In this document: one piece after another, positions 1 to 64,000 of the stretch | Layout of the letters: each line of letters opens with the position of its first letter | Numbering within the stretch: position 1 is the first letter of the stretch | Source: Anaerolineales bacterium | Lineage (GTDB): Bacteria; Chloroflexota; Anaerolineae; Anaerolineales; DRMV01 | Assembly: GCA_027023425.1 (NCBI GenBank) | Contig: JALVVL010000044.1 | Coordinates: 1-64,000 of the forward strand | Direction of reading: 5' to 3' | DNA length: 64,000 nucleotides | The notes under the pieces: generated by a model | Told to the model about the DNA's origin: nothing | Database searches by the model: none | The model's input: only the letters and a program-made list of their open reading frames with translations | Made by a program: the position numbers and the translations under genes

Positions 1-50
1 GGGCAGATGAGCCGAGCGCCAGCGAGGCTCATCGGGGGATAGGTGAGATC
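1..50 (-). repeat. MITE-like element family B, cut by window edge
   Basis: On the minus strand this begins GATCTCACCTATCCCC and continues into the same GAGCCTCGC...GGCTCATCTGCCC palindrome found in the complete copy at 30263-30391. Only the terminal part is inside the window. Confidence 0.75.
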
Positions 51-121
51 TTGCCCTAAGCAGGATGGATAACGCTTTCCGGAATACCTGAAATCTTGTT
101 TGAGAATGCATTAGGGCAAAT

Positions 122-2530
122 TCAAGGCAAGACTGCTTTGAACCAGCGTGCCAGCATTTCCTGTGCGGGTTTGCCGTGCACCGATGCCGATGGGTCTTGC
201 AGAGGGATTGGCGGGTAGAAATCGGCGCTCACCACGCCACCAAGGTATTTTGCCTTGGCGGCGGCTTTGAGCAGGACGAAATAGGCCTTTTGCTGGGTGG
301 CGAGGTCAACGGCCACGTCCTGCGCGGTAGGGGAAGCGGGGTAGAGCGCGGCGTCGGGCACGCAACCCTTCTCGGCGGGCAGACAGCCGCCGCGCGCCCC
401 TTTGGCCGATGGGTAGTACACCGCGAGCACAACCGGCTTGCTGGTTTTATGCGCCGCGGCCGCGGCATACTTCTCCAACTCTGCTTCGGTTGCCTTGCCC
501 CATTCGCTTTGCTTTGCGCCCAAATTCGGCTTCCAGAGCAAATACACGCCGTCAAATTTTGCCACAAACGGCGGCGGCGAAACGGCCTCTTCCTGCGGCA
601 TCGCCCAGTAGACCGCGCCCGAATAGACCTTGCGCACAGCCTTCAAAATCTCTAACCAGCGCAAATCGGCGTCAGCGGGCACGCCCGAAGCGCGGCCATC
701 GGGCAAAGAAGCGCCCAGAAGCGCGGGCTCAACCCATTCGCCGCCGAGCACCAAGGCCGAAGCGCCGTTTTGCTGCGCCAAAGCCGCAAAGTGCACCGCC
801 ATCGCGCGGTAGCGGTCAAACCAACTTTGCCACCACGGGAAATCGGCAGGCGACGAATCCCACCATTTCGCCGCGCCGCCCGGAAAGCGCACAACCGGAT
901 ACAGCACCGTAAACAAGCCGTTGCGGTGCGCCGCTTGGCTCCACGCCAACACATCGGTGCTCAATTGGTCGGCGGGCGGCTGCGGTTCCCAAAACGGCGG
1001 GTTGCTCCGCGTGGCCGTCCAACTCGGCGTGAGCACAACCGTGTTAACGTGCATGGAGCGGAGTTCGGCCATTGCCCGCTCGCGCCGCGCATCCCACGAA
1101 GGCGAAAATGCTGGCATGAAAGCCACCCCTGCCCAAAAGCCGCTTTTGCGCTTAGGCAAAGCGCCAAAGCCGACCGGCTTCCCTTTCCCCAAACCAGCCC
1201 ACCAGCGCCATTCGGCGGAATCGCGGAGTTCGCGCGCCCCTTTGGCAAGGTAGGTGTGAACATTTCGGCTGGAGGCATCGCACTGGCCGCCCCGACAATA
1301 GCGATAAGGCATTTTCGCCGCGATGTCGGTAGGGCCGTAAAGCGGGTAGCCCCATTTGTGGCCGCCCATGTACCACATCGGCAAGGGCGGAGTCCACACG
1401 GCGGGGTTGAACTGGATAAACACCCGCTCGCCGGCGGGGGTGCTCGGCGGCACGGTGACTTCAAACCAAGCCGGAGCCTGCGCACCGGCGCGCCACGAAG
1501 CCACCACATCGTGAAACTCGGCGTCGTGGTCGGGCACAATCAGGCGACGAAGCACAAAACCGCCTTTGGCATCGCGCTCGGCGTTCCAAAAGCCATCGCC
1601 CAAGGTGTACTTGTAGCGCAAATCCGCTCCAGCGGGCAGTTTCAGCGTAATGACATACTTGTGCAAGGCAACAGGTTGCAGGCGCGGCATCAGCGCCGCC
1701 AAAGTGTTTAGGCCGCCTGCAAGGTCGGAAAAAGTGTTGCCGAGGCTGAGCAAATTGCCCGCAAGGCGCACTGGCGCGCCCTGCGGAGTCTCATCGGGCA
1801 AATCCACCACAAAGCGCACCTGCACTAACGGACGCGGGGCAAGCACAATATCGGCTTTGGTGGCTGTGCCGTCGCCTACTTCGGCAAGGTGCTGAAAAAC
1901 GGCATAACGGCCGTCGGGGTGATAAGCCACAAGGTTGTGAACGCCCGCGGGCACGCCTTCAAGGCGATACGAGCCATCGGCCAGCGAAAAGGTGCGCATC
2001 CCCGCGGCGGTTATCATCACATCAGGGATGGGGTTGCCCTTGGCATCGGTAACGCGCCCGAAGATCCAGCCGGTCGCTCCGTTGTAGGCCGTGTCGTCCC
2101 AGCGGGCTACCCAATCGTCAATGGTCATATCGCCGGAGACCGCGGCAAGCCGATAGCGGGAAATTGTGCCGTTGGTAAGCCCTTCAAGGTGAACCGCGCC
2201 ATCGGGGGAGTGCCGCTCATAGCGATACTTGAGCACAGTGCCTTTTGGTGCATGGATGACGGCCTGATACACCCCATTCCCTACGGAGCGCATACGATAG
2301 CGCTGGGGGGCGATGTTGAGTCCGGTCACTTCATCCAGCACGGCAAGGGTGAAAGTGCCCTTGGCCTGCGGGAAACGGGCGCGGATGGTCACGGTTGCGG
2401 CGGGGGGAAGGGTAGGTGTTGGCGGCAGAGATGTCTTCTCGGGCGCACCGCCCGCCGCAGGAAAAGCACACCCCCCAAGCAAGGTCAAAACCGCCAACAG
2501 CAAAAAAAGCAAAATTCGGGGAACTTTCAT
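122..2530 (-). CDS. Large secreted lipoprotein with carboxypeptidase-regulatory-like domain and TIM-barrel-like C-terminus
   Basis: About 802 residues. The N-terminus is a lipoprotein signal peptide with a lipobox LLGGC, followed by a Pro/Thr linker, so the protein should be anchored outside the membrane. Around residues 155-230 lies a carboxypeptidase-regulatory-like beta domain (GRVTDAKGNPIPDV, then SLADGSYRLEGVPAG). Beta-rich regions resembling starch-binding or alpha-amylase N-domains flank it. The last 330 residues look like a glycosidase-type TIM barrel (NTVVLTPSW, GLFTVLYPVV, ALVLGGEWVEP), possibly related to GH113-type barrels. GEWVEP could carry an acidic catalytic residue, but I cannot assign a substrate. 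I chose the ATG at 2530 because GAGAGG precedes it; an in-frame ATG at 2545 is also possible. It follows the 2555-3328 gene closely and probably shares its transcript. Confidence 0.7.
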   Translation of the reverse strand: MKVPRILLFLLLAVLTLLGGCAFPAAGGAPEKTSLPPTPTLPPAATVTIRARFPQAKGTFTLAVLDEVTGLNIAPQRYRMRSVGNGVYQAVIHAPKGTVLKYRYERHSPDGAVHLEGLTNGTISRYRLAAVSGDMTIDDWVARWDDTAYNGATGWIFGRVTDAKGNPIPDVMITAAGMRTFSLADGSYRLEGVPAGVHNLVAYHPDGRYAVFQHLAEVGDGTATKADIVLAPRPLVQVRFVVDLPDETPQGAPVRLAGNLLSLGNTFSDLAGGLNTLAALMPRLQPVALHKYVITLKLPAGADLRYKYTLGDGFWNAERDAKGGFVLRRLIVPDHDAEFHDVVASWRAGAQAPAWFEVTVPPSTPAGERVFIQFNPAVWTPPLPMWYMGGHKWGYPLYGPTDIAAKMPYRYCRGGQCDASSRNVHTYLAKGARELRDSAEWRWWAGLGKGKPVGFGALPKRKSGFWAGVAFMPAFSPSWDARRERAMAELRSMHVNTVVLTPSWTATRSNPPFWEPQPPADQLSTDVLAWSQAAHRNGLFTVLYPVVRFPGGAAKWWDSSPADFPWWQSWFDRYRAMAVHFAALAQQNGASALVLGGEWVEPALLGASLPDGRASGVPADADLRWLEILKAVRKVYSGAVYWAMPQEEAVSPPPFVAKFDGVYLLWKPNLGAKQSEWGKATEAELEKYAAAAAHKTSKPVVLAVYYPSAKGARGGCLPAEKGCVPDAALYPASPTAQDVAVDLATQQKAYFVLLKAAAKAKYLGGVVSADFYPPIPLQDPSASVHGKPAQEMLARWFKAVLP

Positions 2531-2554
2531 TTTCCTCTCTCGCAATGCGGCCTT

Positions 2555-3328
2555 TCACCGCGCCAACCATTCATTTCTGAGCCAGATGACGAGGATTTCG
2601 GGATTTTCCACCCGCTGCACGGGAATTTTCACCACCTTGGAGGTATCCAATTCTAACATGAGGAATCCGCTTTCTAAAGCAATGCGCTTGATTGAACGCC
2701 ACGCATAAAGGCGGCGGTAGAAAATTCCTTCGGGGGAAACGGCCACATCGCCAAATTGGACGGCTTTGCCCCGCGCGCGGCGCTTTCGCAAAGCGGGGAG
2801 CAAATGAGGCAAAAGGCGCGCTTGCAACTCGTGAGCAATTTCGGGCAAATCGGGGAAGCGCGAGTCAATTTTTACCTCGCCGCGGCGGGTGCGAAGCCAC
2901 ATCTTGGCAGAAGGTGCGAGTAGGTTCGCCCACGCAGGCCGAAAACGAATCCCAAGCAGTTCCTGCCAAGTGATGGAAATTGCTTTGGAAGGTTTTGGAG
3001 CGAACACCACGCCGGTGCGCTCAATTCGCAGCACCGCGCGCGAGCGGCGGAGGCGGCGCAGGAAAAGCAAAAGCCCCAACAGCGCCCACGCCGCCGCCAG
3101 CATCCACAGTGGGCGCGGCCGCCAGTATGCCGCCACAGGCCCATAGTGCGAGTAGAAAAAGTAGGCGCGCTCAAACGAATAAAACAACACGCCGGTGGCC
3201 GGCAACGCAAAAACGCCCCACCATGCCGCCCTTTCGGCAAGGCGCAAGGGGCGCGCGCGGTATTCAACCACCGGCAAATTCGCTTTGGCTTTCACCTGCA
3301 GACGCCCCCCCACTGGAATTTCGGCCAT
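2555..3328 (-). CDS. Membrane protein of unknown function with PH-like cytoplasmic domain
   Basis: 257 residues. Two hydrophobic segments are visible near residues 35-52 and 72-90 (GVFALPATGVLFYSF; LAAAWALLGLLLFL), followed by a basic RRLRRSR stop-transfer. The rest is soluble and rich in short beta strands (GVVFAPKPSKAISITWQEL; GIFYRRLYAWRSIKRIALESG), resembling bacterial PH-like or DUF6585-type domains. That family link is from memory and unverified. It lies directly upstream of the lipoprotein gene on the same strand, with its stop about 25 bases before the lipoprotein start, so the two are likely co-transcribed. No enzymatic motif is seen. Confidence 0.6.
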   Translation of the reverse strand: MAEIPVGGRLQVKAKANLPVVEYRARPLRLAERAAWWGVFALPATGVLFYSFERAYFFYSHYGPVAAYWRPRPLWMLAAAWALLGLLLFLRRLRRSRAVLRIERTGVVFAPKPSKAISITWQELLGIRFRPAWANLLAPSAKMWLRTRRGEVKIDSRFPDLPEIAHELQARLLPHLLPALRKRRARGKAVQFGDVAVSPEGIFYRRLYAWRSIKRIALESGFLMLELDTSKVVKIPVQRVENPEILVIWLRNEWLAR

Positions 3329-3347
3329 TTCACACCCTCAACACAAA

Positions 3348-3503
3348 TAGGAGTTACGCAGTTCTCCTCCTTACATATCGCCGCGAGGCGGTCGTAGGCC
3401 GCCAAAGCGGTCTCCTCCATCATCTGGGGGATGGCTTCGCCGCCTACGGCGGCTCGGCATGACATGAAAATGAGCGTTTCTATGAGCAACTGCGTAAGCC
3501 CTA
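3348..3503. repeat. MITE family A (TA-flanked), intact copy
   Basis: An inverted-repeat element of about 152 bp (3350-3501). The left end is GGAGTTACGCAGTT and the right end AACTGCGTAAGCCC, with TA directly outside both ends, as for IS630/Tc1-mariner-type insertion. Internal palindromes read CGCGAGGCGGTCGTAGGCC and GCTTCGCCGCCTACGGCGGC. It has no coding capacity. Other copies are at 17999, 20760, 22346 and 53638. Confidence 0.85.
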
Positions 3504-3557
3504 ACAAATTTTGAGCGGGAAACCCTCCACGCGGGTGGCAAGCCCGCCCGCCACCAT

Positions 3558-3592
3558 GAACAACAAACGGCTCGGCAAAACGCCGAGCCGTT
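3558..3592 (-). terminator. Intrinsic terminator of clpC
   Basis: Read on the minus strand, an 11-bp stem AACGGCTCGGC/GCCGAGCCGTT with loop GTTTT is followed by TGTTGTT. It lies 19 bases after the clpC stop codon. Confidence 0.8.
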
Positions 3593-3610
3593 GCGTTGCA
3601 ATATCAGGGC

Positions 3611-6109
3611 CTAAACCGCCGGTTCCGGAAGTTCGGGGAGATCTGCTTCGGGCTCTTTTTCTGAGGGGCGAAGCACAATTTCGCCTTCTTCGTCCACCGT
3701 TACAAGCACCGTGTCGCCTTCTTTGAACTCTCCGGCGAGCAAAGCCTCGGAGATGGGGTCTTCCACTTTTTGTTGGATGACGCGGCGGAGAGGGCGGGCG
3801 CCCATTTCGGGGTCGTAGCCGAGTTCTGCCAGCCGCGCCACCGCTTTTTCGTCCGCTGTCAAGCCCATGTTGTGCTGTTCGGCGAGCCGCGCCCGCACTT
3901 TATCCAACTCAAGGTTCACAATGCGGCGGATGTCTTCCTCGCTCAGCGGGCGGAAGATTATCACCGCGTCCACACGGTTGATAAACTCGGGGCGGAAGGC
4001 GCGCTTCAGCGATTCCAGCAATTTCTTGCGCATTTCTTGGAAGGTAAATTTCTCTTCCAACTCTTTATCACGCTGAAGCGCAAAGCCCAACGAAGCCTGC
4101 CGCTTTATCATGTCTGCGCCGACGTTGGAAGTCATAATGATGAGCGTATTGCGGAAGTCAACCTTGTGCCCTTTGGCGTCGGTCAGGTGGCCTTCCTCCA
4201 GAATTTGGAGGAGCATGTTGTGGACTTCGGGGTGGGCTTTTTCAATTTCATCAAAGACAATGATGGAGTAAGGGCGACGGCGGACTGCTTCGGTGAGTTG
4301 CCCTGCCTCTTCGTAGCCCACATAGCCGGGGGGCGCGCCCACCAGCCTGCTGGTGGTGTGGCGCTCCATAAATTCGGACATATCAAGTTGGATGAGCGCA
4401 TCTTCCGAGCCGAAGAGGAAGCGCGCCAACGCTTTGGTAAGTTCGGTTTTGCCCACGCCGGTCGGTCCGAGGAAGATAAACGAGCCGATGGGGCGGCGCG
4501 GGTCTTTGAGGCCGGCGCGCGCCCGCCTCACCGCTTTGGCAATGGCTTTGATTGCCTCATCCTGCCCGATGATGACCTTGCCGAGTTCCTCTTCCATGTG
4601 CAGCAGCCGCTCCGATTCGGTCTGCGCCAACTGCATGACGGGCACGCCAGTCCACATGGAGACCACCTCAGCGATGTCCTCAGAGGTCACGGTGGGGCTG
4701 GTTTCCCTATCCCACTCGGTGCGCAGGCTTTCAAGTTGGTTTTCAAGGGAGCGGATTTCTTCTTGCAGGCGGTAGGCTTCCTCGGCTTCGTTGTTTTCCA
4801 GTGCGAGCACAAGGCGTTCTTTGAGCGAGCGCAGGCTTTCAATGATGCGGCGGCTTTCCTGCGCCATGCTACTTTTGTACATGCGGACGCGTGAAGAAGC
4901 CTCGTCTATCAGGTCAATTGCCTTATCGGGCAAAAAGCGGTCGCTGACATAGCGCGCTGAAAGTTTGGCGGCACTTTCTAACGCTTCATCCGAAATTGTC
5001 AGGTGATGGTGCTCTTCGTAAACCGGACGGATGCCCTTGAGGATTTCAATTGTTTCCTCAACGGTAGGCTCGTCCACGGTGATGGGCTGGAAGCGGCGCT
5101 CCAGCGCGGAATCGCTTTCAATGTACTTGCGGTATTCCTCAAGCGTGGTAGCGCCGATAACCTGAATTTCACCGCGGGAAAGGGCGGGCTTGAGGATGTT
5201 GGCGGCATCCACCGCCGAACCAGCCGCTCCTGCGCCGACAAGCATGTGAAATTCGTCAATGAACAGGATGGCGTCAGAGGCTTTCAGTTCATCAATGACG
5301 CGCTTCAGGCGCTCTTCAAACTGGCCGCGGTACATCGTGCCCGCCACAAGCGAGCCCACATCCAACTGAAGCACCCGCTTGCCGAGGAGCGGCGCGGGCA
5401 CATCGCCTTCAACGATGCGCTGGGCAAGCCCTTCCACAATGGCGGTTTTGCCCACACCGGGCTCGCCGATGAGCGCGGGGTTGTTTTTGGTGCGGCGCGC
5501 CAAAATTTGGATGACGCGCTCAATTTCGGTTTCGCGGCCTATTACGGGGTCAAGTTTGCCTTCCGCGGCGAGCGCCGTCAGGTCGGTTGCGAGTTGGTCA
5601 ATTAGCGGGGCTTTTTTGTCCTTGCCCTTGCGCTCCTGCCCGGCACGGATGCGGGTGGGGGTGCGCGAGCCGGTATCTTCCAAAACGCGGCGCGTTTGCC
5701 GCCGCACTTGGTCGGCAGTAATGCCCATCCGCGCCAGCACTTTCATCGCCGTGCTTTCGGGGAGCCTTAGCAAAGCCAAAAGCAGGTGCTCAGTGCCGAC
5801 GTACTGATGCCCCATGCGACGGGATTCATCCACAGCCAGTTCAAGCGCTTTTTGGGTGTTCTCCGAAAGTCCGATTTGCCCGCCGCTTGAGTAACCGATG
5901 CCAGTTATCCTTTCAACAAATTCCTGAACGCGGTCGGGGTCTAACCCAAGTTGACGCAGGACGCGACCGGCAATACCGCCTTCCTCGCGCACCAAACCGA
6001 GGAGCAGGTGTTCGGTGCCGACGCGGGTCTTGCGCATACGCTCGGCTTCTTGATAAGCCAGCGCCAGCACCCGCCGCGCTCTCTGCGTGAATTTATCCAT
6101 TCCAGCCAA
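3611..6109 (-). CDS. clpC: ATP-dependent Clp protease ATP-binding subunit ClpC
   Basis: 832 residues, the normal ClpC length. It is an Hsp100 unfoldase that feeds substrates to ClpP in the cytoplasm. The order is: an N-terminal double Clp_N repeat ([14 protein letters not shown] and [12 protein letters not shown]), AAA1 with Walker A GEPGVGKT near residue 215 and [12 protein letters not shown], a short middle domain (about residues 410-460, much shorter than in ClpB), and AAA2 with GPTGVGKT near residue 550 and the sensor region GARPLRR. The start is probably TTG at 6109: AGGAGG at 6117-6122 sits seven bases upstream, whereas the in-frame ATG at 6100 would be 16 bases away. The gene stands alone between a terminator and a repeat array. 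No CtsR-type operator was recognised. Confidence 0.96.
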
Positions 6110-6254
6110 GGTACTGCCTCCTTACACTTACCTAAATTGCAGGGGAAACTTGCGGGGAAGGTGATGAATCTATCCCTTCCCCCGTGGACTCCGCTAACAT
6201 TCTACCAAAATTTTCGGCGATGTGCGAAGAACTTGTGTTCTCAAATAAAAATCT

Positions 6255-6518
6255 AACATCGGTGTAAATTGGTGGATGATAAGGACGCCAAGGATAAAAC
6301 AAACCACAGATTACACAGATTACACAGATTAGCACAGATTTTTTCTGTGTTCTCTGCAAATTTCTGTGTCTTCTGTGGTTTTCTGTGTTTTCCCGCTCTA
6401 CCTACGACTCAACGACCTAACGACTCAACGCCCCAATCCCTTAGTACCTCAATCCCTCTCTTTCTGTGTTCTCTGTAAATTTCTGTGTCCTCTGTGGTTT
6501 TTTCCGTGTCTGTGGATG
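6255..6518. repeat. CACAGA-type intergenic word array 1
   Basis: A gene-free stretch between clpC and rpsA. It is made of reiterated words: ACCACAGATTACACAGATT, TTAGCACAGATTTTTTCTG, TCTCTGTAAATTTCTGTG, and CTAACGACTCAACG-type heptamers near 6400-6430. The ACAGA words on one side and TCTGT words on the other make it self-complementary. It lies beyond the rpsA terminator. Confidence 0.85.
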
Positions 6519-6553
6519 AAAAAACGGCGCACCCGAAAACCGGAGTGCGCCGT
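6519..6553 (-). terminator. Intrinsic terminator of rpsA
   Basis: On the minus strand, ACGGCGCAC-TCCGGTTTTCGGG-TGCGCCGT is followed by TTTTTTC, 24 bases after the rpsA stop. Confidence 0.8.
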
Positions 6554-6576
6554 AGATCACGCTTGGGTTTGGCCGT

Positions 6577-8001
6577 TTATTCAGCCTCTTCCTCTGGTTT
6601 TTCCTCCTCGCCCGATTCGGCAGTGGCCTCGGTTTCCGGCGCCGCGGATTCAGCGGCAGGATGCTCCTCCGTTTCCACCTCGGGGGTTTCGGCGGCTTCG
6701 GCTGCGGGCGCCTCCGCTTCTGGGGCTTCGGCCTCTGCTTCTGCGGCGGGCGGTTCGCTTTCCTCCGGGGCAATTTCCTTCAGCACATCGCCCGCTTCCT
6801 CAAGGGCGGTTCGTAAGTCCAAATCGGCATAAGCCAGCGAATCCACTTTCTTGAGGCTCAAACCGATGCGGCGCTGTTCGGGGTCAATTTTGATTATGCG
6901 CAAAGTCACCTCATCGCCCTCGTGGACGACCTCGCGCGGGTGCTCAATGCGCTGCGGGCTCAGTTCGGAAATGTGAATCAGCCCCTCAAGGCCGTTTTCA
7001 AGGCGGGCAAATGCGCCAAATTTTTCAAGGCGGGTGATTGTGCCGCGCACCAGTTGGCCTTCACGCAAGCCCTTGACTTTTTGCTTCCACGGGTCTTCCT
7101 GCAGTTGGCGGATGGAAAGGCCAATGCGCTTGCGCTCTTTGTCAACCTCAATTACCTTGACGGTAACTTCTTGGCCGATTTTGAGCACATCGGAGGCCTT
7201 GTTTACGCGCTCCCAAGAAATTTCGGAAAGGTGCACCAACCCGTCTGCGCCGTCAATGTTGACAAAAGCGCCAAAATCGGTGAGGCTGGTGACGCGCCCG
7301 GTCTTCACATCGCCGACTTGGAGCGAATCCAGCAATTGCTCTTTGAGGATTTCGCGCGCCTCGCGCGCTGCCGCCCGCTCGGAAAGGATGAGCCGGCGCC
7401 GTTCGCGGTCAACTTCAATAACCCGCAGGGCAATTTGTTGGCCGATGAGTTTTTTCCAACTCTCCAAGTCCTTGTCGGGACGGCCACCGCCGACCGAAAG
7501 CCGCCGCTCGCGGCTAACTTGCGACGCCGGGATAAAGCCTCGCAGCCGCCCAAAGCGCACTACCAGACCACCTTTGTTTACATTGGCGATCGTGGTCTGG
7601 AAGGTCTCTTTGGATTCTTTCATCTGCTCCGCGCGCTCCCAGTCTTTCATCTCTAAAGCGCGGGAGTATGAAAGATGCGCTGTGCCGTCTTTGTCAACCC
7701 GCTGAACATACACGGGGATTGTATTGCCTTCTTTTATTGCTTCCCGCTCTTCCTCGCTCAAGCGCTCCAAATCTCGGCGGGGTATTACACCTTCCGACTT
7801 AGCCCCGATTCCGACAAGCACTTCGTTATCGGTGATGCTGGTGATTACGCCTTCGCGTATTTCCCCTGCTTGCGGGAATTCAACCGCAAAGTCACTGCCT
7901 TCCAGCAGTTCGGCCATCGTCATTTGAGTTTCTTCTTCTGGTTCGGGTTGTTCGGGTACTGCGTTTTCGGGAGCAACCTCCTGCTCTTCTTGCCATTCCA
8001 T
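6577..8001 (-). CDS. rpsA: 30S ribosomal protein S1
   Basis: 474 residues. It binds mRNA on the 30S subunit during initiation. Four S1 (OB-fold) repeats are visible: about residues 45-115, 130-200, 218-290 and 305-375. The last two carry the canonical TDFGAFVNI-DGLVHLSE and EKFGAFARL-EGLIHISE signatures. Four repeats instead of the six of enterobacteria is usual for Gram-positive-like and Chloroflexota S1. The C-terminal 75 residues are a low-complexity Ala/Glu/Pro tail. The start at 8001 has GGAG seven bases upstream and a good promoter (8032-8061). The longer open frame to 8571 is antisense to the chelatase gene and is not part of this protein. Confidence 0.95.
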   Translation of the reverse strand: MEWQEEQEVAPENAVPEQPEPEEETQMTMAELLEGSDFAVEFPQAGEIREGVITSITDNEVLVGIGAKSEGVIPRRDLERLSEEEREAIKEGNTIPVYVQRVDKDGTAHLSYSRALEMKDWERAEQMKESKETFQTTIANVNKGGLVVRFGRLRGFIPASQVSRERRLSVGGGRPDKDLESWKKLIGQQIALRVIEVDRERRRLILSERAAAREAREILKEQLLDSLQVGDVKTGRVTSLTDFGAFVNIDGADGLVHLSEISWERVNKASDVLKIGQEVTVKVIEVDKERKRIGLSIRQLQEDPWKQKVKGLREGQLVRGTITRLEKFGAFARLENGLEGLIHISELSPQRIEHPREVVHEGDEVTLRIIKIDPEQRRIGLSLKKVDSLAYADLDLRTALEEAGDVLKEIAPEESEPPAAEAEAEAPEAEAPAAEAAETPEVETEEHPAAESAAPETEATAESGEEEKPEEEAE

Positions 8002-8031
8002 AGACCGACTCCGTGGGTAAAAGATGGAGCA

Positions 8032-8061
8032 ATTATAACAGGTGCTTGGAAAAGTTGGCAA
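8032..8061 (-). promoter_or_regulatory. Sigma70-type promoter of rpsA
   Basis: Minus strand: TTGCCA (8056-8061), 18-base spacer, TATAAT (8032-8037), about 30 bases before the rpsA ATG. The same TTGCCA/TATAAT-type pair recurs before the tRNA cluster and rpmB. Confidence 0.75.
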
Positions 8062-8115
8062 CCTTTGTGGTATAACTGCAACCGCTATGCGCAAACCCTG
8101 TTTGAGGATGAAGGT

Positions 8116-9225
8116 ATGCCGATAATTTTTCCGTTTACTGCGATAGTGAATCAAGAGCGCATGAAAAAGGCGCTGATTTTGAATGCAATTGACCAGCGCA
8201 TTGGCGGGGTGCTGATACGCGGCGAGCGCGGCACGGCTAAATCCACCGCGGCGCGGGCGCTGGCGGCGCTTTTGCCGAAGGTGAAGGTGGTGCGCGGCTG
8301 CCGCTTTGGCTGCGACCCCGACCATCCCGAAACTTGGTGCACTGAGTGCATGGCGCGCGCCGCCAAAGGCGAAAATCTGCAGGAAAATTGGGAATGGAAG
8401 CCTGTCCCCTTTGTAGACCTGCCGGTTTCGGCTACCGAAGACCGCGTGGTCGGCACGCTTGACATTGAAAAAGCCATCCAAACCGGCGAGCGCCACTTTG
8501 AACCCGGCGTGCTTGCCGCCGCCAACCGCGGCATCCTTTACATTGACGAAGTCAATTTGCTGGATGACCACGTGGTTGACCTGCTACTTGACGCCGCGGC
8601 AATGGGCGTCAACATTGTGGAGCGCGAAGGCATTTCCTTCTGGCATCCGGCTCGTTTCATCTTAGTCGGCACGATGAACCCCGAAGAGGGCGACCTGCGC
8701 CCCCAACTGCTTGACCGCTTCGCCCTCTCGGTAGAAATCCACGCCGTCACCGATCCACAACAGCGCGTCCAAATCATTGAGCGCAACCTTGCTTTTGAGG
8801 AAGACCCTGAAGGTTTCCGCAAGGCATGGGAAGAGCACGAGCGGGCGTTAGCGGAGCGCATTGCGCGCGCCCGCGAACTTTTGCCGCATGTAACTTACAC
8901 CCGCCGCGACCTGCTTTCAATTGCATCGCTGACAGCCGCGATGGGCGTAGATGGGCACCGCGCCGACATGATAATTCTCAAAGCCGCGCGGGCGCAGGCG
9001 GCTTACGAAGGGCGCACTTCCATCATCGGCGAAGACATTGTGCTCGCCGCCGAACTGGCCCTGCCGCACCGCCTCAAGCGCACGCCGTTGGGGCAAAGCG
9101 AAGTTTCGTTCACCGAGTTGCAAGAGCGGCTTGAGGAATTGGTCGGGGCTTCACAGCCGAGCGGTGCGGCGCGCAAGGCACAGCCGCCGGACGAGAGCGG
9201 CTCAAAAAAAGTGATTCGGGCGTGA
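8116..9225 (+). CDS. Magnesium/cobalt chelatase-type AAA+ ATPase subunit (ChlI/BchI family)
   Basis: 369 residues. An AAA+ ATPase of the MgCl_chelatase class, which forms hexameric rings that drive metal insertion into tetrapyrroles together with a VWA partner and a large catalytic subunit. Visible are Walker A GERGTAKST near residue 35, a cysteine-containing segment CRFGCDP...CTEC near residues 60-80, Walker B ILYIDEVNLL near residue 140, and the sensor region DRFALSVEI. I chose the ATG at 8116 because GAGG lies eight bases upstream and the family N-terminus (FPFTAIVNQERMKKALILN) begins just after. The stop overlaps the start of the VWA gene. No CobN/ChlH large subunit lies in the window, so the tetrapyrrole (cobalt or magnesium) cannot be decided here. 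Confidence 0.9.
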   Translation: MPIIFPFTAIVNQERMKKALILNAIDQRIGGVLIRGERGTAKSTAARALAALLPKVKVVRGCRFGCDPDHPETWCTECMARAAKGENLQENWEWKPVPFVDLPVSATEDRVVGTLDIEKAIQTGERHFEPGVLAAANRGILYIDEVNLLDDHVVDLLLDAAAMGVNIVEREGISFWHPARFILVGTMNPEEGDLRPQLLDRFALSVEIHAVTDPQQRVQIIERNLAFEEDPEGFRKAWEEHERALAERIARARELLPHVTYTRRDLLSIASLTAAMGVDGHRADMIILKAARAQAAYEGRTSIIGEDIVLAAELALPHRLKRTPLGQSEVSFTELQERLEELVGASQPSGAARKAQPPDESGSKKVIRA

Positions 9226-10172
9226 CGCCCGACCTCGGAGCCGAGCCCCAGCCCGATTCGCCGATGCGCGCCGGCCCGCCGGATGTTTTCGCTTCGCAAA
9301 ACGAACGCTGGTGGCAGGGCGGCAAACAGGCTCCGCAGGCGCAGGCGGTCGCGCCCAAGCACCTCACCACGCCGCTTGACAACCTCAGCCGCAAGCAGGG
9401 CGGCAAAAGGTCAGAAACGCTCACCAACCGCAAAAGCGGACGCTACATCCGCGCCCGCCTGCCCAAAGGCAAAGTTACCGACCTTGCATTTGACGCCACC
9501 CTGCGCGCCGCCGCACCTTACCAGCCACAGCGCCGCGCCCAAGCCCCTCCCGATGCCCCCGCGCTCATCCTCAAACCACAAGACCTGCGCGAAAAAGTCC
9601 GCGTCCGCAAAGCCGCCAACCTCATCATCTTTGCCGTTGACGCCTCGTGGTCAATGGCGGTTACCGAGCGCATGGCGGCGACCAAGGGCGCAATTTTCGC
9701 CCTGCTCACCGACGCCTACCAGCACCGCGACCGTGTTGGGCTCATTGTTTTCCAGAAAAACCGCGCCACGCTCGTGCTGCCGCCCACAAATTCGGTGGAT
9801 TTGGCGGGGCGTGCCCTCAAAAACATCCCCATCGGCGGGAAAACGCCCCTCTCGGCGGGGCTGATGTTGGCCTACGATGTCATCCGCCGCGAGCAAATAG
9901 CCCATCCCGACGTGCGCCCGCTTTTGATTGTGCTGACCGATGGCGCGGCAAATGTTTCCATCAACCCCCAAATCCCGCCGCTGGAAGAAGCATACGAAAT
10001 TGCCGACAAAATCGCCGCCGCGGGCATCCACAGCGTTGTGATCAACATGGAACTGGCGGAATTTGACCAAGGCTACGCCCGCCGCCTTGCCGAGCACCTC
10101 CGCGCCGAATGCCTCACCTTGCCCAGCCTGCAAGCGCAGGCGCTCTACCAGACCGTGCGAAAGGCGCTATAG
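9222..10172 (+). CDS. Magnesium/cobalt chelatase VWA-domain subunit (ChlD-like, lacking the AAA domain)
   Basis: 316 residues starting at a GTG that overlaps the preceding TGA (GTGA), so translation is probably coupled. The N-terminal third is Pro/Arg/Gln-rich and disordered-looking, like the linker of ChlD/BchD. Residues from about 125 to the end form a von Willebrand A domain with a MIDAS motif DASWS, a distal threonine loop GGKTPLSAG and ...VLTDGAAN. The AAA-like half found in full-length ChlD is missing, so this is the short form encoded beside a ChlI ATPase. Together they would form the motor of a metal chelatase. It has no terminator of its own; the 3' side runs into a repeat array. Confidence 0.88.
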   Translation: MTPDLGAEPQPDSPMRAGPPDVFASQNERWWQGGKQAPQAQAVAPKHLTTPLDNLSRKQGGKRSETLTNRKSGRYIRARLPKGKVTDLAFDATLRAAAPYQPQRRAQAPPDAPALILKPQDLREKVRVRKAANLIIFAVDASWSMAVTERMAATKGAIFALLTDAYQHRDRVGLIVFQKNRATLVLPPTNSVDLAGRALKNIPIGGKTPLSAGLMLAYDVIRREQIAHPDVRPLLIVLTDGAANVSINPQIPPLEEAYEIADKIAAAGIHSVVINMELAEFDQGYARRLAEHLRAECLTLPSLQAQALYQTVRKAL

Positions 10173-10194
10173 CAGGCCGTAACTGCTCAGCCTC

Positions 10195-10430
10195 AGCAAG
10201 GAGAAACCGCAGATTGGCGCGGATTGGGTCGTTGAGTCGTGGAGTCGTTGGGTCGTTGGGTCGTTGAGTCGTTGAGTCGTTGGGTTGTTGCGTCGTAGGT
10301 AGAGCAGAAAAACCACAGAAGACACAGAAATTTACAGAGAACACAGAAATTTACAGAGAACACAGAAAAAATCTGTGCTAATCTGTGTAATCTGTGGTTT
10401 TTATCCTTGGCGTCCTTTGCGTTACCCCTT
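10195..10430. repeat. Word array 2 (GTCGTTG heptamers plus CACAGA words)
   Basis: Lies between the convergent chelatase and ykoD genes. From 10225 to 10295 it is GTCGTTGAGTCGTTGGGTCG-type repeats. After that come ACCACAGAAGACACAGAAA, TTTACAGAGAACACAG, and the complementary words ATCTGTGTAATCTGTGGTT. It overlaps the last codons of ykoD. Confidence 0.85.
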
Positions 10431-11916
10431 CGTGCAGTTGAGACGGTGCACCGTCGTAAACCACGCGCCCGCGGGCAAGCACTATGGCGCGGCGGGCGTA
10501 TTCGCGCGCTAAGCGCAAATCGTGCGAAATCATCATCACCGTCACGCCTTGCTTGTTCAGCGCGCGCAGGCGCTCCATCAGCGCGTAGGCGGTGTTGCGA
10601 TCCTGCCCAAAAGTCGGCTCATCTAAAATCAAAAGGCGCTGCCCCGCCGCTAACATTGTGCCCACGCTCAGGCGGCGCTTTTGCCCTTGGCTGAGCGTAA
10701 AGGGGTTGCGGTCGGCATGGTCGGTCAGGCGAAATTCGGCCAGCAGTTGCTCAACGCGGCGGCGAATTTCCTCCTCAGCCCAGCCGCGCACGCGCAGGCT
10801 GTATGCCAGTTCATCCCAAACGCGGTCGGTCACAAACTGATGCTCGGGGTTTTGAAAGACAAAGCCGACCAACTCGGCGCGCTCCCGCGGTGGGATGTCC
10901 TCCAACGGCTTGCCGAACAGACGGATTTCACCCTCTTGTGGGGCAGGAAGCAGACCGGCAATTTGCATTGCCAGCGTGGACTTGCCCGCGCCGTTTGCGC
11001 CGAGCACGGCCACAAAATCCCCCTGCGGGATAGTGAGGTCAATGCCGTCTAAAACGGGCGTATCAGCGTAGGCGAAGCGCAGGCCGCGCACCTCCACGGC
11101 TGGCGGCTCACGCAGCGGCGGGAAAACGTCGGGCGGGGGGAGGCGGCCTGCGCGCGGGTCGTATTCCCGCGGCACCCACACGCCCGCGCGCAAAACCTCC
11201 GCAAGGTGCGAGCGCAAAGTTGGCTCGGGGGCACCGCTCGCCAGCAAGCGCCCCCCTTCCCCAAGGATGACCACGCGGTCGGCCAAACGCCAGCATTCAT
11301 CCAACTTATGCTCAATCAGCAAGATTGTGTGCTGGCCTTTCAGCGAGCCGAGGGTGGAAAAGAAAGCCCGCGTGGCGGCGGGGTCAAGGTTAGCGGTAGG
11401 CTCATCCAGCACCAACACGTCGGGCTCCATCGCCAAAACGGCAGCAAGGGCAATGCGCTGGGCTTCGCCGCCGCTGAGGGTTTGCAGGGGGCGATGGAGG
11501 AAGGCTTCCATGCCAACGGCGCGCAGGGCAGAGATGATGCGCGCGGGCATCTGCTCGGGCGGCAGGGCAAGGTTTTCAAGCCCGAAGGCGAGTTCATCCT
11601 CAACCGTGAGGGTGGCGAAAGCGGCTTCGGGGTCTTGAAAAAGTATGCCCACGCGAGCGGCGACCTTCTCGGGACGGGTTTCGGCGGGGTTCAAACCAGC
11701 GACGCGTACCGTCCCTTCCACACGGGCAAAAATGCTGTGCGGAATCAAACCGGTGAGCGCCAGCGCCAGCGTGGATTTGCCGCCGCCCGATGGGCCAAGC
11801 AACAGCGCCAGTTCGCCCTTGGGGATGGAAAACGAAACATCGGCGAGGGCAGGCGCGTGGGTGCGCGGGTAGCGCACGGTTAGGTGGGAAACTTCAATTT
11901 CCAAATTGCGAGCCAC
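10378..11916 (-). CDS. ykoD: Energy-coupling factor transporter ATPase with two ABC domains (YkoD-type)
   Basis: 512 residues with two complete ABC ATPase domains. The first has Walker A GPSGGGKST near residue 42, signature LSGGEAQ and Walker B VLVLDEPTANLD. The second has GANGAGKST near residue 310, LSQGQKRRLS and LLILDEPTFGQD. It is the duplicated EcfA module that powers group-I ECF transporters. It lies 18 bases after ykoE, so it should energise thiamin or HMP uptake. No EcfT (YkoC) membrane subunit is encoded next to it. The last roughly 13 residues (ending RIKTTDYTD) are translated from the downstream word array, including the TAG stop. The domain match is certain; the substrate follows from ykoE and the riboswitch. 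Confidence 0.9.
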   Translation of the reverse strand: MARNLEIEVSHLTVRYPRTHAPALADVSFSIPKGELALLLGPSGGGKSTLALALTGLIPHSIFARVEGTVRVAGLNPAETRPEKVAARVGILFQDPEAAFATLTVEDELAFGLENLALPPEQMPARIISALRAVGMEAFLHRPLQTLSGGEAQRIALAAVLAMEPDVLVLDEPTANLDPAATRAFFSTLGSLKGQHTILLIEHKLDECWRLADRVVILGEGGRLLASGAPEPTLRSHLAEVLRAGVWVPREYDPRAGRLPPPDVFPPLREPPAVEVRGLRFAYADTPVLDGIDLTIPQGDFVAVLGANGAGKSTLAMQIAGLLPAPQEGEIRLFGKPLEDIPPRERAELVGFVFQNPEHQFVTDRVWDELAYSLRVRGWAEEEIRRRVEQLLAEFRLTDHADRNPFTLSQGQKRRLSVGTMLAAGQRLLILDEPTFGQDRNTAYALMERLRALNKQGVTVMMISHDLRLAREYARRAIVLARGRVVYDGAPSQLHEGVTQRTPRIKTTDYTD

Positions 11917-11934
11917 AAGTTGCGAATTGCGAGT

Positions 11935-12675
11935 TTATTCTCGCGCAATGGCGAAGGAATTGAGCGCGCCGGCGCGGTACAGCCCATCGGCGATGACTTT
12001 GCCAAGCCAACCGGCAAGCACCGCACCGGAAATCAGCCGCGCCACCAACATTGCGGCGAGCACCGCGGGCTTGGTCTGCGAATACCAAAACATGTAGTCA
12101 ACCACCAAACTGCCGATGCCCGCGGCCGCACCTGCCGCCATCAGCACGCCGAGGTTGTATTTCTTATAGCCGGTAGCCGCAAACACAATCTCGGCCATAC
12201 CGCCCTGCACCAAGCCAGAAATGAGCAGGGTAAGCCCCCAGTAGCCACCGGCGAGGAACTCCGCCAATGCCGCCAGCACCTCAGCAGCCAGCGCCGCGCC
12301 GGGCTTGCGGATGATGTAGGGCGCTACCACCGCCGCGATGAACCAAAAGCCGTAGAGCAAGTCGCGCAAGCCGGGGAACACGGCTTCAAGCGGCTTTGCC
12401 GCATCCCAAAGCATGCTCCAGCCCACGAAAAGCAAGCCAAAGACCAAAGCGAGGTTGGCGACGAGGATGATTTCCACCGTGCGCCAGCCCTCAAATGAGG
12501 GGCGCGCGCCCCACGCCGCGCCGATTGCCAGCGCAAGCACAACCAGCACTGCCGCGTGGATCGGATTCCACGCAATCCCTTCGGCTTTAGCGCGCACCAC
12601 CGCGGCTAAGTAGTACACCGCGAGCGTAAAAATTGCCGTTCCGAGAGCATAAACCAGCGGACGAGAGCCTTTCAT
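11935..12675 (-). CDS. ykoE: YkoE-type S component of an ECF thiamin/hydroxymethylpyrimidine transporter
   Basis: 246 residues, almost entirely hydrophobic with about six or seven membrane segments. The stretch from WFIAAVVAPYIIRKPGAAL through ARLISGAVLAGWLGK closely matches the YkoE family (IRKPGAALxxE is diagnostic), which binds thiamin or its pyrimidine precursor HMP. It is about 45 residues longer at the N-terminus than B. subtilis YkoE as I recall it. AGGAGG six bases before the ATG gives a clear start. It is followed by ykoD and preceded by 500 bases of repeat array. The next upstream gene on the same strand is thiN with a TPP riboswitch, so the whole block may be one thiamin regulon unit. 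Confidence 0.88.
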   Translation of the reverse strand: MKGSRPLVYALGTAIFTLAVYYLAAVVRAKAEGIAWNPIHAAVLVVLALAIGAAWGARPSFEGWRTVEIILVANLALVFGLLFVGWSMLWDAAKPLEAVFPGLRDLLYGFWFIAAVVAPYIIRKPGAALAAEVLAALAEFLAGGYWGLTLLISGLVQGGMAEIVFAATGYKKYNLGVLMAAGAAAGIGSLVVDYMFWYSQTKPAVLAAMLVARLISGAVLAGWLGKVIADGLYRAGALNSFAIARE

Positions 12676-12709
12676 CGCAAACCTCCTTCAAAGAGCCTGA
12701 TAAAGTGCG

Positions 12710-13200
12710 CCAAGGTTAACGCAAAGGCGCAGAGAAAGCAGAGACGCAAAGGACGCAAAGAAAAAATTTTTCTGTGTTCTCTGTAAATTTCTGTATCCTC
12801 TGTGTTTTTTCCTTCAATCGGTGCAAATCTGTGTCAATCGGTGGATAAGGACGCCAAGGACGCCAAGCGCTCAAAGGACGCCAAGAAAGTAACGCAGAGA
12901 CGCAGAGGAAAACAGAGGCGCAGAGAAACGCAAAGGACGCAAAGAAAAATTTTTTCTGTGTTCTCTGTAAATTTCTGTGTCCTCTGTGTTTTTCTTACTC
13001 AATCGGTGTAAATCTGTGTAATCTGTGGATAGGAAATCACAGATTACACAGATTAGCACAGATTTTTTCTGTGTTCTCTGTAAACTTCTGCGTTTTCTGT
13101 GGTTCTGCGTTTTCTGCGGTTTTTCGGCTCCGCCTACGACGCAACACCTCAACGACCTAACGACCCAACGACTCCACGACCTAACGACCTAACGCTTCCC
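12710..13200. repeat. Word array 3 (CGCAAAGG/CGCAGAG/CGCCAAGG plus CACAGA words)
   Basis: A 490-bp gene-free stretch between thiN and ykoE. Three or more rounds are seen of GCAAAGGCGCAGAGA words, TTTTTCTGTGTTCTCTGT, GGATAAGGACGCCAAGGACG, and ACAGATTAGCACAGATT. It ends in CCTAACGACCTAACG-type heptamers that overlap the last three codons of thiN. Confidence 0.85.
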
Positions 13201-13858
13201 TCCTCTTCGCCTTCTCAATCTCTGCTAATTGCGCTTTAGGGATGTGAAAAGCCAATACCAAGCCCGACTGCACAGTGATTTCGGCGCAGGGGGCGGAAAG
13301 GACGTTGCTCACGCCCAGTGTAGCGCCAAACGGCAACACACCATCGGTGAGCGGGTAAGCAAGGCCGGAGGTGGTGACGCCGCGCGCATCCCCTCCCAAC
13401 GGGATGAGCGAAACGGTGTCGCCCACTTCGCCGCAGAGGCGGGCGCGCTCGGCAATCAGCAAAACCCGCTCTTCGCCTGCGAGGAGCACCACCGGCAGGG
13501 AGCGCCAGCGCGGGTGGGCAAGGAGCATCAAGTTTGCCAACGACTGATCCCACCTGCCGCCGAGCGCGCCGAGGATGGTTACGCGCTCCGCACCCACCTC
13601 CACCGCCGCTTCAAGTGCGAGTTCAAGGTCAGTTTGGTCTTTTTGGGCTGGATATTGCCGCACCTCAACGCCTTCGGCGCGCAATTCGGCTATTTCGGCT
13701 GAGGTGAGCGAATCCAAATCGCCAATGAGCAAGTTGGGGCGGAGGCGGGCGCGGCGGCAAAGGCGAGCGCCTCCATCGGCGGCAATGATGTAATCGCCAA
13801 CGGGGATGGTGCGGGGCAGGGTTTGGGGCGCGCCGTTCGCGCAGATGAGCACATGCAT
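13181..13858 (-). CDS. thiN: Thiamine pyrophosphokinase
   Basis: 225 residues. It transfers pyrophosphate from ATP to thiamin to make TPP in the cytoplasm. The N-terminus carries the family pattern IIAADGGA...RPNLLIGDLDS; QKDQTDLELAL and GALGGRWDQSLAN follow, all typical of bacterial ThiN. The C-terminal beta domain has GVTTSGLAYPL and GVSNVL. The start at 13858 is set by GGAGG eight bases upstream; the open frame extending to 13921 runs through the riboswitch. A TPP riboswitch sits directly upstream. The final residues LGR and the stop come from heptamer repeats of the adjoining array. Confidence 0.93.
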   Translation of the reverse strand: MHVLICANGAPQTLPRTIPVGDYIIAADGGARLCRRARLRPNLLIGDLDSLTSAEIAELRAEGVEVRQYPAQKDQTDLELALEAAVEVGAERVTILGALGGRWDQSLANLMLLAHPRWRSLPVVLLAGEERVLLIAERARLCGEVGDTVSLIPLGGDARGVTTSGLAYPLTDGVLPFGATLGVSNVLSAPCAEITVQSGLVLAFHIPKAQLAEIEKAKRREALGR

Positions 13859-13861
13859 AAC

Positions 13862-14000
13862 AAAACCCTCCGTGCCAAACGGAGGGTTGAGGTCTGAGCA
13901 CCGCCATCCCTCCGCCGGCATTACCCGGATCAGGTGTACGGGTCGCAGGCTTACGGCCTGCCTCTCAGCCCGGCAACACCGAGCTCCCCGTGCGGCTATT
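13862..14000 (-). promoter_or_regulatory. TPP riboswitch with Shine-Dalgarno-sequestering hairpin
   Basis: On the minus strand the aptamer (about 13998-13901) shows the conserved THI-box blocks GGGCTGAGAGG, GACCCGTACACCTGATC and GGGTAATGCCGGCGGAGGGA. Downstream, 13888-13864 form a 10-bp hairpin AACCCTCCGT/ACGGAGGGTT whose 3' arm holds the thiN Shine-Dalgarno GGAGG. The aptamer 3' strand (GGAGGGAT) could pair with the CCCTCC arm instead and free the ribosome site. TPP binding is therefore inferred to block translation of thiN. Confidence 0.93.
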
Positions 14001-14014
14001 TAGCGGCTAATGAG

Positions 14015-14044
14015 ATTATAGCGCCAACGCGCTGGAAAAGTCAA
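14015..14044 (-). promoter_or_regulatory. Promoter of the TPP riboswitch/thiN transcript
   Basis: Minus strand: TTGACT (14039-14044), 18-base spacer, TATAAT (14015-14020). The start point would fall close to 14008, just ahead of the aptamer. Confidence 0.75.
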
Positions 14045-14066
14045 ACAAAAAATTTACAAAAGCGGG

Positions 14067-14096
14067 TTGACAACCAAAAGGCCAATAGGCTAAGAT
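14067..14096 (+). promoter_or_regulatory. Promoter of rnpB
   Basis: TTGACA (14067-14072), 18-base spacer, TAAGAT (14091-14096), a few bases before the mature 5' end of RNase P RNA. It is divergent from the thiN promoter. Confidence 0.75.
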
Positions 14097-14100
14097 ATGA

Positions 14101-14505
14101 ACGGCCTCAGGCCGGCCGGGTGGTCGCGGCGGCTCAGGCCGCCGAGGAAAGTCCGCACTCCACAGGGCACGGCGCCGGGTAACACCCGGGAGGGGGCAAC
14201 CCCTCGGACAGGGCCACAGAAACAAACCGCCAGCGGCCTGCGCAAGCGCAGGTGCGGGCAAGGGTGAAAAGGTGGGGTAAGAGCCCACCGGCGCGTCGGG
14301 TAACCGGCGCGGCCAGGCAACCCCCGTCGGGAGCAAGGCCAAGCAGAGGCGAGCGCGGCTATGCCGCCGGGGCGTGGCCCGCGCCCCCAGAGCCTCGGGT
14401 AGGCCGCACCGAGCTGCGGGGGTAACTCCGCAGCCCAGATAGATGACCACCCGGGCAGGCATCCCTGCCCGACAGAATGCGGCTTACAGGCCGACCTGAG
14501 AGCCC
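14101..14505 (+). ncRNA. rnpB: RNase P RNA, bacterial type A
   Basis: About 400 nt. The universally conserved blocks are in order: GAGGAAAGTCCGCACTCC near 14144, CACAGAAACAAACCGCC, GGCAAGGGTGAAAAGGTG-GGTAAGAGCCCACCG near 14255-14300, and GACAGAATGCGGCTTACAG near 14471. The P1 helix pairs CTCAGGCCGG at the 5' end with CCGACCTGAG at the 3' end. It is the catalytic RNA that trims tRNA 5' leaders. Promoter and terminator flank it. Confidence 0.97.
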
Positions 14506-14516
14506 GCCTTACACGC

Positions 14517-14552
14517 AAAAGCGCCTTCGCACAAATGCGAAGGCGCTTTTTT
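14517..14552 (+). terminator. Terminator of rnpB (also usable by greA from the other side)
   Basis: A perfect 15-bp stem, AAAAGCGCCTTCGCA with its complement, has a three-base loop and is followed by a run of six T. The A run on the left makes it bidirectional between the convergent rnpB and greA. Confidence 0.9.
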
Positions 14553-14612
14553 AGCAAAACACACTCAGATTACCAACAAAATGTCAAGACGAGGAATTGC
14601 CTCCCCACCGCG

Positions 14613-15074
14613 TCATTCCACTTTCAAGATGCGGACTTTGAAACTGCCGGTGGGGGCATTCACTTCAACCTCTTCGCCTGCCTTTTTGCCCAAGAGCGCT
14701 TGCCCCAAGGGCGATTCATTGGAAATGAGGCCTTCGCGCGGCGAAGCCTCGGCCGCGCCCACGATTGTGTAAGTCTCTTTTGTGCCGTCTTCATAATCAA
14801 CCGTGACCCGCGAGCCAACTTCTACCTCGCCGGAGGCCCCGCCCTCAACCACGCGGGCATTGGCAAGTATGTATTCAAGTTCCTGTATGCGCCCTTCCAC
14901 AAAAGCCTGTTCGTTTTTGGCGGCCTCATATTCGGCGTTTTCAATCAAGTCGCCCCCTTCGGCAAGAGCATCGTGCAAGCGCTGAGCGACTTCCTGCCGT
15001 TTGACGGTGCGCAAATACTCCAGTTCTTCAACTAATTTTTTGTAACCTTCTGGGGTAAGATATTGGACGGTCAT
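14613..15074 (-). CDS. greA: Transcription elongation factor GreA
   Basis: 153 residues, the usual length is about 158. The N-terminal coiled-coil hairpin (residues 1-75) has the tip residues GDLIENAEYEAAK, whose acidic pair positions Mg in the polymerase active site to stimulate transcript cleavage. The C-terminal FKBP-like domain ends with ISNESPLGQALLGKKAGEEV, diagnostic of GreA/GreB. GGAAGGGG precedes the ATG. It is a single gene ending at the rnpB/greA bidirectional terminator. Nothing is unusual. Confidence 0.96.
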   Translation of the reverse strand: MTVQYLTPEGYKKLVEELEYLRTVKRQEVAQRLHDALAEGGDLIENAEYEAAKNEQAFVEGRIQELEYILANARVVEGGASGEVEVGSRVTVDYEDGTKETYTIVGAAEASPREGLISNESPLGQALLGKKAGEEVEVNAPTGSFKVRILKVE

Positions 15075-15212
15075 AGCCCCTTCCTAAATAACAAAATGCC
15101 CGCCGCCGCGGCGGCAGGAAAGGGCGGCCTAAAGGCCGCTGTGCGGTGCGGGATTATAGCCATTTTTCACGCCGATAGCAAGGTTTTGCGCAAAGTAAAG
15201 CACTCAGCGCCT

Positions 15213-15611
15213 TTATGCGGCCTGCCGCTTGCTCCAAGCAATGCTCCACAGGCCGAAAAAGATGCAAGCGGCGTTGATAAAGCCGTTCAGCAAGCCATCG
15301 GCAAGCGAGCGGGCGTAAATTCCGTTTTGGAGATTGAAACTGAAATCAAGCACGCCCAAGAAGACCAACGCTCCACCGGCCGCGGCCGTCCAAATGAGGG
15401 AATGGGCATGGCCGCGAATGTTGGAGCGCGCCGCTTGCACCAAAAGCGGCGTGAGCCAAGCCAAATCTGCCAGCGGAAAAGCGGTTTCGTAGGCGAGGTA
15501 AGCGGCAGTATTTGTGGGGTCGTGCCGAAAGAACGCGAAGAAAAGCGCCCACCACAGCACTATCCCTGCGGCGAAAATCGTCTGGAGAATTGCCATAGTT
15601 TTGGGTTTCAT
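15213..15611 (-). CDS. Small four-helix membrane protein, unknown function
   Basis: 132 residues with four predicted membrane segments (near residues 8-27, 42-60, 70-90 and 105-123). Charged loops are short. No known motif was recognised; the hydrophobicity pattern resembles small DUF-type integral membrane proteins. GGAGGACAGC precedes the ATG. It lies 33 bases after the methyltransferase-like gene on the same strand, suggesting co-transcription. The 138 bases between its end and greA contain no further gene. Confidence 0.6.
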   Translation of the reverse strand: MKPKTMAILQTIFAAGIVLWWALFFAFFRHDPTNTAAYLAYETAFPLADLAWLTPLLVQAARSNIRGHAHSLIWTAAAGGALVFLGVLDFSFNLQNGIYARSLADGLLNGFINAACIFFGLWSIAWSKRQAA

Positions 15612-15644
15612 GCTGTCCTCCGGAGGAATGTGTGTGATTCATCC

Positions 15645-16256
15645 CTATTTGGTGCGCAAATTTGGGAAACGCGGCACCAGCATAGGCACCTGTTCACGAT
15701 ACTGGCGATAATCCTCGCCGTATTCGGCAAGCAATTTGCGCTCTTCAAGATGCGCGCCGATCACGATGTAAGCAGTCAGAGCGGCATAAAAGAGAGCCGA
15801 ATTCAAAGTCATTGCTGGCATGAGCCAAATAATCAACAAACTGCCGGTGTACATGGGGTGCCTAACCCAGCGGTAAGCGCCCCGCACCACCAACTTACCG
15901 GCCGCAGAGCGCGTTTCGGGCTTCAGGCCGAGAAATGCCCAAAGATCAGTGCGCAAGGTGGCATCGGCGGCTATGGCTAAGCCAAGCATTTGGATACCGA
16001 GCGCCACGTAGAGCCAAGGCGGGTGGAGCACGTACAACACCCTGTCCGGCAATGAGGCCGTTACTTTCAAAAGTGGTACAAGCAATGCCGTAAAGAAAGC
16101 GTTGTATGCCAACCTGTAGCGGCGGGACGCCCATTCTCCGAGTTTGCGGCGCACCCATTCCTTCACGGTAAAAGAGGCGGCCGCTGAGTGCAAAAAGCCG
16201 TAAAAGCCGGTAGCGGCAAATATCACCGCGGCGTTGTGCAAAATCTGCGCGCCCAT
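15645..16256 (-). CDS. Integral-membrane methyltransferase of the isoprenylcysteine carboxyl methyltransferase/NnrU-like family
   Basis: 203 residues and five or six membrane segments. The C-terminal half carries the ICMT/PEMT hallmark: GAYRWVRHPMYTGSLL, then an acidic EERKLLAEYGEDYRQY. In ICMT these regions bind S-adenosylmethionine and the lipid substrate. Bacterial members of this family are mostly uncharacterised, so the substrate is unknown. The start ATG follows the stop of the serine hydrolase gene by one base, without an obvious ribosome site, so translation is likely coupled to that gene. Confidence 0.72.
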   Translation of the reverse strand: MGAQILHNAAVIFAATGFYGFLHSAAASFTVKEWVRRKLGEWASRRYRLAYNAFFTALLVPLLKVTASLPDRVLYVLHPPWLYVALGIQMLGLAIAADATLRTDLWAFLGLKPETRSAAGKLVVRGAYRWVRHPMYTGSLLIIWLMPAMTLNSALFYAALTAYIVIGAHLEERKLLAEYGEDYRQYREQVPMLVPRFPNLRTK

Positions 16257-16257
16257 T

Positions 16258-17763
16258 TCATTTTTGCGGCGGGTTGAAGTAGTTGTACACCGCCTCGCCG
16301 AGTTTAGTCAGCAACTTTGAGCCGCGCTCCCAAAGCAAAATGCCCTTGCGGTAAATATAAATTGAAAGCACATAGTTGCCGCCCGGGGTATAGATGATAC
16401 CGGCATCGCTGATTAGGTGGATTGCGCCGTCGGGGCCGCTCACCCAGCCGTGTTTGTGGGCTACGCGGGTGCCTTCGGGCACGCTCGCGTCCAACAACAC
16501 ACCGAGTTTGTTGTTGGAAAGGAGGTCTATCATCTTGTTGCACTCATCTTGTGTAATTTGCCCGGGGAAAGCGGCCATGAGCGCGCCGCCGCCTTCTTCC
16601 GCACACTGGTAAATATCGGCCAACAGCATTCCCATTTCCGCAGGGGTGGTCTGGTTGTACGGGTCGGGGTTGGTGGTGATGTCGGTGCGCTGATTGGCGG
16701 GGGTTTTGTAAACGGCCAGTAATGGCGCGCCTTCGTAAAAATAACCGGCCAAAAAAGTGTTGCGCAAGCCAAGCGCCCGCATGTCATCGGTGACGAGCAA
16801 AGGCCCCCTTTCGCGGTCAATCACGTTCTCCATTAGCCAATCCGCCGGGTCGTTGCCCGAGCGGTCAATCATTTCCTTCAGCCAAGTTTTCACCAATTCC
16901 GGCATTTCGCGCAGTTTTTCGCGGCGAAAAACCGAAACCATGATGGGGATTTTTATGGTGCTGGCGGCCGTAAAAGCCACATCGGGCGGTATGGGGACTT
17001 CGCGGCCGTTATCGGTCACAAAATAAATTTCCTGCCCGGTTTGCAAATCCAGCATATAAAGGCCGACAATGCCATCAAAACCGTCCACCCTTGGCGTTTG
17101 CTCCAAGAGGACGCGGAGGTTATGCAAGGAAGGGGAAGGCGGCGCGGCGCGGCGCAAGGGCAATTCCACCACCCGATTGGTGGGCGAAAAAAGCGCCCTT
17201 TCTATCATGGGAATGGCGGCGTCAACATCTAATTGCACCCCGGGTTTGCCCGGTTTGAAATTCACCGTGCCCACAATTGGCTGAGAAGGCTCGGGAGGCT
17301 GGTCATAACGGGCGGCAATTTCGTTTTTTAGGTAATCGCGCAGGCGGCTTTCGGAGTAATGGGCTACCAGCGGCACTTTTTGCGGGGGTGGCATACGCCC
17401 CCACAAAAAATCCCAAAAGCCCTTCCAGAAGGGAGTTTGGGAGCGCGCTTGGTCGGCCGCGGCCATCATCGTGTCAATATCCAACTTGAAGCCGATTAGC
17501 GCCGGGTTGAGGTGAATGCGCGCTTTACCATAGCGAAGTTCAACCGGCCGGTTGAACACCTCCGTCAAGCGCTCGGCGGCGGCTTGCTTATCCAGCCCTC
17601 CAACGGGGACGCCCCCAATGGTCGTCCCCGGCGGCAAAACAGCCCGAAAACGGCTATAGCGCACCAGTTGCACCGTCAGGAGCAACAGTGCGCCCAAAAG
17701 CGCGAACATTGAAAGCAATCGCAAGGCAGAGAGAGTTCCGCCGGTGCGATAACGAGTGTACAT
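16258..17763 (-). CDS. Membrane-anchored class A beta-lactamase-like serine hydrolase with VanW/YoaR-type PG-binding domain
   Basis: 501 residues. One membrane anchor lies near residues 15-37, with the rest outside. Residues about 45-205 look like two peptidoglycan-binding-4 (YoaR/VanW N-terminal) repeats (TTIGGVPVGGLDKQAAAERL; PGKPGVQLDVDAAIP). The C-terminal 280 residues are a class A beta-lactamase fold: STIK as SxxK, SGN in RSGNDPAD as the SDN-type motif, and KHG in HKHGW as the KTG-type motif. Omega-loop features of true beta-lactamases are not clear. It may act on cell-wall stem peptides rather than antibiotics; this is inference. GGAAG lies a few bases upstream of the ATG. Confidence 0.82.
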   Translation of the reverse strand: MYTRYRTGGTLSALRLLSMFALLGALLLLTVQLVRYSRFRAVLPPGTTIGGVPVGGLDKQAAAERLTEVFNRPVELRYGKARIHLNPALIGFKLDIDTMMAAADQARSQTPFWKGFWDFLWGRMPPPQKVPLVAHYSESRLRDYLKNEIAARYDQPPEPSQPIVGTVNFKPGKPGVQLDVDAAIPMIERALFSPTNRVVELPLRRAAPPSPSLHNLRVLLEQTPRVDGFDGIVGLYMLDLQTGQEIYFVTDNGREVPIPPDVAFTAASTIKIPIMVSVFRREKLREMPELVKTWLKEMIDRSGNDPADWLMENVIDRERGPLLVTDDMRALGLRNTFLAGYFYEGAPLLAVYKTPANQRTDITTNPDPYNQTTPAEMGMLLADIYQCAEEGGGALMAAFPGQITQDECNKMIDLLSNNKLGVLLDASVPEGTRVAHKHGWVSGPDGAIHLISDAGIIYTPGGNYVLSIYIYRKGILLWERGSKLLTKLGEAVYNYFNPPQK

Positions 17764-17977
17764 CTTTCACTTCCACAAATTGCGGCAGGGGGAATCGGGT
17801 AAAACTTGCGGTGAGCGGGGGATGAGCCGGCGCGCGGTTTCTAACTTGCGGCACAACCGCGTCGGCGGCACAAAACAATTCCGGTCAAAAGCACCGCGGC
17901 TTACAGGCTTCCAATTTTACCCCAAAGGGCGGTGGTGGTAAAATCCACAAAGTAGCGAGCAAATGCTCCAACTCTAT

Positions 17978-18282
17978 TAGAGCCTATCCGAAAATTCTTA
18001 GGAGTTACGCAGTTCTCCTGCTTCATGTCACCGCGAGGTGGTCGTAGACCGCCGAAGCGGTCTCCCACACTGTCTGGGGGATGGCTTCGCCGCCTATGGC
18101 GGCTCGCCATGACATGAAAACGCGCGCTTCTACCAGCAACTGCATGAGTCCTATCTTTGTGAGCGTGTCACTGCGAGGCCGCGGAGCCGCCGAAGCAGTT
18201 CCCCGACCGGCAAAAGGGGGAATTGCTTCGCCCCTACGGGGCTCGCAATGACACTGCCACGATATTTTCGGATAGATTCTTA
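17978..18282. repeat. MITE family C copy interrupted by family A
   Basis: Family C ends are GAGCCTATCCGAAAA (from 17980) and TTTTCGGATAGATTCT (to 18280), with TA outside both. Its inside reads GTGTCACTGCGAGG...GCTCGCAATGACAC as in copies at 34107 and 46050. A complete family A element (18001-18151) is inserted near its left end. Confidence 0.85.
17999..18153. mobile_element. MITE family A inserted in family C
   Basis: A 151-bp element from GGAGTTACGCAGTT to AACTGCATGAGTCC, with TA on both sides (17999-18000 and 18152-18153). Compared with the uninterrupted C copy at 34107, which reads AAATTCTTTGTGGGCG, the element has split the left arm of C. Confidence 0.85.
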
Positions 18283-18335
18283 GCCGCCAAGAGCCCAAAC
18301 TTGCTCTGCAATCCCATCACAACAACGAGGTTGAT

Positions 18336-19295
18336 ATGCTCAGAGCATGGTTGATTTACCTCTCCAAAGCCGGTTGGGCGCAAAATTTAGTTTCAAAATG
18401 GTCGGTCGCCCGCCGAGTGGCCTCGCGGTTTGTCGCGGGCAACGAATTATCGGACGCTATCCGCGTCATCAAAGAACTCAATTCCCAAGGCATTTTTGTC
18501 ACATTAGACCATTTGGGAGAATCAACCACAAACCTAAATGAAGCCGAGCAAGCAACTCAAGCGATAATTGACATGCTCAATGCAATAGATGAGGAAAACG
18601 TGCAGGCCAACGCTTCCATCAAACTTACCCAAATCGGCTTGGCGTTAGACAAAGAACGCTGCGAGCAAAACCTGCGCCGCATTCTCTCGGTTGCCAAAGA
18701 GCATGGGATTATGGTGCGGATAGACATGGAAGATTCGCCTTGGGTTGACGCCACGCTTGAACTTTACTTCAAGATGCGGCAGGAAGGGCTGGACAACGTG
18801 GGCGTGGTCATACAATCCTACCTGCGGCGCGCGGAGGCCGATGTGCGCCGCTTGATGGAGGAAGGGGCGCGCGTGCGGCTGGTCAAGGGCGCTTACAAAG
18901 AGCCGCCGGAGATCGCCTTCCCCAAAAAGCAGGATGTGGACGCCAATTACGACCGGCTAACGCGGATGCTGATTGACGGCGCAAAGGCACACGGAGCGCC
19001 ATTGGTAAGCGAAGACGGCAAATGGCCGCCCATCCCGGCAATCGGGACACACGATGAAGCGCGCATTGAATACGCAAAAGAGTACTCCCAAAGCGTGGGC
19101 TTGCCAAAGCGGGCGATAGAATTCCAAATGCTTTACGGCATTCGCCGCGACCTCCAACGAGCGCTGGCAAAAGAGGGCTATCCGGTGCGCGTGTATGTGC
19201 CCTACGGCACAGAATGGTATCCCTACTTCATGCGCCGCCTTGCAGAACGGCCTGCAAACCTGTGGTTCTTCATCTCCAACTTCTTCCGCAAATGA
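18336..19295 (+). CDS. Proline dehydrogenase
   Basis: 319 residues, the size of monofunctional bacterial PRODH. It is a flavoenzyme that oxidises L-proline to pyrroline-5-carboxylate at the membrane/quinone pool. The beta/alpha barrel motifs are present: FVTLDHLGE, ASIKLTQIGL, MVRIDMEDSPW, VIQSYLRRAEADV, RLVKGAYKEP, IGTHDEARI, EFQMLYGIR, and the C-terminal VRVYVPYGTEWYPYFMRRLAERPAN. The FAD/proline-site arginine pair sits in YFMRRLAER. GAGG lies five bases before the ATG. No P5C dehydrogenase is adjacent. It is monocistronic, flanked by a nested repeat upstream and a MITE downstream. Confidence 0.95.
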   Translation: MLRAWLIYLSKAGWAQNLVSKWSVARRVASRFVAGNELSDAIRVIKELNSQGIFVTLDHLGESTTNLNEAEQATQAIIDMLNAIDEENVQANASIKLTQIGLALDKERCEQNLRRILSVAKEHGIMVRIDMEDSPWVDATLELYFKMRQEGLDNVGVVIQSYLRRAEADVRRLMEEGARVRLVKGAYKEPPEIAFPKKQDVDANYDRLTRMLIDGAKAHGAPLVSEDGKWPPIPAIGTHDEARIEYAKEYSQSVGLPKRAIEFQMLYGIRRDLQRALAKEGYPVRVYVPYGTEWYPYFMRRLAERPANLWFFISNFFRK

Positions 19296-19381
19296 GCGCG
19301 CCGCACGTTTACCGGCAAATCGTCAATCGTTGAACTCCTTGCAAGGAGAAAGTGGCTTTTCGGGTTTGTGTTGTGCAAACA

Positions 19382-19590
19382 CTACCATTCGGGAGCACTA
19401 AAGATGTGTTGAAACAGGTGCTCACAAGTGTAGAAGTCTTATCCAGCCCTCACCCCACTTTGGCTCGCTGCGCTCGCCGTTTCTCCCCTCTCCCAGTGGG
19501 AGAGGGGAGAAAGCCGCCGGTAGGCGGCTTGAGGGGTGAGGGCGCAGCAAGACGTCTCTCAACAACTTTTTTAGTGCTCCCTACCATTCG
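19382..19590. mobile_element. MITE family E with 10-bp target duplication
   Basis: The element at 19392-19580 (189 bp) has ends GGAGCACTAAAG and TTTTTTAGTGCTCC, flanked by the identical 10-mer CTACCATTCG at 19382-19391 and 19581-19590. Inside is a CCCTCACCCC...GGGGTGAGGG palindrome with GGGAGAGGGGAG. It has no coding capacity. It occupies most of the space between the proline dehydrogenase gene and tRNA-Gln. Confidence 0.85.
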
Positions 19591-19636
19591 CAACCTATGA
19601 CCATTGAGGGATTTTGTGATAAAATCCCACCGCCGC

Positions 19637-19708
19637 TGGGGCGTGGTGCAATCGGCAGCACAGCGGACTTTGGATCCGTTAATCCTGGTTCGAGTCCAGG
19701 CGCCCCAG
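19637..19708 (+). tRNA. tRNA-Gln (anticodon TTG)
   Basis: Acceptor TGGGGCG pairs with CGCCCCA; anticodon loop ACTTTGGA has TTG; the T arm is CCTGGTTCGAGTCCAGG. CCA is not encoded (CCT follows the discriminator G). Confidence 0.96.
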
Positions 19709-19723
19709 CCTTATTGAAGTACC

Positions 19724-19755
19724 CACGGCAGGCTCACCAAGCCTGCCGTTTTTGT
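19724..19755 (+). terminator. Terminator after tRNA-Gln
   Basis: An 11-bp stem, ACGGCAGGCT with AGCCTGCCGT, is followed by TTTTTGT, 16 bases after the tRNA. Confidence 0.85.
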
Positions 19756-19786
19756 AATCGCCCCTAAAATGCAGAAAGGTCAGGCA

Positions 19787-20665
19787 ATGAAAAAACACGT
19801 TCTGCTTTTCCTGCTTCTGAGTTTGGCTCTGCTGAGCGGATGTGTTGACAACGGCGAAAGCGGTGGGACAACCATTTTGCCACCTTCGCCGACTTTGCCA
19901 CCCTCGCCTACAGCGCCGCCGCCCACTGCTACCGCCGCCCCAACCCCCACAACAACACCAATACCCTCCCCTGCGGCCTCCCCAACTCCGGGCTTTGCAA
20001 CCCCCACTGCAGACCTAAGCGCCTTCTTCCCCGTAAAGCCTTGCGTGCCGCCTTCCACCCAAGCCGCCCCAATAAAAGGGCTCAATTTCAAAAACGCCCC
20101 CACAGTATTGCTCAAAGCCCTCAACAGCGGAGTGCGGCCTGCCGCGCTCAACTCCCTTCTGCACAGCGCCGGAATAGGCAATTATCCCCTCGCCGCCGTT
20201 GGGGTTGACCTGAACGGCGACCGCAGGCAGGATGTTGTAGTTTCAATCTTTGACCCAAATTCCAAAGCAAAGCCGCCCCAAGGCTTTATGCTGTTTTTCC
20301 TCTGCACCAAAGGAAAGGGCTACAAGCAGGCTGAAACCTTTTTGGAGCCGGTGACTTCCGTCTCGTGGAGCGCCCCCACAATCCAATTTGCCAAGGACTT
20401 GAACGCCGACGGCAAAGACGAAATTGTCGTGGCATCGGCGCATTGCGATGCTCAAGGGGCAAATTGCGTGGAAAAATACGCCATACTGGCGTGGCAAAAC
20501 GGCAAATTGGTGGATTTGCTCACAAACTTCCCCTTGCAAGGGATAACCAACGCTGTGGCGCAGGTTACCGACCCCGACGGAGACCACATTTACGATTTTG
20601 TAGTCACCACCGGCGAGGGCAAAAAGTTGGTGTGGAAATACCAAAACGGCGTGTGGAAGCGGTGA
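19787..20665 (+). CDS. Lipoprotein with FG-GAP/VCBS-like repeats
   Basis: 292 residues from the ATG at 19787, which has AAAGG seven bases upstream (an in-frame ATG at 19769 lacks one). A signal peptide with lipobox ALLSGC is followed by a 70-residue Pro/Thr/Ala linker, a surface-exposure tether common in this window. The globular part contains two FG-GAP-like calcium-loop motifs, VDLNGDRRQDVVVS and KDLNADGKDEIVVAS, plus a weaker DPDGDHIYDFVV, so a partial beta-propeller is likely. The function is unknown; such proteins often bind extracellular polymers or cations. Confidence 0.75.
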   Translation: MKKHVLLFLLLSLALLSGCVDNGESGGTTILPPSPTLPPSPTAPPPTATAAPTPTTTPIPSPAASPTPGFATPTADLSAFFPVKPCVPPSTQAAPIKGLNFKNAPTVLLKALNSGVRPAALNSLLHSAGIGNYPLAAVGVDLNGDRRQDVVVSIFDPNSKAKPPQGFMLFFLCTKGKGYKQAETFLEPVTSVSWSAPTIQFAKDLNADGKDEIVVASAHCDAQGANCVEKYAILAWQNGKLVDLLTNFPLQGITNAVAQVTDPDGDHIYDFVVTTGEGKKLVWKYQNGVWKR

Positions 20666-20759
20666 TGCGCCGAGCCGCCGCCCACGTTCCACCCAAAAAG
20701 CCGCAGATTGCCGTTTTCCGTTAGGGAAGCCTTGGCAACCTGCGGCTCGCAATTAGGGA

Positions 20760-21185
20760 TAGGACTTACGCAGTTGCTGGTAGAAGCGCGCGTTTTCATG
20801 TCATGGCGAGCCGCCATAGGCGGCGAAGCCATCCCCCAAACAGTTTCAGGGGCGGACACCTGCCCCTGAAAACACCATCTTTTGGAGTGCGGTGCCTCGG
20901 CACCGCTTTGGAAAGCGGCGACTTGTCGCCGCACTCCAAAAGAACATCCTCCAAAAAAGCGAGTGTTGGCGATAAGATTGGGAAATTCGGGCGCCTGCCT
21001 CACTTTACTAAATTACCTTATCGGCGCTAAAAGTGCAACTTTTCGCTTGTTCCGTCTTTGGAGGGGGTAGGACAGGGGTTTGATAAACCCCTGTCCGCCC
21101 TTGAACCCAGACAGTGGGGGAGACCGCTTCGGCGGTCTACGACCGCCTCGCGGTGACATGAAGCAGGAGAACTGCGTAACTCCTA
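20760..21185. repeat. MITE family A copy split by a family G element
   Basis: The left end GGACTTACGCAGTT is at 20762 and the right end AACTGCGTAACTCC reaches 21183, each with TA outside. The central sequence is split after CCCAAACAGT (20835-20844) by a 261-bp insert and resumes at 21106. Confidence 0.85.
20835..21115. mobile_element. MITE family G inserted in family A (about 10-bp target duplication)
   Basis: The insert at 20845-21105 starts TTCAGGGGCGGACA and ends TGTCCGCCCTTGAA (13 of 14 bases inverted-complementary). The flanks are CCCAAACAGT and CCCAGACAGT, a 10-bp duplication with one difference. Inside is a GGAGTGCGGTGCC...GCCGCACTCC stem. The sister copy at 46550-46811 has nearly the same length. 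Confidence 0.85.
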
Positions 21186-21199
21186 TGGGGGAAAGGACG

Positions 21200-22291
21200 C
21201 TATTCTTGCTCAACCTCTTCGCCGCGGATAAAAGCCTCGGTCATTTCGCGGGCAACGTCGTCACGGAACTGTTTGGGTGGCGTTTTCATAAAGTATGCCG
21301 AAGGGCCTATAATCGGGCCGCTGAGGCCGCGATCCAGCGCCAACTTGGCGCACCGCACCGCGTCTATCATCACACCTGCGGAGTTTGGCGAATCCCAAAC
21401 CTCCAATTTCACCTCAACATTGAGAGGCACTTCGCCAAAAGTTGTGCCTTCCATACGGATGTAAGCCCATTTGCGGTCGGTAAGCCACGGAACATAGTCG
21501 CTGGGGCCAACGTGGATGTTCTGGGGGTCAAGTTGGTAGGGCAAGGTGCTGGTCACCGCGCCGGTTTTGGAAATCTTTTTGGATTCAAGACGTTCCCGTT
21601 CCAGCATGTTGAGAAAGTCAGTATTGCCGCCAAAATTGAGTTGGTAGGTGCGGTCAACTCGCACGCCGCGGTCAACAAAAAGCGTGGTCAAAGTGCGATG
21701 GAGAATGGTCGCACCCACCTGAGATTTGATGTCATCGCCAAGGACGGGCAGACCGCGCTCCCGAAAACGCTCAGCCCATTCTTGCGAACTGGCTATAAAA
21801 ACGGGAATGCCGTTCACCAGCGCTACCCCGGCTTCCAAAATGCGCTCAACATACCATCGGGTGGCCTTTTCGGAGCCAACCGGCAAGAAGTTGATAACCA
21901 CATCGGTGCCGGTATCTTTGAGGATCTTCACCACGTCGTCAACTGGCTCGGGCGATTCACGAAGCACTTGGGAAAGGTACTTGCCCAGCCCGTCATTTGT
22001 GGGGCCGCGGTAAACTTTCACCCCCAAATGGGGCACATCGGCAAATTTGTAGGTGTTGTTTGGGTGAGCGAAAATGGCCTCAGAGAGGTCTTTGCCCACT
22101 TTAGTATCCACCACATCAAAAGCGGCTGTGAATTCTATATCGCGCACATGATAGCCCCCTAAGTTCACGTGCATCAGACCGGGGACAAAATCATCATCGG
22201 CGGCGTTGCGGTAAAAATGCACCCCTTGCACCAAGGCCGAAGCGCAATTGCCAACGCCGATAATTGCCACACGAACTTTGCCGTCACTCAT
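21200..22291 (-). CDS. ino1: Inositol-3-phosphate synthase
   Basis: 363 residues, the bacterial/archaeal short type. It converts glucose 6-phosphate to inositol 3-phosphate with NAD, the first step to inositol phospholipids or compatible solutes. Visible are the Rossmann start [16 protein letters not shown], the substrate-binding region [29 protein letters not shown] (catalytic lysine region), [12 protein letters not shown], and [21 protein letters not shown] near the C-terminus. AAGGAGG lies ahead of the ATG. It is a single gene with a family A/G nested repeat just downstream (14 bases after the stop). Confidence 0.95.
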
Positions 22292-22345
22292 CGCACCATG
22301 CCTCCTTCAAAAATTTAAATCCCGCGAAGGGATTTCAAAGCATTT

Positions 22346-22475
22346 GGGGCTTGCGCAGTTGCTTGTAGAAGCACTCGTTTTCATGTCACGGCGAGCCGCT
22401 GTAGGCGACGAAGCGCCTCAGGCGGTGGGGAAGAGCGCCTCGCGGCGACACAAAGCAGAGGAACTGCGCAACTCA
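22346..22475. repeat. Degenerate MITE family A copy
   Basis: The left end GGGCTTGCGCAGTTGC and right end GAACTGCGCAACTC enclose GCGAGCCGCTGTAGGCG and CGCCTCGCGGCGACA. It lies between the divergent ino1 and histidine kinase genes and lacks clean TA duplications, so it is probably an old copy. Confidence 0.65.
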
Positions 22476-22535
22476 TGGCATTATCCCTGCATCACCAAGG
22501 GCACAAATTTGGGCAAGGGCGCAAGCAGATAGTGT

Positions 22536-22547
22536 TATAATGAAAAT
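22536..22547 (+). promoter_or_regulatory. TATAAT box six bases before the histidine kinase ATG (leaderless start)
   Basis: TATAAT (22536-22541), then GAAAAT, then ATG at 22548. No Shine-Dalgarno is possible because transcription should begin at or next to the A of ATG. Confidence 0.6.
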
Positions 22548-23804
22548 ATGACAAAGAGAAAACCCCTGCCTACCCAATCTGGACAAAACGGTTCCAACAA
22601 ACGCATCCAACACCTGGAGCACCTGTTGGATATAAGCCGTCGCCTGAGTGAGACTTTAGAGCCTCGCGCGGTGCTGGAAAAAGTAGTCCGCTACGCGGCA
22701 GAACTAACCCACAGCGAAGCGGCTTTTATTTTACTCCATGATGAAGAATCGGGCTACCTGAAGTTTGTAACGGCAATGCCAAACAATTGGCGAAACTTGC
22801 ACAACCTGCGAGTTCCAATTCATTCCAGCACTGCTGGGTTAGCGCTCTCAACCGGCAAGCCACAAGTATGGAGCAAGGCCAAAGCGAGCGAGGGCAAAAA
22901 CGATGGGGAAAGATTTTTCTTCGCCCGAAACTTGCTCGCAGTGCCGCTAATGCTCCACGGAGTGGCCATAGGCGTACTTGAAGGGGTGGATAAGGCCGAC
23001 GGCGACTACGATGCCGAAGATATTTACACAATGCAGTTATTCGCCGCGCACGCGGCGGTCGCACTGCACAACGCTCGGCTGATGGAGGAAGTGAAACGCT
23101 CCAACGAAGAACTCATCCGCTTAGACCGGATGAAATCCGACTTTATAGCGATAACCTCGCATGAACTCAGGACGCCATTGGGCATCATCCTCGGCTATGC
23201 AACCCATCTGAGCGCGGCAAAGGACGAAGAATGCCGCACCGCGGCCAACGCCATCTTACGAGCCTCCAAGCGCCTGAAACAATTGGTAGAAGACCTCGGC
23301 GACCTGCGCAACTATGATCGCGGCGCCCTTGTCCTCAAGCGCACACCGGTAGACCTACGAGAAGTGGTAGAAACCACCGTGGGGCGCTTTCAAGCAATGG
23401 CCGAAAAGGGTGGCATTTTGGTGGAAGTGCATCTACCTCCCACTCCGGTGATGGCAAACGTGGACGCCCAAAAAGTCGGCGTAGCCCTTGGGCATTTGGT
23501 AAAGAACGCCATTACCTTCACCGAAAACGGCGGAAGAGTAACGATAGGGCTTTCAACAGAAGACGACATTGTGAAAATTTGGGTAGCCGATACCGGCATC
23601 GGCATTCCCCAAGAGGAAACGGAGCACATCTTCAAGAGTTTCTATCAGGTAGAAGAGCACGCGTCGCGCGCCCACGGCGGTTTAGGGCTTGGACTGCCGG
23701 TAGCAAAAGCCATGATAGAAATGCACGGTGGCACAATTTTGGTTGAAAGCAAAGAAGGGGAAGGCTCGCGCTTCACTATCGTGCTTCCCAAAGGGGAAAT
23801 ATGA
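22548..23804 (+). CDS. GAF-domain sensor histidine kinase
   Basis: 418 residues, with no membrane segment, so it is cytoplasmic. A GAF domain covers about residues 30-180 (NWRNLHNLRVPIHSSTAGLALSTGKP; NLLAVPLMLHGVAIGVLEGVD). The kinase core follows: H-box SHELRTPLGIILGY near residue 208, N-box HLVKNAITFTENGG, G1 DTGIGIP, F-box IFKSFYQVE and G2 GGLGLGLPVAK. It should autophosphorylate in response to a small ligand or redox cue and signal to an unlinked response regulator; none is adjacent. The start six bases after TATAAT suggests a leaderless mRNA. Confidence 0.93.
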   Translation: MTKRKPLPTQSGQNGSNKRIQHLEHLLDISRRLSETLEPRAVLEKVVRYAAELTHSEAAFILLHDEESGYLKFVTAMPNNWRNLHNLRVPIHSSTAGLALSTGKPQVWSKAKASEGKNDGERFFFARNLLAVPLMLHGVAIGVLEGVDKADGDYDAEDIYTMQLFAAHAAVALHNARLMEEVKRSNEELIRLDRMKSDFIAITSHELRTPLGIILGYATHLSAAKDEECRTAANAILRASKRLKQLVEDLGDLRNYDRGALVLKRTPVDLREVVETTVGRFQAMAEKGGILVEVHLPPTPVMANVDAQKVGVALGHLVKNAITFTENGGRVTIGLSTEDDIVKIWVADTGIGIPQEETEHIFKSFYQVEEHASRAHGGLGLGLPVAKAMIEMHGGTILVESKEGEGSRFTIVLPKGEI

Positions 23805-23819
23805 CTGAGCGGCATTGAC

Positions 23820-23985
23820 AGATCTGTGGTTTTCAAACCACCGATTGAGAGAAAACCACAGAAAACAAACCACAGAGAACACAGAAAAAATCTGCGCTAA
23901 TCTGTGTAATCTGTGGTTTTTTCTTTGCGTTCTCTGTGTCCTTGGCGTCCTTGGCGTTAACCTCTGTGCTAATCTGTGGTTTTCT
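23820..23985. repeat. Word array 4
   Basis: Lies between the convergent histidine kinase and glycosyltransferase genes. Words: GAAAACCACAGAAAACA, ACAGAGAACACAGAAAAAAT, ATCTGTGTAATCTGTGG, CTTGGCGTCCTTGGCGTTA. It overlaps the last codons of the glycosyltransferase. Confidence 0.85.
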
Positions 23986-24760
23986 TTTTCCGCAAGCGCC
24001 ACTTCCAGCGGAGGGCTAAAAGCGGTGCGGCGGCGCGGCGGACGTAATACTTCGCCACAATCGGCGCGAACCAACTGCCGCCCTCACGGAAGTGCACCCT
24101 CAGCATTTCAGGCCAACAACGGTCATCGTCTTTGATGGTCTTGGCGTTTTGGTGGATGCGGAAATTCGCCCACACGCGCGGCACATAGCGTATCGGCGCA
24201 ATTTTCGCCAACCGAACCCAAAGGTCATAGTCCATTGCAAAGTAGAAAGTGGGGTCTAAAGGGCCGACTTTGCGCCAAAGGTCGGCGCGGAAAAACGCCG
24301 CCTGCTGGGGAATGTGAACATAGCCACGGCGCAAGCGGCGATAATCGGTCTGCGCCGCCGGAAAGCGCCCGATTACCCGCCCTTCCTCATCAATGTAGTT
24401 GGCATCACCGTAAACCATGCCGACTTCGGGGTGACTTTGCAGAAACTCCACCGCCTCGGCCACCGCGTGCGGCTCGTAGGTGTCGTCAGAGTTCAGCCAA
24501 GCAAGGATTTCGCCGTGGGCGTGGGCAAAGCCCTTGTTGATGGCGTCGGTTTGCCCCTTGTCGGGCTCCGAAACCCACCACGCCAGCCGGTCGGCGTATT
24601 TGCGGATGATTTCCACGCTGCCGTCGGATGAGCCGCCGTCAACGATGATGTATTCAATCCGCGGGTAAGTTTGCCCCAGCACCGACCGGATGGTGGCCTC
24701 TAAAAATCGCGCTTGGTTGTAGGAAGGGGTAACGATTGAAACCAGAGGCTGTTTATCCAT
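23969..24760 (-). CDS. Family 2 glycosyltransferase
   Basis: 263 residues with a GT-A fold. The N-terminal strand SIVTPSYNQARFLEATIRSV binds the nucleotide; IEYIIVDGGSSDGS, the DxD-like motif NSDDTYEP near residue 92 and a C-terminal MDYDLWVRLAK region complete the GT2 pattern of enzymes building surface polysaccharide. It has no membrane segment. No other polysaccharide genes are adjacent, so acceptor and sugar are unknown. The last residues (KKTTD) and the TAG stop are read from the adjacent word array. TATCAT followed by exactly six bases precedes the ATG with no ribosome site, suggesting a leaderless transcript. Confidence 0.9.
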   Translation of the reverse strand: MDKQPLVSIVTPSYNQARFLEATIRSVLGQTYPRIEYIIVDGGSSDGSVEIIRKYADRLAWWVSEPDKGQTDAINKGFAHAHGEILAWLNSDDTYEPHAVAEAVEFLQSHPEVGMVYGDANYIDEEGRVIGRFPAAQTDYRRLRRGYVHIPQQAAFFRADLWRKVGPLDPTFYFAMDYDLWVRLAKIAPIRYVPRVWANFRIHQNAKTIKDDDRCWPEMLRVHFREGGSWFAPIVAKYYVRRAAAPLLALRWKWRLRKKKTTD

Positions 24761-24766
24761 ACCGCA

Positions 24767-24775
24767 ATGATAGCA
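24767..24775 (-). promoter_or_regulatory. Extended -10 box of the glycosyltransferase gene (leaderless start)
   Basis: Minus strand: TGC-TATCAT (24767-24772 plus TGC), then TGCGGT, then the ATG at 24760. Same geometry as at 22536, 45997 and 57555. Confidence 0.5.
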
Positions 24776-24890
24776 GATTTTCCGCGAAAATTTGCACCGA
24801 TTGGCGTCTCGTGCGGAAATTCGGCGGCTCGCGCCCTCCTCCTCGGAATTTAGCAGTATACTTTAGACAAGCCCCCCGCCGAGGTTTCAG

Positions 24891-26555
24891 ATGAACCCTA
24901 CTGAAAAAATCAAACGAGCGTTTGCCGAATGGGAAGAAAAGGTGTTGAAGCCCGTCCTTAAGCGCTTTCCCGAGCGCAAGGAGCGCTTCACCACCTCATC
25001 CGAAATTCCGGTGCCGCGCTTTCTTTTGCCCGAAGACCCCGACCCCGACTATCTGGAAAAGTTGGGCTTTCCGGGGGCGGCGCCGTTCACCCGCGGCGTT
25101 CAGCCTACGATGTACCGCGGGCGCTTTTGGACAATGCGGCAATACGCGGGCTATGCCACCGCCGAAGAATCCAACGCCCGCTACCGTTACCTGCTCTCGC
25201 AGGGGCAGACCGGCCTTTCGGTGGCTTTTGATTTGCCCACCCAAATCGGCTACGATGCCGATGACCCAATGGCTTTGGGCGAAGTCGGCAGGGTTGGCGT
25301 TTCGGTTTCGTCGTTGGAGGATATGGAAATCCTGTTCCGCGGCATTCCGCTGGAAAAGGTTTCTACCAGCATGACGATAAACGCCCCCGCCGCCATCCTG
25401 CTGGCAATGTACATCGCGGTTGCCAAAAAGCAAGGCGCGGATATTCGCAAACTGCGCGGCACAATTCAGAACGACATTCTGAAGGAATACATCGCCCGCG
25501 GCACCTACATCTTCCCGCCCAAGCCCTCAATGCGCCTGATAACCGACACCTTCAAATTCTGCGCCGAGCATGTGCCCAAGTGGAACACCATCAGCATCAG
25601 CGGCTACCACATCCGCGAAGCCGGCGCTACCGCGGTGCAGGAACTTGCCTTCACTTTAGCCAACGGTATTGCCTACGTGCAAGCCGCCGTGGATGTCGGT
25701 TTGGATGTGGACACCTTTGGGCCGCAACTTTCGTTTTTCTTCAATGCCCACAACAACTTTTTTGAGGAAATTGCCAAATTCCGCGCCGCGCGCCGCATGT
25801 GGGCGAAAATCATGCGTGAACGCTTTGGGGCGCGCAACCCAAAGGCTTGGCGGCTTCGCTTCCACACGCAGACCGCGGGCTCAACCCTCACCGCCCAACA
25901 GCCCGAAAACAACATCGTGCGCGTGGCGCTTCAGGCGTTGGCCGCGGTTTTGGGCGGCACGCAATCCCTGCACACCAACAGCATGGACGAGGCGCTGTGG
26001 CTGCCAACCGAAAAATCCGTCCGCATTGCCTTGCGCACCCAGCAGATAATTGCCTACGAGTCGGGCGTGGCCGACACCGTTGACCCGCTGGCGGGTTCTT
26101 ATTTTGTAGAGTACCTGACCGATGAACTGGAGAGCCGCGCCGAGGCGCTGATTGCCAAAATTGACGAAATGGGCGGCGCAATGGCGGCAATTGAGAAGGG
26201 CTACATCCAGAACGAAATTCAGGAATCCGCCTACCGCTACCAGCAGGCTTTGGAGCGGAAGGAGCAAATCGTGGTCGGCGTCAACGCATTCCAAACCGAG
26301 GAGGAAGAGCGCGATTTGGAAAGCCTAAAGGTTGACCCCGAAGTGGAAAAGCGCCAGCGGCGGCGGTTGGCCGAGTTACGCGCCCGCAGGGATAACGCCG
26401 CGGTCGCCGAAATCCTCGCGCGGATAGAGCAGGCAGCGCGCGGCGATGAAAACCTGTTACCGCTTTTCATCACTGCTGTAGAGCGCTACGCCACCTTGGG
26501 TGAAATTACCGGCGTTTTGCGCAAAGTTTGGGGCGAATACCGCCCGTCTATTTGA
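24891..26555 (+). CDS. Methylmalonyl-CoA mutase, catalytic (large) subunit without B12 domain
   Basis: 554 residues. The barrel domain of adenosylcobalamin-dependent methylmalonyl-CoA mutase, interconverting methylmalonyl-CoA and succinyl-CoA. Typical segments are [88 protein letters not shown] and [12 protein letters not shown]. The C-terminal B12-binding domain (DxHxxG) is absent, as in archaeal and many Chloroflexota split enzymes, so a separate small subunit must be encoded elsewhere. A TATACT-like box at 24858 may be its promoter. The epimerase gene follows after 16 bases, a functional pair of the propionyl-CoA route. Confidence 0.95.
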
Positions 26556-26571
26556 TTGCAAAGGAGATTTC

Positions 26572-26982
26572 ATGCCCAGCATCAAACGCATTGACCACCT
26601 CGCAGTGGTGGTTTCCGATTTGCAAGAAGCCCTTTCGTTTTGGGAAGACGCGTTGGGACTGAGCGTCAGCCGCGTGGAAACCGTGCCCGCGGAGCAAAGC
26701 GTGGTGGCCTTTCTGCCCATCGGCAGCGGCGAAATAGAACTTGTGAAGCCCACCACCGACGACAGCGGCACGGCCAAATTCCTCGCCAAGCGCGGCCCGG
26801 GAATGCACCACATTTGCTTTGAGGTAGAAGGCTTGGATGACCTGCTCGCCCGCCTCAAGGAGCACGGTATCCAACTCATCAACGAAACGCCCGTTGAGAA
26901 AGAAAACGGCGTGCGCTATGCCTTCATTCATCCCAAAAGCACGCACGGGGTGTTGGTAGAATTGTATGAGCGCACGGAATGA
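26572..26982 (+). CDS. mce: Methylmalonyl-CoA epimerase
   Basis: 136 residues, the usual length. A vicinal-oxygen-chelate (glyoxalase) fold enzyme converting (2S)- to (2R)-methylmalonyl-CoA. The metal ligands appear in order: IDHLAVVV (His near residue 7), GMHHICFEVE (His near residue 79) and GVLVELYE (Glu near the C-terminus). The start at 26572 is fixed by AAGGAG five bases upstream; a longer open frame from 26500 only overlaps the mutase end. It is co-transcribed with the mutase. Confidence 0.94.
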   Translation: MPSIKRIDHLAVVVSDLQEALSFWEDALGLSVSRVETVPAEQSVVAFLPIGSGEIELVKPTTDDSGTAKFLAKRGPGMHHICFEVEGLDDLLARLKEHGIQLINETPVEKENGVRYAFIHPKSTHGVLVELYERTE

Positions 26983-27007
26983 GCACCTTTTTGCCGAGCG
27001 GTGAAAA

Positions 27008-27490
27008 ATGCCCCCGCATGAATTTGTGCCCCACGACATTTTGTTGACCAACCTTGTGTTGGGCGAGGCGCGGCTTTTTCGGCTGATGTTGCCGGAGAAG
27101 TGGGAGATTGCCCGCGGCCTCGCCCCGCCCGACATGCAGGCGCGGCACATGCGTGGAGGCGCTCCGTGGGTTGCATCGGCCCGCGCGTGGTATGTGGTTT
27201 ACCACAGCGAAAAGGGTTGGGCGCTTGAACTGGAAGTGCGCGTTACCGCGCACGAGAAAAAGCCCCCTGCCGGTTCCCAGCCCATAGAAATCGGCTTACA
27301 CACGGGCTACGTGGCTTGGCGAAAGCGGCGGCGCGGCCTGCCGTGGAAGCGCCACGATGTGTACTTTATGACCATCGGCTGGTATTGCCCCCAAACCGAG
27401 CGCCACATTGAACTGGAGTTTAGCGGATGGTGCCCGCAGGAAGGATTTGATGCCATCCGCGCAGGCGTCCTGCGCACGATCTGCCATTAA
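27008..27490 (+). CDS. Conserved-looking protein of unknown function
   Basis: 160 residues, soluble, with many aromatic residues (WYVVYHSEKGWALELEV; DVYFMTIGWYCPQTERHIELEF). It has no signal peptide or known motif. The codon use and composition match its neighbours, and it starts 26 bases after the epimerase on the same strand, so it is probably a third gene of that operon. The ribosome site is weak. The stop codon TAA is the first part of the TTAACGCCAAGG word of the following array. Confidence 0.6.
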   Translation: MPPHEFVPHDILLTNLVLGEARLFRLMLPEKWEIARGLAPPDMQARHMRGGAPWVASARAWYVVYHSEKGWALELEVRVTAHEKKPPAGSQPIEIGLHTGYVAWRKRRRGLPWKRHDVYFMTIGWYCPQTERHIELEFSGWCPQEGFDAIRAGVLRTICH

Positions 27491-27905
27491 CGCCAAGGGC
27501 GCCAAGGATAAAAACCACAGATTACACAGATTAGCGCAGATTTTTCTGAGGAATCTGTGGTTTCAACCATTCAATCGGTGTAAATCTGTGTCAATCGGTG
27601 GATGAAACAAACCACAGATTACACAGATTAGCACAGATTTTTTCTGTGTTCTCTGTAAATTTCTGTGTCTTCTGTGTTTTTTCACTCAATCGGTGTAAAT
27701 CTGTGTCAATCGGTGGATAGGGACGCCAAGGACGCCAAGGGCACAAAGGACGCCAAGGAGTTAACGCAGAGGCGCAGAGAAAGCAGAGGCACAGAGAAAA
27801 GTTTTTCTGTGTTCTCTGTAAATTTCTGTGTCTTCTGTGGTTTTCTCCTTACAATCGGTGTAAATCTGTGTCAATCTGTGGATAAGCGACGTCCGACCCA
27901 ACGAC
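27486..27905. repeat. Word array 5
   Basis: 420 bp between two convergent genes. It contains ACGCCAAGGGCGCCAAGGA, ACCACAGATTACACAGATT, TTCAATCGGTGTAAATCTG (three or more times), GTCAATCGGTGGATAGGG and ACGCAGAGGCGCAGAGA words. No gene was found inside. Confidence 0.85.
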
Positions 27906-27912
27906 TCACGAA

Positions 27913-28530
27913 CTACGAATTTGGCAACTTGAAAGCCTCGCTCAGGTCGCGCCAAAACTCCTCCGGCGGCAAAGAACGAATGCGAGGCAAGTTGACTTTC
28001 ACGAACAGATGAGGCTGTTTGGGTTGCAGTGAGAGAGCCCTGAGGTCGTCGGCGTATTTTTCCAAAAAGCGCATCAGCGGAGCGTGCTTGCAGAGGTCAG
28101 GCGTGCAAAGCACATTCAGACTGCCGAACTTTCGGGCTTCGCCCTCAAAATCGGCCTGCGGCTTGCCTTTGAGCGAACTGGCAATTTTGCCGCGCGGCCG
28201 GCTTCGCAGGGTAGCATGCACCACCATTGCATCGCGCCGCCCCTTCAACCGCTGATACCACCACACAGGAGCGACCTCGCGCGCCTCCAGCAAAAAAGCA
28301 GTTTCCACGCGGCGAAAGGGCTCATTGGCTTTGGCAACCGCCATCTGCGCGCCGGTGGACGCTCCTCCCATCCATTTGGCATACGAAACTTCGCCGATGA
28401 CTTTGTCCAACCCCCGCTTCATCCACAGCGCAATCTCAACCCCGCGCTTGCGGTTGCTGACCGAGCCTAAAAAATAGCCCACAGCCAAAAGAGCGCTCAA
28501 AATTATAGCAACAATTTGTCCTAAATTCAC
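27913..28530 (-). CDS. Membrane-anchored protein of unknown function
   Basis: 205 residues. One N-terminal membrane segment (near residues 5-23, IVAIILSALLAVGYFLG) is followed by a basic soluble domain. WMKRGLDKVIGEVSYAKWMGG and RRDAMVVHATLRSRPRGKI are recognisable but match no family I know. It faces the cytoplasm by the positive-inside rule. It is divergent from the 94-residue gene at 28583. The end abuts word array 5. Confidence 0.55.
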   Translation of the reverse strand: MNLGQIVAIILSALLAVGYFLGSVSNRKRGVEIALWMKRGLDKVIGEVSYAKWMGGASTGAQMAVAKANEPFRRVETAFLLEAREVAPVWWYQRLKGRRDAMVVHATLRSRPRGKIASSLKGKPQADFEGEARKFGSLNVLCTPDLCKHAPLMRFLEKYADDLRALSLQPKQPHLFVKVNLPRIRSLPPEEFWRDLSEAFKLPNS

Positions 28531-28582
28531 CGCATCCTCCCGCTTGGCGAAGGTTTTGTTAGTTTAGCGTAAAGGGCACAAA

Positions 28583-28867
28583 ATGTCAAAACTGAAGCGT
28601 CGTTGGCGGCAAATCAAAGCATGGGTAGGCGGCTTCCTGTATGGCATGTTGCTTTACGATATGGAGCGCGCCCTGCGCAAACAACACGCCGAGTTAGAAA
28701 ACCTTTTCGCCTTAATCATGTTCGGCGACATGATCGGCGTGCCCATCCTGCCTCCTTATTACTCGCTGAGACTATTGCCGTACATCATCCCGAGCATAAA
28801 TTTGTGGAAACGCCGCCTTTTACGCGAGCGCGACATCACCGATTTGTTAGCAGATCTTGACGCGTAG
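28583..28867 (+). CDS. Small protein of unknown function, possibly membrane-associated
   Basis: 94 residues, with AAAGGG six bases upstream of the ATG. A basic N-terminus (KLKRRWRQIK) is followed by an aromatic, moderately hydrophobic stretch (VGGFLYGMLLYDM) and a second one (LIMFGDMIGVPILPPYYSL), with the C-terminus acidic. The stop is 15 bases before the SDR gene, so both are co-transcribed. No family was recognised. Confidence 0.6.
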   Translation: MSKLKRRWRQIKAWVGGFLYGMLLYDMERALRKQHAELENLFALIMFGDMIGVPILPPYYSLRLLPYIIPSINLWKRRLLRERDITDLLADLDA

Positions 28868-28881
28868 AAAGGATGTGAACA

Positions 28882-29685
28882 ATGGACCTTGGGTTGAAAG
28901 GAAAGAAAGCGCTGGTCACCGGCTCCAGCCGCGGCATTGGTTATGCGATTGCGGTTGAATTGTTGAGAGAAGGCTGTGCGGTCGCTATAAACGGCCGGTC
29001 ACTTACAGGGCTTGAAAGGGCTGTAGCCGAAATCCGCGATGACCTGCACCTCTCGGACACGAAGGCAATCGTGCCCATAGTGGGCGACGTTTCCAAAGCG
29101 GCAACAGCGCGGGAGGTGGTTGAAAAGGCGGCCTCCGCGCTGGGCGGGCTTGATTTGCTGGTCACCAACACCGGCGGTCCGCCGAGCGGGGCATTTGAGG
29201 AGATTCCCGACGAAGCGTGGGAGAGAGCGATAAACTCTCTGCTGATGGCGCACGTGAGGCTTATCCGCCATGCACTGCCCTACCTGCGCAAGTCGCCTAC
29301 GCCCTCCGTGCTCACCATTACCTCCTATTCCGTAAAGCAACCCATCCCAAGGCTGGTGCTTTCAAACAGCGTGCGCGCCGCAACCGCCGCCCTCACCAAA
29401 ACCTTAGCGCTGGAACTCGGCCATGAGCGCATTCGCTTCAATTCTATCCTGCCCGGCTGGACGGCAACAGAGCGGGTGCGGGAATTGATGGAGGCGCGCG
29501 CTGAAGCGAAAGGCACTACAGCAAGCGATGAGATGGAGAGGCAAAGCCGCGAAATCCCGTTAGGCCGGTTTGCGCACCCTGTTGAAATTGCAAAAGCGGC
29601 GGTATTTCTGCTTTCGCCGGCCGCGAGTTACATCACCGGCGTATTGCTGAATGTGGATGGGGGCGTTTACCGCGGTTTATGCTGA
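28882..29685 (+). CDS. Short-chain dehydrogenase/reductase family protein with replaced catalytic motif
   Basis: 267 residues with the SDR Rossmann fold. The cofactor motif TGSSRGIG is near residue 13, NTGG near residue 93, and SILPGWTATERV and the C-terminal GVLLNVDGG are typical of FabG-like members. The usual catalytic YxxxK is absent: the equivalent place reads LVLSNSVRAATAAL, with Asn-Ser-x-Arg. Such SNxxR sequences form a recognisable SDR subfamily of unknown activity. It follows the small unknown gene after 15 bases, with a GGATG-type ribosome site. Confidence 0.85.
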   Translation: MDLGLKGKKALVTGSSRGIGYAIAVELLREGCAVAINGRSLTGLERAVAEIRDDLHLSDTKAIVPIVGDVSKAATAREVVEKAASALGGLDLLVTNTGGPPSGAFEEIPDEAWERAINSLLMAHVRLIRHALPYLRKSPTPSVLTITSYSVKQPIPRLVLSNSVRAATAALTKTLALELGHERIRFNSILPGWTATERVRELMEARAEAKGTTASDEMERQSREIPLGRFAHPVEIAKAAVFLLSPAASYITGVLLNVDGGVYRGLC

Positions 29686-29703
29686 GAAACGCGGCTAAAA
29701 ACG

Positions 29704-29733
29704 TTGCCACTATGGGCGCGATTTAGGTATAAT
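29704..29733 (+). promoter_or_regulatory. Candidate promoter upstream of the tRNA cluster (distal)
   Basis: TTGCCA (29704-29709), 18-base spacer, TATAAT (29728-29733), placed just after the SDR stop. A short hairpin GCAGGC-GGTT-GCCTGC followed by TGTTAGTTTTT (29770-29798) lies 40 bases downstream and could end a small RNA. Confidence 0.5.
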
Positions 29734-29818
29734 TGCCGCCCGCCGGAGAGGAAGGCGCAGGAGAGGGCGCAGGCGGTTGCCTGCTGTGTTAGTTTTTGCA
29801 CGCTCCTGAGCGCGAAAC

Positions 29819-29847
29819 TTGCCAATCGCGAACTCGCATGGTAAAAT
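29819..29847 (+). promoter_or_regulatory. Promoter of the tRNA-Ser/Ser/Arg cluster
   Basis: TTGCCA (29819-29824), 17-base spacer, TAAAAT (29842-29847), 13 bases before the first tRNA. Confidence 0.75.
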
Positions 29848-29860
29848 ACGGCCTGCTCCG

Positions 29861-29950
<90 letters not shown>

Positions 29951-30000
29951 ACATGGGCGGGCGCCTGCATCCTCCCCAGGGGCAAGCACCCTAACAATTC

Positions 30001-30092
30001 GGGGAGGTGCCGGAGTTGGACGATCGGGGCCGCCTGCTAAGCGGTTGTGGGGGCTAAAACCTCCACCGCGGGTTCGAATCCCGCCCTCCCCG
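30001..30092 (+). tRNA. tRNA-Ser (anticodon GCT)
   Basis: Acceptor GGGGAGG/CCTCCCC; anticodon loop CTGCTAA between CCGC and GCGG; long variable arm with TGTGGGGGCTAAAACCTCCA; T arm GCGGGTTCGAATCCCGC. CCA is not encoded. Confidence 0.95.
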
Positions 30093-30104
30093 CCTGTGCA
30101 ATAC

Positions 30105-30180
30105 GCCCTCGTAGCTCAGTGGATAGAGCACTTGCTTGCGGAGCAAGGGGCCGCGTGTTCGAATCACGCCGAGGGCGCCA
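30105..30180 (+). tRNA. tRNA-Arg (anticodon GCG), CCA encoded
   Basis: Acceptor GCCCTCG/CGAGGGC; D arm GCTC...GAGC; anticodon stem CTTGC/GCAAG with loop TTGCGGA, so GCG; T arm GCGTGTTCGAATCACGC; then G and genomic CCA. Most bacteria read CGN with an ACG (inosine) tRNA, so GCG is notable. Confidence 0.93.
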
Positions 30181-30187
30181 TGCGAAA

Positions 30188-30215
30188 CGGGAGCGGTTCA
30201 GCCGCTCCCGTTTTT
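30188..30215 (+). terminator. Terminator of the tRNA cluster
   Basis: CGGGAGCGG-TTCAG-CCGCTCCCG is followed by TTTTTG, eight bases after the tRNA-Arg CCA. Confidence 0.9.
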
Positions 30216-30262
30216 GTGTTTGTGCCTCCTGATTGACTGACAAAACTTTGGCCGTTTACCAA

Positions 30263-30391
30263 ATCTCTCCTATCCCCCGATGAGCCTCGCTGGCGCTCGG
30301 CTCATCTGCCCCCTTCCCTCCCTTAGTAAGGGAGGGAAGGGGGCGGCTACGGCGACGCAACAGCGTTGCCGTAGCGGGGAAAGGGAGAGAT
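30263..30391. repeat. MITE family B, intact copy
   Basis: 129 bp with ends ATCTCTCC and GGAGAGAT, flanked by CAA on both sides. Inside are GAGCCTCGC-TGGC-GCTCGGCTC and CCTTCCCTCCC-TTAGTAA-GGGAGGGAAGG stems and GCTACGGCGACGCAACAGC. It serves as the uninterrupted reference for the copy broken by family G at 46481-46882. It lies in front of surE. Confidence 0.8.
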
Positions 30392-30459
30392 CAAGCCCCA
30401 AGTCAGTCAACCAGGTTTGTGCCCACAAATTGTGCCAATTTGGGAAAGGTTGGGTCGCT

Positions 30460-31254
30460 ATGCAAATTTTGCTTACCAATGATGATGGCATTCGCTCGCC
30501 GGGGCTTTGGGCGGCCGCGGAGGCATTGAGCACCATTGGCTATGTCACTGTGGTTGCACCGCGAGAACAATCTACCGGCGCGGGGCGCAGTATGCCTTCT
30601 ACTTCCGATGGCATCATCACGCCCGAGAGGATGACCGTGCGCGGGAAGGAATGGACAGTGTACGCGGTCGGCGGCACCCCGGCGCAGGCGGTTCAGCACG
30701 GTGTGCTGGAAGTGCTCGGGCGCAAGCCCGATTTGGTAGTCGCGGGCATCAATTACGGCGAAAACCTTGCCCTTGGCGTCACGGTTTCAGGCACGGTAGG
30801 AGCGGCTCTGGAAGGTGCGGCTTTGGGCATTCCCTCGTTGGCGGTTTCGCTGGAAACGCCGCAAGAATACCACCTCTCCTATTCACGGGAAATTGACTTT
30901 GGCGCGGCGGCGCATTTCACCAAATTTTTCGCCCTTAGGATGGCGCAGTTGGAACTCCCCGAGGATGTGTATGTGCTAAAAGTGGATGTGCCGCGCTCGG
31001 CCACCCCTGAAACCCCTTGGCGCGTTACCCGTTTAGGCCGCAAGCGCTACTACCGCCCCGTAAAGCCCAAACGCCGTACTTGGGATGAGCCGGTGGTTAT
31101 CGGCTATGAGAGGGATACACCTGCCGAGGAGTTTTCTCCCGATAGCGATGTTTACGCTGTGATGGTTGATAGGATAGTTTCGGTCACACCGCTTAGTTTA
31201 GACCTTACCTCTCGGGTGGATTTGAAAGAATTAGAGCGGCTACTCGCTTCGTGA
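30460..31254 (+). CDS. surE: 5'/3'-nucleotidase SurE
   Basis: 264 residues. A metal-dependent phosphatase of nucleoside monophosphates, often a stationary-phase survival factor. The active-site loop LLTNDDGIRSPG opens the protein (Asp pair binding the metal), followed by PREQSTGAGRSM, GGTPAQAV and VAGINYGENLALGVTVSGTVGAA with the conserved Asn and Ser. The length fits the family. The ATG at 30460 begins exactly at the family N-terminus; the longer frame from 30280 merely reads through the family B repeat. The TGA stop overlaps the parS palindrome. Confidence 0.95.
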   Translation: MQILLTNDDGIRSPGLWAAAEALSTIGYVTVVAPREQSTGAGRSMPSTSDGIITPERMTVRGKEWTVYAVGGTPAQAVQHGVLEVLGRKPDLVVAGINYGENLALGVTVSGTVGAALEGAALGIPSLAVSLETPQEYHLSYSREIDFGAAAHFTKFFALRMAQLELPEDVYVLKVDVPRSATPETPWRVTRLGRKRYYRPVKPKRRTWDEPVVIGYERDTPAEEFSPDSDVYAVMVDRIVSVTPLSLDLTSRVDLKELERLLAS

Positions 31255-31270
31255 TGTTTCACGTGAAACA
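31255..31270. promoter_or_regulatory. parS: parS centromere-like site
   Basis: TGTTTCACGTGAAACA, an exact match to the 16-bp ParB/Spo0J binding consensus. It lies within a perfect 20-bp palindrome (31253-31272) that shares two bases with the surE stop codon. It is the only exact copy I found in the window. parS sites cluster near the replication origin in most bacteria. Confidence 0.85.
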
Positions 31271-31281
31271 TCCGCATTCCC

Positions 31282-31309
31282 ACTCCCCGGCCAGCACCGG
31301 GGAGTTTTT
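31282..31309 (+). terminator. Terminator of surE
   Basis: ACTCCCCGG-CCAGCA-CCGGGGAGT is followed by TTTT, starting 27 bases after the surE stop. Confidence 0.85.
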
Positions 31310-31322
31310 GGGTTAACGGAAA

Positions 31323-31372
31323 TCTTACATCCCTCTTACACGCCTCTTACATTGAGCCCCTATAGTTAGAAT
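31323..31372 (+). promoter_or_regulatory. Three 11-bp direct repeats and -10 box upstream of clpB
   Basis: TCTTACA occurs at 31323, 31334 and 31345, exactly 11 bp apart, one helical turn. A TAGAAT box (31367-31372) lies so that the third repeat occupies the -35 position. This is the layout of OmpR/PhoB-type response-regulator boxes at activated promoters. The regulator is unknown. Confidence 0.6.
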
Positions 31373-31431
31373 GCGTGTGCAGGGAAATTTCAGTGTTTTT
31401 TGTTAAACCCCAAAACTAAGGAGAGTGGAAA

Positions 31432-34035
31432 ATGAACTTGGAAAAATACACGCAGAAGTCGCGAGAGGCAATTTTTGCGGCTCAGCGTTTAGCGCAAGAA
31501 CTCAATCATCAAGCAATTGAGCCCGCTCATTTGCTTTTGGCCCTCTTGCAACAAGAGGAAGGCGTGGTGCCGGCTATCGTCACCAAAATAGCGGGTTCAA
31601 CGCAGGCGTTGTTGAGCGATGTGCGGGACGATTTAGAGCGCCGGCCGAAAGTTTACGGCGCTACCGGCGAAGTGGGGCTTTCGCGCCCTGCCGCCGAAGT
31701 GCTTGAAGCCGCGGAACGCTATGCCCGCGGCATGCAGGATGAGTATGTCTCCACTGAGCACATCCTGCTCGGCCTTACCGAAAGCGTAGAAGGCCAGCGC
31801 CTACAGCGCTACGGCATCACGAAAGACGCCATTTTGAAGGCGCTGGCGGAGATCCGCGGCACCCAGCGCGTAACCTCCGAAAATCCCGAGGCCACCTACC
31901 AAGCGCTGGAGAAATACGGCCGCGACCTAACCGCCCTTGCACGCCAGGGCAAACTTGACCCCGTAATCGGCCGCGACGAGGAAATTCGCCGCGTCATCCA
32001 AATCCTCTCTCGCCGCACCAAAAACAACCCCGCGCTGGTCGGCGAGCCCGGCGTCGGCAAAACCGCCATTGTAGAAGGCCTCGCTCAGCGCATTGTGAAC
32101 GGCGATGTGCCTGAGGGCCTGAAGCACAAGCGCATTGTCCAACTTGACATGGGCTCGCTTATCGCCGGCGCAAAATACCGCGGCGAATTTGAGGAACGCC
32201 TCAAGGCCGTCCTCAAGGAAATTGTGGACTCCAACGGCGAGATCATCCTCTTCGTGGACGAAATGCACACCGTTGTGGGCGCCGGTAAAGCCGAGGGCGC
32301 AATGGATGCTGGCAACATGCTCAAGCCCATGCTCGCCCGCGGCGAACTCCGCATGATCGGCGCTACCACCATTGACGAATACCGCAAGTACATTGAAAAA
32401 GACCCCGCGCTTGAGCGCCGCTTCCAGCCCGTCATGGTGGAAGAGCCCAGCGTGGAAGACACCATCAGCATCCTCCGCGGGCTGAAAGAGCGCTACGAAG
32501 TTTACCACGGCGTGCGCATCACCGACGCCGCAGTAATCGCCGCGGCCACCTTGAGCCACCGCTACATCACCGACCGCTTTTTGCCCGACAAGGCCATTGA
32601 CCTGATTGACGAGGCCGCCGCTCGCCTCCGCACCGAAATTGATTCCAAACCTGAGGTGCTGGATGAAATTGAGCGGCAAATCCTTCAACTTGAAATTGAG
32701 CGTGAGGCGCTCAAGAAGGAAAAAGATAAGGCCTCTAAAGCCCGCCTGAAGGCTATTGAAAAAGAACTGGCCGAATTGCAGGAAAAGGCGCAAGCCCTGC
32801 GCGCCCGCTGGCAGGCCGAAAAGCAGGCCATTGAGGAACTGCACAAACTCAAGGAACAAATTGAGCAAACCCGCCTTGAAATTGAGCGCGCCGAGCGCCA
32901 AGCCGATTTGGAAAAGGTAGCCCGCCTGCGCTACGGCGTGTTGCGCGAACTTGAGCAAAAGTTGAAAGAGCAGGAAGAGAAACTCAAGCAATTGCAGGCC
33001 GAAGGCGCGCTCCTCAAAGAAGAAGTTGACGCCGAGGAAATCGCGAAAGTTGTGTCCTCCTGGACCGGCATCCCCGTTTCGCGGTTGCTGGAAAGCGAGC
33101 GCGAAAAACTACTCCACATGGAAGAGCGCCTGCACCAGCGGGTCGTTGGGCAGGACCACGCCATCAAAGCGGTGGCAAACGCCGTGCGGCGCGCACGCGC
33201 CGGTTTGCAAGACCCGAACCGCCCCATCGGCTCGTTCATCTTCCTCGGCCCGACAGGCGTGGGCAAAACCGAATTGGCGCGCGCTTTGGCCGAATTCCTG
33301 TTTGACGATGAGCGCGCGATGATCCGCATTGACATGAGCGAATACCAAGAAAAGCACACCGTGTCGCGGCTCATCGGCGCGCCTCCCGGCTATGTAGGCC
33401 ACGAAGAAGGCGGCCAGCTCACCGAAGCCGTCCGCCGCAGGCCGTACAGCGTGGTGCTGTTTGATGAAATTGAAAAAGCCCACCGCGAGGTCTTCAACGT
33501 CCTGCTCCAATTGCTTGACGACGGCCGCCTGACCGACGGCAAAGGCCGCACCGTGGACTTCCGCAACACGATCATCATCATGACCAGCAACCTTGGCAGC
33601 GAACTGTGGCTGGAAGGCCGCACGGAAGTGCCCCGCGACGAAATCAACCGCATTTTGCAACGGCATTTCCGCCCCGAATTCCTCAACCGCATTGACGATA
33701 TCATCGTGTTCCACCCGCTGACCAAGGAAGACTTGGTGAAGATTGTGGACATCCAACTGCGGCGCTTGAACGAATTGCTGGAAGACCGCGGCTTCAAACT
33801 GGAAGTGACCGACGCGGCCAAGGAATACCTCGCCGAAGTGGGCTACGACCCCGACTTTGGCGCCCGCCCGCTGAAACGCGCCATCCAGCGCGAACTGCAA
33901 GACCCGCTGGCGATGAAAATCCTCGCTGGCGAGTTCAAAGAAGGCGACACCATCCGGGTGGACAAAGGCCCGCACGGCCTCACGTTCACCACGGTGGCCG
34001 CCGCCGAAGTTGTGGGCGAAGAAGAGGAAGAGTAG
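31432..34035 (+). CDS. clpB: ATP-dependent disaggregase ClpB
   Basis: 867 residues, the normal ClpB size. A hexameric Hsp100 that rescues aggregated proteins with DnaK. In order: Clp_N repeats (residues 1-145; [15 protein letters not shown] and TEHILLGL), AAA1 with GEPGVGKT and [13 protein letters not shown], a long coiled-coil middle domain (about residues 405-535, many EKEL and LKEQIEQT heptads) that distinguishes it from ClpC, and AAA2 with [16 protein letters not shown] and [10 protein letters not shown]. The C-terminus ends in an acidic EEEEE tail. The ribosome site is AAGGAGAG. No HrcA/CIRCE or HspR/HAIR operator was seen; the upstream direct repeats may regulate it. Confidence 0.96.
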
Positions 34036-34052
34036 TAAATTCTACAAAAATC

Positions 34053-34093
34053 AACAAGGGCGACCAAGACTCGGTCGCCCTTGTTTTGTTTTT
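34053..34093 (+). terminator. Terminator of clpB
   Basis: AACAAGGGCGACC-AAGACTC-GGTCGCCCTTGTT is followed by TTGTTTTTG, 18 bases after the clpB stop. Confidence 0.88.
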
Positions 34094-34106
34094 GCCAAAT
34101 GGTACT

Positions 34107-34252
34107 TAGAGCCATCCGAAAATTCTTTGTGGGCGTGTCACCGCGAGGCGGCGGAGCCGCCCAAGCAGTCTCCCGACCAACAAAAGGGGGGATTGCTTTG
34201 CCTCTGCGGGGCTCGCAATGACACTGCCCCAATGTTTTCGGATGACTTCTTA
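34107..34252. repeat. MITE family C, uninterrupted copy
   Basis: 142 bp (34109-34250) with ends GAGCCATCCGAAAA and TTTTCGGATGACTTCT, TA on both sides. The right-hand TA is part of the psiE TAA stop codon. Inside: GTGTCACCGCGAGGCGGCGG and GGGGCTCGCAATGACACTG. Confidence 0.8.
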
Positions 34253-34768
34253 ACCTTTCACCGAAAACAGTTCTTCGGTGCCGCGGAGGTCGTGGTGGGC
34301 GCGCTCTTCTTCGCGCAGGCGGCGGTATTCGTCCAGCCGTTGCTGGCGCAATTTGTGGATGCCGAATACCATCACCACCAACAACAGGCCCAAAACCACC
34401 AGTTCAGCCATGAACAGGGTGAAATCCTCGCGGTGCAGTTCCATGAAGCGGTTGCTCTCGGCGGTGATGATGATAATCCGCCGCACGACCGAAATGAGCC
34501 CCACAACCAAAAACGGCTCGCTTGCAAGCCTCCGCTGGGTGAGCGAGATGCGCGTCATCTGCATTATCTCGCCCAACATGGAAACGATGAGCAGTTTATC
34601 CAAAATGGCAAGGGCATCAAATTCGTGGGAAATGTCGGTAATGGTCGGCAGGAGTTGGGAAACCCACACCTGCACCAAAGCCGCCAACGCGGCAACCGCG
34701 AGCGTCAGCCCTATGCCAATGTACATTGCGGACTGAGTCCAGCCCCATGCTTTGAGAAGTTTTTGCAT
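34250..34768 (-). CDS. PsiE-family (phosphate-starvation-inducible) membrane protein
   Basis: 172 residues with four membrane segments (near residues 18-38, 55-72, 85-103 and 115-138). The pattern DALAILDKLLIVSMLGEIMQ and VVGLISVVRRIIIITAE matches PsiE-like proteins, whose role is unknown beyond phosphate-starvation induction in E. coli. The C-terminal tail is charged and cytoplasmic. The stop codon TAA overlaps the TA flank of a family C repeat. It is convergent with clpB, whose promoter region carries PhoB-type spaced repeats, a suggestive but unproven link. Confidence 0.72.
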   Translation of the reverse strand: MQKLLKAWGWTQSAMYIGIGLTLAVAALAALVQVWVSQLLPTITDISHEFDALAILDKLLIVSMLGEIMQMTRISLTQRRLASEPFLVVGLISVVRRIIIITAESNRFMELHREDFTLFMAELVVLGLLLVVMVFGIHKLRQQRLDEYRRLREEERAHHDLRGTEELFSVKG

Positions 34769-34832
34769 GGCTCATAGCCCTTTCTTGAAATTTGGCACTT
34801 CGGCCTCGCTAACGACGTAACGACCCAACGAC

Positions 34833-37502
34833 CTACGCTTCCCCAATCAACTCTTCCAGCAACTCCTGCTCTTCCTCTTCCGAGCGCACTTTGCCATCCA
34901 GCCACGCGGCGCGCAGGGCTTGGAGGATTTGCTTGTAGCGCGGGCCGGGGCGAAGGCCGCGGGCGCGCAGGTCGTTGCCGGTGGTGATGGGCTTGATTTG
35001 CCGCCATGCTGCGGCAAATTTGTCTAACCGCTCCAACAGCGCGGGGTCGGCGCAAGCCAGCCGCAGGGCGTAGGCCGCGGCCAGCGGGTGCTTTTCTGCC
35101 GTGAAGGTGAATTCCGAGGGCTGGGCCGCGCGCAATTCCTCTCGCAGGTCGTAAAGCCGCGACGCGCCCCCCACAACCGCCGCAAGGGGGCGCGAAAAGC
35201 CCAAACGCGCGGCCACCGCGCGGCTTTCTTCCTCGCTCAGCGCCATAAGCCACGCCGCGTAGGCCACAGCCCGGCGCAGCGGCGTGCCGCGCACCGCCCC
35301 TTCCAGCCCCGACCACGCAGCCGCGAAGGGGCGCTCTGCCGCATCGGGCGGCCAAACCCGCCACAGGCGCTCCATCCTGCGCTCGGTTTCCTCGTCCCAC
35401 GGCAGCGCGGGGTGGATGGCCGCCAGTAGCCCCAACTGCGCGAGGCGGCGGAGCATGGCGACGCCCCGTTCTTCTTCCAGCATGGCGTCCAGTTCGTGGC
35501 GGATGCGGTCGCCGGAGACCTTTGCCAGCAGTTCCCGCGCTTCGTGGAGCAGTTGCAGGGTGCGTTCCTCAATCCGAAAGCCAAAACGCTGTTCAAAGCG
35601 GACGGCGCGGAGCATCCGGGTGGGGTCGTCCACAAACGAAAGCGAGTGCAGGACGCGGATGACGCCTTCCCGCAGGTCTTGCAGGCCGCCCCAATAGTCG
35701 TGCAGTTCGCCGTAGTGCCGCCCGTCTAAGCGCAGGGCTAAGGTGTTGATGGTGAAATCGCGGCGGTGCAGGTCAAGTTTGATGCTGGCGTGCGCCACGG
35801 TGGGCAGCGCGGTGGGGTGGGTGTAAAACTCGGTGCGCGCGGTCACCAAATCCAAAGCGGCGGGCAAATCCTCCGCCTTGATGGAGGAACCGGCTTTGCC
35901 GGGGGGAAGGTACGGGCGCAATGCGGAAGCCAGTTCCTCACGGATGGCCGCGATTTGCCACTTGGCGGTGCCGAATTTGCGATGCGCGACCACCCGGCCG
36001 CCGAAGGATTTGCTCAGCGAGCGCGCCAGCGCGATGGCGTTGCCTTCCACCACCAGGTCAAAGTCAATGCTGGGGCGGGAAAGGAGCAGGTCGCGCACGA
36101 AGCCGCCCACGATGTAGAGTGCGAAGCCGAGTTTTTCCGCGTGGTGGGCCGCGGCGCGCAAAAGCGCCAGCCGCGCCGGCGGCAGGGATGCCTCCAACTG
36201 CGCCGCGAGGTTGTGCAGGGAGGGCAGCCGCGGCTTGGGCGCCAGCGCCTTGATCAGGTCGGTACGGGTGACGATGCCGATGATTTTGCCTTTGTCGTCC
36301 ACCACCGGCACCTGCCCCCAGCCGGTGTCGGTCATCACCTGCTGAAGGTGCTCCACTGAATCCTGCGGGCGGACGGTGACGTCGCCGGCCTGCATGATGG
36401 CCGAGGCGGGGAGGTTGAGGTCGTGCGAAAGGGCGCGGTCCACCGCGCGGCGTGTCAGCAGGCCGACCACGCGGCCGTTTTCCACCACCGGGTAGCCCTC
36501 GTAGCCGAATTTGCGCATGAGTTCCGCGGCTTCGCGCGCCGTGGTCTGCGGCGAAAGCACTTGCGGGCGCCGCGACATGATTTCCCCCACGGTGAGCGGC
36601 GGGCGCACGAATTGGGGGAGGATGCGCCACAGCGCGGCGCGCACTTCGTCCAAGGTTTGGCCTTTGACCAGCGCCGCGGCCGCGCCTTTGTGCCCCCCGC
36701 CCCCGAATTGCGCCATGATGCCGGGCAGGTCTACGCGATCGCCTGTGGCCCGGGCCACCATTTGCACCCCCGCGGGCACCGAAACCAAGGCGAACAGCGC
36801 GTCGGTTTCCAAGGTGAGGTGCAGTTTGTGGGCCACCGCGGCGATTTCGTCGCTCAGGCCTTCAATCGGCGCGTGGGCGACTGCGATGGCGCTGCCCTTG
36901 ATGGTGCGCACTTCGGTGTTGGCGAGCAAAATGTCGTAGAGGATGCGCTGCTGGGGCGTCAGCGGCGGGTTGAGAAAGGCGTTGGCGGTTTCCAGCGACG
37001 CGCCCCCTTCCAGCAGAAAGCCCGCGGCGAACACGTCGCGCGGGGTGGTGCTTTCGTAGGTGAGGTTGCCGGTGTCTTCGTAGATGCCGAGCAGGAGCAA
37101 GGTGGCCTGAATGGGGGAAAGGCGGAGGCCGCAGCGGCGGATTTCTTCCACGAAAAAGGTGGTGATCGCGCCCAAGGGTTCAATGTGCACCTGCCAATGG
37201 GCGGGCAGGTTGGGGCGACGGGGGTGGTGGTCAATCACCTGCACCGCGGTTTCGGCGGTGAGGCCGTGCACCGAGGGCATGGTTTGGGTGTCCACCAAAG
37301 TGGCGCGGGTTACGGGCTTGCGGGGCAAATCGTGCCAGAGGGTGAGGGGGAGTTCCGCGCCGTAGAGGGTGAGGAAGGCGCGGACGTTGCGGTTGACGTT
37401 CACGGGCAAAGCGGCAACGGCCTTCCCGTCCAGCAGACGGGCGGCGGTGAGCGCCGCGAGGGCGTCAAAATCCGCTTGCTCGTGGGTGAGAATGAGGTGC
37501 AT
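34833..37502 (-). CDS. CBS-DHH-polyA polymerase fusion: tRNA nucleotidyltransferase (A- or CCA-adding)
   Basis: 889 residues in three parts. Residues 1-310 are a DHH phosphoesterase (TLVDTQTMP, VIDHHPRRP, then DHHA1 GGGGHKGAA). About 310-430 contain two CBS domains (VGEIMSRRPQVL; GYPVVENGRVVGLLTR; QVPVVDDKGKIIGIVTR). From 450 on is a class II nucleotidyltransferase: GGFVRDLLL followed by DFDLVVEG (metal-binding carboxylates), RRDFTINTLAL and DPTRMLRAVRF. In Aquifex-like bacteria such fusions add the terminal A while another enzyme adds CC; some act as full CCA enzymes. Three of the four tRNA genes here lack an encoded CCA. The TAG stop is the start of a TAGGTCGTTGGGTCG repeat. Confidence 0.92.
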   Translation of the reverse strand: MHLILTHEQADFDALAALTAARLLDGKAVAALPVNVNRNVRAFLTLYGAELPLTLWHDLPRKPVTRATLVDTQTMPSVHGLTAETAVQVIDHHPRRPNLPAHWQVHIEPLGAITTFFVEEIRRCGLRLSPIQATLLLLGIYEDTGNLTYESTTPRDVFAAGFLLEGGASLETANAFLNPPLTPQQRILYDILLANTEVRTIKGSAIAVAHAPIEGLSDEIAAVAHKLHLTLETDALFALVSVPAGVQMVARATGDRVDLPGIMAQFGGGGHKGAAAALVKGQTLDEVRAALWRILPQFVRPPLTVGEIMSRRPQVLSPQTTAREAAELMRKFGYEGYPVVENGRVVGLLTRRAVDRALSHDLNLPASAIMQAGDVTVRPQDSVEHLQQVMTDTGWGQVPVVDDKGKIIGIVTRTDLIKALAPKPRLPSLHNLAAQLEASLPPARLALLRAAAHHAEKLGFALYIVGGFVRDLLLSRPSIDFDLVVEGNAIALARSLSKSFGGRVVAHRKFGTAKWQIAAIREELASALRPYLPPGKAGSSIKAEDLPAALDLVTARTEFYTHPTALPTVAHASIKLDLHRRDFTINTLALRLDGRHYGELHDYWGGLQDLREGVIRVLHSLSFVDDPTRMLRAVRFEQRFGFRIEERTLQLLHEARELLAKVSGDRIRHELDAMLEEERGVAMLRRLAQLGLLAAIHPALPWDEETERRMERLWRVWPPDAAERPFAAAWSGLEGAVRGTPLRRAVAYAAWLMALSEEESRAVAARLGFSRPLAAVVGGASRLYDLREELRAAQPSEFTFTAEKHPLAAAYALRLACADPALLERLDKFAAAWRQIKPITTGNDLRARGLRPGPRYKQILQALRAAWLDGKVRSEEEEQELLEELIGEA

Positions 37503-37539
37503 GGGGCATCCGACCGCAGATTGGGGGCGGGAGTCGTTG

Positions 37540-37945
37540 CGTCGTGGGTCGTTACGTCGGGAAATTATCCACCGATTGACACAGATTTACACCGATTGAA
37601 GGAGAAAACCACAGAAAACACAGAAATTTACAGAGAACGCAGAAAAAATCTGCGCTAATCTGTGTAATCTGTGGTTTGTTTCATCCGCCGATTGACACAG
37701 ATTTACACCGATTGAAGGAGAAAACCACAGAGGACACAGAAATTTACAGAGAACACAGAAATTTTTTCTTGGCGTCCTTTGTGTCCTTGGCGCCCTTGGC
37801 GCCCCTATCCACCGATTGACACAGATTTACACCGATTTTAGAGAACATCCGCAAATCCTAAATCGCTAATCTTCTCATCTGTGCTAATCTGTGTAATCTG
37901 TGGTTTTTTCTTTGCGCCTCTGCGTTCCTCTGCGCCTCTGCGTTA
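37540..37945. repeat. Word array 6
   Basis: 400 bp between the nucleotidyltransferase start and the fakA end. ATCCACCGATTGACACAG occurs three times, with GATTTACACCGATTGAAGG, CACAGAAATTTACAGAGAAC, TTGGCGTCCTTTGTGTCC and GCGCCTCTGCGTTCCTCTG. No gene was found inside. Confidence 0.85.
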
Positions 37946-37946
37946 C

Positions 37947-39626
37947 CTACTCAATGGCTACCAGCAGGGGGTAATGAGGCTGACCGCCGTATTGGACTTC
38001 AACTTCTTGCTCAGGGTAGGCGTCGCGGATCAAATCGGCTATGCGGTGCGCTTCGGCTTTGGGCAGGTCGGCGCCGTAGAAGAGGGTGATAAGTTCATAT
38101 TCCTCCGCGCCTGCTTGCTTGAGCAGGCCGAGCACGGCATCGTCAAGGCTTTCAGCGGCGAGCACCAATTTGCCGTCAAGCAGAGCAATGTGCTGGCCTG
38201 CTTCCACCGCGACGCCATCAATTTCAACCGTGCGGGTGGCAACCGTTATCTCGCCGCTTACCACGTCCTCGGCGAGTTCTTTCATCGCCGCTGCCACTTC
38301 CTCCAAGTCGCCGTCCGGCTCCAACGCCAGCATGGCAGCCAGCCCCTGCATCACAGTGCGGGTGGGCACGACCACCACTTTTTTCACAGTAACTTCGGCG
38401 GCTTGCTGAGCCGCGAGCACCACGTTTTTGTTGTTGGGCAGGATAATGATTTTATCGGTCGGCAGGTTTTCAAAAGCCCGCAGGATGTCTTGAGTGCTTG
38501 GGTTCATGGTCTGCCCGCCTTCCACAATAGCCGCCGCGCCGAGGTTGGCGAACAGCCGCGCCAGCCCCTTCCCCGGCGCCACTGCCACCACCGCAATCTG
38601 TCCCGGCTCCACATTTGCCAGTTCGTAGTGCTTCCTTTCTTCTGTGGCCTGCTCCTCCATTTGAGCGAGCAGGTTTTCAATTTGCACCCGTGTCACCGTG
38701 CCAAGTTCCATCGCATAATCAATCGGCTCGTAGCGCTTCTCGGTCGGGACATGGATGTGCAAGCGGTACATGCCCTCGCCTTCGCCCACTTGGATGGAAG
38801 TGCCCATTTCCTCAAGGCGCTCGTAAAACGCCTCAAGGTCAAGCGGCTTATGCGGACGGAAATCCAGCACCACTTCGTAATCCTGCCCGGGCTCCACAGC
38901 ATCGTGGGCATGTTCAAGGTTGAGCGCCGAAAGCGGCTTGACCGAGGCAATGGGCGAATCCAGCGGAAGGCCATCAACAAAGCGCAAAACGCCTTCCATG
39001 AGGAAGAAAAGCCCTTTGCCGCCCGAATCCACCACCCCGGCCTCTTTGAGCACGGGGAGCAGTTCGGGGGTGCGCTCAACGGCGGCGTCGGCGGCAAGCA
39101 CTGCTTCTTCAAGCAGTAGGAAAAGGTCATCTGTGCGGGAGCGCGCCTCTTCAACTGCCTCGGCCATTTCGCGCGCCACGGTGAGGATTGTGCCCTCCAC
39201 GGGGCGCACCACGCCCTTGTAGGCCGTTTCGCGCGCCTTTTGCAAACCGGCGACGAACGAATCGGCGTCCAGCGTGGGGACGCTGTCAACGCCGCGGGCA
39301 AAGCCGCGCCACAATTGCGAGAGGATGACGCCGGAGTTGCCGCGCGCGCCCATCAGCGCCCCGTGGGCGATGGCATGCGCCATTTTGCCAAAATTTTGCT
39401 CAGGCGATGTAGCAATTTCATCCCATGCGGCTTGCATGGTGAGCACCATGTTGGTGCCGGTGTCGCCGTCGGGCACAGGAAAGACGTTGAGGGAATTGAC
39501 TATTTCTTGGTTTACTTTGAGCCACGCAAATGCGGCCTCTACCACTTTTTTCAACGCTTGCCCGTCCACGGGTTTGGCGCGCAGGGCAGCGCGGCGCTTT
39601 TCGTTGCGGGTTATTTGGACAGTCAT
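37947..39626 (-). CDS. fakA: DAK2-domain fatty acid kinase FakA
   Basis: 559 residues. The N-terminal DAK2 nucleotide-binding domain (about residues 25-210) has FPVPDGDTGTNMVLTM near residue 47, the Mg/ATP loop, and GARGNSGVILSQLWRG near residue 95. The C-terminal part resembles the DegV-like/EDD domain of FakA (IIILPNNKNVVLAAQQA). FakA phosphorylates fatty acids bound to a FakB (DegV) carrier, feeding phospholipid synthesis; no FakB is nearby. asp23 lies just upstream (3-base gap), the classic asp23-fakA pairing. The TAG stop directly joins a word array. Confidence 0.92.
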   Translation of the reverse strand: MTVQITRNEKRRAALRAKPVDGQALKKVVEAAFAWLKVNQEIVNSLNVFPVPDGDTGTNMVLTMQAAWDEIATSPEQNFGKMAHAIAHGALMGARGNSGVILSQLWRGFARGVDSVPTLDADSFVAGLQKARETAYKGVVRPVEGTILTVAREMAEAVEEARSRTDDLFLLLEEAVLAADAAVERTPELLPVLKEAGVVDSGGKGLFFLMEGVLRFVDGLPLDSPIASVKPLSALNLEHAHDAVEPGQDYEVVLDFRPHKPLDLEAFYERLEEMGTSIQVGEGEGMYRLHIHVPTEKRYEPIDYAMELGTVTRVQIENLLAQMEEQATEERKHYELANVEPGQIAVVAVAPGKGLARLFANLGAAAIVEGGQTMNPSTQDILRAFENLPTDKIIILPNNKNVVLAAQQAAEVTVKKVVVVPTRTVMQGLAAMLALEPDGDLEEVAAAMKELAEDVVSGEITVATRTVEIDGVAVEAGQHIALLDGKLVLAAESLDDAVLGLLKQAGAEEYELITLFYGADLPKAEAHRIADLIRDAYPEQEVEVQYGGQPHYPLLVAIE

Positions 39627-39629
39627 GGG

Positions 39630-39998
39630 CTACTCCTCTTTCTCATCCTCTTGGCTAACCCGCAAGCCACGCACATGCACGTTCACAGCCTTCACCGGCA
39701 GGCCGACTGCCTTTTCCACCTTGTAGCGCACCGCGTTGGCCGCGCTGTTGGCAACAGCCGTGATGCGCGTGCCGTACTCAACAATTATGTAAAGGTCTAT
39801 CACTATTCCATCTTCGTCGTAATGGACCTCAATACCCTCAGTTGGGTCCTTAGCAAGAGCGTGGGCAATTCCGCTCATCAAGTTCTTGGGCGCCAGCCCT
39901 ACCACGCCGTAGGAAGAAAGCACGGCTTGGTAGGCAATTGTGGCAATCACCCGCGGCGAAATGTGGATGGTGCCCAAGGGGGTTTGGTCGTTGCTCAT
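39630..39998 (-). CDS. Asp23/Gls24 family protein
   Basis: 122 residues. A small soluble protein of the Asp23/YloU family, linked in Firmicutes to envelope stress and fatty-acid kinase. Motifs: GTIHISPRVIATIAYQAVLSSYG, then DLYIIVEYGTRITAVANSAANAV and the C-terminal VNVHVRGLRV. The ATG at 39998 is preceded by GGAG eight bases away; the open frame to 40052 has no ribosome site. It forms an operon with fakA. Confidence 0.92.
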   Translation of the reverse strand: MSNDQTPLGTIHISPRVIATIAYQAVLSSYGVVGLAPKNLMSGIAHALAKDPTEGIEVHYDEDGIVIDLYIIVEYGTRITAVANSAANAVRYKVEKAVGLPVKAVNVHVRGLRVSQEDEKEE

Positions 39999-40071
39999 GT
40001 TCCTCTCTCCGAAGGTAAATGGTGTTTCGCTCTTCGCAACACTTACTTGCACCTTTGTTAACCCCCAAACG

Positions 40072-40100
40072 TTGCCAGAGGGTTCACTTTGTGGTAAGAT
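40072..40100 (+). promoter_or_regulatory. Promoter of rpmB
   Basis: TTGCCA (40072-40077), 17-base spacer, TAAGAT (40095-40100); the leader to the rpmB ATG is about 50 bases. Confidence 0.7.
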
Positions 40101-40157
40101 TGCGCTCGCCCTGCGGAAGGGTGGCGGGGTATTTCCTTTTGGATTAGGAAGGTTGCT

Positions 40158-40346
40158 ATGGCTAAGTGCGAAATTTGCGGAAAAACGACGACTTTCGGGC
40201 GCAATCGCCCGTGGTCTAAAAAATCCACACGGCGCACCTTCCGCCCCAACCTACACAAGGTAACCTTGTGGGAAAACGGGCGCAAGGTGCGTAAGACCGT
40301 CTGCACTCGCTGTCTGCGGACTTTGGCAAAGACCAAGGTCAAGTAA
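40158..40346 (+). CDS. rpmB: 50S ribosomal protein L28
   Basis: 62 residues, the normal length. It binds 23S rRNA near the exit-site region. It starts MAKCEICGK and ends with CTRCLRT, giving two CxxC pairs, so this is a zinc-binding (C+) L28 paralogue type. The basic core RRTFRPNLHKVTLW is typical. The ribosome site is AGGAAGG. It is monocistronic with its own promoter and terminator. Confidence 0.96.
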   Translation: MAKCEICGKTTTFGRNRPWSKKSTRRTFRPNLHKVTLWENGRKVRKTVCTRCLRTLAKTKVK

Positions 40347-40375
40347 ACACCCGAGTTTGCTCTTCCACGAACGCG

Positions 40376-40404
40376 GAAAAATCACGGCGCGTCCGTGATT
40401 TTTC
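40376..40404 (+). terminator. Terminator of rpmB
   Basis: AAAAATCACGG-CGCGT-CCGTGATTTTT with flanking A and T runs, usable from both sides. A second hairpin, CCGCGGATTGCGCAGA with its complement, follows at 40424-40462 and resembles the CACAGA word style. Confidence 0.85.
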
Positions 40405-40516
40405 GCGTTTAAGGGCGAATAAGCCGCGGATTGCGCAGAAAAAATCTCTGCGTAATCCGCGGTTTCACCTACTTACTTGTGGAATGTGCCGAGGTGTGTT
40501 TTTCGGCATCTTGGCT

Positions 40517-41194
40517 TTACTCTTGGCGCTTGGCTTTGTTTGCCGCTGTTATGAGGGTTTTGAGGCCGGCGCGCGCGCCCTCGGGATGCCCGAACACCGC
40601 GCTCGCCGCCACAAAAACCTGCGCTCCGGCTTCCAGCGCTTGCGGCAATGTGTTGGCGTTGATGCCGCCGTCAATTTCCACCAGCGCCTCGGGGTTGCGC
40701 TCGTCCAGTTCAGCGCGCAGACGGCGCACCTTTGGCAAAACTTCGGGCAAAAACTTCTGCCCCGAAAAGCCGGGGTTCACCGACATCACCAGCACCAAAT
40801 CCACAAGGTGCAAAACGGGGAAAACCGCCTCGGCGGGAGTGCCGGGGTTCAAAGCCACGCCCGCGCGGCAGCCAAGTGCACGGATTTGTTGGAGCGCGCG
40901 GTGGATGTGAGGCGTGGCCTCCACGTGCACTGTGATTGAGTCCGCCCCGGCTTTAGCAAAAGCGGGCAACAACGGCTCGGGGCGTTCCACCATCAGGTGG
41001 ACGTCCAGCAAGCGGTCGGTGGCGCGGCGCGCGGCCGCGAGCACTGCCGTTCCCAACGTGAGATTGGGCACAAAGTGCCCGTCCATCACGTCAATGTGGA
41101 TCCAATCCGCACCGGCTTCTACCACCTCGGCTATTTGCTCGCCAAGGCGGGTCAAATCGGCAGAAAGGATTGAGGGGGCGTAGTAAATCGGCAT
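40517..41194 (-). CDS. rpe: Ribulose-phosphate 3-epimerase
   Basis: 225 residues, a TIM barrel that interconverts ribulose 5-phosphate and xylulose 5-phosphate. Hallmarks: APSILSADLTRLGEQI, the metal ligand region WIHIDVMDGHFVPNLTLG, DVHLMVERP, LVLVMSVNPGFSGQKF and LVEIDGGINANTLPQALEAGAQVFVAASAVFG. The start at 41194 corresponds to the family N-terminus. Upstream, TGC-TATAAT lies only nine bases before the ATG and no Shine-Dalgarno is visible, so the mRNA is probably leaderless or nearly so. With tkt and rpiB in the same window it completes most of the non-oxidative pentose phosphate set. Confidence 0.95.
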   Translation of the reverse strand: MPIYYAPSILSADLTRLGEQIAEVVEAGADWIHIDVMDGHFVPNLTLGTAVLAAARRATDRLLDVHLMVERPEPLLPAFAKAGADSITVHVEATPHIHRALQQIRALGCRAGVALNPGTPAEAVFPVLHLVDLVLVMSVNPGFSGQKFLPEVLPKVRRLRAELDERNPEALVEIDGGINANTLPQALEAGAQVFVAASAVFGHPEGARAGLKTLITAANKAKRQE

Positions 41195-41203
41195 AGCGGC
41201 GCA

Positions 41204-41212
41204 ATTATAGCA
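41204..41212 (-). promoter_or_regulatory. Extended -10 promoter of rpe
   Basis: Minus strand: TGC-TATAAT (TATAAT at 41204-41209), nine bases before the rpe ATG. A convincing -35 hexamer is lacking. Confidence 0.5.
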
Positions 41213-41238
41213 CATGGCTGCTTGAAGGCCGACAATTC

Positions 41239-41715
41239 CTACTGCAAAGCGATGGCTATCAGCGCCAGCGCGAGCACGATGATGGCCAGCGCCGGCCAAA
41301 TCCACCTTCTGCTCCGGCTCGCGGTGCGAAGAGGTACGCTTTTCGCTTGCCCGCTTTCATGTCTTCTCTTCGCTGAAGCCTCGGTGGGGGAATTTGCCGC
41401 CTCGGCGACCGCAATTTCTTCAAAAATCAGTGTTACGAACGGGCCAAGTTGGATTTCGCTGCCGTTTTTTAGCGGCGTGGGGGCGGTAACTCGCCGCGCA
41501 TCCACAAAAGTGCCGTTTGTGGAGCCCAAATCTTCCACCGTGAAAGTTTCTCCGCGGCGGCGCAGGCGGGCGTGATGCCGCGAAACTTCAGGGTCGGCGA
41601 TAACGATGTCATTTGCTTCATCGCGCCCAATGTAAATTTCCTCCCCTTCCAGTGGGTAAACGGTGCCTATTTCGTCCCCAGCCTCCACCACCAGCCGATA
41701 CCGCTTGTGCGCCAT
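41239..41715 (-). CDS. FHA-domain protein with C-terminal membrane anchor
   Basis: 158 residues. Residues about 20-100 are a forkhead-associated domain with all phosphothreonine-binding signatures: IYIGRDEANDIVIADPEVSRHHARL and DLGSTNGTFVD. A short basic linker is followed by one hydrophobic C-terminal helix (WPALAIIVLALALIAIAL), so the FHA head sits at the inner face of the membrane. It would dock a Ser/Thr-kinase substrate; no kinase is adjacent. It follows the transglycosylase-like gene and precedes rpe on the minus strand. Confidence 0.88.
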   Translation of the reverse strand: MAHKRYRLVVEAGDEIGTVYPLEGEEIYIGRDEANDIVIADPEVSRHHARLRRRGETFTVEDLGSTNGTFVDARRVTAPTPLKNGSEIQLGPFVTLIFEEIAVAEAANSPTEASAKRRHESGQAKSVPLRTASRSRRWIWPALAIIVLALALIAIALQ

Positions 41716-41793
41716 CTTTCTCTCCTTCCGGTTAGAAAAAACACCCCTTTCAGGCCTTCAGAAATGCCCCGGCTTTTCCCCTGAATTGCGCGG

Positions 41794-43416
41794 CTAATGC
41801 TCCTGCGGGGGCAGGATGCTTTCGGTGTACTCCAAGGTGGGTTCGCACCCTTTGGGGAAATGCGCCCGAACGTGTTCCCAATCCAACGGCTCGCGCCTGC
41901 CGTGTTTATCTTTTGAGTTGTAAGTGCGCAGCAGCGCTTCGTAAATGCAATCGGGGCAGTTGTAGCCGGCAATTGTAAAGCGCCACAGGTCGGTGTAGGT
42001 GCTAACCATCCCCGGCGAGCGTCGGGTAATGTTGCGCACGGTTTGCCCCATTTGGCGGCAATTTGCCCTTAGCAGGCGGGCAAACAATTCCATGCTTGTG
42101 GGGATGCGCTGGTTGTCTATTCCAAATGGGCAATCGGGGCAAGTGAGGTCGGCCTGCACCCACAGCGAGCCGTATAGCAACTCTTTCTGCGGTTGGGAAA
42201 GCCCGCTGTAGCCGTGGCGGCATTTCCACGCTCCGAGCATTGAACGGCACATGGGGTTGAAAAGGTCGGGGTCCCACAATAGGAGAGTGTCCATGCCGCT
42301 CGGGGTGAGTTGCCCAAAGCCCACTTCGTGAATTTCGGGGTATTCGGCCGGCCAAAATTGGCTTTCGCGGGCTATAAGCCGTTTGAAAAGCACCGCCGGG
42401 ATGCCGATTTTTTGGGCTACATCCAAAATTTGGGGGTCAAAGCGGTTTTGCCATGCTTTGACGGCTTCGCGCGCCATCCCCATTCCGCAGGCGTTGGCAG
42501 TGCCGTCCGGCTGAAGGCCGCCGTTTGGGCAATCGGAGGCATCCACCACGCGGTTGGCTATCAACCGCCCTGCAAGGTAAACGTAAGGGATGTCGGTCGC
42601 TAAGCCCTCGGGGGTTGATGGCGTAGTAGCCCACTCGGGCAGGTCTTTTATCGGCGGCATGGCTTCCCAAGTACGGGCGCACATATCGGCGCCGCGCTGG
42701 TCCCACGCTGGGCTGATGATGTCCACCAAGTCGGTGCCATCTTTCTGAGGCACAAGCCGTATTTTTGCGTAAACGGAGCGGTTGGAACGGGGCGCGCTGG
42801 AGACGGCTATTATGCGCATTGTGCGTTCAACCTGCCGGTCGCTTGCTTCAATTTGAACTTCGCAACTTGCCCCCGGGCAGGTTATTTTTCCTTTGCCGAA
42901 AAGGTAAACCTGAATTTGTTTGATGTAGGCCTCGGGCAGCGGCTCTTCGGCGGTGATTCGCAAAGTCGCTACGCCGGGGCATTGAAAGTGCGGCAGGGCA
43001 GGGGTGCAATTTTCCAACGCAAGGTGGATGCGCGGCAAGGGGTAAACGTGAATCACATTGTGAGACACGGTTTTTTTGCCGACAAAGTGGAGGTAATAAC
43101 CGGTGCAGGCGGTAACGTCGCCGCCGTTGAGGGCGGCGGGGCACGGCGGGGTGAGACGCCATGCTTTGTACACATCCCACCCGCAGAAACGGTAGACGTC
43201 ATCCGGCGTTGGGTTTTCGGGGTGGTTGATTTGGAGAGTGCAGGCGATGTGTTGTGGGTCGTTCCAAGGCAGCAGCCACCAGATGTAGACGGTTTCAACC
43301 ACGCTTTCCTCGCGCCAGCGCGGCGGCAGTTTTTTAGCCTCGGCGTGCCGCGCGCCAAACAATCCCCCCACTGCCAGTACAAGAATCAACGCAAGGATTT
43401 GCCTATGCCGTCGCAT
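41794..43416 (-). CDS. Secreted cysteine-rich protein with lytic-transglycosylase-like domain
   Basis: 540 residues with an N-terminal signal peptide (ILALILVLAVGGLFGARHAEA). The first 250 residues are beta-rich with several cysteines. Residues about 330-400 carry an SLT-like pattern: ILDVAQKIGIPAVLFKRLIA, then RESQFWP with the candidate catalytic Glu, and EVGFGQLTPSG, matching the ES...GxGQ signature of goose-lysozyme-like transglycosylases. It contains more than a dozen cysteines, many in CxxC-like pairs (CPDCPFG, CPDCIYE), pointing to disulfides. It lies in a minus-strand run with mltG, which supports a cell-wall role. Activity is inferred. Confidence 0.65.
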   Translation of the reverse strand: MRRHRQILALILVLAVGGLFGARHAEAKKLPPRWREESVVETVYIWWLLPWNDPQHIACTLQINHPENPTPDDVYRFCGWDVYKAWRLTPPCPAALNGGDVTACTGYYLHFVGKKTVSHNVIHVYPLPRIHLALENCTPALPHFQCPGVATLRITAEEPLPEAYIKQIQVYLFGKGKITCPGASCEVQIEASDRQVERTMRIIAVSSAPRSNRSVYAKIRLVPQKDGTDLVDIISPAWDQRGADMCARTWEAMPPIKDLPEWATTPSTPEGLATDIPYVYLAGRLIANRVVDASDCPNGGLQPDGTANACGMGMAREAVKAWQNRFDPQILDVAQKIGIPAVLFKRLIARESQFWPAEYPEIHEVGFGQLTPSGMDTLLLWDPDLFNPMCRSMLGAWKCRHGYSGLSQPQKELLYGSLWVQADLTCPDCPFGIDNQRIPTSMELFARLLRANCRQMGQTVRNITRRSPGMVSTYTDLWRFTIAGYNCPDCIYEALLRTYNSKDKHGRREPLDWEHVRAHFPKGCEPTLEYTESILPPQEH

Positions 43417-43462
43417 TTTGCCTCATCGTGGAGGCCGAGGCGGCGCGTGTGCGGTGATGAAA

Positions 43463-44296
43463 TCATTCATCGTACAGCACTGTCGCCTCCGCGTAATAAC
43501 GCACGCCTTTTTCCTCAAGCCGTTTCTGAAGCCAATTTCTCAACCGCTCCCGTTTCTCTTCTATTGGAGCATCCGAAGCGAGTTCCGAAAGGGGATAATT
43601 TACCCTCAACGCCCGCGGCGAAATGGTGAATCGCGTTACGCCTGCCGGTAGCAAATGCCCTTGAGAAACGAGATCCATCACTTCCTCTATGGTGAAATGG
43701 GGAAACACTACCACGCCGCTTAGATTCGGATACAGCCCGGCAAGGATTTGAGCATTTCGCTCACTGGTGCGGTCAAGAGAAGCCCGTTTTTGGTAAGCGA
43801 AAACAACCTTGTTTAGTTTGCTCACCCTTTCTATCAGGTCGCACACGTTTTTAGCCGACCAGACTTCGCCATTTGGCAGGCTCACCACCAACAGCAGTTT
43901 TCCCTCGGCAAGGGCAGCGAGGCTTAGTTCCAAAGAAACCGAGCGCCTCAATTCGGGGAGAGCGTCCCGTATAATTTCTAAAAATTCTTCCGGCTTGATT
44001 CCCCAAACCACATGATTCCAAGTGTGCAGCGAGAGCCCCGGGTCTTGGCGCTCTACCACCTGAGCGATGATGTGCGGAAAGCCCAATCTGCGTACGGCCA
44101 TAACGCGATTGGTACCGTCCAGTATCATGTACCTGCCTTCGGCATCGTGAAAGGGGGTGACGATTGGAGGGTTGCGGAGCACCCCATTCTCGCGCATCTT
44201 TTGGGCGAGCGGATGGGCGCGTTGCGAATCGTAGTGTTCGTGTGGAATTATGGATTCCACTGGCAGGATGTCAAGATGCGGGAGTGTGTATTCCAT
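43463..44296 (-). CDS. ParB/sulfiredoxin-fold protein (SbnI/SerK-like)
   Basis: 277 residues. The N-terminal 95 residues have a ParB/Srx pattern: PVESIIPHEHYDSQR, then MRENGVLRNPPIVTPF and YMILDGTNRVMAVRRLGFP. There is no helix-turn-helix, so it is not a chromosome-segregation ParB. The layout resembles SbnI/SerK free-serine kinases, where this fold binds nucleotide; that assignment is tentative. The rest (about 180 residues) matches nothing I recognise. The start at 44296 is set by AGGAG five bases upstream; it begins 23 bases after mltG. Confidence 0.65.
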   Translation of the reverse strand: MEYTLPHLDILPVESIIPHEHYDSQRAHPLAQKMRENGVLRNPPIVTPFHDAEGRYMILDGTNRVMAVRRLGFPHIIAQVVERQDPGLSLHTWNHVVWGIKPEEFLEIIRDALPELRRSVSLELSLAALAEGKLLLVVSLPNGEVWSAKNVCDLIERVSKLNKVVFAYQKRASLDRTSERNAQILAGLYPNLSGVVVFPHFTIEEVMDLVSQGHLLPAGVTRFTISPRALRVNYPLSELASDAPIEEKRERLRNWLQKRLEEKGVRYYAEATVLYDE

Positions 44297-44319
44297 TGCG
44301 TCTCCTATGTGTGCAGAAG

Positions 44320-45429
44320 TCAGGGGCATGCTTTTTGCAGATGCTCTTTGTAACTTTGGCTGAAAATGTGGTGAGGCGGCCCTTGGCAGGCTGCGCGGAA
44401 GAAAAGGTAGTTGCTTTTGGCAGGGGCCGAAACGGCTTCTAAGGCGGCGCGGCCGGGGTTGTCTATGGGCGCGGGCGGCAACCCTTTGTGCAAATAGGTG
44501 TTGTAGGGGGATTGCGCCTTTAGGTTGCTCAGGTTTAGGGGCGCAGGCCACCAGTTTGGCGCTTTGCCAATGGCGTATTGCACGGTTGGGTCGGCCTCCA
44601 AAAACATGCCGCGCCGCAAGCGGTTGTAATAAACCGAGGCTATGAGCGGCATTTCGGCAGTGTTTTTGGTTTCGCGCTGCACGATAGAAGCCAATATCAG
44701 CCCTTGGTAAGGAGTGAGCCCTTGCGCGCGCACCTTCGCTTGCCACTTTGGCGAGAGGGCATCGGCCGCGCGCTCCACCATTGCCCTTGCCACAAATTCT
44801 GCCGTGGCGTTGCGGGGCAATGTGTATTTGCCCGGAAGAAGAAAGCCTTCCAGCGTGGCGTGAGGCGGCACTTTGAACGGCAGGGGGTAGCCCTTTGCGC
44901 TTTGGGTAGCCTCAAGGAATTCTTGCGAAGTGATGCCCAGCCCACTGCTCGGTATGGCGGCAGCGATTTCTTCTCTGCGCCAGCCTGCCAGCACAACCAA
45001 AATTGCCGCCGGTTTTAGCGGGAATTGCAAGGCTTCGGCAATTTCTACCGGAGGGCGGGACGCGCTGAGTTTGAATTTGCCGTTGTGAATGCGCCGGTCA
45101 AGCCCTTTGTAAATCAGATAAGCGGTAAAGGCTTTGGCGTTTGGGATGAAGCCTTCACGCTGCAGGCGAAGCGCCACCTCGGCCGCGCTCTCACCTTCTT
45201 TCACCTCAAAGCGTCGTGGCTTTGCCGCAGGGTTTGCAGGGGTGAGCAGTTCGCTTTTGTTTGCCGCCAGCACATAACTCAAGCGAATTTTTTGCACTGC
45301 CGAAAGCCCCGCCGCTGGAGGGCCAAAAGCCTTTGTGGCCGCTTGCGGTATCCAAACGAAAATTATCAAAGCCGCTAAGCCCGCTAAAATCGTTCCCGAT
45401 ATGAGCAAACAGGAGAAAAACCGTTTCAT
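44320..45429 (-). CDS. mltG: Endolytic murein transglycosylase MltG
   Basis: 369 residues. A single N-terminal membrane helix (residues 8-30) anchors an outside domain that cuts nascent glycan strands. A LysM-like region near residues 73-125 (VKEGESAAEVALRLQREGFI) precedes the YceG domain: LEGFLLPGKYTLPRNAT, LASIVQRETKN with the catalytic Glu, ADPTVQYAIG and SPYNTYLHKGLPPAPIDNPG. It follows ruvX (123-base gap), the common ruvX/mltG neighbourhood. Confidence 0.94.
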   Translation of the reverse strand: MKRFFSCLLISGTILAGLAALIIFVWIPQAATKAFGPPAAGLSAVQKIRLSYVLAANKSELLTPANPAAKPRRFEVKEGESAAEVALRLQREGFIPNAKAFTAYLIYKGLDRRIHNGKFKLSASRPPVEIAEALQFPLKPAAILVVLAGWRREEIAAAIPSSGLGITSQEFLEATQSAKGYPLPFKVPPHATLEGFLLPGKYTLPRNATAEFVARAMVERAADALSPKWQAKVRAQGLTPYQGLILASIVQRETKNTAEMPLIASVYYNRLRRGMFLEADPTVQYAIGKAPNWWPAPLNLSNLKAQSPYNTYLHKGLPPAPIDNPGRAALEAVSAPAKSNYLFFRAACQGPPHHIFSQSYKEHLQKACP

Positions 45430-45552
45430 AGGCGGCCTCGGCTTGCGGCGGGCTCAGGCTTTTTGCGATAAAAGGCCTTGCCGTTTCGCTTGCGCTTGCT
45501 TGGAGCGGTGAAGGCGCTTGTGCTCGGGCGCGGGCAGTTTCGGCAAGGCCGG

Positions 45553-45990
45553 TTAGGCAAGGTGCTGTATGGGCTTTGTGCTGGATTGGGCATCTAAGTA
45601 ATCTTGCAAAATCACGGTGGCGGCAATGGCGTCAATGCGTTTTTTGCGGCGGCGAGAGACCCGCATAGAGCGCCACGCCTCGGTGGCTTTTTGGGTGCTG
45701 TGGGTTTCATCCCAAAGCACCACCTTTGCCGGGGAAATTGCCCTCACCGCGGCGGCTAAATTTGCGGCGCGCCGCGCCTGCAGGGTGGTTGCCTCGCCGT
45801 TGGCGGCGGTGGCTTGGCCTATCACTATCACCGCAGCGCCTTTTTCTGCCGCGAGCCGAGCAATCGCCTCTGCGTCTTCCTTGCGCGACCTATGGCGAAT
45901 TACCCCCACGGGGTTCGCTATTGTGCCCGTGGGGTCGGATATAGCAAGGCCTATGAAACGCTCTCCGGGGTCAACTGCCAAAATTCGCAC
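45553..45990 (-). CDS. ruvX: Putative pre-16S rRNA nuclease/Holliday-junction resolvase RuvX (YqgF)
   Basis: 145 residues with an RNase H fold. LAVDPGERFIGLAISD contains the first catalytic Asp; VIGQ and LWDETHSTQKA (second acidic site), then KRIDAIAATVILQDYLD (third Asp), complete the family pattern. It begins with GTG, exactly six bases after TATAAT (45997-46002, extended by TGC) and with no Shine-Dalgarno, so it is probably translated from a leaderless mRNA. First gene of the ruvX-mltG minus-strand run. Confidence 0.93.
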   Translation of the reverse strand: MRILAVDPGERFIGLAISDPTGTIANPVGVIRHRSRKEDAEAIARLAAEKGAAVIVIGQATAANGEATTLQARRAANLAAAVRAISPAKVVLWDETHSTQKATEAWRSMRVSRRRKKRIDAIAATVILQDYLDAQSSTKPIQHLA

Positions 45991-45996
45991 GGGGAA

Positions 45997-46005
45997 ATTA
46001 TAGCA
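45997..46005 (-). promoter_or_regulatory. Extended -10 promoter of ruvX (leaderless start)
   Basis: Minus strand: TGC-TATAAT, then TTCCCC, then GTG. No clear -35 hexamer; the TGn extension may compensate. Confidence 0.55.
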
Positions 46006-46049
46006 TTATTTCGCCCCTTGGGAAGCAAAACTGCCGCGGCGGGAGCACT

Positions 46050-46195
46050 GAGAGTCTATTTGGAAATTGTTCACAAGTGTGCCACTGCGAGGCGACTGTG
46101 CCGCCGAAGCGGCCTTCTGATCAAGTAAAGGGGATTGCTTCGCCCCTTCGGGGCTCGCAATGACAATATCATGGCATTTTTCGGATAGAGCCTTA
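46050..46195. repeat. MITE family C, third copy
   Basis: The left end GAGTCTATTTGGAAATTG is degenerate; the right end TTTTTCGGATAGAGCCT is followed by TA. The inside GTGCCACTGCGAGGCG and GGGGCTCGCAATGACA matches the other copies. Confidence 0.7.
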
Positions 46196-46427
46196 GAGCA
46201 TTTGTAACTACCTACCCTGCGCCGAAAACGAAGTTAACAAGCAAGATTTCAGTAACGCCGCCATGCCATGAAGCAACATTAGCCTCTCTCGCCCTCACCA
46301 CTCCCCCAGAGCCGCCGGCTCAGCCCCCTCTCCTCTCCCAATGGGAGAGGAGAGGGGGCGCGCAGCGGGGGTAAGGTGAGGGCGAAAAGCCACTGATGCG
46401 CTTGTGGGTAGGTAATTACGAGTATTT
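46196..46427. mobile_element. Inverted-repeat element family F
   Basis: A 216-bp unit (46204-46419) with ends GTAACTACCTACCC and GGGTAGGTAATTAC (one mismatch). The flanks GAGCATTT and GAGTATTT look like an 8-bp target duplication. The centre is CCCCCTCTCCTCTCCC-AAT with its complement and outer GCCCTCACC/GGTGAGGGC. No coding capacity. Confidence 0.6.
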
Positions 46428-46480
46428 TCAAACAAGATTGCAGTTATTGCAAAACGTACGCTCTATCGCTCTTGTGGCGA

Positions 46481-46882
46481 GATCTCACCCATCCCCCGCT
46501 GAGCCTCGCCGACGCTCGGCTCATCTGCCCCCTTCCCTCCCTTAGTAAGTTCAGGGGCGGACACCTGCCTCTGAAAACACCATTTTTTGGAGTGCGGTGC
46601 CTCGGCGCCGCTTTGGAAAGCGGCGACTTGTCGCCGCACTCCAAAAGAACATCCTCCGAAAAAGCAAGTATTAGCGATAAGATTGGAGAATTCGGGTATC
46701 TGCCTCACTTTACTAAATTGCCTTATCGGCGCTAAAAGTGCAACATCTCGCTTGTTCCGTCTTTGGAGGGGGTAGGATGGGGGGTTTGATAAACCCCTGT
46801 CCGCCCTTGAACCTTAGTAAGGGAGGGAAGGGGGCGGCTACGGTGACGCGATAGCGTTGCCGTAGCGGGGGTAGGGAGAGAT
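46481..46882. repeat. MITE family B copy interrupted by family G
   Basis: The left part (46481-46549) and right part (46812-46882) together rebuild the intact element seen at 30263-30391; the break falls inside the CTTAGTAAG loop. Confidence 0.85.
46540..46821. mobile_element. MITE family G inserted in family B, perfect 10-bp target duplication
   Basis: The insert at 46550-46811 (262 bp) begins TTCAGGGGCGGACA and ends TGTCCGCCCTTGAA. Both flanks read CCTTAGTAAG (46540-46549 and 46812-46821), and the unoccupied site at 30263-30391 has this 10-mer once. Confidence 0.9.
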
Positions 46883-46933
46883 CAAAAATTGGGCGCTAAG
46901 TTGCAAAAGGCCTAAACCACCTATCAAGGTTGA

Positions 46934-47881
46934 TTATGCACTAAGGGAGAGTTTTACCGTTGCCCCGTGCTCGGGCACTTTGAGTGTGAAGCCGCGCGCT
47001 TCCACCCCTGCGTCGGCAAAAGCGCTCATCATTGCCTGCAAAACTTCGGCAAGCGCCGTGGCAGGCGCTAACGCGATTATGCTTGGCCCGGCGCCCGAAA
47101 GCGCAACCGCCCAAGCCCCTGCTTCAAGCGCGGCCTCCAGCGCCGCCTCTGCTCCGCGAATCAGCGGCAGGCGGTAGGGCTGGTGAAGGCGGTCTTGCAG
47201 GGCTTCTGCGAGCAAGGCGGGCTCATCGCGGCGCAGGGCTTCCAACAACAAAACAACGCGCCCGAGGTTGAAAACAGCGTCGGCGCGCGGCACGCTTTTT
47301 GGCAAAACGGCGCGCGATTCCTGCGTGCTCAGCCGCACCGCTGGCAGGACAACCGCCAGCCGCTTTTCCTTGTGCCACGCGGGGGCAAGCGGCAGCGAAA
47401 GCGCCCGCACTTCTCCACTCGCGGCGCGCCATGCTGTTGTGAATCCGCCCCAAAGCGCTGGTGCGGCGTTATCGGGATGACCTTCCATTTCAGTTGCCAG
47501 CGCGAGGATTTGCTCGCGGCTCAACGGCCCGCCGAGCAAATGGTTGCCGCCGAGCAAGCCCGCCAGCACCGCCGATGCGCTTGAGCCCAGCCCCGAGGAA
47601 ACCGGTATGCGGTTGCGGGCGCGGATTTTCAGCGCTCGCGGCGGCTCTGCCCCGACAAATTCGTAAACCTGCCTCACCGCTTGCAGGGTGAGGTGCGAGG
47701 CGTCGCGCGGCAAAAAATCTGTCCCTTCTCCGGCAATCTCGGCGCTCCAGCCCTCCCCTTCTTCGGGCAGGATGAAGTCGGTTTCGTTCCATAGGCTCAG
47801 CGCCAGCCCCAGCACGTCAAACCCCGGCCCCACATTGCCACTGGTGGCGGGCACAAGCACGGTGAAGGCGCGCTCGGTCAT
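46934..47881 (-). CDS. thrB: Homoserine kinase
   Basis: 315 residues, a GHMP kinase that phosphorylates homoserine in threonine synthesis. The N-terminus VLVPATSGNVGPGFDVLGLAL and the ATP loop IPVSSGLGSSASAVLAGL (near residue 95) are diagnostic; EGHPDNAAPALWGG and the C-terminal ALSGAGPSIIAL complete the set. The ATG at 47881 overlaps the thrC TGA (ATGA), indicating coupling. The frame extending to 47986 is antisense overlap with thrC and is not used. Last gene of the mre-mrdA-thrC-thrB run. Confidence 0.95.
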   Translation of the reverse strand: MTERAFTVLVPATSGNVGPGFDVLGLALSLWNETDFILPEEGEGWSAEIAGEGTDFLPRDASHLTLQAVRQVYEFVGAEPPRALKIRARNRIPVSSGLGSSASAVLAGLLGGNHLLGGPLSREQILALATEMEGHPDNAAPALWGGFTTAWRAASGEVRALSLPLAPAWHKEKRLAVVLPAVRLSTQESRAVLPKSVPRADAVFNLGRVVLLLEALRRDEPALLAEALQDRLHQPYRLPLIRGAEAALEAALEAGAWAVALSGAGPSIIALAPATALAEVLQAMMSAFADAGVEARGFTLKVPEHGATVKLSLSA

Positions 47882-48933
47882 CCCAGCACTGCCTCCTCCA
47901 GCGCCGCCAGTTCTGCCGGAATGGTCAGGATTTTGGGTGTGCGGCGCAGGATGATGTCGGGGTCTTTCAAGCCGTGACCAGTGCAAACCGCCACGATGGT
48001 CTTTGCGTGCGGGTCAAGCCTGCCTGCGCGGATTTCGGCGGCCAGCCCCGCCAGCCCCGCCGCCGACGCCGGTTCAACCCAAATCCCTTCCAACTCTGCC
48101 AGCATGCTTTGCATGGCCAGAATTTCATCATCGGAAACGGCAATTATCCTGCCGCCGGATTCTTGGGCGGCTTGGAGGGCTTGCTCGCCGCGCGCCGGCC
48201 TGCCAATGCGGATGGCCGTGGCTACAGTTTCGGGGTGCTCAACCGGATGCCCGAGTACAAGCGGAGCCGCGCCCGCCGCCTGCACGCCCAAAAGCCGCGG
48301 CAGCGCTGTTCCCTTTTCGGCATTGTATCGGCGGAAGCCCATCCAGTAGGCAGTGATGTTGCCCGCGTTGCCTACGGGCAAGCAAAGCCAATCGGGCGCG
48401 TCCCCTAACGTGTCGCAAATTTCAAACGCCGCGGTCTTTTGCCCTTCCAAGCGGTAGGGGTTGATTGAATTGACCAGAGCGAGCGGATGCTTGCGGCTGA
48501 TTTCAACCACAAGGCGCAGGGCATCGTCAAACGAGCCTTTCACCTGCACCACTTGCGCACCGTAGGCAAGCGCGCCCGCAAGTTTGCCCAAGGCGATTTT
48601 GCCTTCGGGCACGAGCACCACGGCGCGGATGCCAGCGCGCGCGGCATATGCCGCCGCCGATGCCGCTGTGTTGCCGGTAGAAGCGCAGATTACCGCGCGC
48701 GCTCCCCGCCCAACTGCTTCGCTGACTGCCGCTGTCATGCCGCGGTCTTTGAACGAACCGGTTGGGTTCAATCCTTCATACTTCACATACAGGTCAAAGC
48801 CGCCGCCCATCTCCTCAGCGAGCCGCCGCACAGGGATTAGCGGCGTGTTGCCCTCAAGCAAAGTCACAGAGCGGGTGTGCGGGGGCAAATCCATCAAACT
48901 GCCGTAGCGTGCAATAACTCCATGGTAAGGCAT
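47878..48933 (-). CDS. thrC: Threonine synthase
   Basis: 351 residues, the short form. A PLP enzyme converting O-phosphohomoserine to threonine. KYEGLNPTGSFKDRGMT holds the PLP lysine near residue 52. CASTGNTAASAAAYAARAG, LVNSINPYRLEGQKTAAFEI, PVGNAGNI and WVEPASAAGLAGL follow in family order. The ATG at 48933 is chosen because GGAG lies six bases upstream; an upstream in-frame ATG at 48975 lies inside the mrdA end. It begins 13 bases after mrdA, so it appears to be read from the cell-shape operon. Confidence 0.95.
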   Translation of the reverse strand: MPYHGVIARYGSLMDLPPHTRSVTLLEGNTPLIPVRRLAEEMGGGFDLYVKYEGLNPTGSFKDRGMTAAVSEAVGRGARAVICASTGNTAASAAAYAARAGIRAVVLVPEGKIALGKLAGALAYGAQVVQVKGSFDDALRLVVEISRKHPLALVNSINPYRLEGQKTAAFEICDTLGDAPDWLCLPVGNAGNITAYWMGFRRYNAEKGTALPRLLGVQAAGAAPLVLGHPVEHPETVATAIRIGRPARGEQALQAAQESGGRIIAVSDDEILAMQSMLAELEGIWVEPASAAGLAGLAAEIRAGRLDPHAKTIVAVCTGHGLKDPDIILRRTPKILTIPAELAALEEAVLG

Positions 48934-48946
48934 GGCGAACTCCGTT

Positions 48947-51061
48947 TTAGGGGCTTTGCGACGATCTGCGGGCATCGGCCGCTTTGAGTTTGAAATAGAC
49001 CTCCATCACGCGCCTCACAATCGGCCCTGCGACCACTGCTCCTTCGCCGCCGTTGTAAACAAAGGCTACCACAACAATTTCGGGGTCGTTGTAGGGGGCA
49101 TAGGCCACCGTCCAACCGTGCGTAGGCCAGTCACCGCGGTGGCAGAGGTTGCGCTTTTGGGCTTTGTTGTCGCAGTATTCAGCCGTGCCGGTTTTCCCGG
49201 CCACTGCTAAATTCTCCATTCCTTCAAACACGTGGTATAGCGTGCCGTGAGTGCTGTCGGTTACGGCAAGGCGCATACCCTTTTGCACCTGTTTGATCGC
49301 CCACGGGTCAACCGTTTTCAACTCCCCAGTCGGTTTGCACCGACCGATTCCGGCAGGGTTGGAGAAGACCTTGATAATCGGGTCTTTTGTAATGTCCCAG
49401 CGTACTTTGGGACGGAAAGGTTGAATGACTTTGCCCTCGGCGTCAACTACTTCGCGCAACACGGTGGGTTGCATTTGCCGGCCGTTGTTGGCAATGGTCG
49501 CCGCCGACATGAGCACCTGCAGCGGAGTCGCAAGCACGTAGCCCTGCCCCACGCTGGCGAGGTAAGTATCGCCAGTTGACCAGTTTTCGCCTTTGTAGAT
49601 GCGCTTCCAAGTGGGGGTAGGGATGAGGCCGGTGGCTTCGCCGGGGAGGTCAATGCCGGTGCGAGCGCCGTAGCCGAGCGCATGGGCGTATGTGCCTAAA
49701 CGGCAGATGCCGAGCCCCGGGTTGATTTCGTCATCGTAGCCGCCGCCGATCTTGTAGAAACACACATCGCTGGAATAGGCAATACAATGCAAAAAGTCAA
49801 TTTTCCCAAAGCCGCCTTCTTTGTAGTTGTAGTCGTAAAACTTTTCGGCTTTGCCCGGGTCGTTGGCATAATATTTGTTGGCAAGGGTGATAATGCCGGG
49901 GGCGTCAATGATTTGGTTCAGCGAAACGATGTGTTCGTTCATCGCGCCCGTACCGGTCACTATTTTGAAAGTAGAGCCGGGGGCGTATTCGCCCGAAATT
50001 GCATGGTTGAGAAGCGGGCGCAAGGGGTCGGCGGCGAGTTGTTTGTAGTAGTAAGCCGGAATGAACCGCGCCATGCGGTTGTTTTCGTAGGTGGGGTACG
50101 AAACCATTGCCAGAATTTCGCCCGTTTTGGGGTTCATGGCAATCACCACACCCGATTGGGTGCGCGGTTCGCCGTCTGGCATTGGGTAGCGCTGGTTGAT
50201 GTATTGAATTTGTTTGACGAGGATGTGGTAGGCGGCGTCCTGCAGGCGCGTGTCAATGGTGAGCACAAGGTTTTTGCCGGGCACGGGCGGCTGGGGTGGC
50301 TTTAAATCGCCGATGATATGGCCCGCCACATCCACTTCCACAACGCGGTGCCCGTTTTTGCCCGCCAGCAGGTCTTGGTGCGAAAGTTCTACGCCTGCGT
50401 AGCCCACTTTGTCGCGGTTGGGCACAAGCCCTTTTTTCTTGTAGAAATCCACCAGTGCCTTTGGAACGGGGCCGAGAAAGCCAACGATGTCCGCTGTTAG
50501 GTAGCCGGTTGGGTAGTCGCGAATCGGCTCAATCTCAATGCCAACCCCGGGCCAATCCGACGAGCGTTCGCGGATTACCATGGCAACCTCGCGCGGAATG
50601 TGGCACTTTATCTTGACCGGGCGGTAAGGGGCAAAGGTTTCGCCAAAATTTACAATCTGGCGGATGCCCTGCGTGGAGCGGCAGGCAACGTAGGGGTGTT
50701 CCTTGTCCACCACCCCGCGGCTTACCGGCACGCCTGTGAGGCGGGAAAGTTCGTGGAAAATTTCGTCCACCTTGCCCGGGTCATCGGGTAGGTAGGCCGG
50801 GGTGATAACCACGTTGTAGGAAGCAACGTTGCGCGCTAAAACGATGCCGCGCCGGTCGTAAATTGCGCCGCGCGGCGCCGGAATGTTCAACTTTTCAACT
50901 CGGTTTTGGTTTGCGGCGGCGAGCCATTTTTGGTGTTGCACTATTTGAAGCGCAAACAGCCGCGCCACAAACACCAAAATCACCAGCACCATAGCGGCCG
51001 CAGTAACTACAAGCCGCCAGTTTTCAAGAGGTTGGGGTTGTAGATCGGGTTCGGCGTTCAT
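48947..51061 (-). CDS. mrdA: Penicillin-binding protein 2 (elongasome transpeptidase)
   Basis: 704 residues. One N-terminal membrane helix (residues 17-38) is followed by the PBP dimer domain (NIPAPRGAIYDRRGIVLARN) and the transpeptidase. Active-site motifs: STFK in YAPGSTFKIVTG near residue 350, SSD in AYSSDVCFYKIG, and KTG in AGKTGTAEYC near residue 640. It cross-links peptidoglycan with the MreBCD/RodA machine; rodA is not in the window. The ATG at 51061 has AGGAG eight bases upstream, better than the frame start at 51166 that overlaps mreD. Cysteines around the third motif are more frequent than in proteobacterial PBP2. Confidence 0.95.
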   Translation of the reverse strand: MNAEPDLQPQPLENWRLVVTAAAMVLVILVFVARLFALQIVQHQKWLAAANQNRVEKLNIPAPRGAIYDRRGIVLARNVASYNVVITPAYLPDDPGKVDEIFHELSRLTGVPVSRGVVDKEHPYVACRSTQGIRQIVNFGETFAPYRPVKIKCHIPREVAMVIRERSSDWPGVGIEIEPIRDYPTGYLTADIVGFLGPVPKALVDFYKKKGLVPNRDKVGYAGVELSHQDLLAGKNGHRVVEVDVAGHIIGDLKPPQPPVPGKNLVLTIDTRLQDAAYHILVKQIQYINQRYPMPDGEPRTQSGVVIAMNPKTGEILAMVSYPTYENNRMARFIPAYYYKQLAADPLRPLLNHAISGEYAPGSTFKIVTGTGAMNEHIVSLNQIIDAPGIITLANKYYANDPGKAEKFYDYNYKEGGFGKIDFLHCIAYSSDVCFYKIGGGYDDEINPGLGICRLGTYAHALGYGARTGIDLPGEATGLIPTPTWKRIYKGENWSTGDTYLASVGQGYVLATPLQVLMSAATIANNGRQMQPTVLREVVDAEGKVIQPFRPKVRWDITKDPIIKVFSNPAGIGRCKPTGELKTVDPWAIKQVQKGMRLAVTDSTHGTLYHVFEGMENLAVAGKTGTAEYCDNKAQKRNLCHRGDWPTHGWTVAYAPYNDPEIVVVAFVYNGGEGAVVAGPIVRRVMEVYFKLKAADARRSSQSP

Positions 51062-51129
51062 CGGGCTTTCTCCTGAGTGGCCGACAAGCCCGCCGTTGCA
51101 ATTGCGGGTTTCCCTTCGGCTGATGCACC

Positions 51130-51630
51130 TCACTCTTCTTCTTGCGGGAAGAAGAGCAAAATCCATTCGTCAACCAGCGCATATACGGGCAGAGCGAAAA
51201 TCAGGTTGAGCAACAGGCTGGGGAAAACAACCAGCCGCAGGGAATCGGTGAGCGCTATTGGAGTTCCTGTGATGCGCAGGTAGCCGTATTCCAACAGCAG
51301 GATGACCGGAGTGATGAAAACGATGAGGAGCAAGTAGGTGAAAAGCGAAGTGCGCCAAAGCCGCCTGCGCAGGTAAGTTGTCAGCAGAGCGGCCGCCGAG
51401 TATACCACGGCGTAAAGCCACCAAGGCAGCGCCGAAAGCCACCCCAGCATCAAGCCGCCTAAAAGAGCCCACACCCACGAAGATGGCGCGTCCTCGTGAA
51501 GATACCATGCGAGCAACGTCAGGAGCATTAGGTCGGTTTGCCCGTGGAGCAAAGTTATTTGGGAAAACAGGGCGCTCTGCAAACCGGCGGCCAAAATCAG
51601 CACCACCAGCGCAGAAATTGCTCCTATCAC
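51130..51630 (-). CDS. mreD: Rod shape-determining protein MreD
   Basis: 166 residues with five or six membrane helices, as usual for MreD. LLHGQTDLMLLTLLAWYL matches the family N-terminal part. It starts with GTG overlapping the mreC TGA (GTGA), with GGAG eight bases upstream. It connects MreC and the cytoskeleton in the elongasome. Position between mreC and mrdA confirms the call despite low sequence conservation. Confidence 0.92.
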   Translation of the reverse strand: MIGAISALVVLILAAGLQSALFSQITLLHGQTDLMLLTLLAWYLHEDAPSSWVWALLGGLMLGWLSALPWWLYAVVYSAAALLTTYLRRRLWRTSLFTYLLLIVFITPVILLLEYGYLRITGTPIALTDSLRLVVFPSLLLNLIFALPVYALVDEWILLFFPQEEE

Positions 51631-52475
51631 GGCGTTTGCTCCGTCGGTTTGAGAAGGGGGGTGAGGTCGGTGGGCTTGAAATTCACTATCACGAGCACAA
51701 TTTGCAAGCGGCGAAAGTCCACCACCGGTTGAACCGACGCCTCTTGAAACAGGGCGTAGGAAAGTTTGCGCACGCTCACCACTTGACCGGCCAAAATGTT
51801 GGGCGGGTATTTGCCGCCTATGCCGGAGGTAAGCACAAGGTCACCGCTTTTTACTTGGGCGTTTTGCGGTAGCATCTCCAGCGAAAGTTCGCCGGTTAGG
51901 CTTCCAACCAGCACGGCATCGGCGTTTGAGGGTTTGGTGCGCACGTCCACGGCAGATTTGGGGTCGGTGATTAGTTGGACGCGTGCGGCATTCGGTATCA
52001 CGGCGGTAATGTGCCCAACCAGCCCCTCGGCGCTCACCACTGGCATTCCCACGTGCAAGCCATCGTCGGAGCCGCGATTGATGATGATGTAGTGCAGGAA
52101 TGGGCTGGGGTCGCGGCCGATGACTTGGGCGGCCTTGTATTGGTTGTTTGGGTGGGCGCGGGCAAAATCCAGCAGCGCTTCAAGTATGCGCGCGTCGGTG
52201 AGTTGCTGTTGGAGGGTGACAATTTGGGTCTGCAGTTGGGCGATTTCGGCTTTGAGGCGTTGGTTTTCGGCGCGCAGGGTGTTTACATCTTTGGGTGCGT
52301 TGGCGTAGTCGCGCAGGGCTTGGTAGGTGCGCGCCACCCACGCCTGAAAAGCAATTTCGGGTTTTGTGCTCAGGCGGATTAGCGGTGTTAGGTATCCCCC
52401 TAACGAAAGCGCCAAAAGCCCTACCACCAGCAGGGCGACTGGAAGCCACCAAGAGGGGCGAGATTTGTTTTTCAT
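51627..52475 (-). CDS. mreC: Rod shape-determining protein MreC
   Basis: 282 residues. An N-terminal membrane helix (residues 10-28), a coiled coil (about residues 65-95, LRAENQRLKAEIAQLQTQIV) and the paired beta-barrel domain: AAQVIGRDPSPFLHYIIINRGSDDGL, GMPVVSAEGLVGHI, VLTSGIGGKYPPNILAGQVV. It scaffolds the elongasome outside the membrane. It begins 15 bases after mreB; no Shine-Dalgarno is evident, so translation may depend on coupling. Confidence 0.95.
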   Translation of the reverse strand: MKNKSRPSWWLPVALLVVGLLALSLGGYLTPLIRLSTKPEIAFQAWVARTYQALRDYANAPKDVNTLRAENQRLKAEIAQLQTQIVTLQQQLTDARILEALLDFARAHPNNQYKAAQVIGRDPSPFLHYIIINRGSDDGLHVGMPVVSAEGLVGHITAVIPNAARVQLITDPKSAVDVRTKPSNADAVLVGSLTGELSLEMLPQNAQVKSGDLVLTSGIGGKYPPNILAGQVVSVRKLSYALFQEASVQPVVDFRRLQIVLVIVNFKPTDLTPLLKPTEQTP

Positions 52476-52490
52476 AGGAAAAGCAGGGGG

Positions 52491-53543
52491 CTAAGCCAGA
52501 CTTTCCATATCCACCAAAAAGCCCTGATAGGCCTTTAGGTCTTCCAGCACAAGACCGGCGCCTCTGGCGACGCAGCCTTGCGGGTCTTCGGCTACCCATG
52601 TGCGCAAGCCGAGTTCTTCTTGAATGCGCTCGTCAAGGCCAAGGAGTTGCGCCCCGCCGCCCGCGAGGGTGATGCCGTTTTCCATCAGGTCGGCGATGAT
52701 TTCGGCAGGGGCTTCATCTATGGTATCGCGGATTGTGTCTAAAATGGCCTGAACAGGGCCTGCGATGGCCTCGCGGATTTCAATGGAAGAGACTTCTATT
52801 GCTTCGGGCAGGCCGGTGACAAGGTTGCGGCCGCGCGCCACGGCGGTCATTTCCTTCTTCAGCGGGTGCGCCGAGCCAATGGTCATTTTGAGTTCCTCGG
52901 CGGCGCGCTCGCCTATGAGCAGGTTGTATTTGTTGCGCAGGTACTGCACGATTGCCTCATCCATTTCGTCGCCGGCAACGCGCAGCGAGCGCGCAACAAC
53001 TGTGTGCCCCATTGAGAGCACTGCCACTTCGGTTGTGCCGCCGCCGATGTCTACGATCATGTGGCCTTCAATTTCGCCTATGGAAAGGCCTGCACCGATG
53101 GCGGCGGCGATCGGTTCTTCAATCAGATGGGTTTCCCGTGCCCCTGCTGCCATTGCCGCATCATACACCGCCCGCATTTCAACCTCGGTCACTCCGGCAG
53201 GAATGCCAATCACAACCCGCGGGTGAGGGGCGGGCACGATGCTTTGCTCGTGCGCTTTGGCGATTAGGTGCTCAAGCATCGCTTCGGTGATTTCAAAGTC
53301 CGAAATGACGCCATCGCGCACCGGACGGACTACTTGCACATTAGCAGGGGCGCGCCCGGCCATGCGCTTTGCCTGCGTCCCCACGGCCAAGGGCTGATGG
53401 CTGCGCTTGTCAACCGCTACCCACGAGGGTTCATTTACCACAATCCCCTTGCCTCGGATGTAAACCAAGGTGTTTGCCGTGCCGAGGTCTATTCCGATAT
53501 CCAGCGAGAAAAAACTCAGCAGCCAATTGATTGGGTTGAACAA
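52491..53543 (-). CDS. mreB: Rod shape-determining protein MreB (actin-like)
   Basis: 350 residues. Actin-fold ATPase filaments direct lateral wall synthesis. Motifs: GIDLGTANTLVY (phosphate 1), VGIPAGVTEVE, IEEPIAAAIGAGL, MIVDIGGGTTEVAVLS (phosphate 2) and ITLAGGGAQLLGLDE. The N-terminus FNPINWLLSFFSLD is hydrophobic and may form the membrane-binding helix. The start codon is TTG at 53543 with GGAGA eight bases upstream. First gene of the mreBCD-mrdA-thrCB run. Confidence 0.96.
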   Translation of the reverse strand: MFNPINWLLSFFSLDIGIDLGTANTLVYIRGKGIVVNEPSWVAVDKRSHQPLAVGTQAKRMAGRAPANVQVVRPVRDGVISDFEITEAMLEHLIAKAHEQSIVPAPHPRVVIGIPAGVTEVEMRAVYDAAMAAGARETHLIEEPIAAAIGAGLSIGEIEGHMIVDIGGGTTEVAVLSMGHTVVARSLRVAGDEMDEAIVQYLRNKYNLLIGERAAEELKMTIGSAHPLKKEMTAVARGRNLVTGLPEAIEVSSIEIREAIAGPVQAILDTIRDTIDEAPAEIIADLMENGITLAGGGAQLLGLDERIQEELGLRTWVAEDPQGCVARGAGLVLEDLKAYQGFLVDMESLA

Positions 53544-53637
53544 TTATTGTCTCTCCAGCAGGGGATTTGCTTTGCCCGGCGTAGGGAAACGCCTTTGGCG
53601 CTCGGCCGGCGCTGTCGCCACATTATACCATTGCCGG

Positions 53638-53990
53638 TAGGACTCACGAGTTGCTCGTAGAAGCGCTTGTTTTTGTGTCATGGCGAGCCGCCATAGGCGG
53701 CGAAGCCATCCCCTAAACGGTGGGGGAGACCGCTTCAGCGGTCTACGAGCGCCTCGCGGTGACATTTTAGGGGCGGACACCCGCCCCTGAAAACACCATT
53801 TTTTTGGAGTGCGGTGCCTCGGCACCCCCTTTGGAAAGCGGCGACTTGGCAGGTAGTAGGTGCAGTTTCAACTGCCACCGCTTGTGTCCGGCGACTGAAG
53901 TCACAGGCTACAAGATGCGAAGTCCACCTGCGTGGACTTCTGCTTGCGCCGCACCGAAGGATTTACCCTTGCTCAGGAGAGGGGTAGGCA
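53638..53990. repeat. Composite of truncated repeats A, G and D
   Basis: 53638-53765 is family A (GGACTCACGAGTTGC after TA) lacking its right end. 53767-53848 is the left third of family G (TTTAGGGGCGGACA to GGCGACTTG). From 53857 comes family D (AGGTGCAGTTTCAACTGCC, GAAGTCCACCTGCGTGGACT). The junctions are abrupt and lack target duplications, so deletions probably fused them. It separates mreB and the PAP2 gene; no gene inside. Confidence 0.75.
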
Positions 53991-54002
53991 GTTACGCCAG
54001 CC

Positions 54003-54524
54003 TTAGAAAACCGCAATGAAAACCGCCGCCATCAATGCCCCCACAACCCAGCCGGCAAGCACATCGGAAGCGTAGTGCACCCCCATAGCGATTCGCGCCA
54101 CGCTCACCAGCGGCGCCCAAGCCGTTAGCGCCGCGGCAAACCAAACCGGCCCCAAATGCCATCCCATCACGGCGAGGAGCATGGCGCGCGCCGCATGGCC
54201 TGACGGGAACGAGTGCGGGTCGGTGATGCGGTAAACCGTCCCCCATTCACCGGCAGGGCGCGGCCGCCGAATGGTGAACTTCAGCACCGTGACCACCACC
54301 GCCGTGCCGAAAATGCTCACAATCAGCGCCAATGCCCGACTGCGCCATTCCGCCCCACCAAAAGCCCACACACCCCCAAGCGCCGCAAACCAAAACCACG
54401 AATCGCCAGAATGGGCTAACAGGGCGCACGCTTTTCGGAGCAGGCTGTCGTTTTCTGCTATTCTGAGCCGCGCGGTGAGCGCGGCGTCCATTTCTTCAAG
54501 GCGCTTGCGGATCTGTGCGGGCAT
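54003..54524 (-). CDS. PAP2-family membrane phosphatase
   Basis: 173 residues with four or five membrane segments. The three phosphatidic-acid-phosphatase motifs are in order: KFTIRRPRP near residue 82, PSGHAAR near residue 107 and SVARIAMGVHYASDV near residue 140, with the catalytic His in each of the last two. The substrate may be undecaprenyl pyrophosphate or phosphatidyl phosphate. It starts 11 bases after the 739-residue gene on the same strand and is probably co-transcribed with it and the LysM gene, which hints at wall-lipid recycling. Confidence 0.92.
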   Translation of the reverse strand: MPAQIRKRLEEMDAALTARLRIAENDSLLRKACALLAHSGDSWFWFAALGGVWAFGGAEWRSRALALIVSIFGTAVVVTVLKFTIRRPRPAGEWGTVYRITDPHSFPSGHAARAMLLAVMGWHLGPVWFAAALTAWAPLVSVARIAMGVHYASDVLAGWVVGALMAAVFIAVF

Positions 54525-54535
54525 GGGAGCGGCGC

Positions 54536-56755
54536 TTATTCAATCGGCGCTTGGTAGATTTGCGAACCGACGGCTATGAACAGCACATGCGTGTCGGGGT
54601 CTACAGCAAAAGCGGTGGCCGGTGCGCGGTGCTCCAGCGGCGTGGAAGGGCGGTATTGGGTCACGAAGCGCAATTGCAGTGAAAACTGGTAGACCGCCTG
54701 CGTTTGCGGATCTAACAACAGCAAAGAGGGGTCGGGCGGCGGTTGCATGGCAATTTGAGCAAAGCGCGCATCCGGAATGACCGGCCCATCGCTTCTGCCC
54801 GGGCGCGGGTCGTGAAACTTGAGGGGTTTGCACTCGGTTTTTTCCAGCGCCGGGGTGCGCTGGCAGAATGTCACCTCACCGGTCTTCAGGAGCATGTAAA
54901 GGTTGCCGCGCGCTACTGCAAAATCTATGGCATTGCTCACCGCTGGCGGCGTCGCTCCTGTGAAATAACTGTAAGGAGTGCTGTTGAAGGTAGGGGCGTT
55001 GCCGATTATTGCAATTGTGCGGATGGCGGGGTCAAGCACATACAACTTTCCACCCACATAGGCAATGGCCTTGGGATTTTTCCATGTTCGGGGTGTGGGT
55101 TGGGGAAGCGGGTGGCCGATTGCATTGCGGTTGGGGGCGCAGAGCACGTAATTGCCGCGGGAATCAATCCCCACTATCCGAGGCCCATCCTCAGAAAGTG
55201 GAAGTGGGGCTATGTCTACCAATTTGGAAACCGTGATTGAGCCGTAACTCCCCGCCCCACAGCGGAAATCGTCGTCCGGCCGGTAGAGGGCGCCCTCTTG
55301 CTGGAAGTGCAAAACTTTGCCGCTGGCCGAATCTAAGGCATACATATCGCCGCCTTGAAGGATGAGGCGCGTTATTACCGTCCCCGGCGGAGCGCGGCGG
55401 CTGAGCGCTGGCACAAAATTCAGCCTGCGGATGCCGTCAAGTTCGTCAAGGGCTTTCTCAAGCCGCTCGCGCAGGGCGCGGGATTGCTTAGTTTGCAGGT
55501 AGGACTCAGCGATGTCAAGATCTGCGAGGGCAGTTTGGATGGCGTTGTGCCGCGCTACCGGCTCTTTCAGAGCGAAGGCTTTAGCGGCTTCGGCTTGGGC
55601 GCGGGCAAAGTGGGCTTGGTACTGCTCCATCCGTCCACGCCGCAGGTAAACTATCACCGCCATCGTGACGATTATCAGCGGCACGGCTACCGCCATCAGC
55701 GCCATTAGCGAGCGCGGCAGTGCGAACAGATCTTCGCTCGGCAACATGGCAGCGGAAATTCTGCCGAGCGCCGCGCCAATGTTTTCGCCCGCCCCCCAAA
55801 TTGCGCGGCCTGCCTTGCGCGCTGGTTCGGCCAGCGGGGCAAGCGAAGGAAGGCGCAAGCGGTGCTTGGCTTTGGTCGGTTTTGGGGATGGCTCTGCTTT
55901 TAGTTCGGGCGGTTCGGCAGGATGGGTTGGCGGCGCGGCCTCGGCCGTTGGGAGAGCAGTTTGGGGCTTTGGCTGAGCCTGCCGGGGCGTTTCCTGCGGT
56001 TGGGGATGGGCGGCGGGCGGCATTTTCGGGGTGGTGGCCGATGGAGTGGTCGGTTTGGCGCGCGGCGCTTTCTCCTCCAGCGCTTTTTGTATCGGCGCGA
56101 TATGGAGTTCGCCTTTGCCCGTGCCCGTGGTCACCAGCACCGCGGCGGCCCCAACATCGGCCATAACCGCTTTGGCTATTTCGGCGAGGTCGGGTTGCCC
56201 TTCAATTTGCGGCGGCGAGGCGGGGGTGAGCAAAAGGGCGTCACCATTTTGCCATTGAGCGCTGGCAAAGTACAGCGGTGTGCTCCGCCCAAGGCCTAAG
56301 CCATTGCCCGCCGATTGGTCGTGGAAATGCCGCTGTTCTTTTCCAAACAGCAGGGCGTGCATGGGGCCCGAAAGGGCGAGGTACAGGTTTTCGCCGCGCC
56401 ACACTGCCATTGCAAGGGTGGCAATGGTTTTTTCTTGGAGGGAATTTGCTTGGCGGTTGCGTTTCAGCAGGTAAATGTTGAGAGCAGAGGCCAGTTCTTT
56501 CAGGGCGCTGGTTACCGAGCCCGGGGTGGCAAAGTAGTGGTTTGCCAAGCGGGCGAGGAGTTTTTTTTGCTCTTTGGAGGGCAGAGCGCCGTTTGCAAAG
56601 TGCATGAAGATAAGCAAGCGGTCGCGGCGGCGCATACGATGCGTTTTGCGCCCGCGCAAAAACACGTTCACCCCTGCAGGCGCTTCCTTTCCCCCACCGG
56701 TTGGGGTGAAGTACAGGTAAAAATCTCGGGAAAATTGCTCGTCTTTTTTCGCCAC
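54536..56755 (-). CDS. Large membrane protein with PP2C-like N-terminus and extracytoplasmic beta-propeller-like domain
   Basis: 739 residues. About 1-215 resembles a degenerate PP2C phosphatase fold (LLIFMHFANGALPS, ATLAMAVWRGENLYLALSGP, GDALLLTPAS), but the acidic metal ligands (DG, GD...DG) are not evident. A Pro/Ala/Thr/Lys-rich linker (about 220-300), a single membrane helix (near 365-385, LMALMAVAVPLIIVTMAVIVYL), a short coiled region (390-440) and a C-terminal region of repeated WD/NHL-like beta strands (AIAYVGGKLYVLDPAIRTI; AVARGNLYMLLKTGE) follow. Start GTG at 56755, seven bases after the LysM gene stop. It looks like a transmembrane sensor; function unknown. Confidence 0.65.
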   Translation of the reverse strand: MAKKDEQFSRDFYLYFTPTGGGKEAPAGVNVFLRGRKTHRMRRRDRLLIFMHFANGALPSKEQKKLLARLANHYFATPGSVTSALKELASALNIYLLKRNRQANSLQEKTIATLAMAVWRGENLYLALSGPMHALLFGKEQRHFHDQSAGNGLGLGRSTPLYFASAQWQNGDALLLTPASPPQIEGQPDLAEIAKAVMADVGAAAVLVTTGTGKGELHIAPIQKALEEKAPRAKPTTPSATTPKMPPAAHPQPQETPRQAQPKPQTALPTAEAAPPTHPAEPPELKAEPSPKPTKAKHRLRLPSLAPLAEPARKAGRAIWGAGENIGAALGRISAAMLPSEDLFALPRSLMALMAVAVPLIIVTMAVIVYLRRGRMEQYQAHFARAQAEAAKAFALKEPVARHNAIQTALADLDIAESYLQTKQSRALRERLEKALDELDGIRRLNFVPALSRRAPPGTVITRLILQGGDMYALDSASGKVLHFQQEGALYRPDDDFRCGAGSYGSITVSKLVDIAPLPLSEDGPRIVGIDSRGNYVLCAPNRNAIGHPLPQPTPRTWKNPKAIAYVGGKLYVLDPAIRTIAIIGNAPTFNSTPYSYFTGATPPAVSNAIDFAVARGNLYMLLKTGEVTFCQRTPALEKTECKPLKFHDPRPGRSDGPVIPDARFAQIAMQPPPDPSLLLLDPQTQAVYQFSLQLRFVTQYRPSTPLEHRAPATAFAVDPDTHVLFIAVGSQIYQAPIE

Positions 56756-56762
56756 TGTTTTT

Positions 56763-57548
56763 TTACCGTCGGGATGAGGTCAAGCGGCGCCCGTACCACC
56801 AAATTGCCAACGCGAGCAGGATGAAAACCGCGCCGATAATTCCCAAAACGGGCGAATGTTTTTGGGGCTGGGGCTGTGTTGGAGGCGGGAGTGCTTTTTG
56901 CGCTCCGAAGGTCACGTAGGTTGTGTCGCCGGCTTGCAGGTCAACACGGGCGGTGGTTTTGGTGGTCGGGTTGTAGCCCGGCGGCACTCCCATGCTGATG
57001 GTGTATTGGCCTTCCGGAAGGTGGTCAAAGCAGACAAAGTCATTGCCGGTTTTCGCCGTGTGGGCGGTTTCGCCCCTTTGGCCGCTTATGCTGATTGCGC
57101 CGTTGGGCAGAGGGGCTTCGGTGTCTTCTTCATAGATGCCGTTGCCGTCGCGGTCGTTGTAGAGCAGAATGCAAATTTTCCCCTCGCCGGGGATTTTAGT
57201 CGGGGTTGGGGTGGCTGTGGCCTGTTGCCCCACGCCACCCGGCGTTGGGGAAGGCCGCTCGGATACTCCGATGCCGAGGATCAGAATTTCGCCCACGCGG
57301 ATGGTTTGGTTGGGTTCCATGTTGTTGAGGGCGCGCAGTTTCTCCACTGAAATGCCTGCGACGGCGGCAATGTGCCAGAGGCTATCGCCGGGCTTCACTT
57401 TGTAGCGGATTATCCCATCCGCGCCCGGGGTGGGGGTTGGGAAGGGGGTAATTTTCAAAGTGGGCGACGATGCGCTCACCGGCGCTCGGCTGAGTATCAA
57501 TGCCAACGCCGCTATCAACACGGTCACAAAAGCCAATCGTTTGGGCAT
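56763..57548 (-). CDS. LysM-domain membrane-anchored surface protein
   Basis: 261 residues. Signal peptide (residues 1-26), Pro/Thr stretch, then one LysM peptidoglycan-binding domain near residues 48-92 (YKVKPGDSLWHIAAVAGISV, LNNMEPNQTIRVGEILIL). A second Pro/Thr linker leads to an SdrD/B-type beta domain (ILLYNDRDGNGIYEEDTEAPLPNGAI) and a C-terminal membrane helix with RRLTSSRR. The start at 57548 sits six bases after TATAAT and lacks a Shine-Dalgarno, so the mRNA is probably leaderless; the open frame to 57761 overlaps the divergent gntR region. First of a three-gene unit with the sensor-like and PAP2 genes. Confidence 0.82.
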   Translation of the reverse strand: MPKRLAFVTVLIAALALILSRAPVSASSPTLKITPFPTPTPGADGIIRYKVKPGDSLWHIAAVAGISVEKLRALNNMEPNQTIRVGEILILGIGVSERPSPTPGGVGQQATATPTPTKIPGEGKICILLYNDRDGNGIYEEDTEAPLPNGAISISGQRGETAHTAKTGNDFVCFDHLPEGQYTISMGVPPGYNPTTKTTARVDLQAGDTTYVTFGAQKALPPPTQPQPQKHSPVLGIIGAVFILLALAIWWYGRRLTSSRR

Positions 57549-57554
57549 GATTTC

Positions 57555-57560
57555 ATTATA
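57555..57560 (-). promoter_or_regulatory. TATAAT box of the LysM gene (leaderless start)
   Basis: Minus strand: TATAAT, then GAAATC, then ATG at 57548. Fourth instance of TATAAT-like box, six bases, start codon. Confidence 0.55.
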
Positions 57561-57604
57561 CCCTGCAAGTAGCGTGCCCGCGCGGGAATTTTTTGGGTGG
57601 CCTC

Positions 57605-57659
57605 TTGACAATTCGTTGATTTTGATATACAATGCTACAAAGATACAAAGATACAATCC
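57605..57659 (+). promoter_or_regulatory. Promoter and candidate autoregulatory operator of the gntR operon
   Basis: TTGACA (57605-57610), 17-base spacer, TACAAT (57628-57633). Immediately downstream TACAAAGA is repeated at 57636 and 57644, followed by TACAATCC at 57652, so three 8-bp units cover the transcription start. Such a place suits repression by the YtrA-type protein encoded next. Confidence 0.7.
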
Positions 57660-57669
57660 GAGAGAGGCT

Positions 57670-58083
57670 ATGAGAGCGACTAACGGCACTGCCACATCCT
57701 CTGTTTTGCCACTGCAGGTAGATTTCAGGCGGCGCACGCCAATTACCGAGCAAATTCGCAATCAAATTCGCGGCCTGATTGCTCGCGGTGTGCTCCGCCC
57801 GGGCGACCAATTGCCCACCGTGCGCCAACTGGCTGCCGACCTGCGCATCAATTTCAACACCGTGGCGCGCGCCTATCGCCTGCTGGAAGAGGATGGCTTG
57901 ATTTCGGTGCAACACGGCCGCGGCACCTTCGTGCTCGCTCCTGCCTCACCTCAGGCGGAAGAAAACCTCAAACGGGAAACTCTAAACCTGTTGGTGCACG
58001 ACCTCGCCGCTCAAGCGCGCGATATGGGCTTTTCCTTAGAAGACACAATTGAGGCCCTGCGCCGCGCGTGGGAAGAGAAATAG
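57670..58083 (+). CDS. GntR-family (YtrA subfamily) transcriptional regulator
   Basis: 137 residues. A winged helix-turn-helix near residues 18-85: TPITEQIRNQIRGLIARGVLRPGDQLPTVRQLAADLRINFNTVARAYRLLEEDGLI, given here in part as LRPGDQLPTVRQLAADL and NFNTVARAYRLLEEDGL, typical of YtrA. A short helical C-terminus replaces a ligand domain, as in YtrA. The ATG at 57670 has GAGAGG two bases upstream plus spacer; the longer frame would read through the promoter. It heads an operon with the SPFH and SdpI genes. Confidence 0.92.
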   Translation: MRATNGTATSSVLPLQVDFRRRTPITEQIRNQIRGLIARGVLRPGDQLPTVRQLAADLRINFNTVARAYRLLEEDGLISVQHGRGTFVLAPASPQAEENLKRETLNLLVHDLAAQARDMGFSLEDTIEALRRAWEEK

Positions 58084-58143
58084 CCCTTTCCACTCAGGCG
58101 CGTAAATCCCCTTTCGTCACCCTTTGCTTTCAGGAGGTCAAGT

Positions 58144-59112
58144 ATGGCTAAGAAACTTTCTTTCTCCGATGGCAAGCGAAAGTCCAACGTGCATGTTGCC
58201 CCGATTGCGTTGGTTGCTTTCCTCGTCATTGAGATTGTGGCCGTTATCGGCGCAAATTTGCTTGAAGCGGCTGTGAGCGAAACCGCGGCGGCGATCTGGT
58301 TTCTCGTTACCACCCTCGTTGCTTTCTACATCCTCTTTGCGTGGCAAATTGCCAAGCAGTGGGAAAAGGCCGTTGTGTTGCGCTTGGGCAAGTTCCGCGG
58401 CATCTACGGCCCCGGCTTGTTTTGGATTGTGCCGGTGCTGGATACCATTGTGGCTTGGATTGACCACCGGGTGATGGTGACGCCTTTCCGCGCTGAAAAG
58501 ACGCTCACCAAAGACACCGTGCCGGTGGATGTGGACGCGGTGCTGTTTTGGATGGTGTTTGACGCCGAAAAAGCGGCGTTGGAGGTGGAAGATTACCGCG
58601 CGGCGGTCTCTTGGGCGGCGCAAACTGCTCTGCGCGAGATCATCGGCCAGAAGGAATTGGCCGAGATTCTCACCGGCCGCGCGGCGATGGATGAAGAACT
58701 ACAGCGCATCATTGACGAACGCACCACGCCTTGGGGCGTGAGCGTGCAGTCAGTGGAAATTCGCGACATTGTAATTCCGCCGAATCTGGAAGAGGCAATG
58801 AGCCGGCGCGCTCAGGCCGAGCGTGAACGGCAGGCGCGGGTCATCTTGGGCCAATCGGAAGTGGAAATTGCCGAAAGTTTCTCCGAGGCGGCTAAGGCCT
58901 ATGCCGAGAACCCCACAGCCCTGCACCTGCGGGCAATGAACATGCTCTTTGAAGGCCTGAAAGAGAAGGGCGCGCTGGTGATTGTGCCCAGCAGCGCTGT
59001 AGAAACGATGAATTTGGGCGGCCTGAGCGGTTTGGTTTCGCTAAGCGGCTATCAAGGTCAGGCCGAAAACCCGGCGGAAAGCAATCCGTCCGTCAGTGTG
59101 GACAAATCGTAG
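58144..59112 (+). CDS. SPFH/Band 7 (slipin-like) membrane protein
   Basis: 322 residues. Two hydrophobic segments (near residues 20-42 and 45-68) precede the SPFH domain: EKAVVLRLGKFRGIYGPGLFWIVPVLD, seen as VVLRLGKFRGIYGPGLFWI, then RVMVTPFRAEKTLTKDTVPV and RDIVIPPNLEEAMSRRAQAERERQA region of slipins. The C-terminal coiled helix precedes a polar tail. Slipins form membrane scaffolds linked to stress and proteases; no NfeD partner is adjacent. AGGAGG six bases upstream. Placed between a YtrA regulator and an SdpI-like protein. Confidence 0.92.
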   Translation: MAKKLSFSDGKRKSNVHVAPIALVAFLVIEIVAVIGANLLEAAVSETAAAIWFLVTTLVAFYILFAWQIAKQWEKAVVLRLGKFRGIYGPGLFWIVPVLDTIVAWIDHRVMVTPFRAEKTLTKDTVPVDVDAVLFWMVFDAEKAALEVEDYRAAVSWAAQTALREIIGQKELAEILTGRAAMDEELQRIIDERTTPWGVSVQSVEIRDIVIPPNLEEAMSRRAQAERERQARVILGQSEVEIAESFSEAAKAYAENPTALHLRAMNMLFEGLKEKGALVIVPSSAVETMNLGGLSGLVSLSGYQGQAENPAESNPSVSVDKS

Positions 59113-59127
59113 AAAAGGAGGTGGCTT

Positions 59128-59775
59128 ATGAACAACAAGACTGCTTTCTGGAGCGTGGTGGCGTTGTTGGCAGCGATGGCCGTGGCAACGGCGGCAGTTT
59201 ACAACCGATTGCCCGCAATGATGGTGACCCACTGGGGCACCGAGGGCACACCCAACGGTGAAATGCCGCGGGTGTGGGGCGCTCTGCTCCCCCTGCTTTT
59301 GGCCGCGGGCGTCGCGGTGTTGCTATGGCTTCTGCCGCTAATTGACCCGCGCCGCCGGAACTATGCGGCCTTCCGCTCAACTTACAACGCTTTCGTGGTA
59401 GGCGTGGAGGCCTTCATCGCCTATGTGGATTTCTTCATGCTGGCTTGGAACTTAGGCTATCGGCTGCCACTTGAGCGGGCTATAGCGCCGGCGCTTGGGG
59501 CTATTTTCGTCCTCGCGGGGGTGCTCCTCCGCGAAGCGCGCCCCAACTGGTTTGTGGGCATACGCACCCCTTGGACGCTTTCAAGCGCCACAGTGTGGGA
59601 CAAGACCCACAGGCTTGCCGCTCCGTCCTTCATCTTCAGCGGCATAGTGACTGCCGCGGGAGTGTTTGGGACGCCGCTGTTGCTGGTTGGCATTGGCTTG
59701 GTGACGGTATCGGCGGTGCTCGCGGTGGTGTACTCCTACTTTGCCTACGAGGAGGAGCAGAAGCGCACCGCTTAG
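59128..59775 (+). CDS. SdpI-family membrane protein (DUF1648 plus SdpI domain)
   Basis: 215 residues with six membrane helices. The N-terminal DUF1648 part has RLPAMMVTHWGTEGTPNGEMPR; the C-terminal SdpI part has NWFVGIRTPWTLSSATVWDKTHRLA, both strongly conserved. In B. subtilis SdpI is the immunity protein and signal receptor for the SdpC toxin. No toxin gene is visible here, so a general envelope-stress role is more likely. AGGAGG precedes the ATG and the gap after the SPFH gene is 15 bases. A strong terminator follows. Confidence 0.92.
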   Translation: MNNKTAFWSVVALLAAMAVATAAVYNRLPAMMVTHWGTEGTPNGEMPRVWGALLPLLLAAGVAVLLWLLPLIDPRRRNYAAFRSTYNAFVVGVEAFIAYVDFFMLAWNLGYRLPLERAIAPALGAIFVLAGVLLREARPNWFVGIRTPWTLSSATVWDKTHRLAAPSFIFSGIVTAAGVFGTPLLLVGIGLVTVSAVLAVVYSYFAYEEEQKRTA

Positions 59776-59808
59776 GCTGTTGCAAAGCCGCCACTGGTGA
59801 TGCAAGAG

Positions 59809-59841
59809 GCGCGCCGAGGAACTTGCTCGGCGCGCTTTTTT
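59809..59841 (+). terminator. Terminator of the gntR-SPFH-sdpI operon
   Basis: GCGCGCCGAG-GAACTTG-CTCGGCGCGC followed by six T. Word array 7 begins immediately after the T run. Confidence 0.88.
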
Positions 59842-60180
59842 GGTTAACGCCAAGGCCGCCAAGGACACAAAGGACGCCAAGATTGACGCAGAGACGCAGA
59901 GGAAACAGAGGCGCAGAGAGCGCAGAGACGCCAAGGGCGCCAAGGATAAAAACCACAGATTACACAGATTAGCACAGAGGAGAAGATTAGCGATTTAGGA
60001 TTTGCGGGTGTTCCCTGAAATCGGTGTAAATCTGTGTCAATCTGTGGATGATAACGCCAAGGTCGCCAAGGGCATGAAGGTCGCCAAGAAAAAAGTTTTT
60101 TTCTGTGTTCTCTGTAAATTTCTGTGTCTTCTGTGGTTTTTTCCTTCAATCGGTGGATGGTAACGCAAAGACGCAGAGAG
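59842..60180. repeat. Word array 7
   Basis: GTTAACGCCAAGGCCGCCA, GACGCAGAGACGCAGAGG, AAAACCACAGATTACACAG, GATTTGCGGGTGTTCCCTG, TTTTCTGTGTTCTCTGTAA and GTAACGCAAAGACGCAGAG words. A tail CCCTAATTCCCTAATCCCC (60186-60220) leads to the tkt promoter region. No gene inside. Confidence 0.85.
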
Positions 60181-60277
60181 GCCCAAACCCCTAATTCCCT
60201 AATCCCCTAATCCCTCAATCCCTTCCGCGGTACAATAACTCCACCAGCCTCGCAATCTCACCTCACGGAGGTTTCCC

Positions 60278-62278
60278 ATGACCGATGAACTGCAAGACAA
60301 GGCCATCAAAACCCTGCGGTTTTTGGCCGCAGATATGATCCAAAACGCCCGCTCCGGCCACCCGGGCCTGCCCATGGGCGACGCGGCTATCGCTTTTACC
60401 CTCTGGACGCGCCACCTGCGCCACAACCCCAAGAACCCGCACTGGCCGAACCGCGACCGCTTCATCCTCTCCGGCGGGCACGGCTCGGCGCTGCTCTACG
60501 CCCTGCTGCACCTCACCGGCTACGACCTGCCCCTGGAGGAACTCAAGCGCTTCCGCCAGTGGGGGAGCAAAACCCCCGGCCACCCCGAGGTCGGCCTCAC
60601 ACCCGGCGTGGAAACCACCACCGGCCCCCTCGGGCAGGGCTTTGCCAACGGCGTGGGCATGGCGATCGCGCAGGCGCACATGGCCGCGCGCTTCAACCGC
60701 CCCGGCTTCCCCGTGTTTGACCACTACATCTACGCCATCGTCACCGACGGCGACCTGATGGAAGGCATTGCCTCGGAAGCAGCGTCCCTCGCCGGGCACC
60801 TGCGCCTCGGGCGGCTGATTTACTTCTACGACGACAACCGCATCACCATTGACGGCAGCACCGACATCACCTTCACCGAAGACCGCGGCAAGCGCTTTGA
60901 AGCCTACGGCTGGCAGGTGCTCCACGTGGCCGATGGCAACGATGTGGACGCCATTGACAAAGCCATTGAGGAAGCCAAAGCCGACCCGCGCCCCTCGCTC
61001 ATCATCTGCCGCACCCACATCGGCTACGGCCTGCCCCACAAGCAGGACACCCCCAAAGCCCACGGCGAGCCGCCCGGCGAAGAGGAACTCAACGAAGCCA
61101 AGCGCCTCGCCGGTTGGCCGACGCGCATGTTCTACATCCCCCACGAGGTGGAGGAATTTTTCCTTGAGGCCATCCCCAAGGGCGAGCACTGGTACGAAGC
61201 GCCGTGGCGGCAGATGTTCGCCCGCTACAAGGAAGCCTACCCCGACCTGGCCGCCGAGTTGGAGCGCCGCTGGGCGGGCGAACTGCCCGCAGGCTGGGAC
61301 GCCGACCTGCCCACCTTCCCCGCGGACGAAAAAGGCATGGCGACCCGCGCGGCCTCGGGCAAGGCGCTCAACGCGCTCGCCAAGCGCCTGCCCGAACTCA
61401 TCGGCGGCTCTGCCGACCTCACGCCTTCCAACAAAACTGCGCTGGCGGGCGAAAAAGATTTTCAGGCCGACACGCCCGAAGGCCGCTACATCCACTTTGG
61501 CGTGCGCGAGCACGCGATGGGCGGCATCATCAACGGCATCGCCCTTTACGGCGGGCTCAAGCCCTTTGGCGCGACCTTCCTCGTCTTTTCCGACTACCTG
61601 CGCGGCGCGCTGCGCATCGCGGCGCTTTCCCGCATTCCCAACATTTGGATTTTCACCCACGACAGCATCGGCGTAGGCGAAGATGGCCCCACCCACCAGC
61701 CGGTGGAGCACCTGGCCTCGCTGCGCGCCATGCCCAACATCATCGTCATCCGCCCGGGCGACGCCAACGAAACCGTGGAAGCGTGGAAGGTTGCCGTCCA
61801 GCGCAAGGACGCGCCCGTGGCGCTCATCCTCAGCCGCCAAGCCGTCCCTACCCTTGACCGCACCCGCTTCGCCTCGGCGGAAGGGTTGCGCCGCGGGGCT
61901 TACGTGCTGGCCGATTTCGGCGAACCGCAGGTCATCCTGATGGCTTCCGGCTCGGAAGTGGGGCTGGTGGCCGCAGCCGCGGAGCGCCTCGCGGCCGAGG
62001 GCATCGGCGTGCGGGTGGTTTCCTTCCCCAGTTGGGAACTGTTTTTGGAGCAGGATGAGGCCTATCGGGAAAGTGTGCTGCCGCCCGCGGTGAAGGCGCG
62101 CCTGGCGGTAGAAGCCGGCGTGCGGCTCGGTTGGGAACGCTGGGTCGGCGAGAAAGGTGCTATACTGTCAGTAGAGCGCTTTGGCGCATCCGCCCCCGGC
62201 AAGGTCGTGATGGAAAAGTTTGGGTTCACGGTGGAGCACGTGATTACGAAGGCGAAGGAAGTTTTATCCACCGATTGA
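60278..62278 (+). CDS. tkt: Transketolase
   Basis: 666 residues, full length. A TPP enzyme of the pentose phosphate pathway moving two-carbon units. Motifs: [56 protein letters not shown], the TPP-binding [13 protein letters not shown]-type segment ([18 protein letters not shown]) with YDDNRIT, and in the second half [26 protein letters not shown]-type ribosome site (ACGGAGGTTTCCC) before the ATG. The final five residues (VLSTD) and the TGA come from the ATCCACCGATTGACACAG word of array 8. rpiB follows after 266 bases. Confidence 0.96.
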
Positions 62279-62535
62279 CACAGATTTGCACCGATTGAAG
62301 GAAAACCACAGAAAACACAGAAGTTTACAGAGAACACAGAAAAAATTTTTCTTTGCGCTCTTTGCTTTCTCTGCATCTTTGCATTTCCCTTGGCGCCCTT
62401 TGCATTCCTTGGCGACCTTGGCGTTACTCTTGGCGTCCTTGGCGTTGTTGTCCACAGATTGGCACAGATTTACACCCATTGAGTTTGGGATAAACCGCTC
62501 TGTGCCAATCTGTGTAATCTGTGGATTATTTTTTG
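62262..62535. repeat. Word array 8
   Basis: Starts inside the tkt 3' end. Words: ATCCACCGATTGACACAG, TGCACCGATTGAAGGAAAA, CACAGAAGTTTACAGAGAAC, CTTGGCGACCTTGGCGTTA and GTGCCAATCTGTGTAATCTG. No gene inside. Confidence 0.85.
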
Positions 62536-62544
62536 AGGTAAACC

Positions 62545-63006
62545 ATGAAGATAGCAGTTGGCTGTGACCACGGCGGGTATCCGCTCAAAGAAGCGGTGTT
62601 GCAAGCGATTCGCGACGCGGGGCACGAGGCGCTGGATTTCGGCACCGACAGCCCCGCGTCGGTGGACTTCCCCGACTATGCCGAGAAAGTGGGGCGCGCC
62701 ATCCAGCGCGGCGAGGCCGAGCGCGGCATCCTCATCTGCGGCAGCGGCGTGGGGATGAGCATGGCCGCGAACAAAATGCGCGGCATCTACGCCTCGGTGT
62801 GCCACGACACCTACTCCGCGCATCAGGGCGTGGAGCACGATGGCATGAACGTGCTGTGCATGGGCGGGCGCATCATCGGCAGCGAGTTGGCGCGCGAAAT
62901 CGTGCTCGCCTTCCTGCGCGCCCAACCCGGCGGCTCGGAGCGCCATGCGCGGCGCCGCGAAAAAGTCCGCCGGCTGGAAGAAGAATGCCGTTCCAGCAAC
63001 CCATAA
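62545..63006 (+). CDS. rpiB: Ribose 5-phosphate isomerase B
   Basis: 153 residues, the normal size. Converts ribose 5-phosphate and ribulose 5-phosphate. AVGCDHGGYPLKEAV opens the protein (conserved Asp-His for ring opening); ILICGSGVGMSMAANKMRGI carries the catalytic Cys loop; MGGRIIGSELAREIVLAFL is the dimer helix. The ribosome site is TTGAGG. With tkt upstream it forms a pentose phosphate pair although an array separates them. The C-terminal tail RRREKVRRLEEE is basic and helical. Confidence 0.95.
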   Translation: MKIAVGCDHGGYPLKEAVLQAIRDAGHEALDFGTDSPASVDFPDYAEKVGRAIQRGEAERGILICGSGVGMSMAANKMRGIYASVCHDTYSAHQGVEHDGMNVLCMGGRIIGSELAREIVLAFLRAQPGGSERHARRREKVRRLEEECRSSNP

Positions 63007-63110
63007 CGGCACAGCAAAAATTGGTAATTGCCCACGCGGGCGTGAGTGTAATATGCCATCTTTGGATTGCCCCTACCCAAAAAGTCGCCGCAGGGCGACT
63101 TTGCAAATGG

Positions 63111-63261
63111 TAGGTGCAGTTTCAACTGCCCCGTTGGTGCCCGGCGGCTGAAGTCACGGTCTACAAATTGCGAAGTCCGCCTGCGTGGACTTCTGCCCGC
63201 ACCGCGCCAAAGCGTTTGACTCGCTCACAGGCTGGGCGGGCACTTACAAAAACTGCACCTT
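63111..63261. repeat. Inverted-repeat element family D
   Basis: Begins AGGTGCAGTTTCAACTGCC and ends AAAAACTGCACCT, giving terminal inverted repeats of about 11 bp. Inside: GGCGGCTGAAGTCACGG and GAAGTCCGCCTGCGTGGACT. A partial copy is at 53857. It fills most of the 341-bp space between rpiB and the next gene. Confidence 0.7.
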
Positions 63262-63347
63262 GCCACAAAACGCCGCACATCCCCCTCTTATTTGTTTGAA
63301 GCGCGTCATATTTTCATTGGAAACTTACAGCAGAAAGGTAGGAAGCC

Positions 63348-64000
63348 ATGAAGAAGGCACATAGACGGTTTTCCCCTGCTTGGGTATTGCTGGCAGTGGG
63401 GATGGCCGCTCTTATCCTTGCGTTTCTGCCGCGACAAGCCGCCGCTCAAACCAACAAAGCCCCATCGCGGCGCTGGGTGACGGTCTCGGGGCGGGATGGC
63501 GATATCACCATTTTGCCCAACGGAGATGTGCGCGTGGTTGAAACGTGGAGGGTGCAGTTTCACGGCTCCCCTGCCTACACCTACGCTTACCGCGAAATTC
63601 CGCTCAACAAGGTGGAAGACATTACCGACTGGGGCGTGGCCGAGAACGGCAAGCAGTATGTGCGCTCCGACGGCAAAAGGGCGGGCACTTTCAAACTGGA
63701 AACCAAGGGGGTAGGACGGCACAAGTTAATCCGCATAACTTGGTACTTCCCGCCGACCGAAAACGCCACCCGCGTTTTTACGCTTTCCTACACGCTGAAG
63801 GGGGCGCTGTGGATTGACCAAGACTTTGACCGGTTTTTCTGGAAGTTCATAGAATCCGACCGCAGTTACACGATTGAAAGCGCCACGGTGAAATTGCATC
63901 TGCCGGCGCGCTTCCGGCCTCAAGAGGTGCATCTTGCCACATTTCTGAACGCCAAAGAGCAATCGGGGACGGCGAGGCTTCAGCCCGATGGGCAAACGAT
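63348..64000 (+). CDS. DUF2207-type membrane protein (N-terminal part, runs off the window)
   Basis: At least 217 residues, open at the right edge. Signal peptide or anchor at residues 12-35 (WVLLAVGMAALILAFLP). Then a beta-rich outside domain: DGDITILPNGDVRVVETWRVQF, TYAYREIPLNKVEDI and IRITWYFPPTENATRVFTLSYTL, which is the DUF2207 pattern (predicted membrane proteins with large ectodomain). The second half, normally with further membrane helices, is beyond the window. The ATG at 63348 has AGGAAG spaced five bases upstream. Confidence 0.8.
   Translation, partial: MKKAHRRFSPAWVLLAVGMAALILAFLPRQAAAQTNKAPSRRWVTVSGRDGDITILPNGDVRVVETWRVQFHGSPAYTYAYREIPLNKVEDITDWGVAENGKQYVRSDGKRAGTFKLETKGVGRHKLIRITWYFPPTENATRVFTLSYTLKGALWIDQDFDRFFWKFIESDRSYTIESATVKLHLPARFRPQEVHLATFLNAKEQSGTARLQPDGQT

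Follow-up and report, generated by a model that had tools for sequence, protein, structure and literature searches.

Leaderless genes are well known, for example in Actinobacteria and Deinococcota, and represent a minority way of gene start.

Translation of leaderless mRNAs relies on 70S or initiator-tRNA-loaded ribosomes that bind the 5′-terminal AUG or GUG directly (PMC9031893). In Deinococcus-Thermus, experiments by Zhong et al. (2025) established a -10 motif located mainly 6-7 bp before the ORF, with leaderless mRNA as the product and a dispensable -35 element (PMC12340547). In M. tuberculosis, the mapping by Cortes et al. (2013) placed transcription starts directly on the start codon for about one quarter of the genes with a primary start site (PMC3898074). 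The accessible text of the survey by Zheng et al. (2011) describes TA-led genes, which lack a Shine-Dalgarno (SD) sequence and have a Pribnow-like signal some 10 bp ahead of the start, and reports for Chloroflexi 4 of 12 genomes, a mean of 4.7% of genes and a TAtaaT-type signal (PMC3160421). The Anaerolineales genes described below are of the same kind as this TA-led class, since they also combine a Pribnow-like signal with the lack of an SD. As far as that text goes, the survey has no order-level resolution; what we add is the assignment to Anaerolineales, an initiator bias and conservation among orthologues (PMC3160421). A search of the accessible literature for mapped transcription start sites in Chloroflexota found no paper.

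Five gene starts with a box in the window

The window, a stretch of 64,000 nucleotides, is one contig of a 2.2 Mb, 45-contig Anaerolineales MAG (Chloroflexota). For the calling of gene starts, a simple in-house script took the place of a standard gene finder. A -10 box was defined as TANNNT with at least 2/3 inner matches, and d denotes the number of bases between this box and the start codon. A scan of every called gene on the contig revealed exactly five whose start follows a box by 5-10 bases, and none of these five starts had an SD. The sites are the following:

22533..22541, plus strand: histidine kinase (HK) site tgtTATAATgaaaatATG, extended -10 TGT-TATAAT with the hexamer at 22536-22541
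22542..22547, plus strand: HK spacer GAAAAT, six bases, followed by the ATG at 22548
22548-23804, plus strand: HK gene, a GAF-HisKA-HATPase histidine kinase
24767..24775, minus strand: family 2 glycosyltransferase (GT) site tgcTATCATtgcggtATG, extended -10 TGC-TATCAT with the hexamer at 24767-24772, six bases to the ATG at 24760
41204..41212, minus strand: rpe site tgcTATAATtgcgccgctATG, extended -10 TGC-TATAAT with the hexamer at 41204-41209, nine bases to the ATG at 41194
45997..46005, minus strand: ruvX site tgcTATAATttccccGTG, extended -10 TGC-TATAAT with the hexamer at 45997-46002, six bases to the GTG at 45990
57555..57560, minus strand: site of the gene for a LysM-domain protein gggTATAATgaaatcATG, TATAAT with GGG before the box, six bases to the ATG at 57548

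The initial annotation had described four genes with a gap of six bases, rpe with nine, and no SD at any of them, and all five sites read accordingly. The TGC that it had noted ahead of three of the five boxes was also there, and the TGT of HK is a TGn as well, so that this element precedes four of the five boxes. TATAAT-like boxes were present at all five starts, as claimed, with the qualification that the GT hexamer reads TATCAT, not TATAAT. In rpe, a G occupies position seven past the box; the closest relative of this gene was found in an Anaerolineales MAG (78% identity) and the next ones in other Chloroflexi.

Elsewhere in the window lie a bacterial class A RNase P RNA (14108-14502, plus strand, 226 bits) and a TPP riboswitch (13889-14000, minus strand, 66 bits), the latter just upstream of the gene at 13181-13858/13921 (minus strand), whose called start it overlaps. 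Two coding genes on the minus strand, 54536-56755 (739 aa) and 41794-43416 (540 aa), had no NCBIfam or Pfam match at E 0.001.

Distance between box and start codon across genomes

For the genome of the window, pattern counts over the whole genome were combined with a 0.8 Mb sample of stretches comprising 659 called genes. The exact pattern TATAAT-N6-ATG occurred 20 times in the 2.2 Mb, compared with 2 occurrences of the reversed-pattern control (Poisson P 6e-14), and TATAAT-N3-ATG did not occur in the whole genome. A coding frame with a positive coding score was opened by 19 of the 20 matches. The loose pattern TANNNT-N6-ATG showed no excess over its control (341 versus 322), which indicates that TATAAT-like boxes before genes, and not TANNNT hexamers in general, make up the signal. 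When distances were anchored on the called starts of the sample, boxes at d = 6, 7, 8 and 9 numbered 8, 5, 3 and 2, against 1.4 expected per position. The excess was significant at d = 6 alone (8 versus 1.4, P 1.3e-4), d = 6-9 together held 18 boxes versus 5.8 expected, and a single box was found at d = 2-5. A distance histogram was one of the checks proposed by the initial annotation, and the peak at six was present in the window's genome as well as in three further genomes of the order. The constant spacing it had postulated gave way to a peak at six with a shoulder to nine; that is, the spacing is constrained to 6-9 bases, not fixed.

The three other genomes represent two families beside that of the window, G028 and G095 sharing family f12. 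Their spacing peaks were stronger than that of the window's genome, with almost nothing at d = 2-5: counts at d = 6, 7, 8 and 9 were 10, 7, 4 and 6 in G028, 23, 10, 7 and 7 in G038, and 15, 8, 8 and 3 in G095. Internal in-frame start codons, taken as a control, gave no comparable spacing peak. The peak at six was absent from the sample of G109, which belongs to another Chloroflexota lineage and whose boxes lay mostly 25-45 bases upstream, as expected for leadered genes. TATAAT-like boxes in the sample of the window's genome also formed a second, broad hump about 25-44 bases before the start, with an SD in 47 of 83 cases; boxes 24-44 bases upstream in this genome are the expected leadered class.

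On a wider scale, exact d = 6 matches in nine Anaerolineales genomes, eight of them in family f12, amounted to 531, versus 51 for the reversed pattern and 66 at d = 3; the orthologue comparison described below spans more families. In 72 other Chloroflexota the corresponding counts were 778, 353 and 426. A moderate excess of TATAAT-N6-ATG over TATAAT-N3-ATG was seen in other Chloroflexota lineages (30 versus 5 in G105, 32 versus 14 in G107 and 24 versus 6 in G048), and leaderless genes may hence also exist outside Anaerolineales.

As gross counts from which no background was subtracted, boxes at 6-9 bases preceded 18 of the 659 sampled genes of the window's genome, 27 of 365 in G028, 46 of 379 in G038 and 34 of 336 in G095. 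Because most genes of the window's genome look leadered and the 3′ tail of its 16S rRNA (GGATCACCTCCTTTCT) has an intact anti-SD, leaderless-type genes are a minority class here, of about 3% of sampled genes.

Initiator, promoter elements and gene context

The base at -1 was a pyrimidine (C or T) in 50 of 56 starts with d = 6 (89%), versus 53% where no box preceded the start (P 1.5e-8); together with the A or G that opens the start codon, it matches the usual YR initiator rule. None of these 56 starts had an SD, versus 28% of starts without a box; the figure was 2 of 70 (3%) at d = 7-9 and 54% at starts whose box lay 24-44 bases away. ATG made up 93% of the d = 6 starts versus 60% of the box-less ones. 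At d = 7, purines were rare in the sixth position past the box (27%) and rarer still in the seventh (13%), which leaves the A of the ATG as the nearest purine. At d = 9, a purine occupied the seventh base in 78% of cases, suggesting a 3-nt leader. By this pattern, rpe probably starts transcription at the G that is its seventh base after the box, with a leader of 3 nt.

Upstream of the hexamer, 17 of the 18 boxes at d = 6-9 in the window's genome had a G at -14 (TGn or CGn), and TGn was found ahead of 10 of the 18. Pooled over the order, the TGn share was 20% at d = 6 and 29% at d = 7-9, higher than the 7% of TANNNT promoters that carry TGN in M. tuberculosis (PMC3898074). TGn was also common in the class with a box at 24-44 bases (25 of 83), so an extended -10 does not set leaderless genes apart. 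A -35 consensus showed no clear enrichment relative to upstream regions after shuffling; M. tuberculosis likewise has -10-dominated promoters without a -35 consensus (PMC3898074).

Genes with a near box were divergent from their neighbour in 60 of 124 cases (48%), versus 296 of 1586 genes (19%), and close and co-directional in 18 of 124 (15%), versus 595 of 1586 (38%; P 6e-8). Near-box genes are thus mostly the first of a transcription unit.

All five box-bearing genes of the window have orthologues in other genera or families that keep a box at 6-10 bases while the bases of the spacer have changed. The HK orthologue of G001, a genome of the same genus, retains TGTTATAAT-6-ATG with an altered spacer, and the arrangement is kept in several relatives, also with GTG. 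It is retained in four relatives of GT, with orthologues at d = 6 or 8, in about ten of the LysM gene at d = 6-9 and in about a dozen of rpe at d = 6-10. For ruvX, G001 has the same box, and four other genomes, scattered members of other families, have boxes at d = 6-9. Many orthologues carry no box, those of ruvX above all.

Proposed promoters and alternative readings

We assign a probability of about 0.9 to the reading that these genes have sigma-70 promoters, often with an extended -10, from which transcription begins at the start codon or no more than about 3 nt away from it, and that their mRNAs are translated leaderless. We infer all three components, namely where transcription starts, which sigma factor acts and that translation is leaderless. 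A -10 box of the housekeeping (sigma-70/SigA) type would sit directly before the ORF and, as the -10 hexamer occupies -12 to -7, a six-base spacer would make the initial base of the start codon +1. The same base would be +1 at d = 7, and at d = 8-9 transcription would begin as much as about 3 nt ahead of the start codon. The mRNA would then be too short upstream to hold an SD, and its translation would be leaderless. A start on the first base of the start codon, as the initial annotation had predicted, fits the d = 6 genes, in line with the pyrimidine at -1, the lack of an SD, the first position in the unit and the conservation among orthologues; in rpe, the start more likely lies 3 nt upstream.

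TANNNT-like hexamers are common and the five sites were hand-picked, as would suit AT-rich hexamers near starts that had been noticed by eye among about 60 genes. Such a chance origin was refuted by the distance histogram with its controls: the peak at exactly six is significant in four genomes and missing from the outgroup sample, the exact pattern outnumbers its reversed form by 20 to 2 in the window's genome, and the box is conserved in orthologues, which leaves chance with next to no probability. Real promoters could also be followed by translation from a downstream, SD-led codon, giving ordinary leaders in which the near-box ATG is incidental. For HK, the only SD-like alternative is TTG 22626, which has GGAG in front and which the coding score had favoured in the initial round of gene calling. 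However, alignments of HK homologues begin at residue 15-19, ahead of this TTG (residue 27). The RuvX profile match begins at residue 1 and those of Rpe and GT at residues 6-8, only a few residues from the near-box codon. Homologues of the LysM protein begin mostly at residues 55-76 of the longest frame, in which the near-box ATG is residue 64, and in the G001 orthologue the part upstream is out of frame. Homology thereby supports the near-box codons as the probable translation starts, and the sharp spacing and the preponderance of ATG at d = 6 over box-less starts also speak against a downstream start, which we consider very unlikely.

An upstream AT bias has been called ambiguous between a Pribnow box and S1 binding (PMC5397173), and the boxes might accordingly represent an A/T-rich element (S1-type or A/U-rich enhancer) that acts in translation on a longer mRNA from a farther promoter. 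The element found here is, however, a specific TATAAT at 6-9 bases, often with TGn or the G at -14; moreover, the -1 base obeys the initiator rule and near-box genes mostly head transcription units. A translational element is extremely unlikely in view of these features.

The proposed sigma-70 promoters, placed directly at the start codon, would have the same architecture as those of Deinococcus-Thermus, where it was determined experimentally; the motif there is TANNNT/TACACT in about 30% of ORFs, whereas about 3-12% of the genes sampled here have TATAAT, often with TGn (PMC12340547). It seems likely that leaderless transcripts are a regular second mode of gene start in the whole of Anaerolineales, reaching about one tenth of the genes in some families and far above the level of other sampled Chloroflexota, with the start codon doubling as the YR initiator in promoters dominated by the -10. 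The kind of gene itself is known; what is new is the signature at the level of the order and the analysis of the initiator. Gene-finding programs will place such starts wrongly if they require an SD, and modelling the leaderless class would improve start-codon and promoter calls in these mostly uncultured bacteria. Anaerolineales would also add another separate lineage for studies of why leaderless genes persist.
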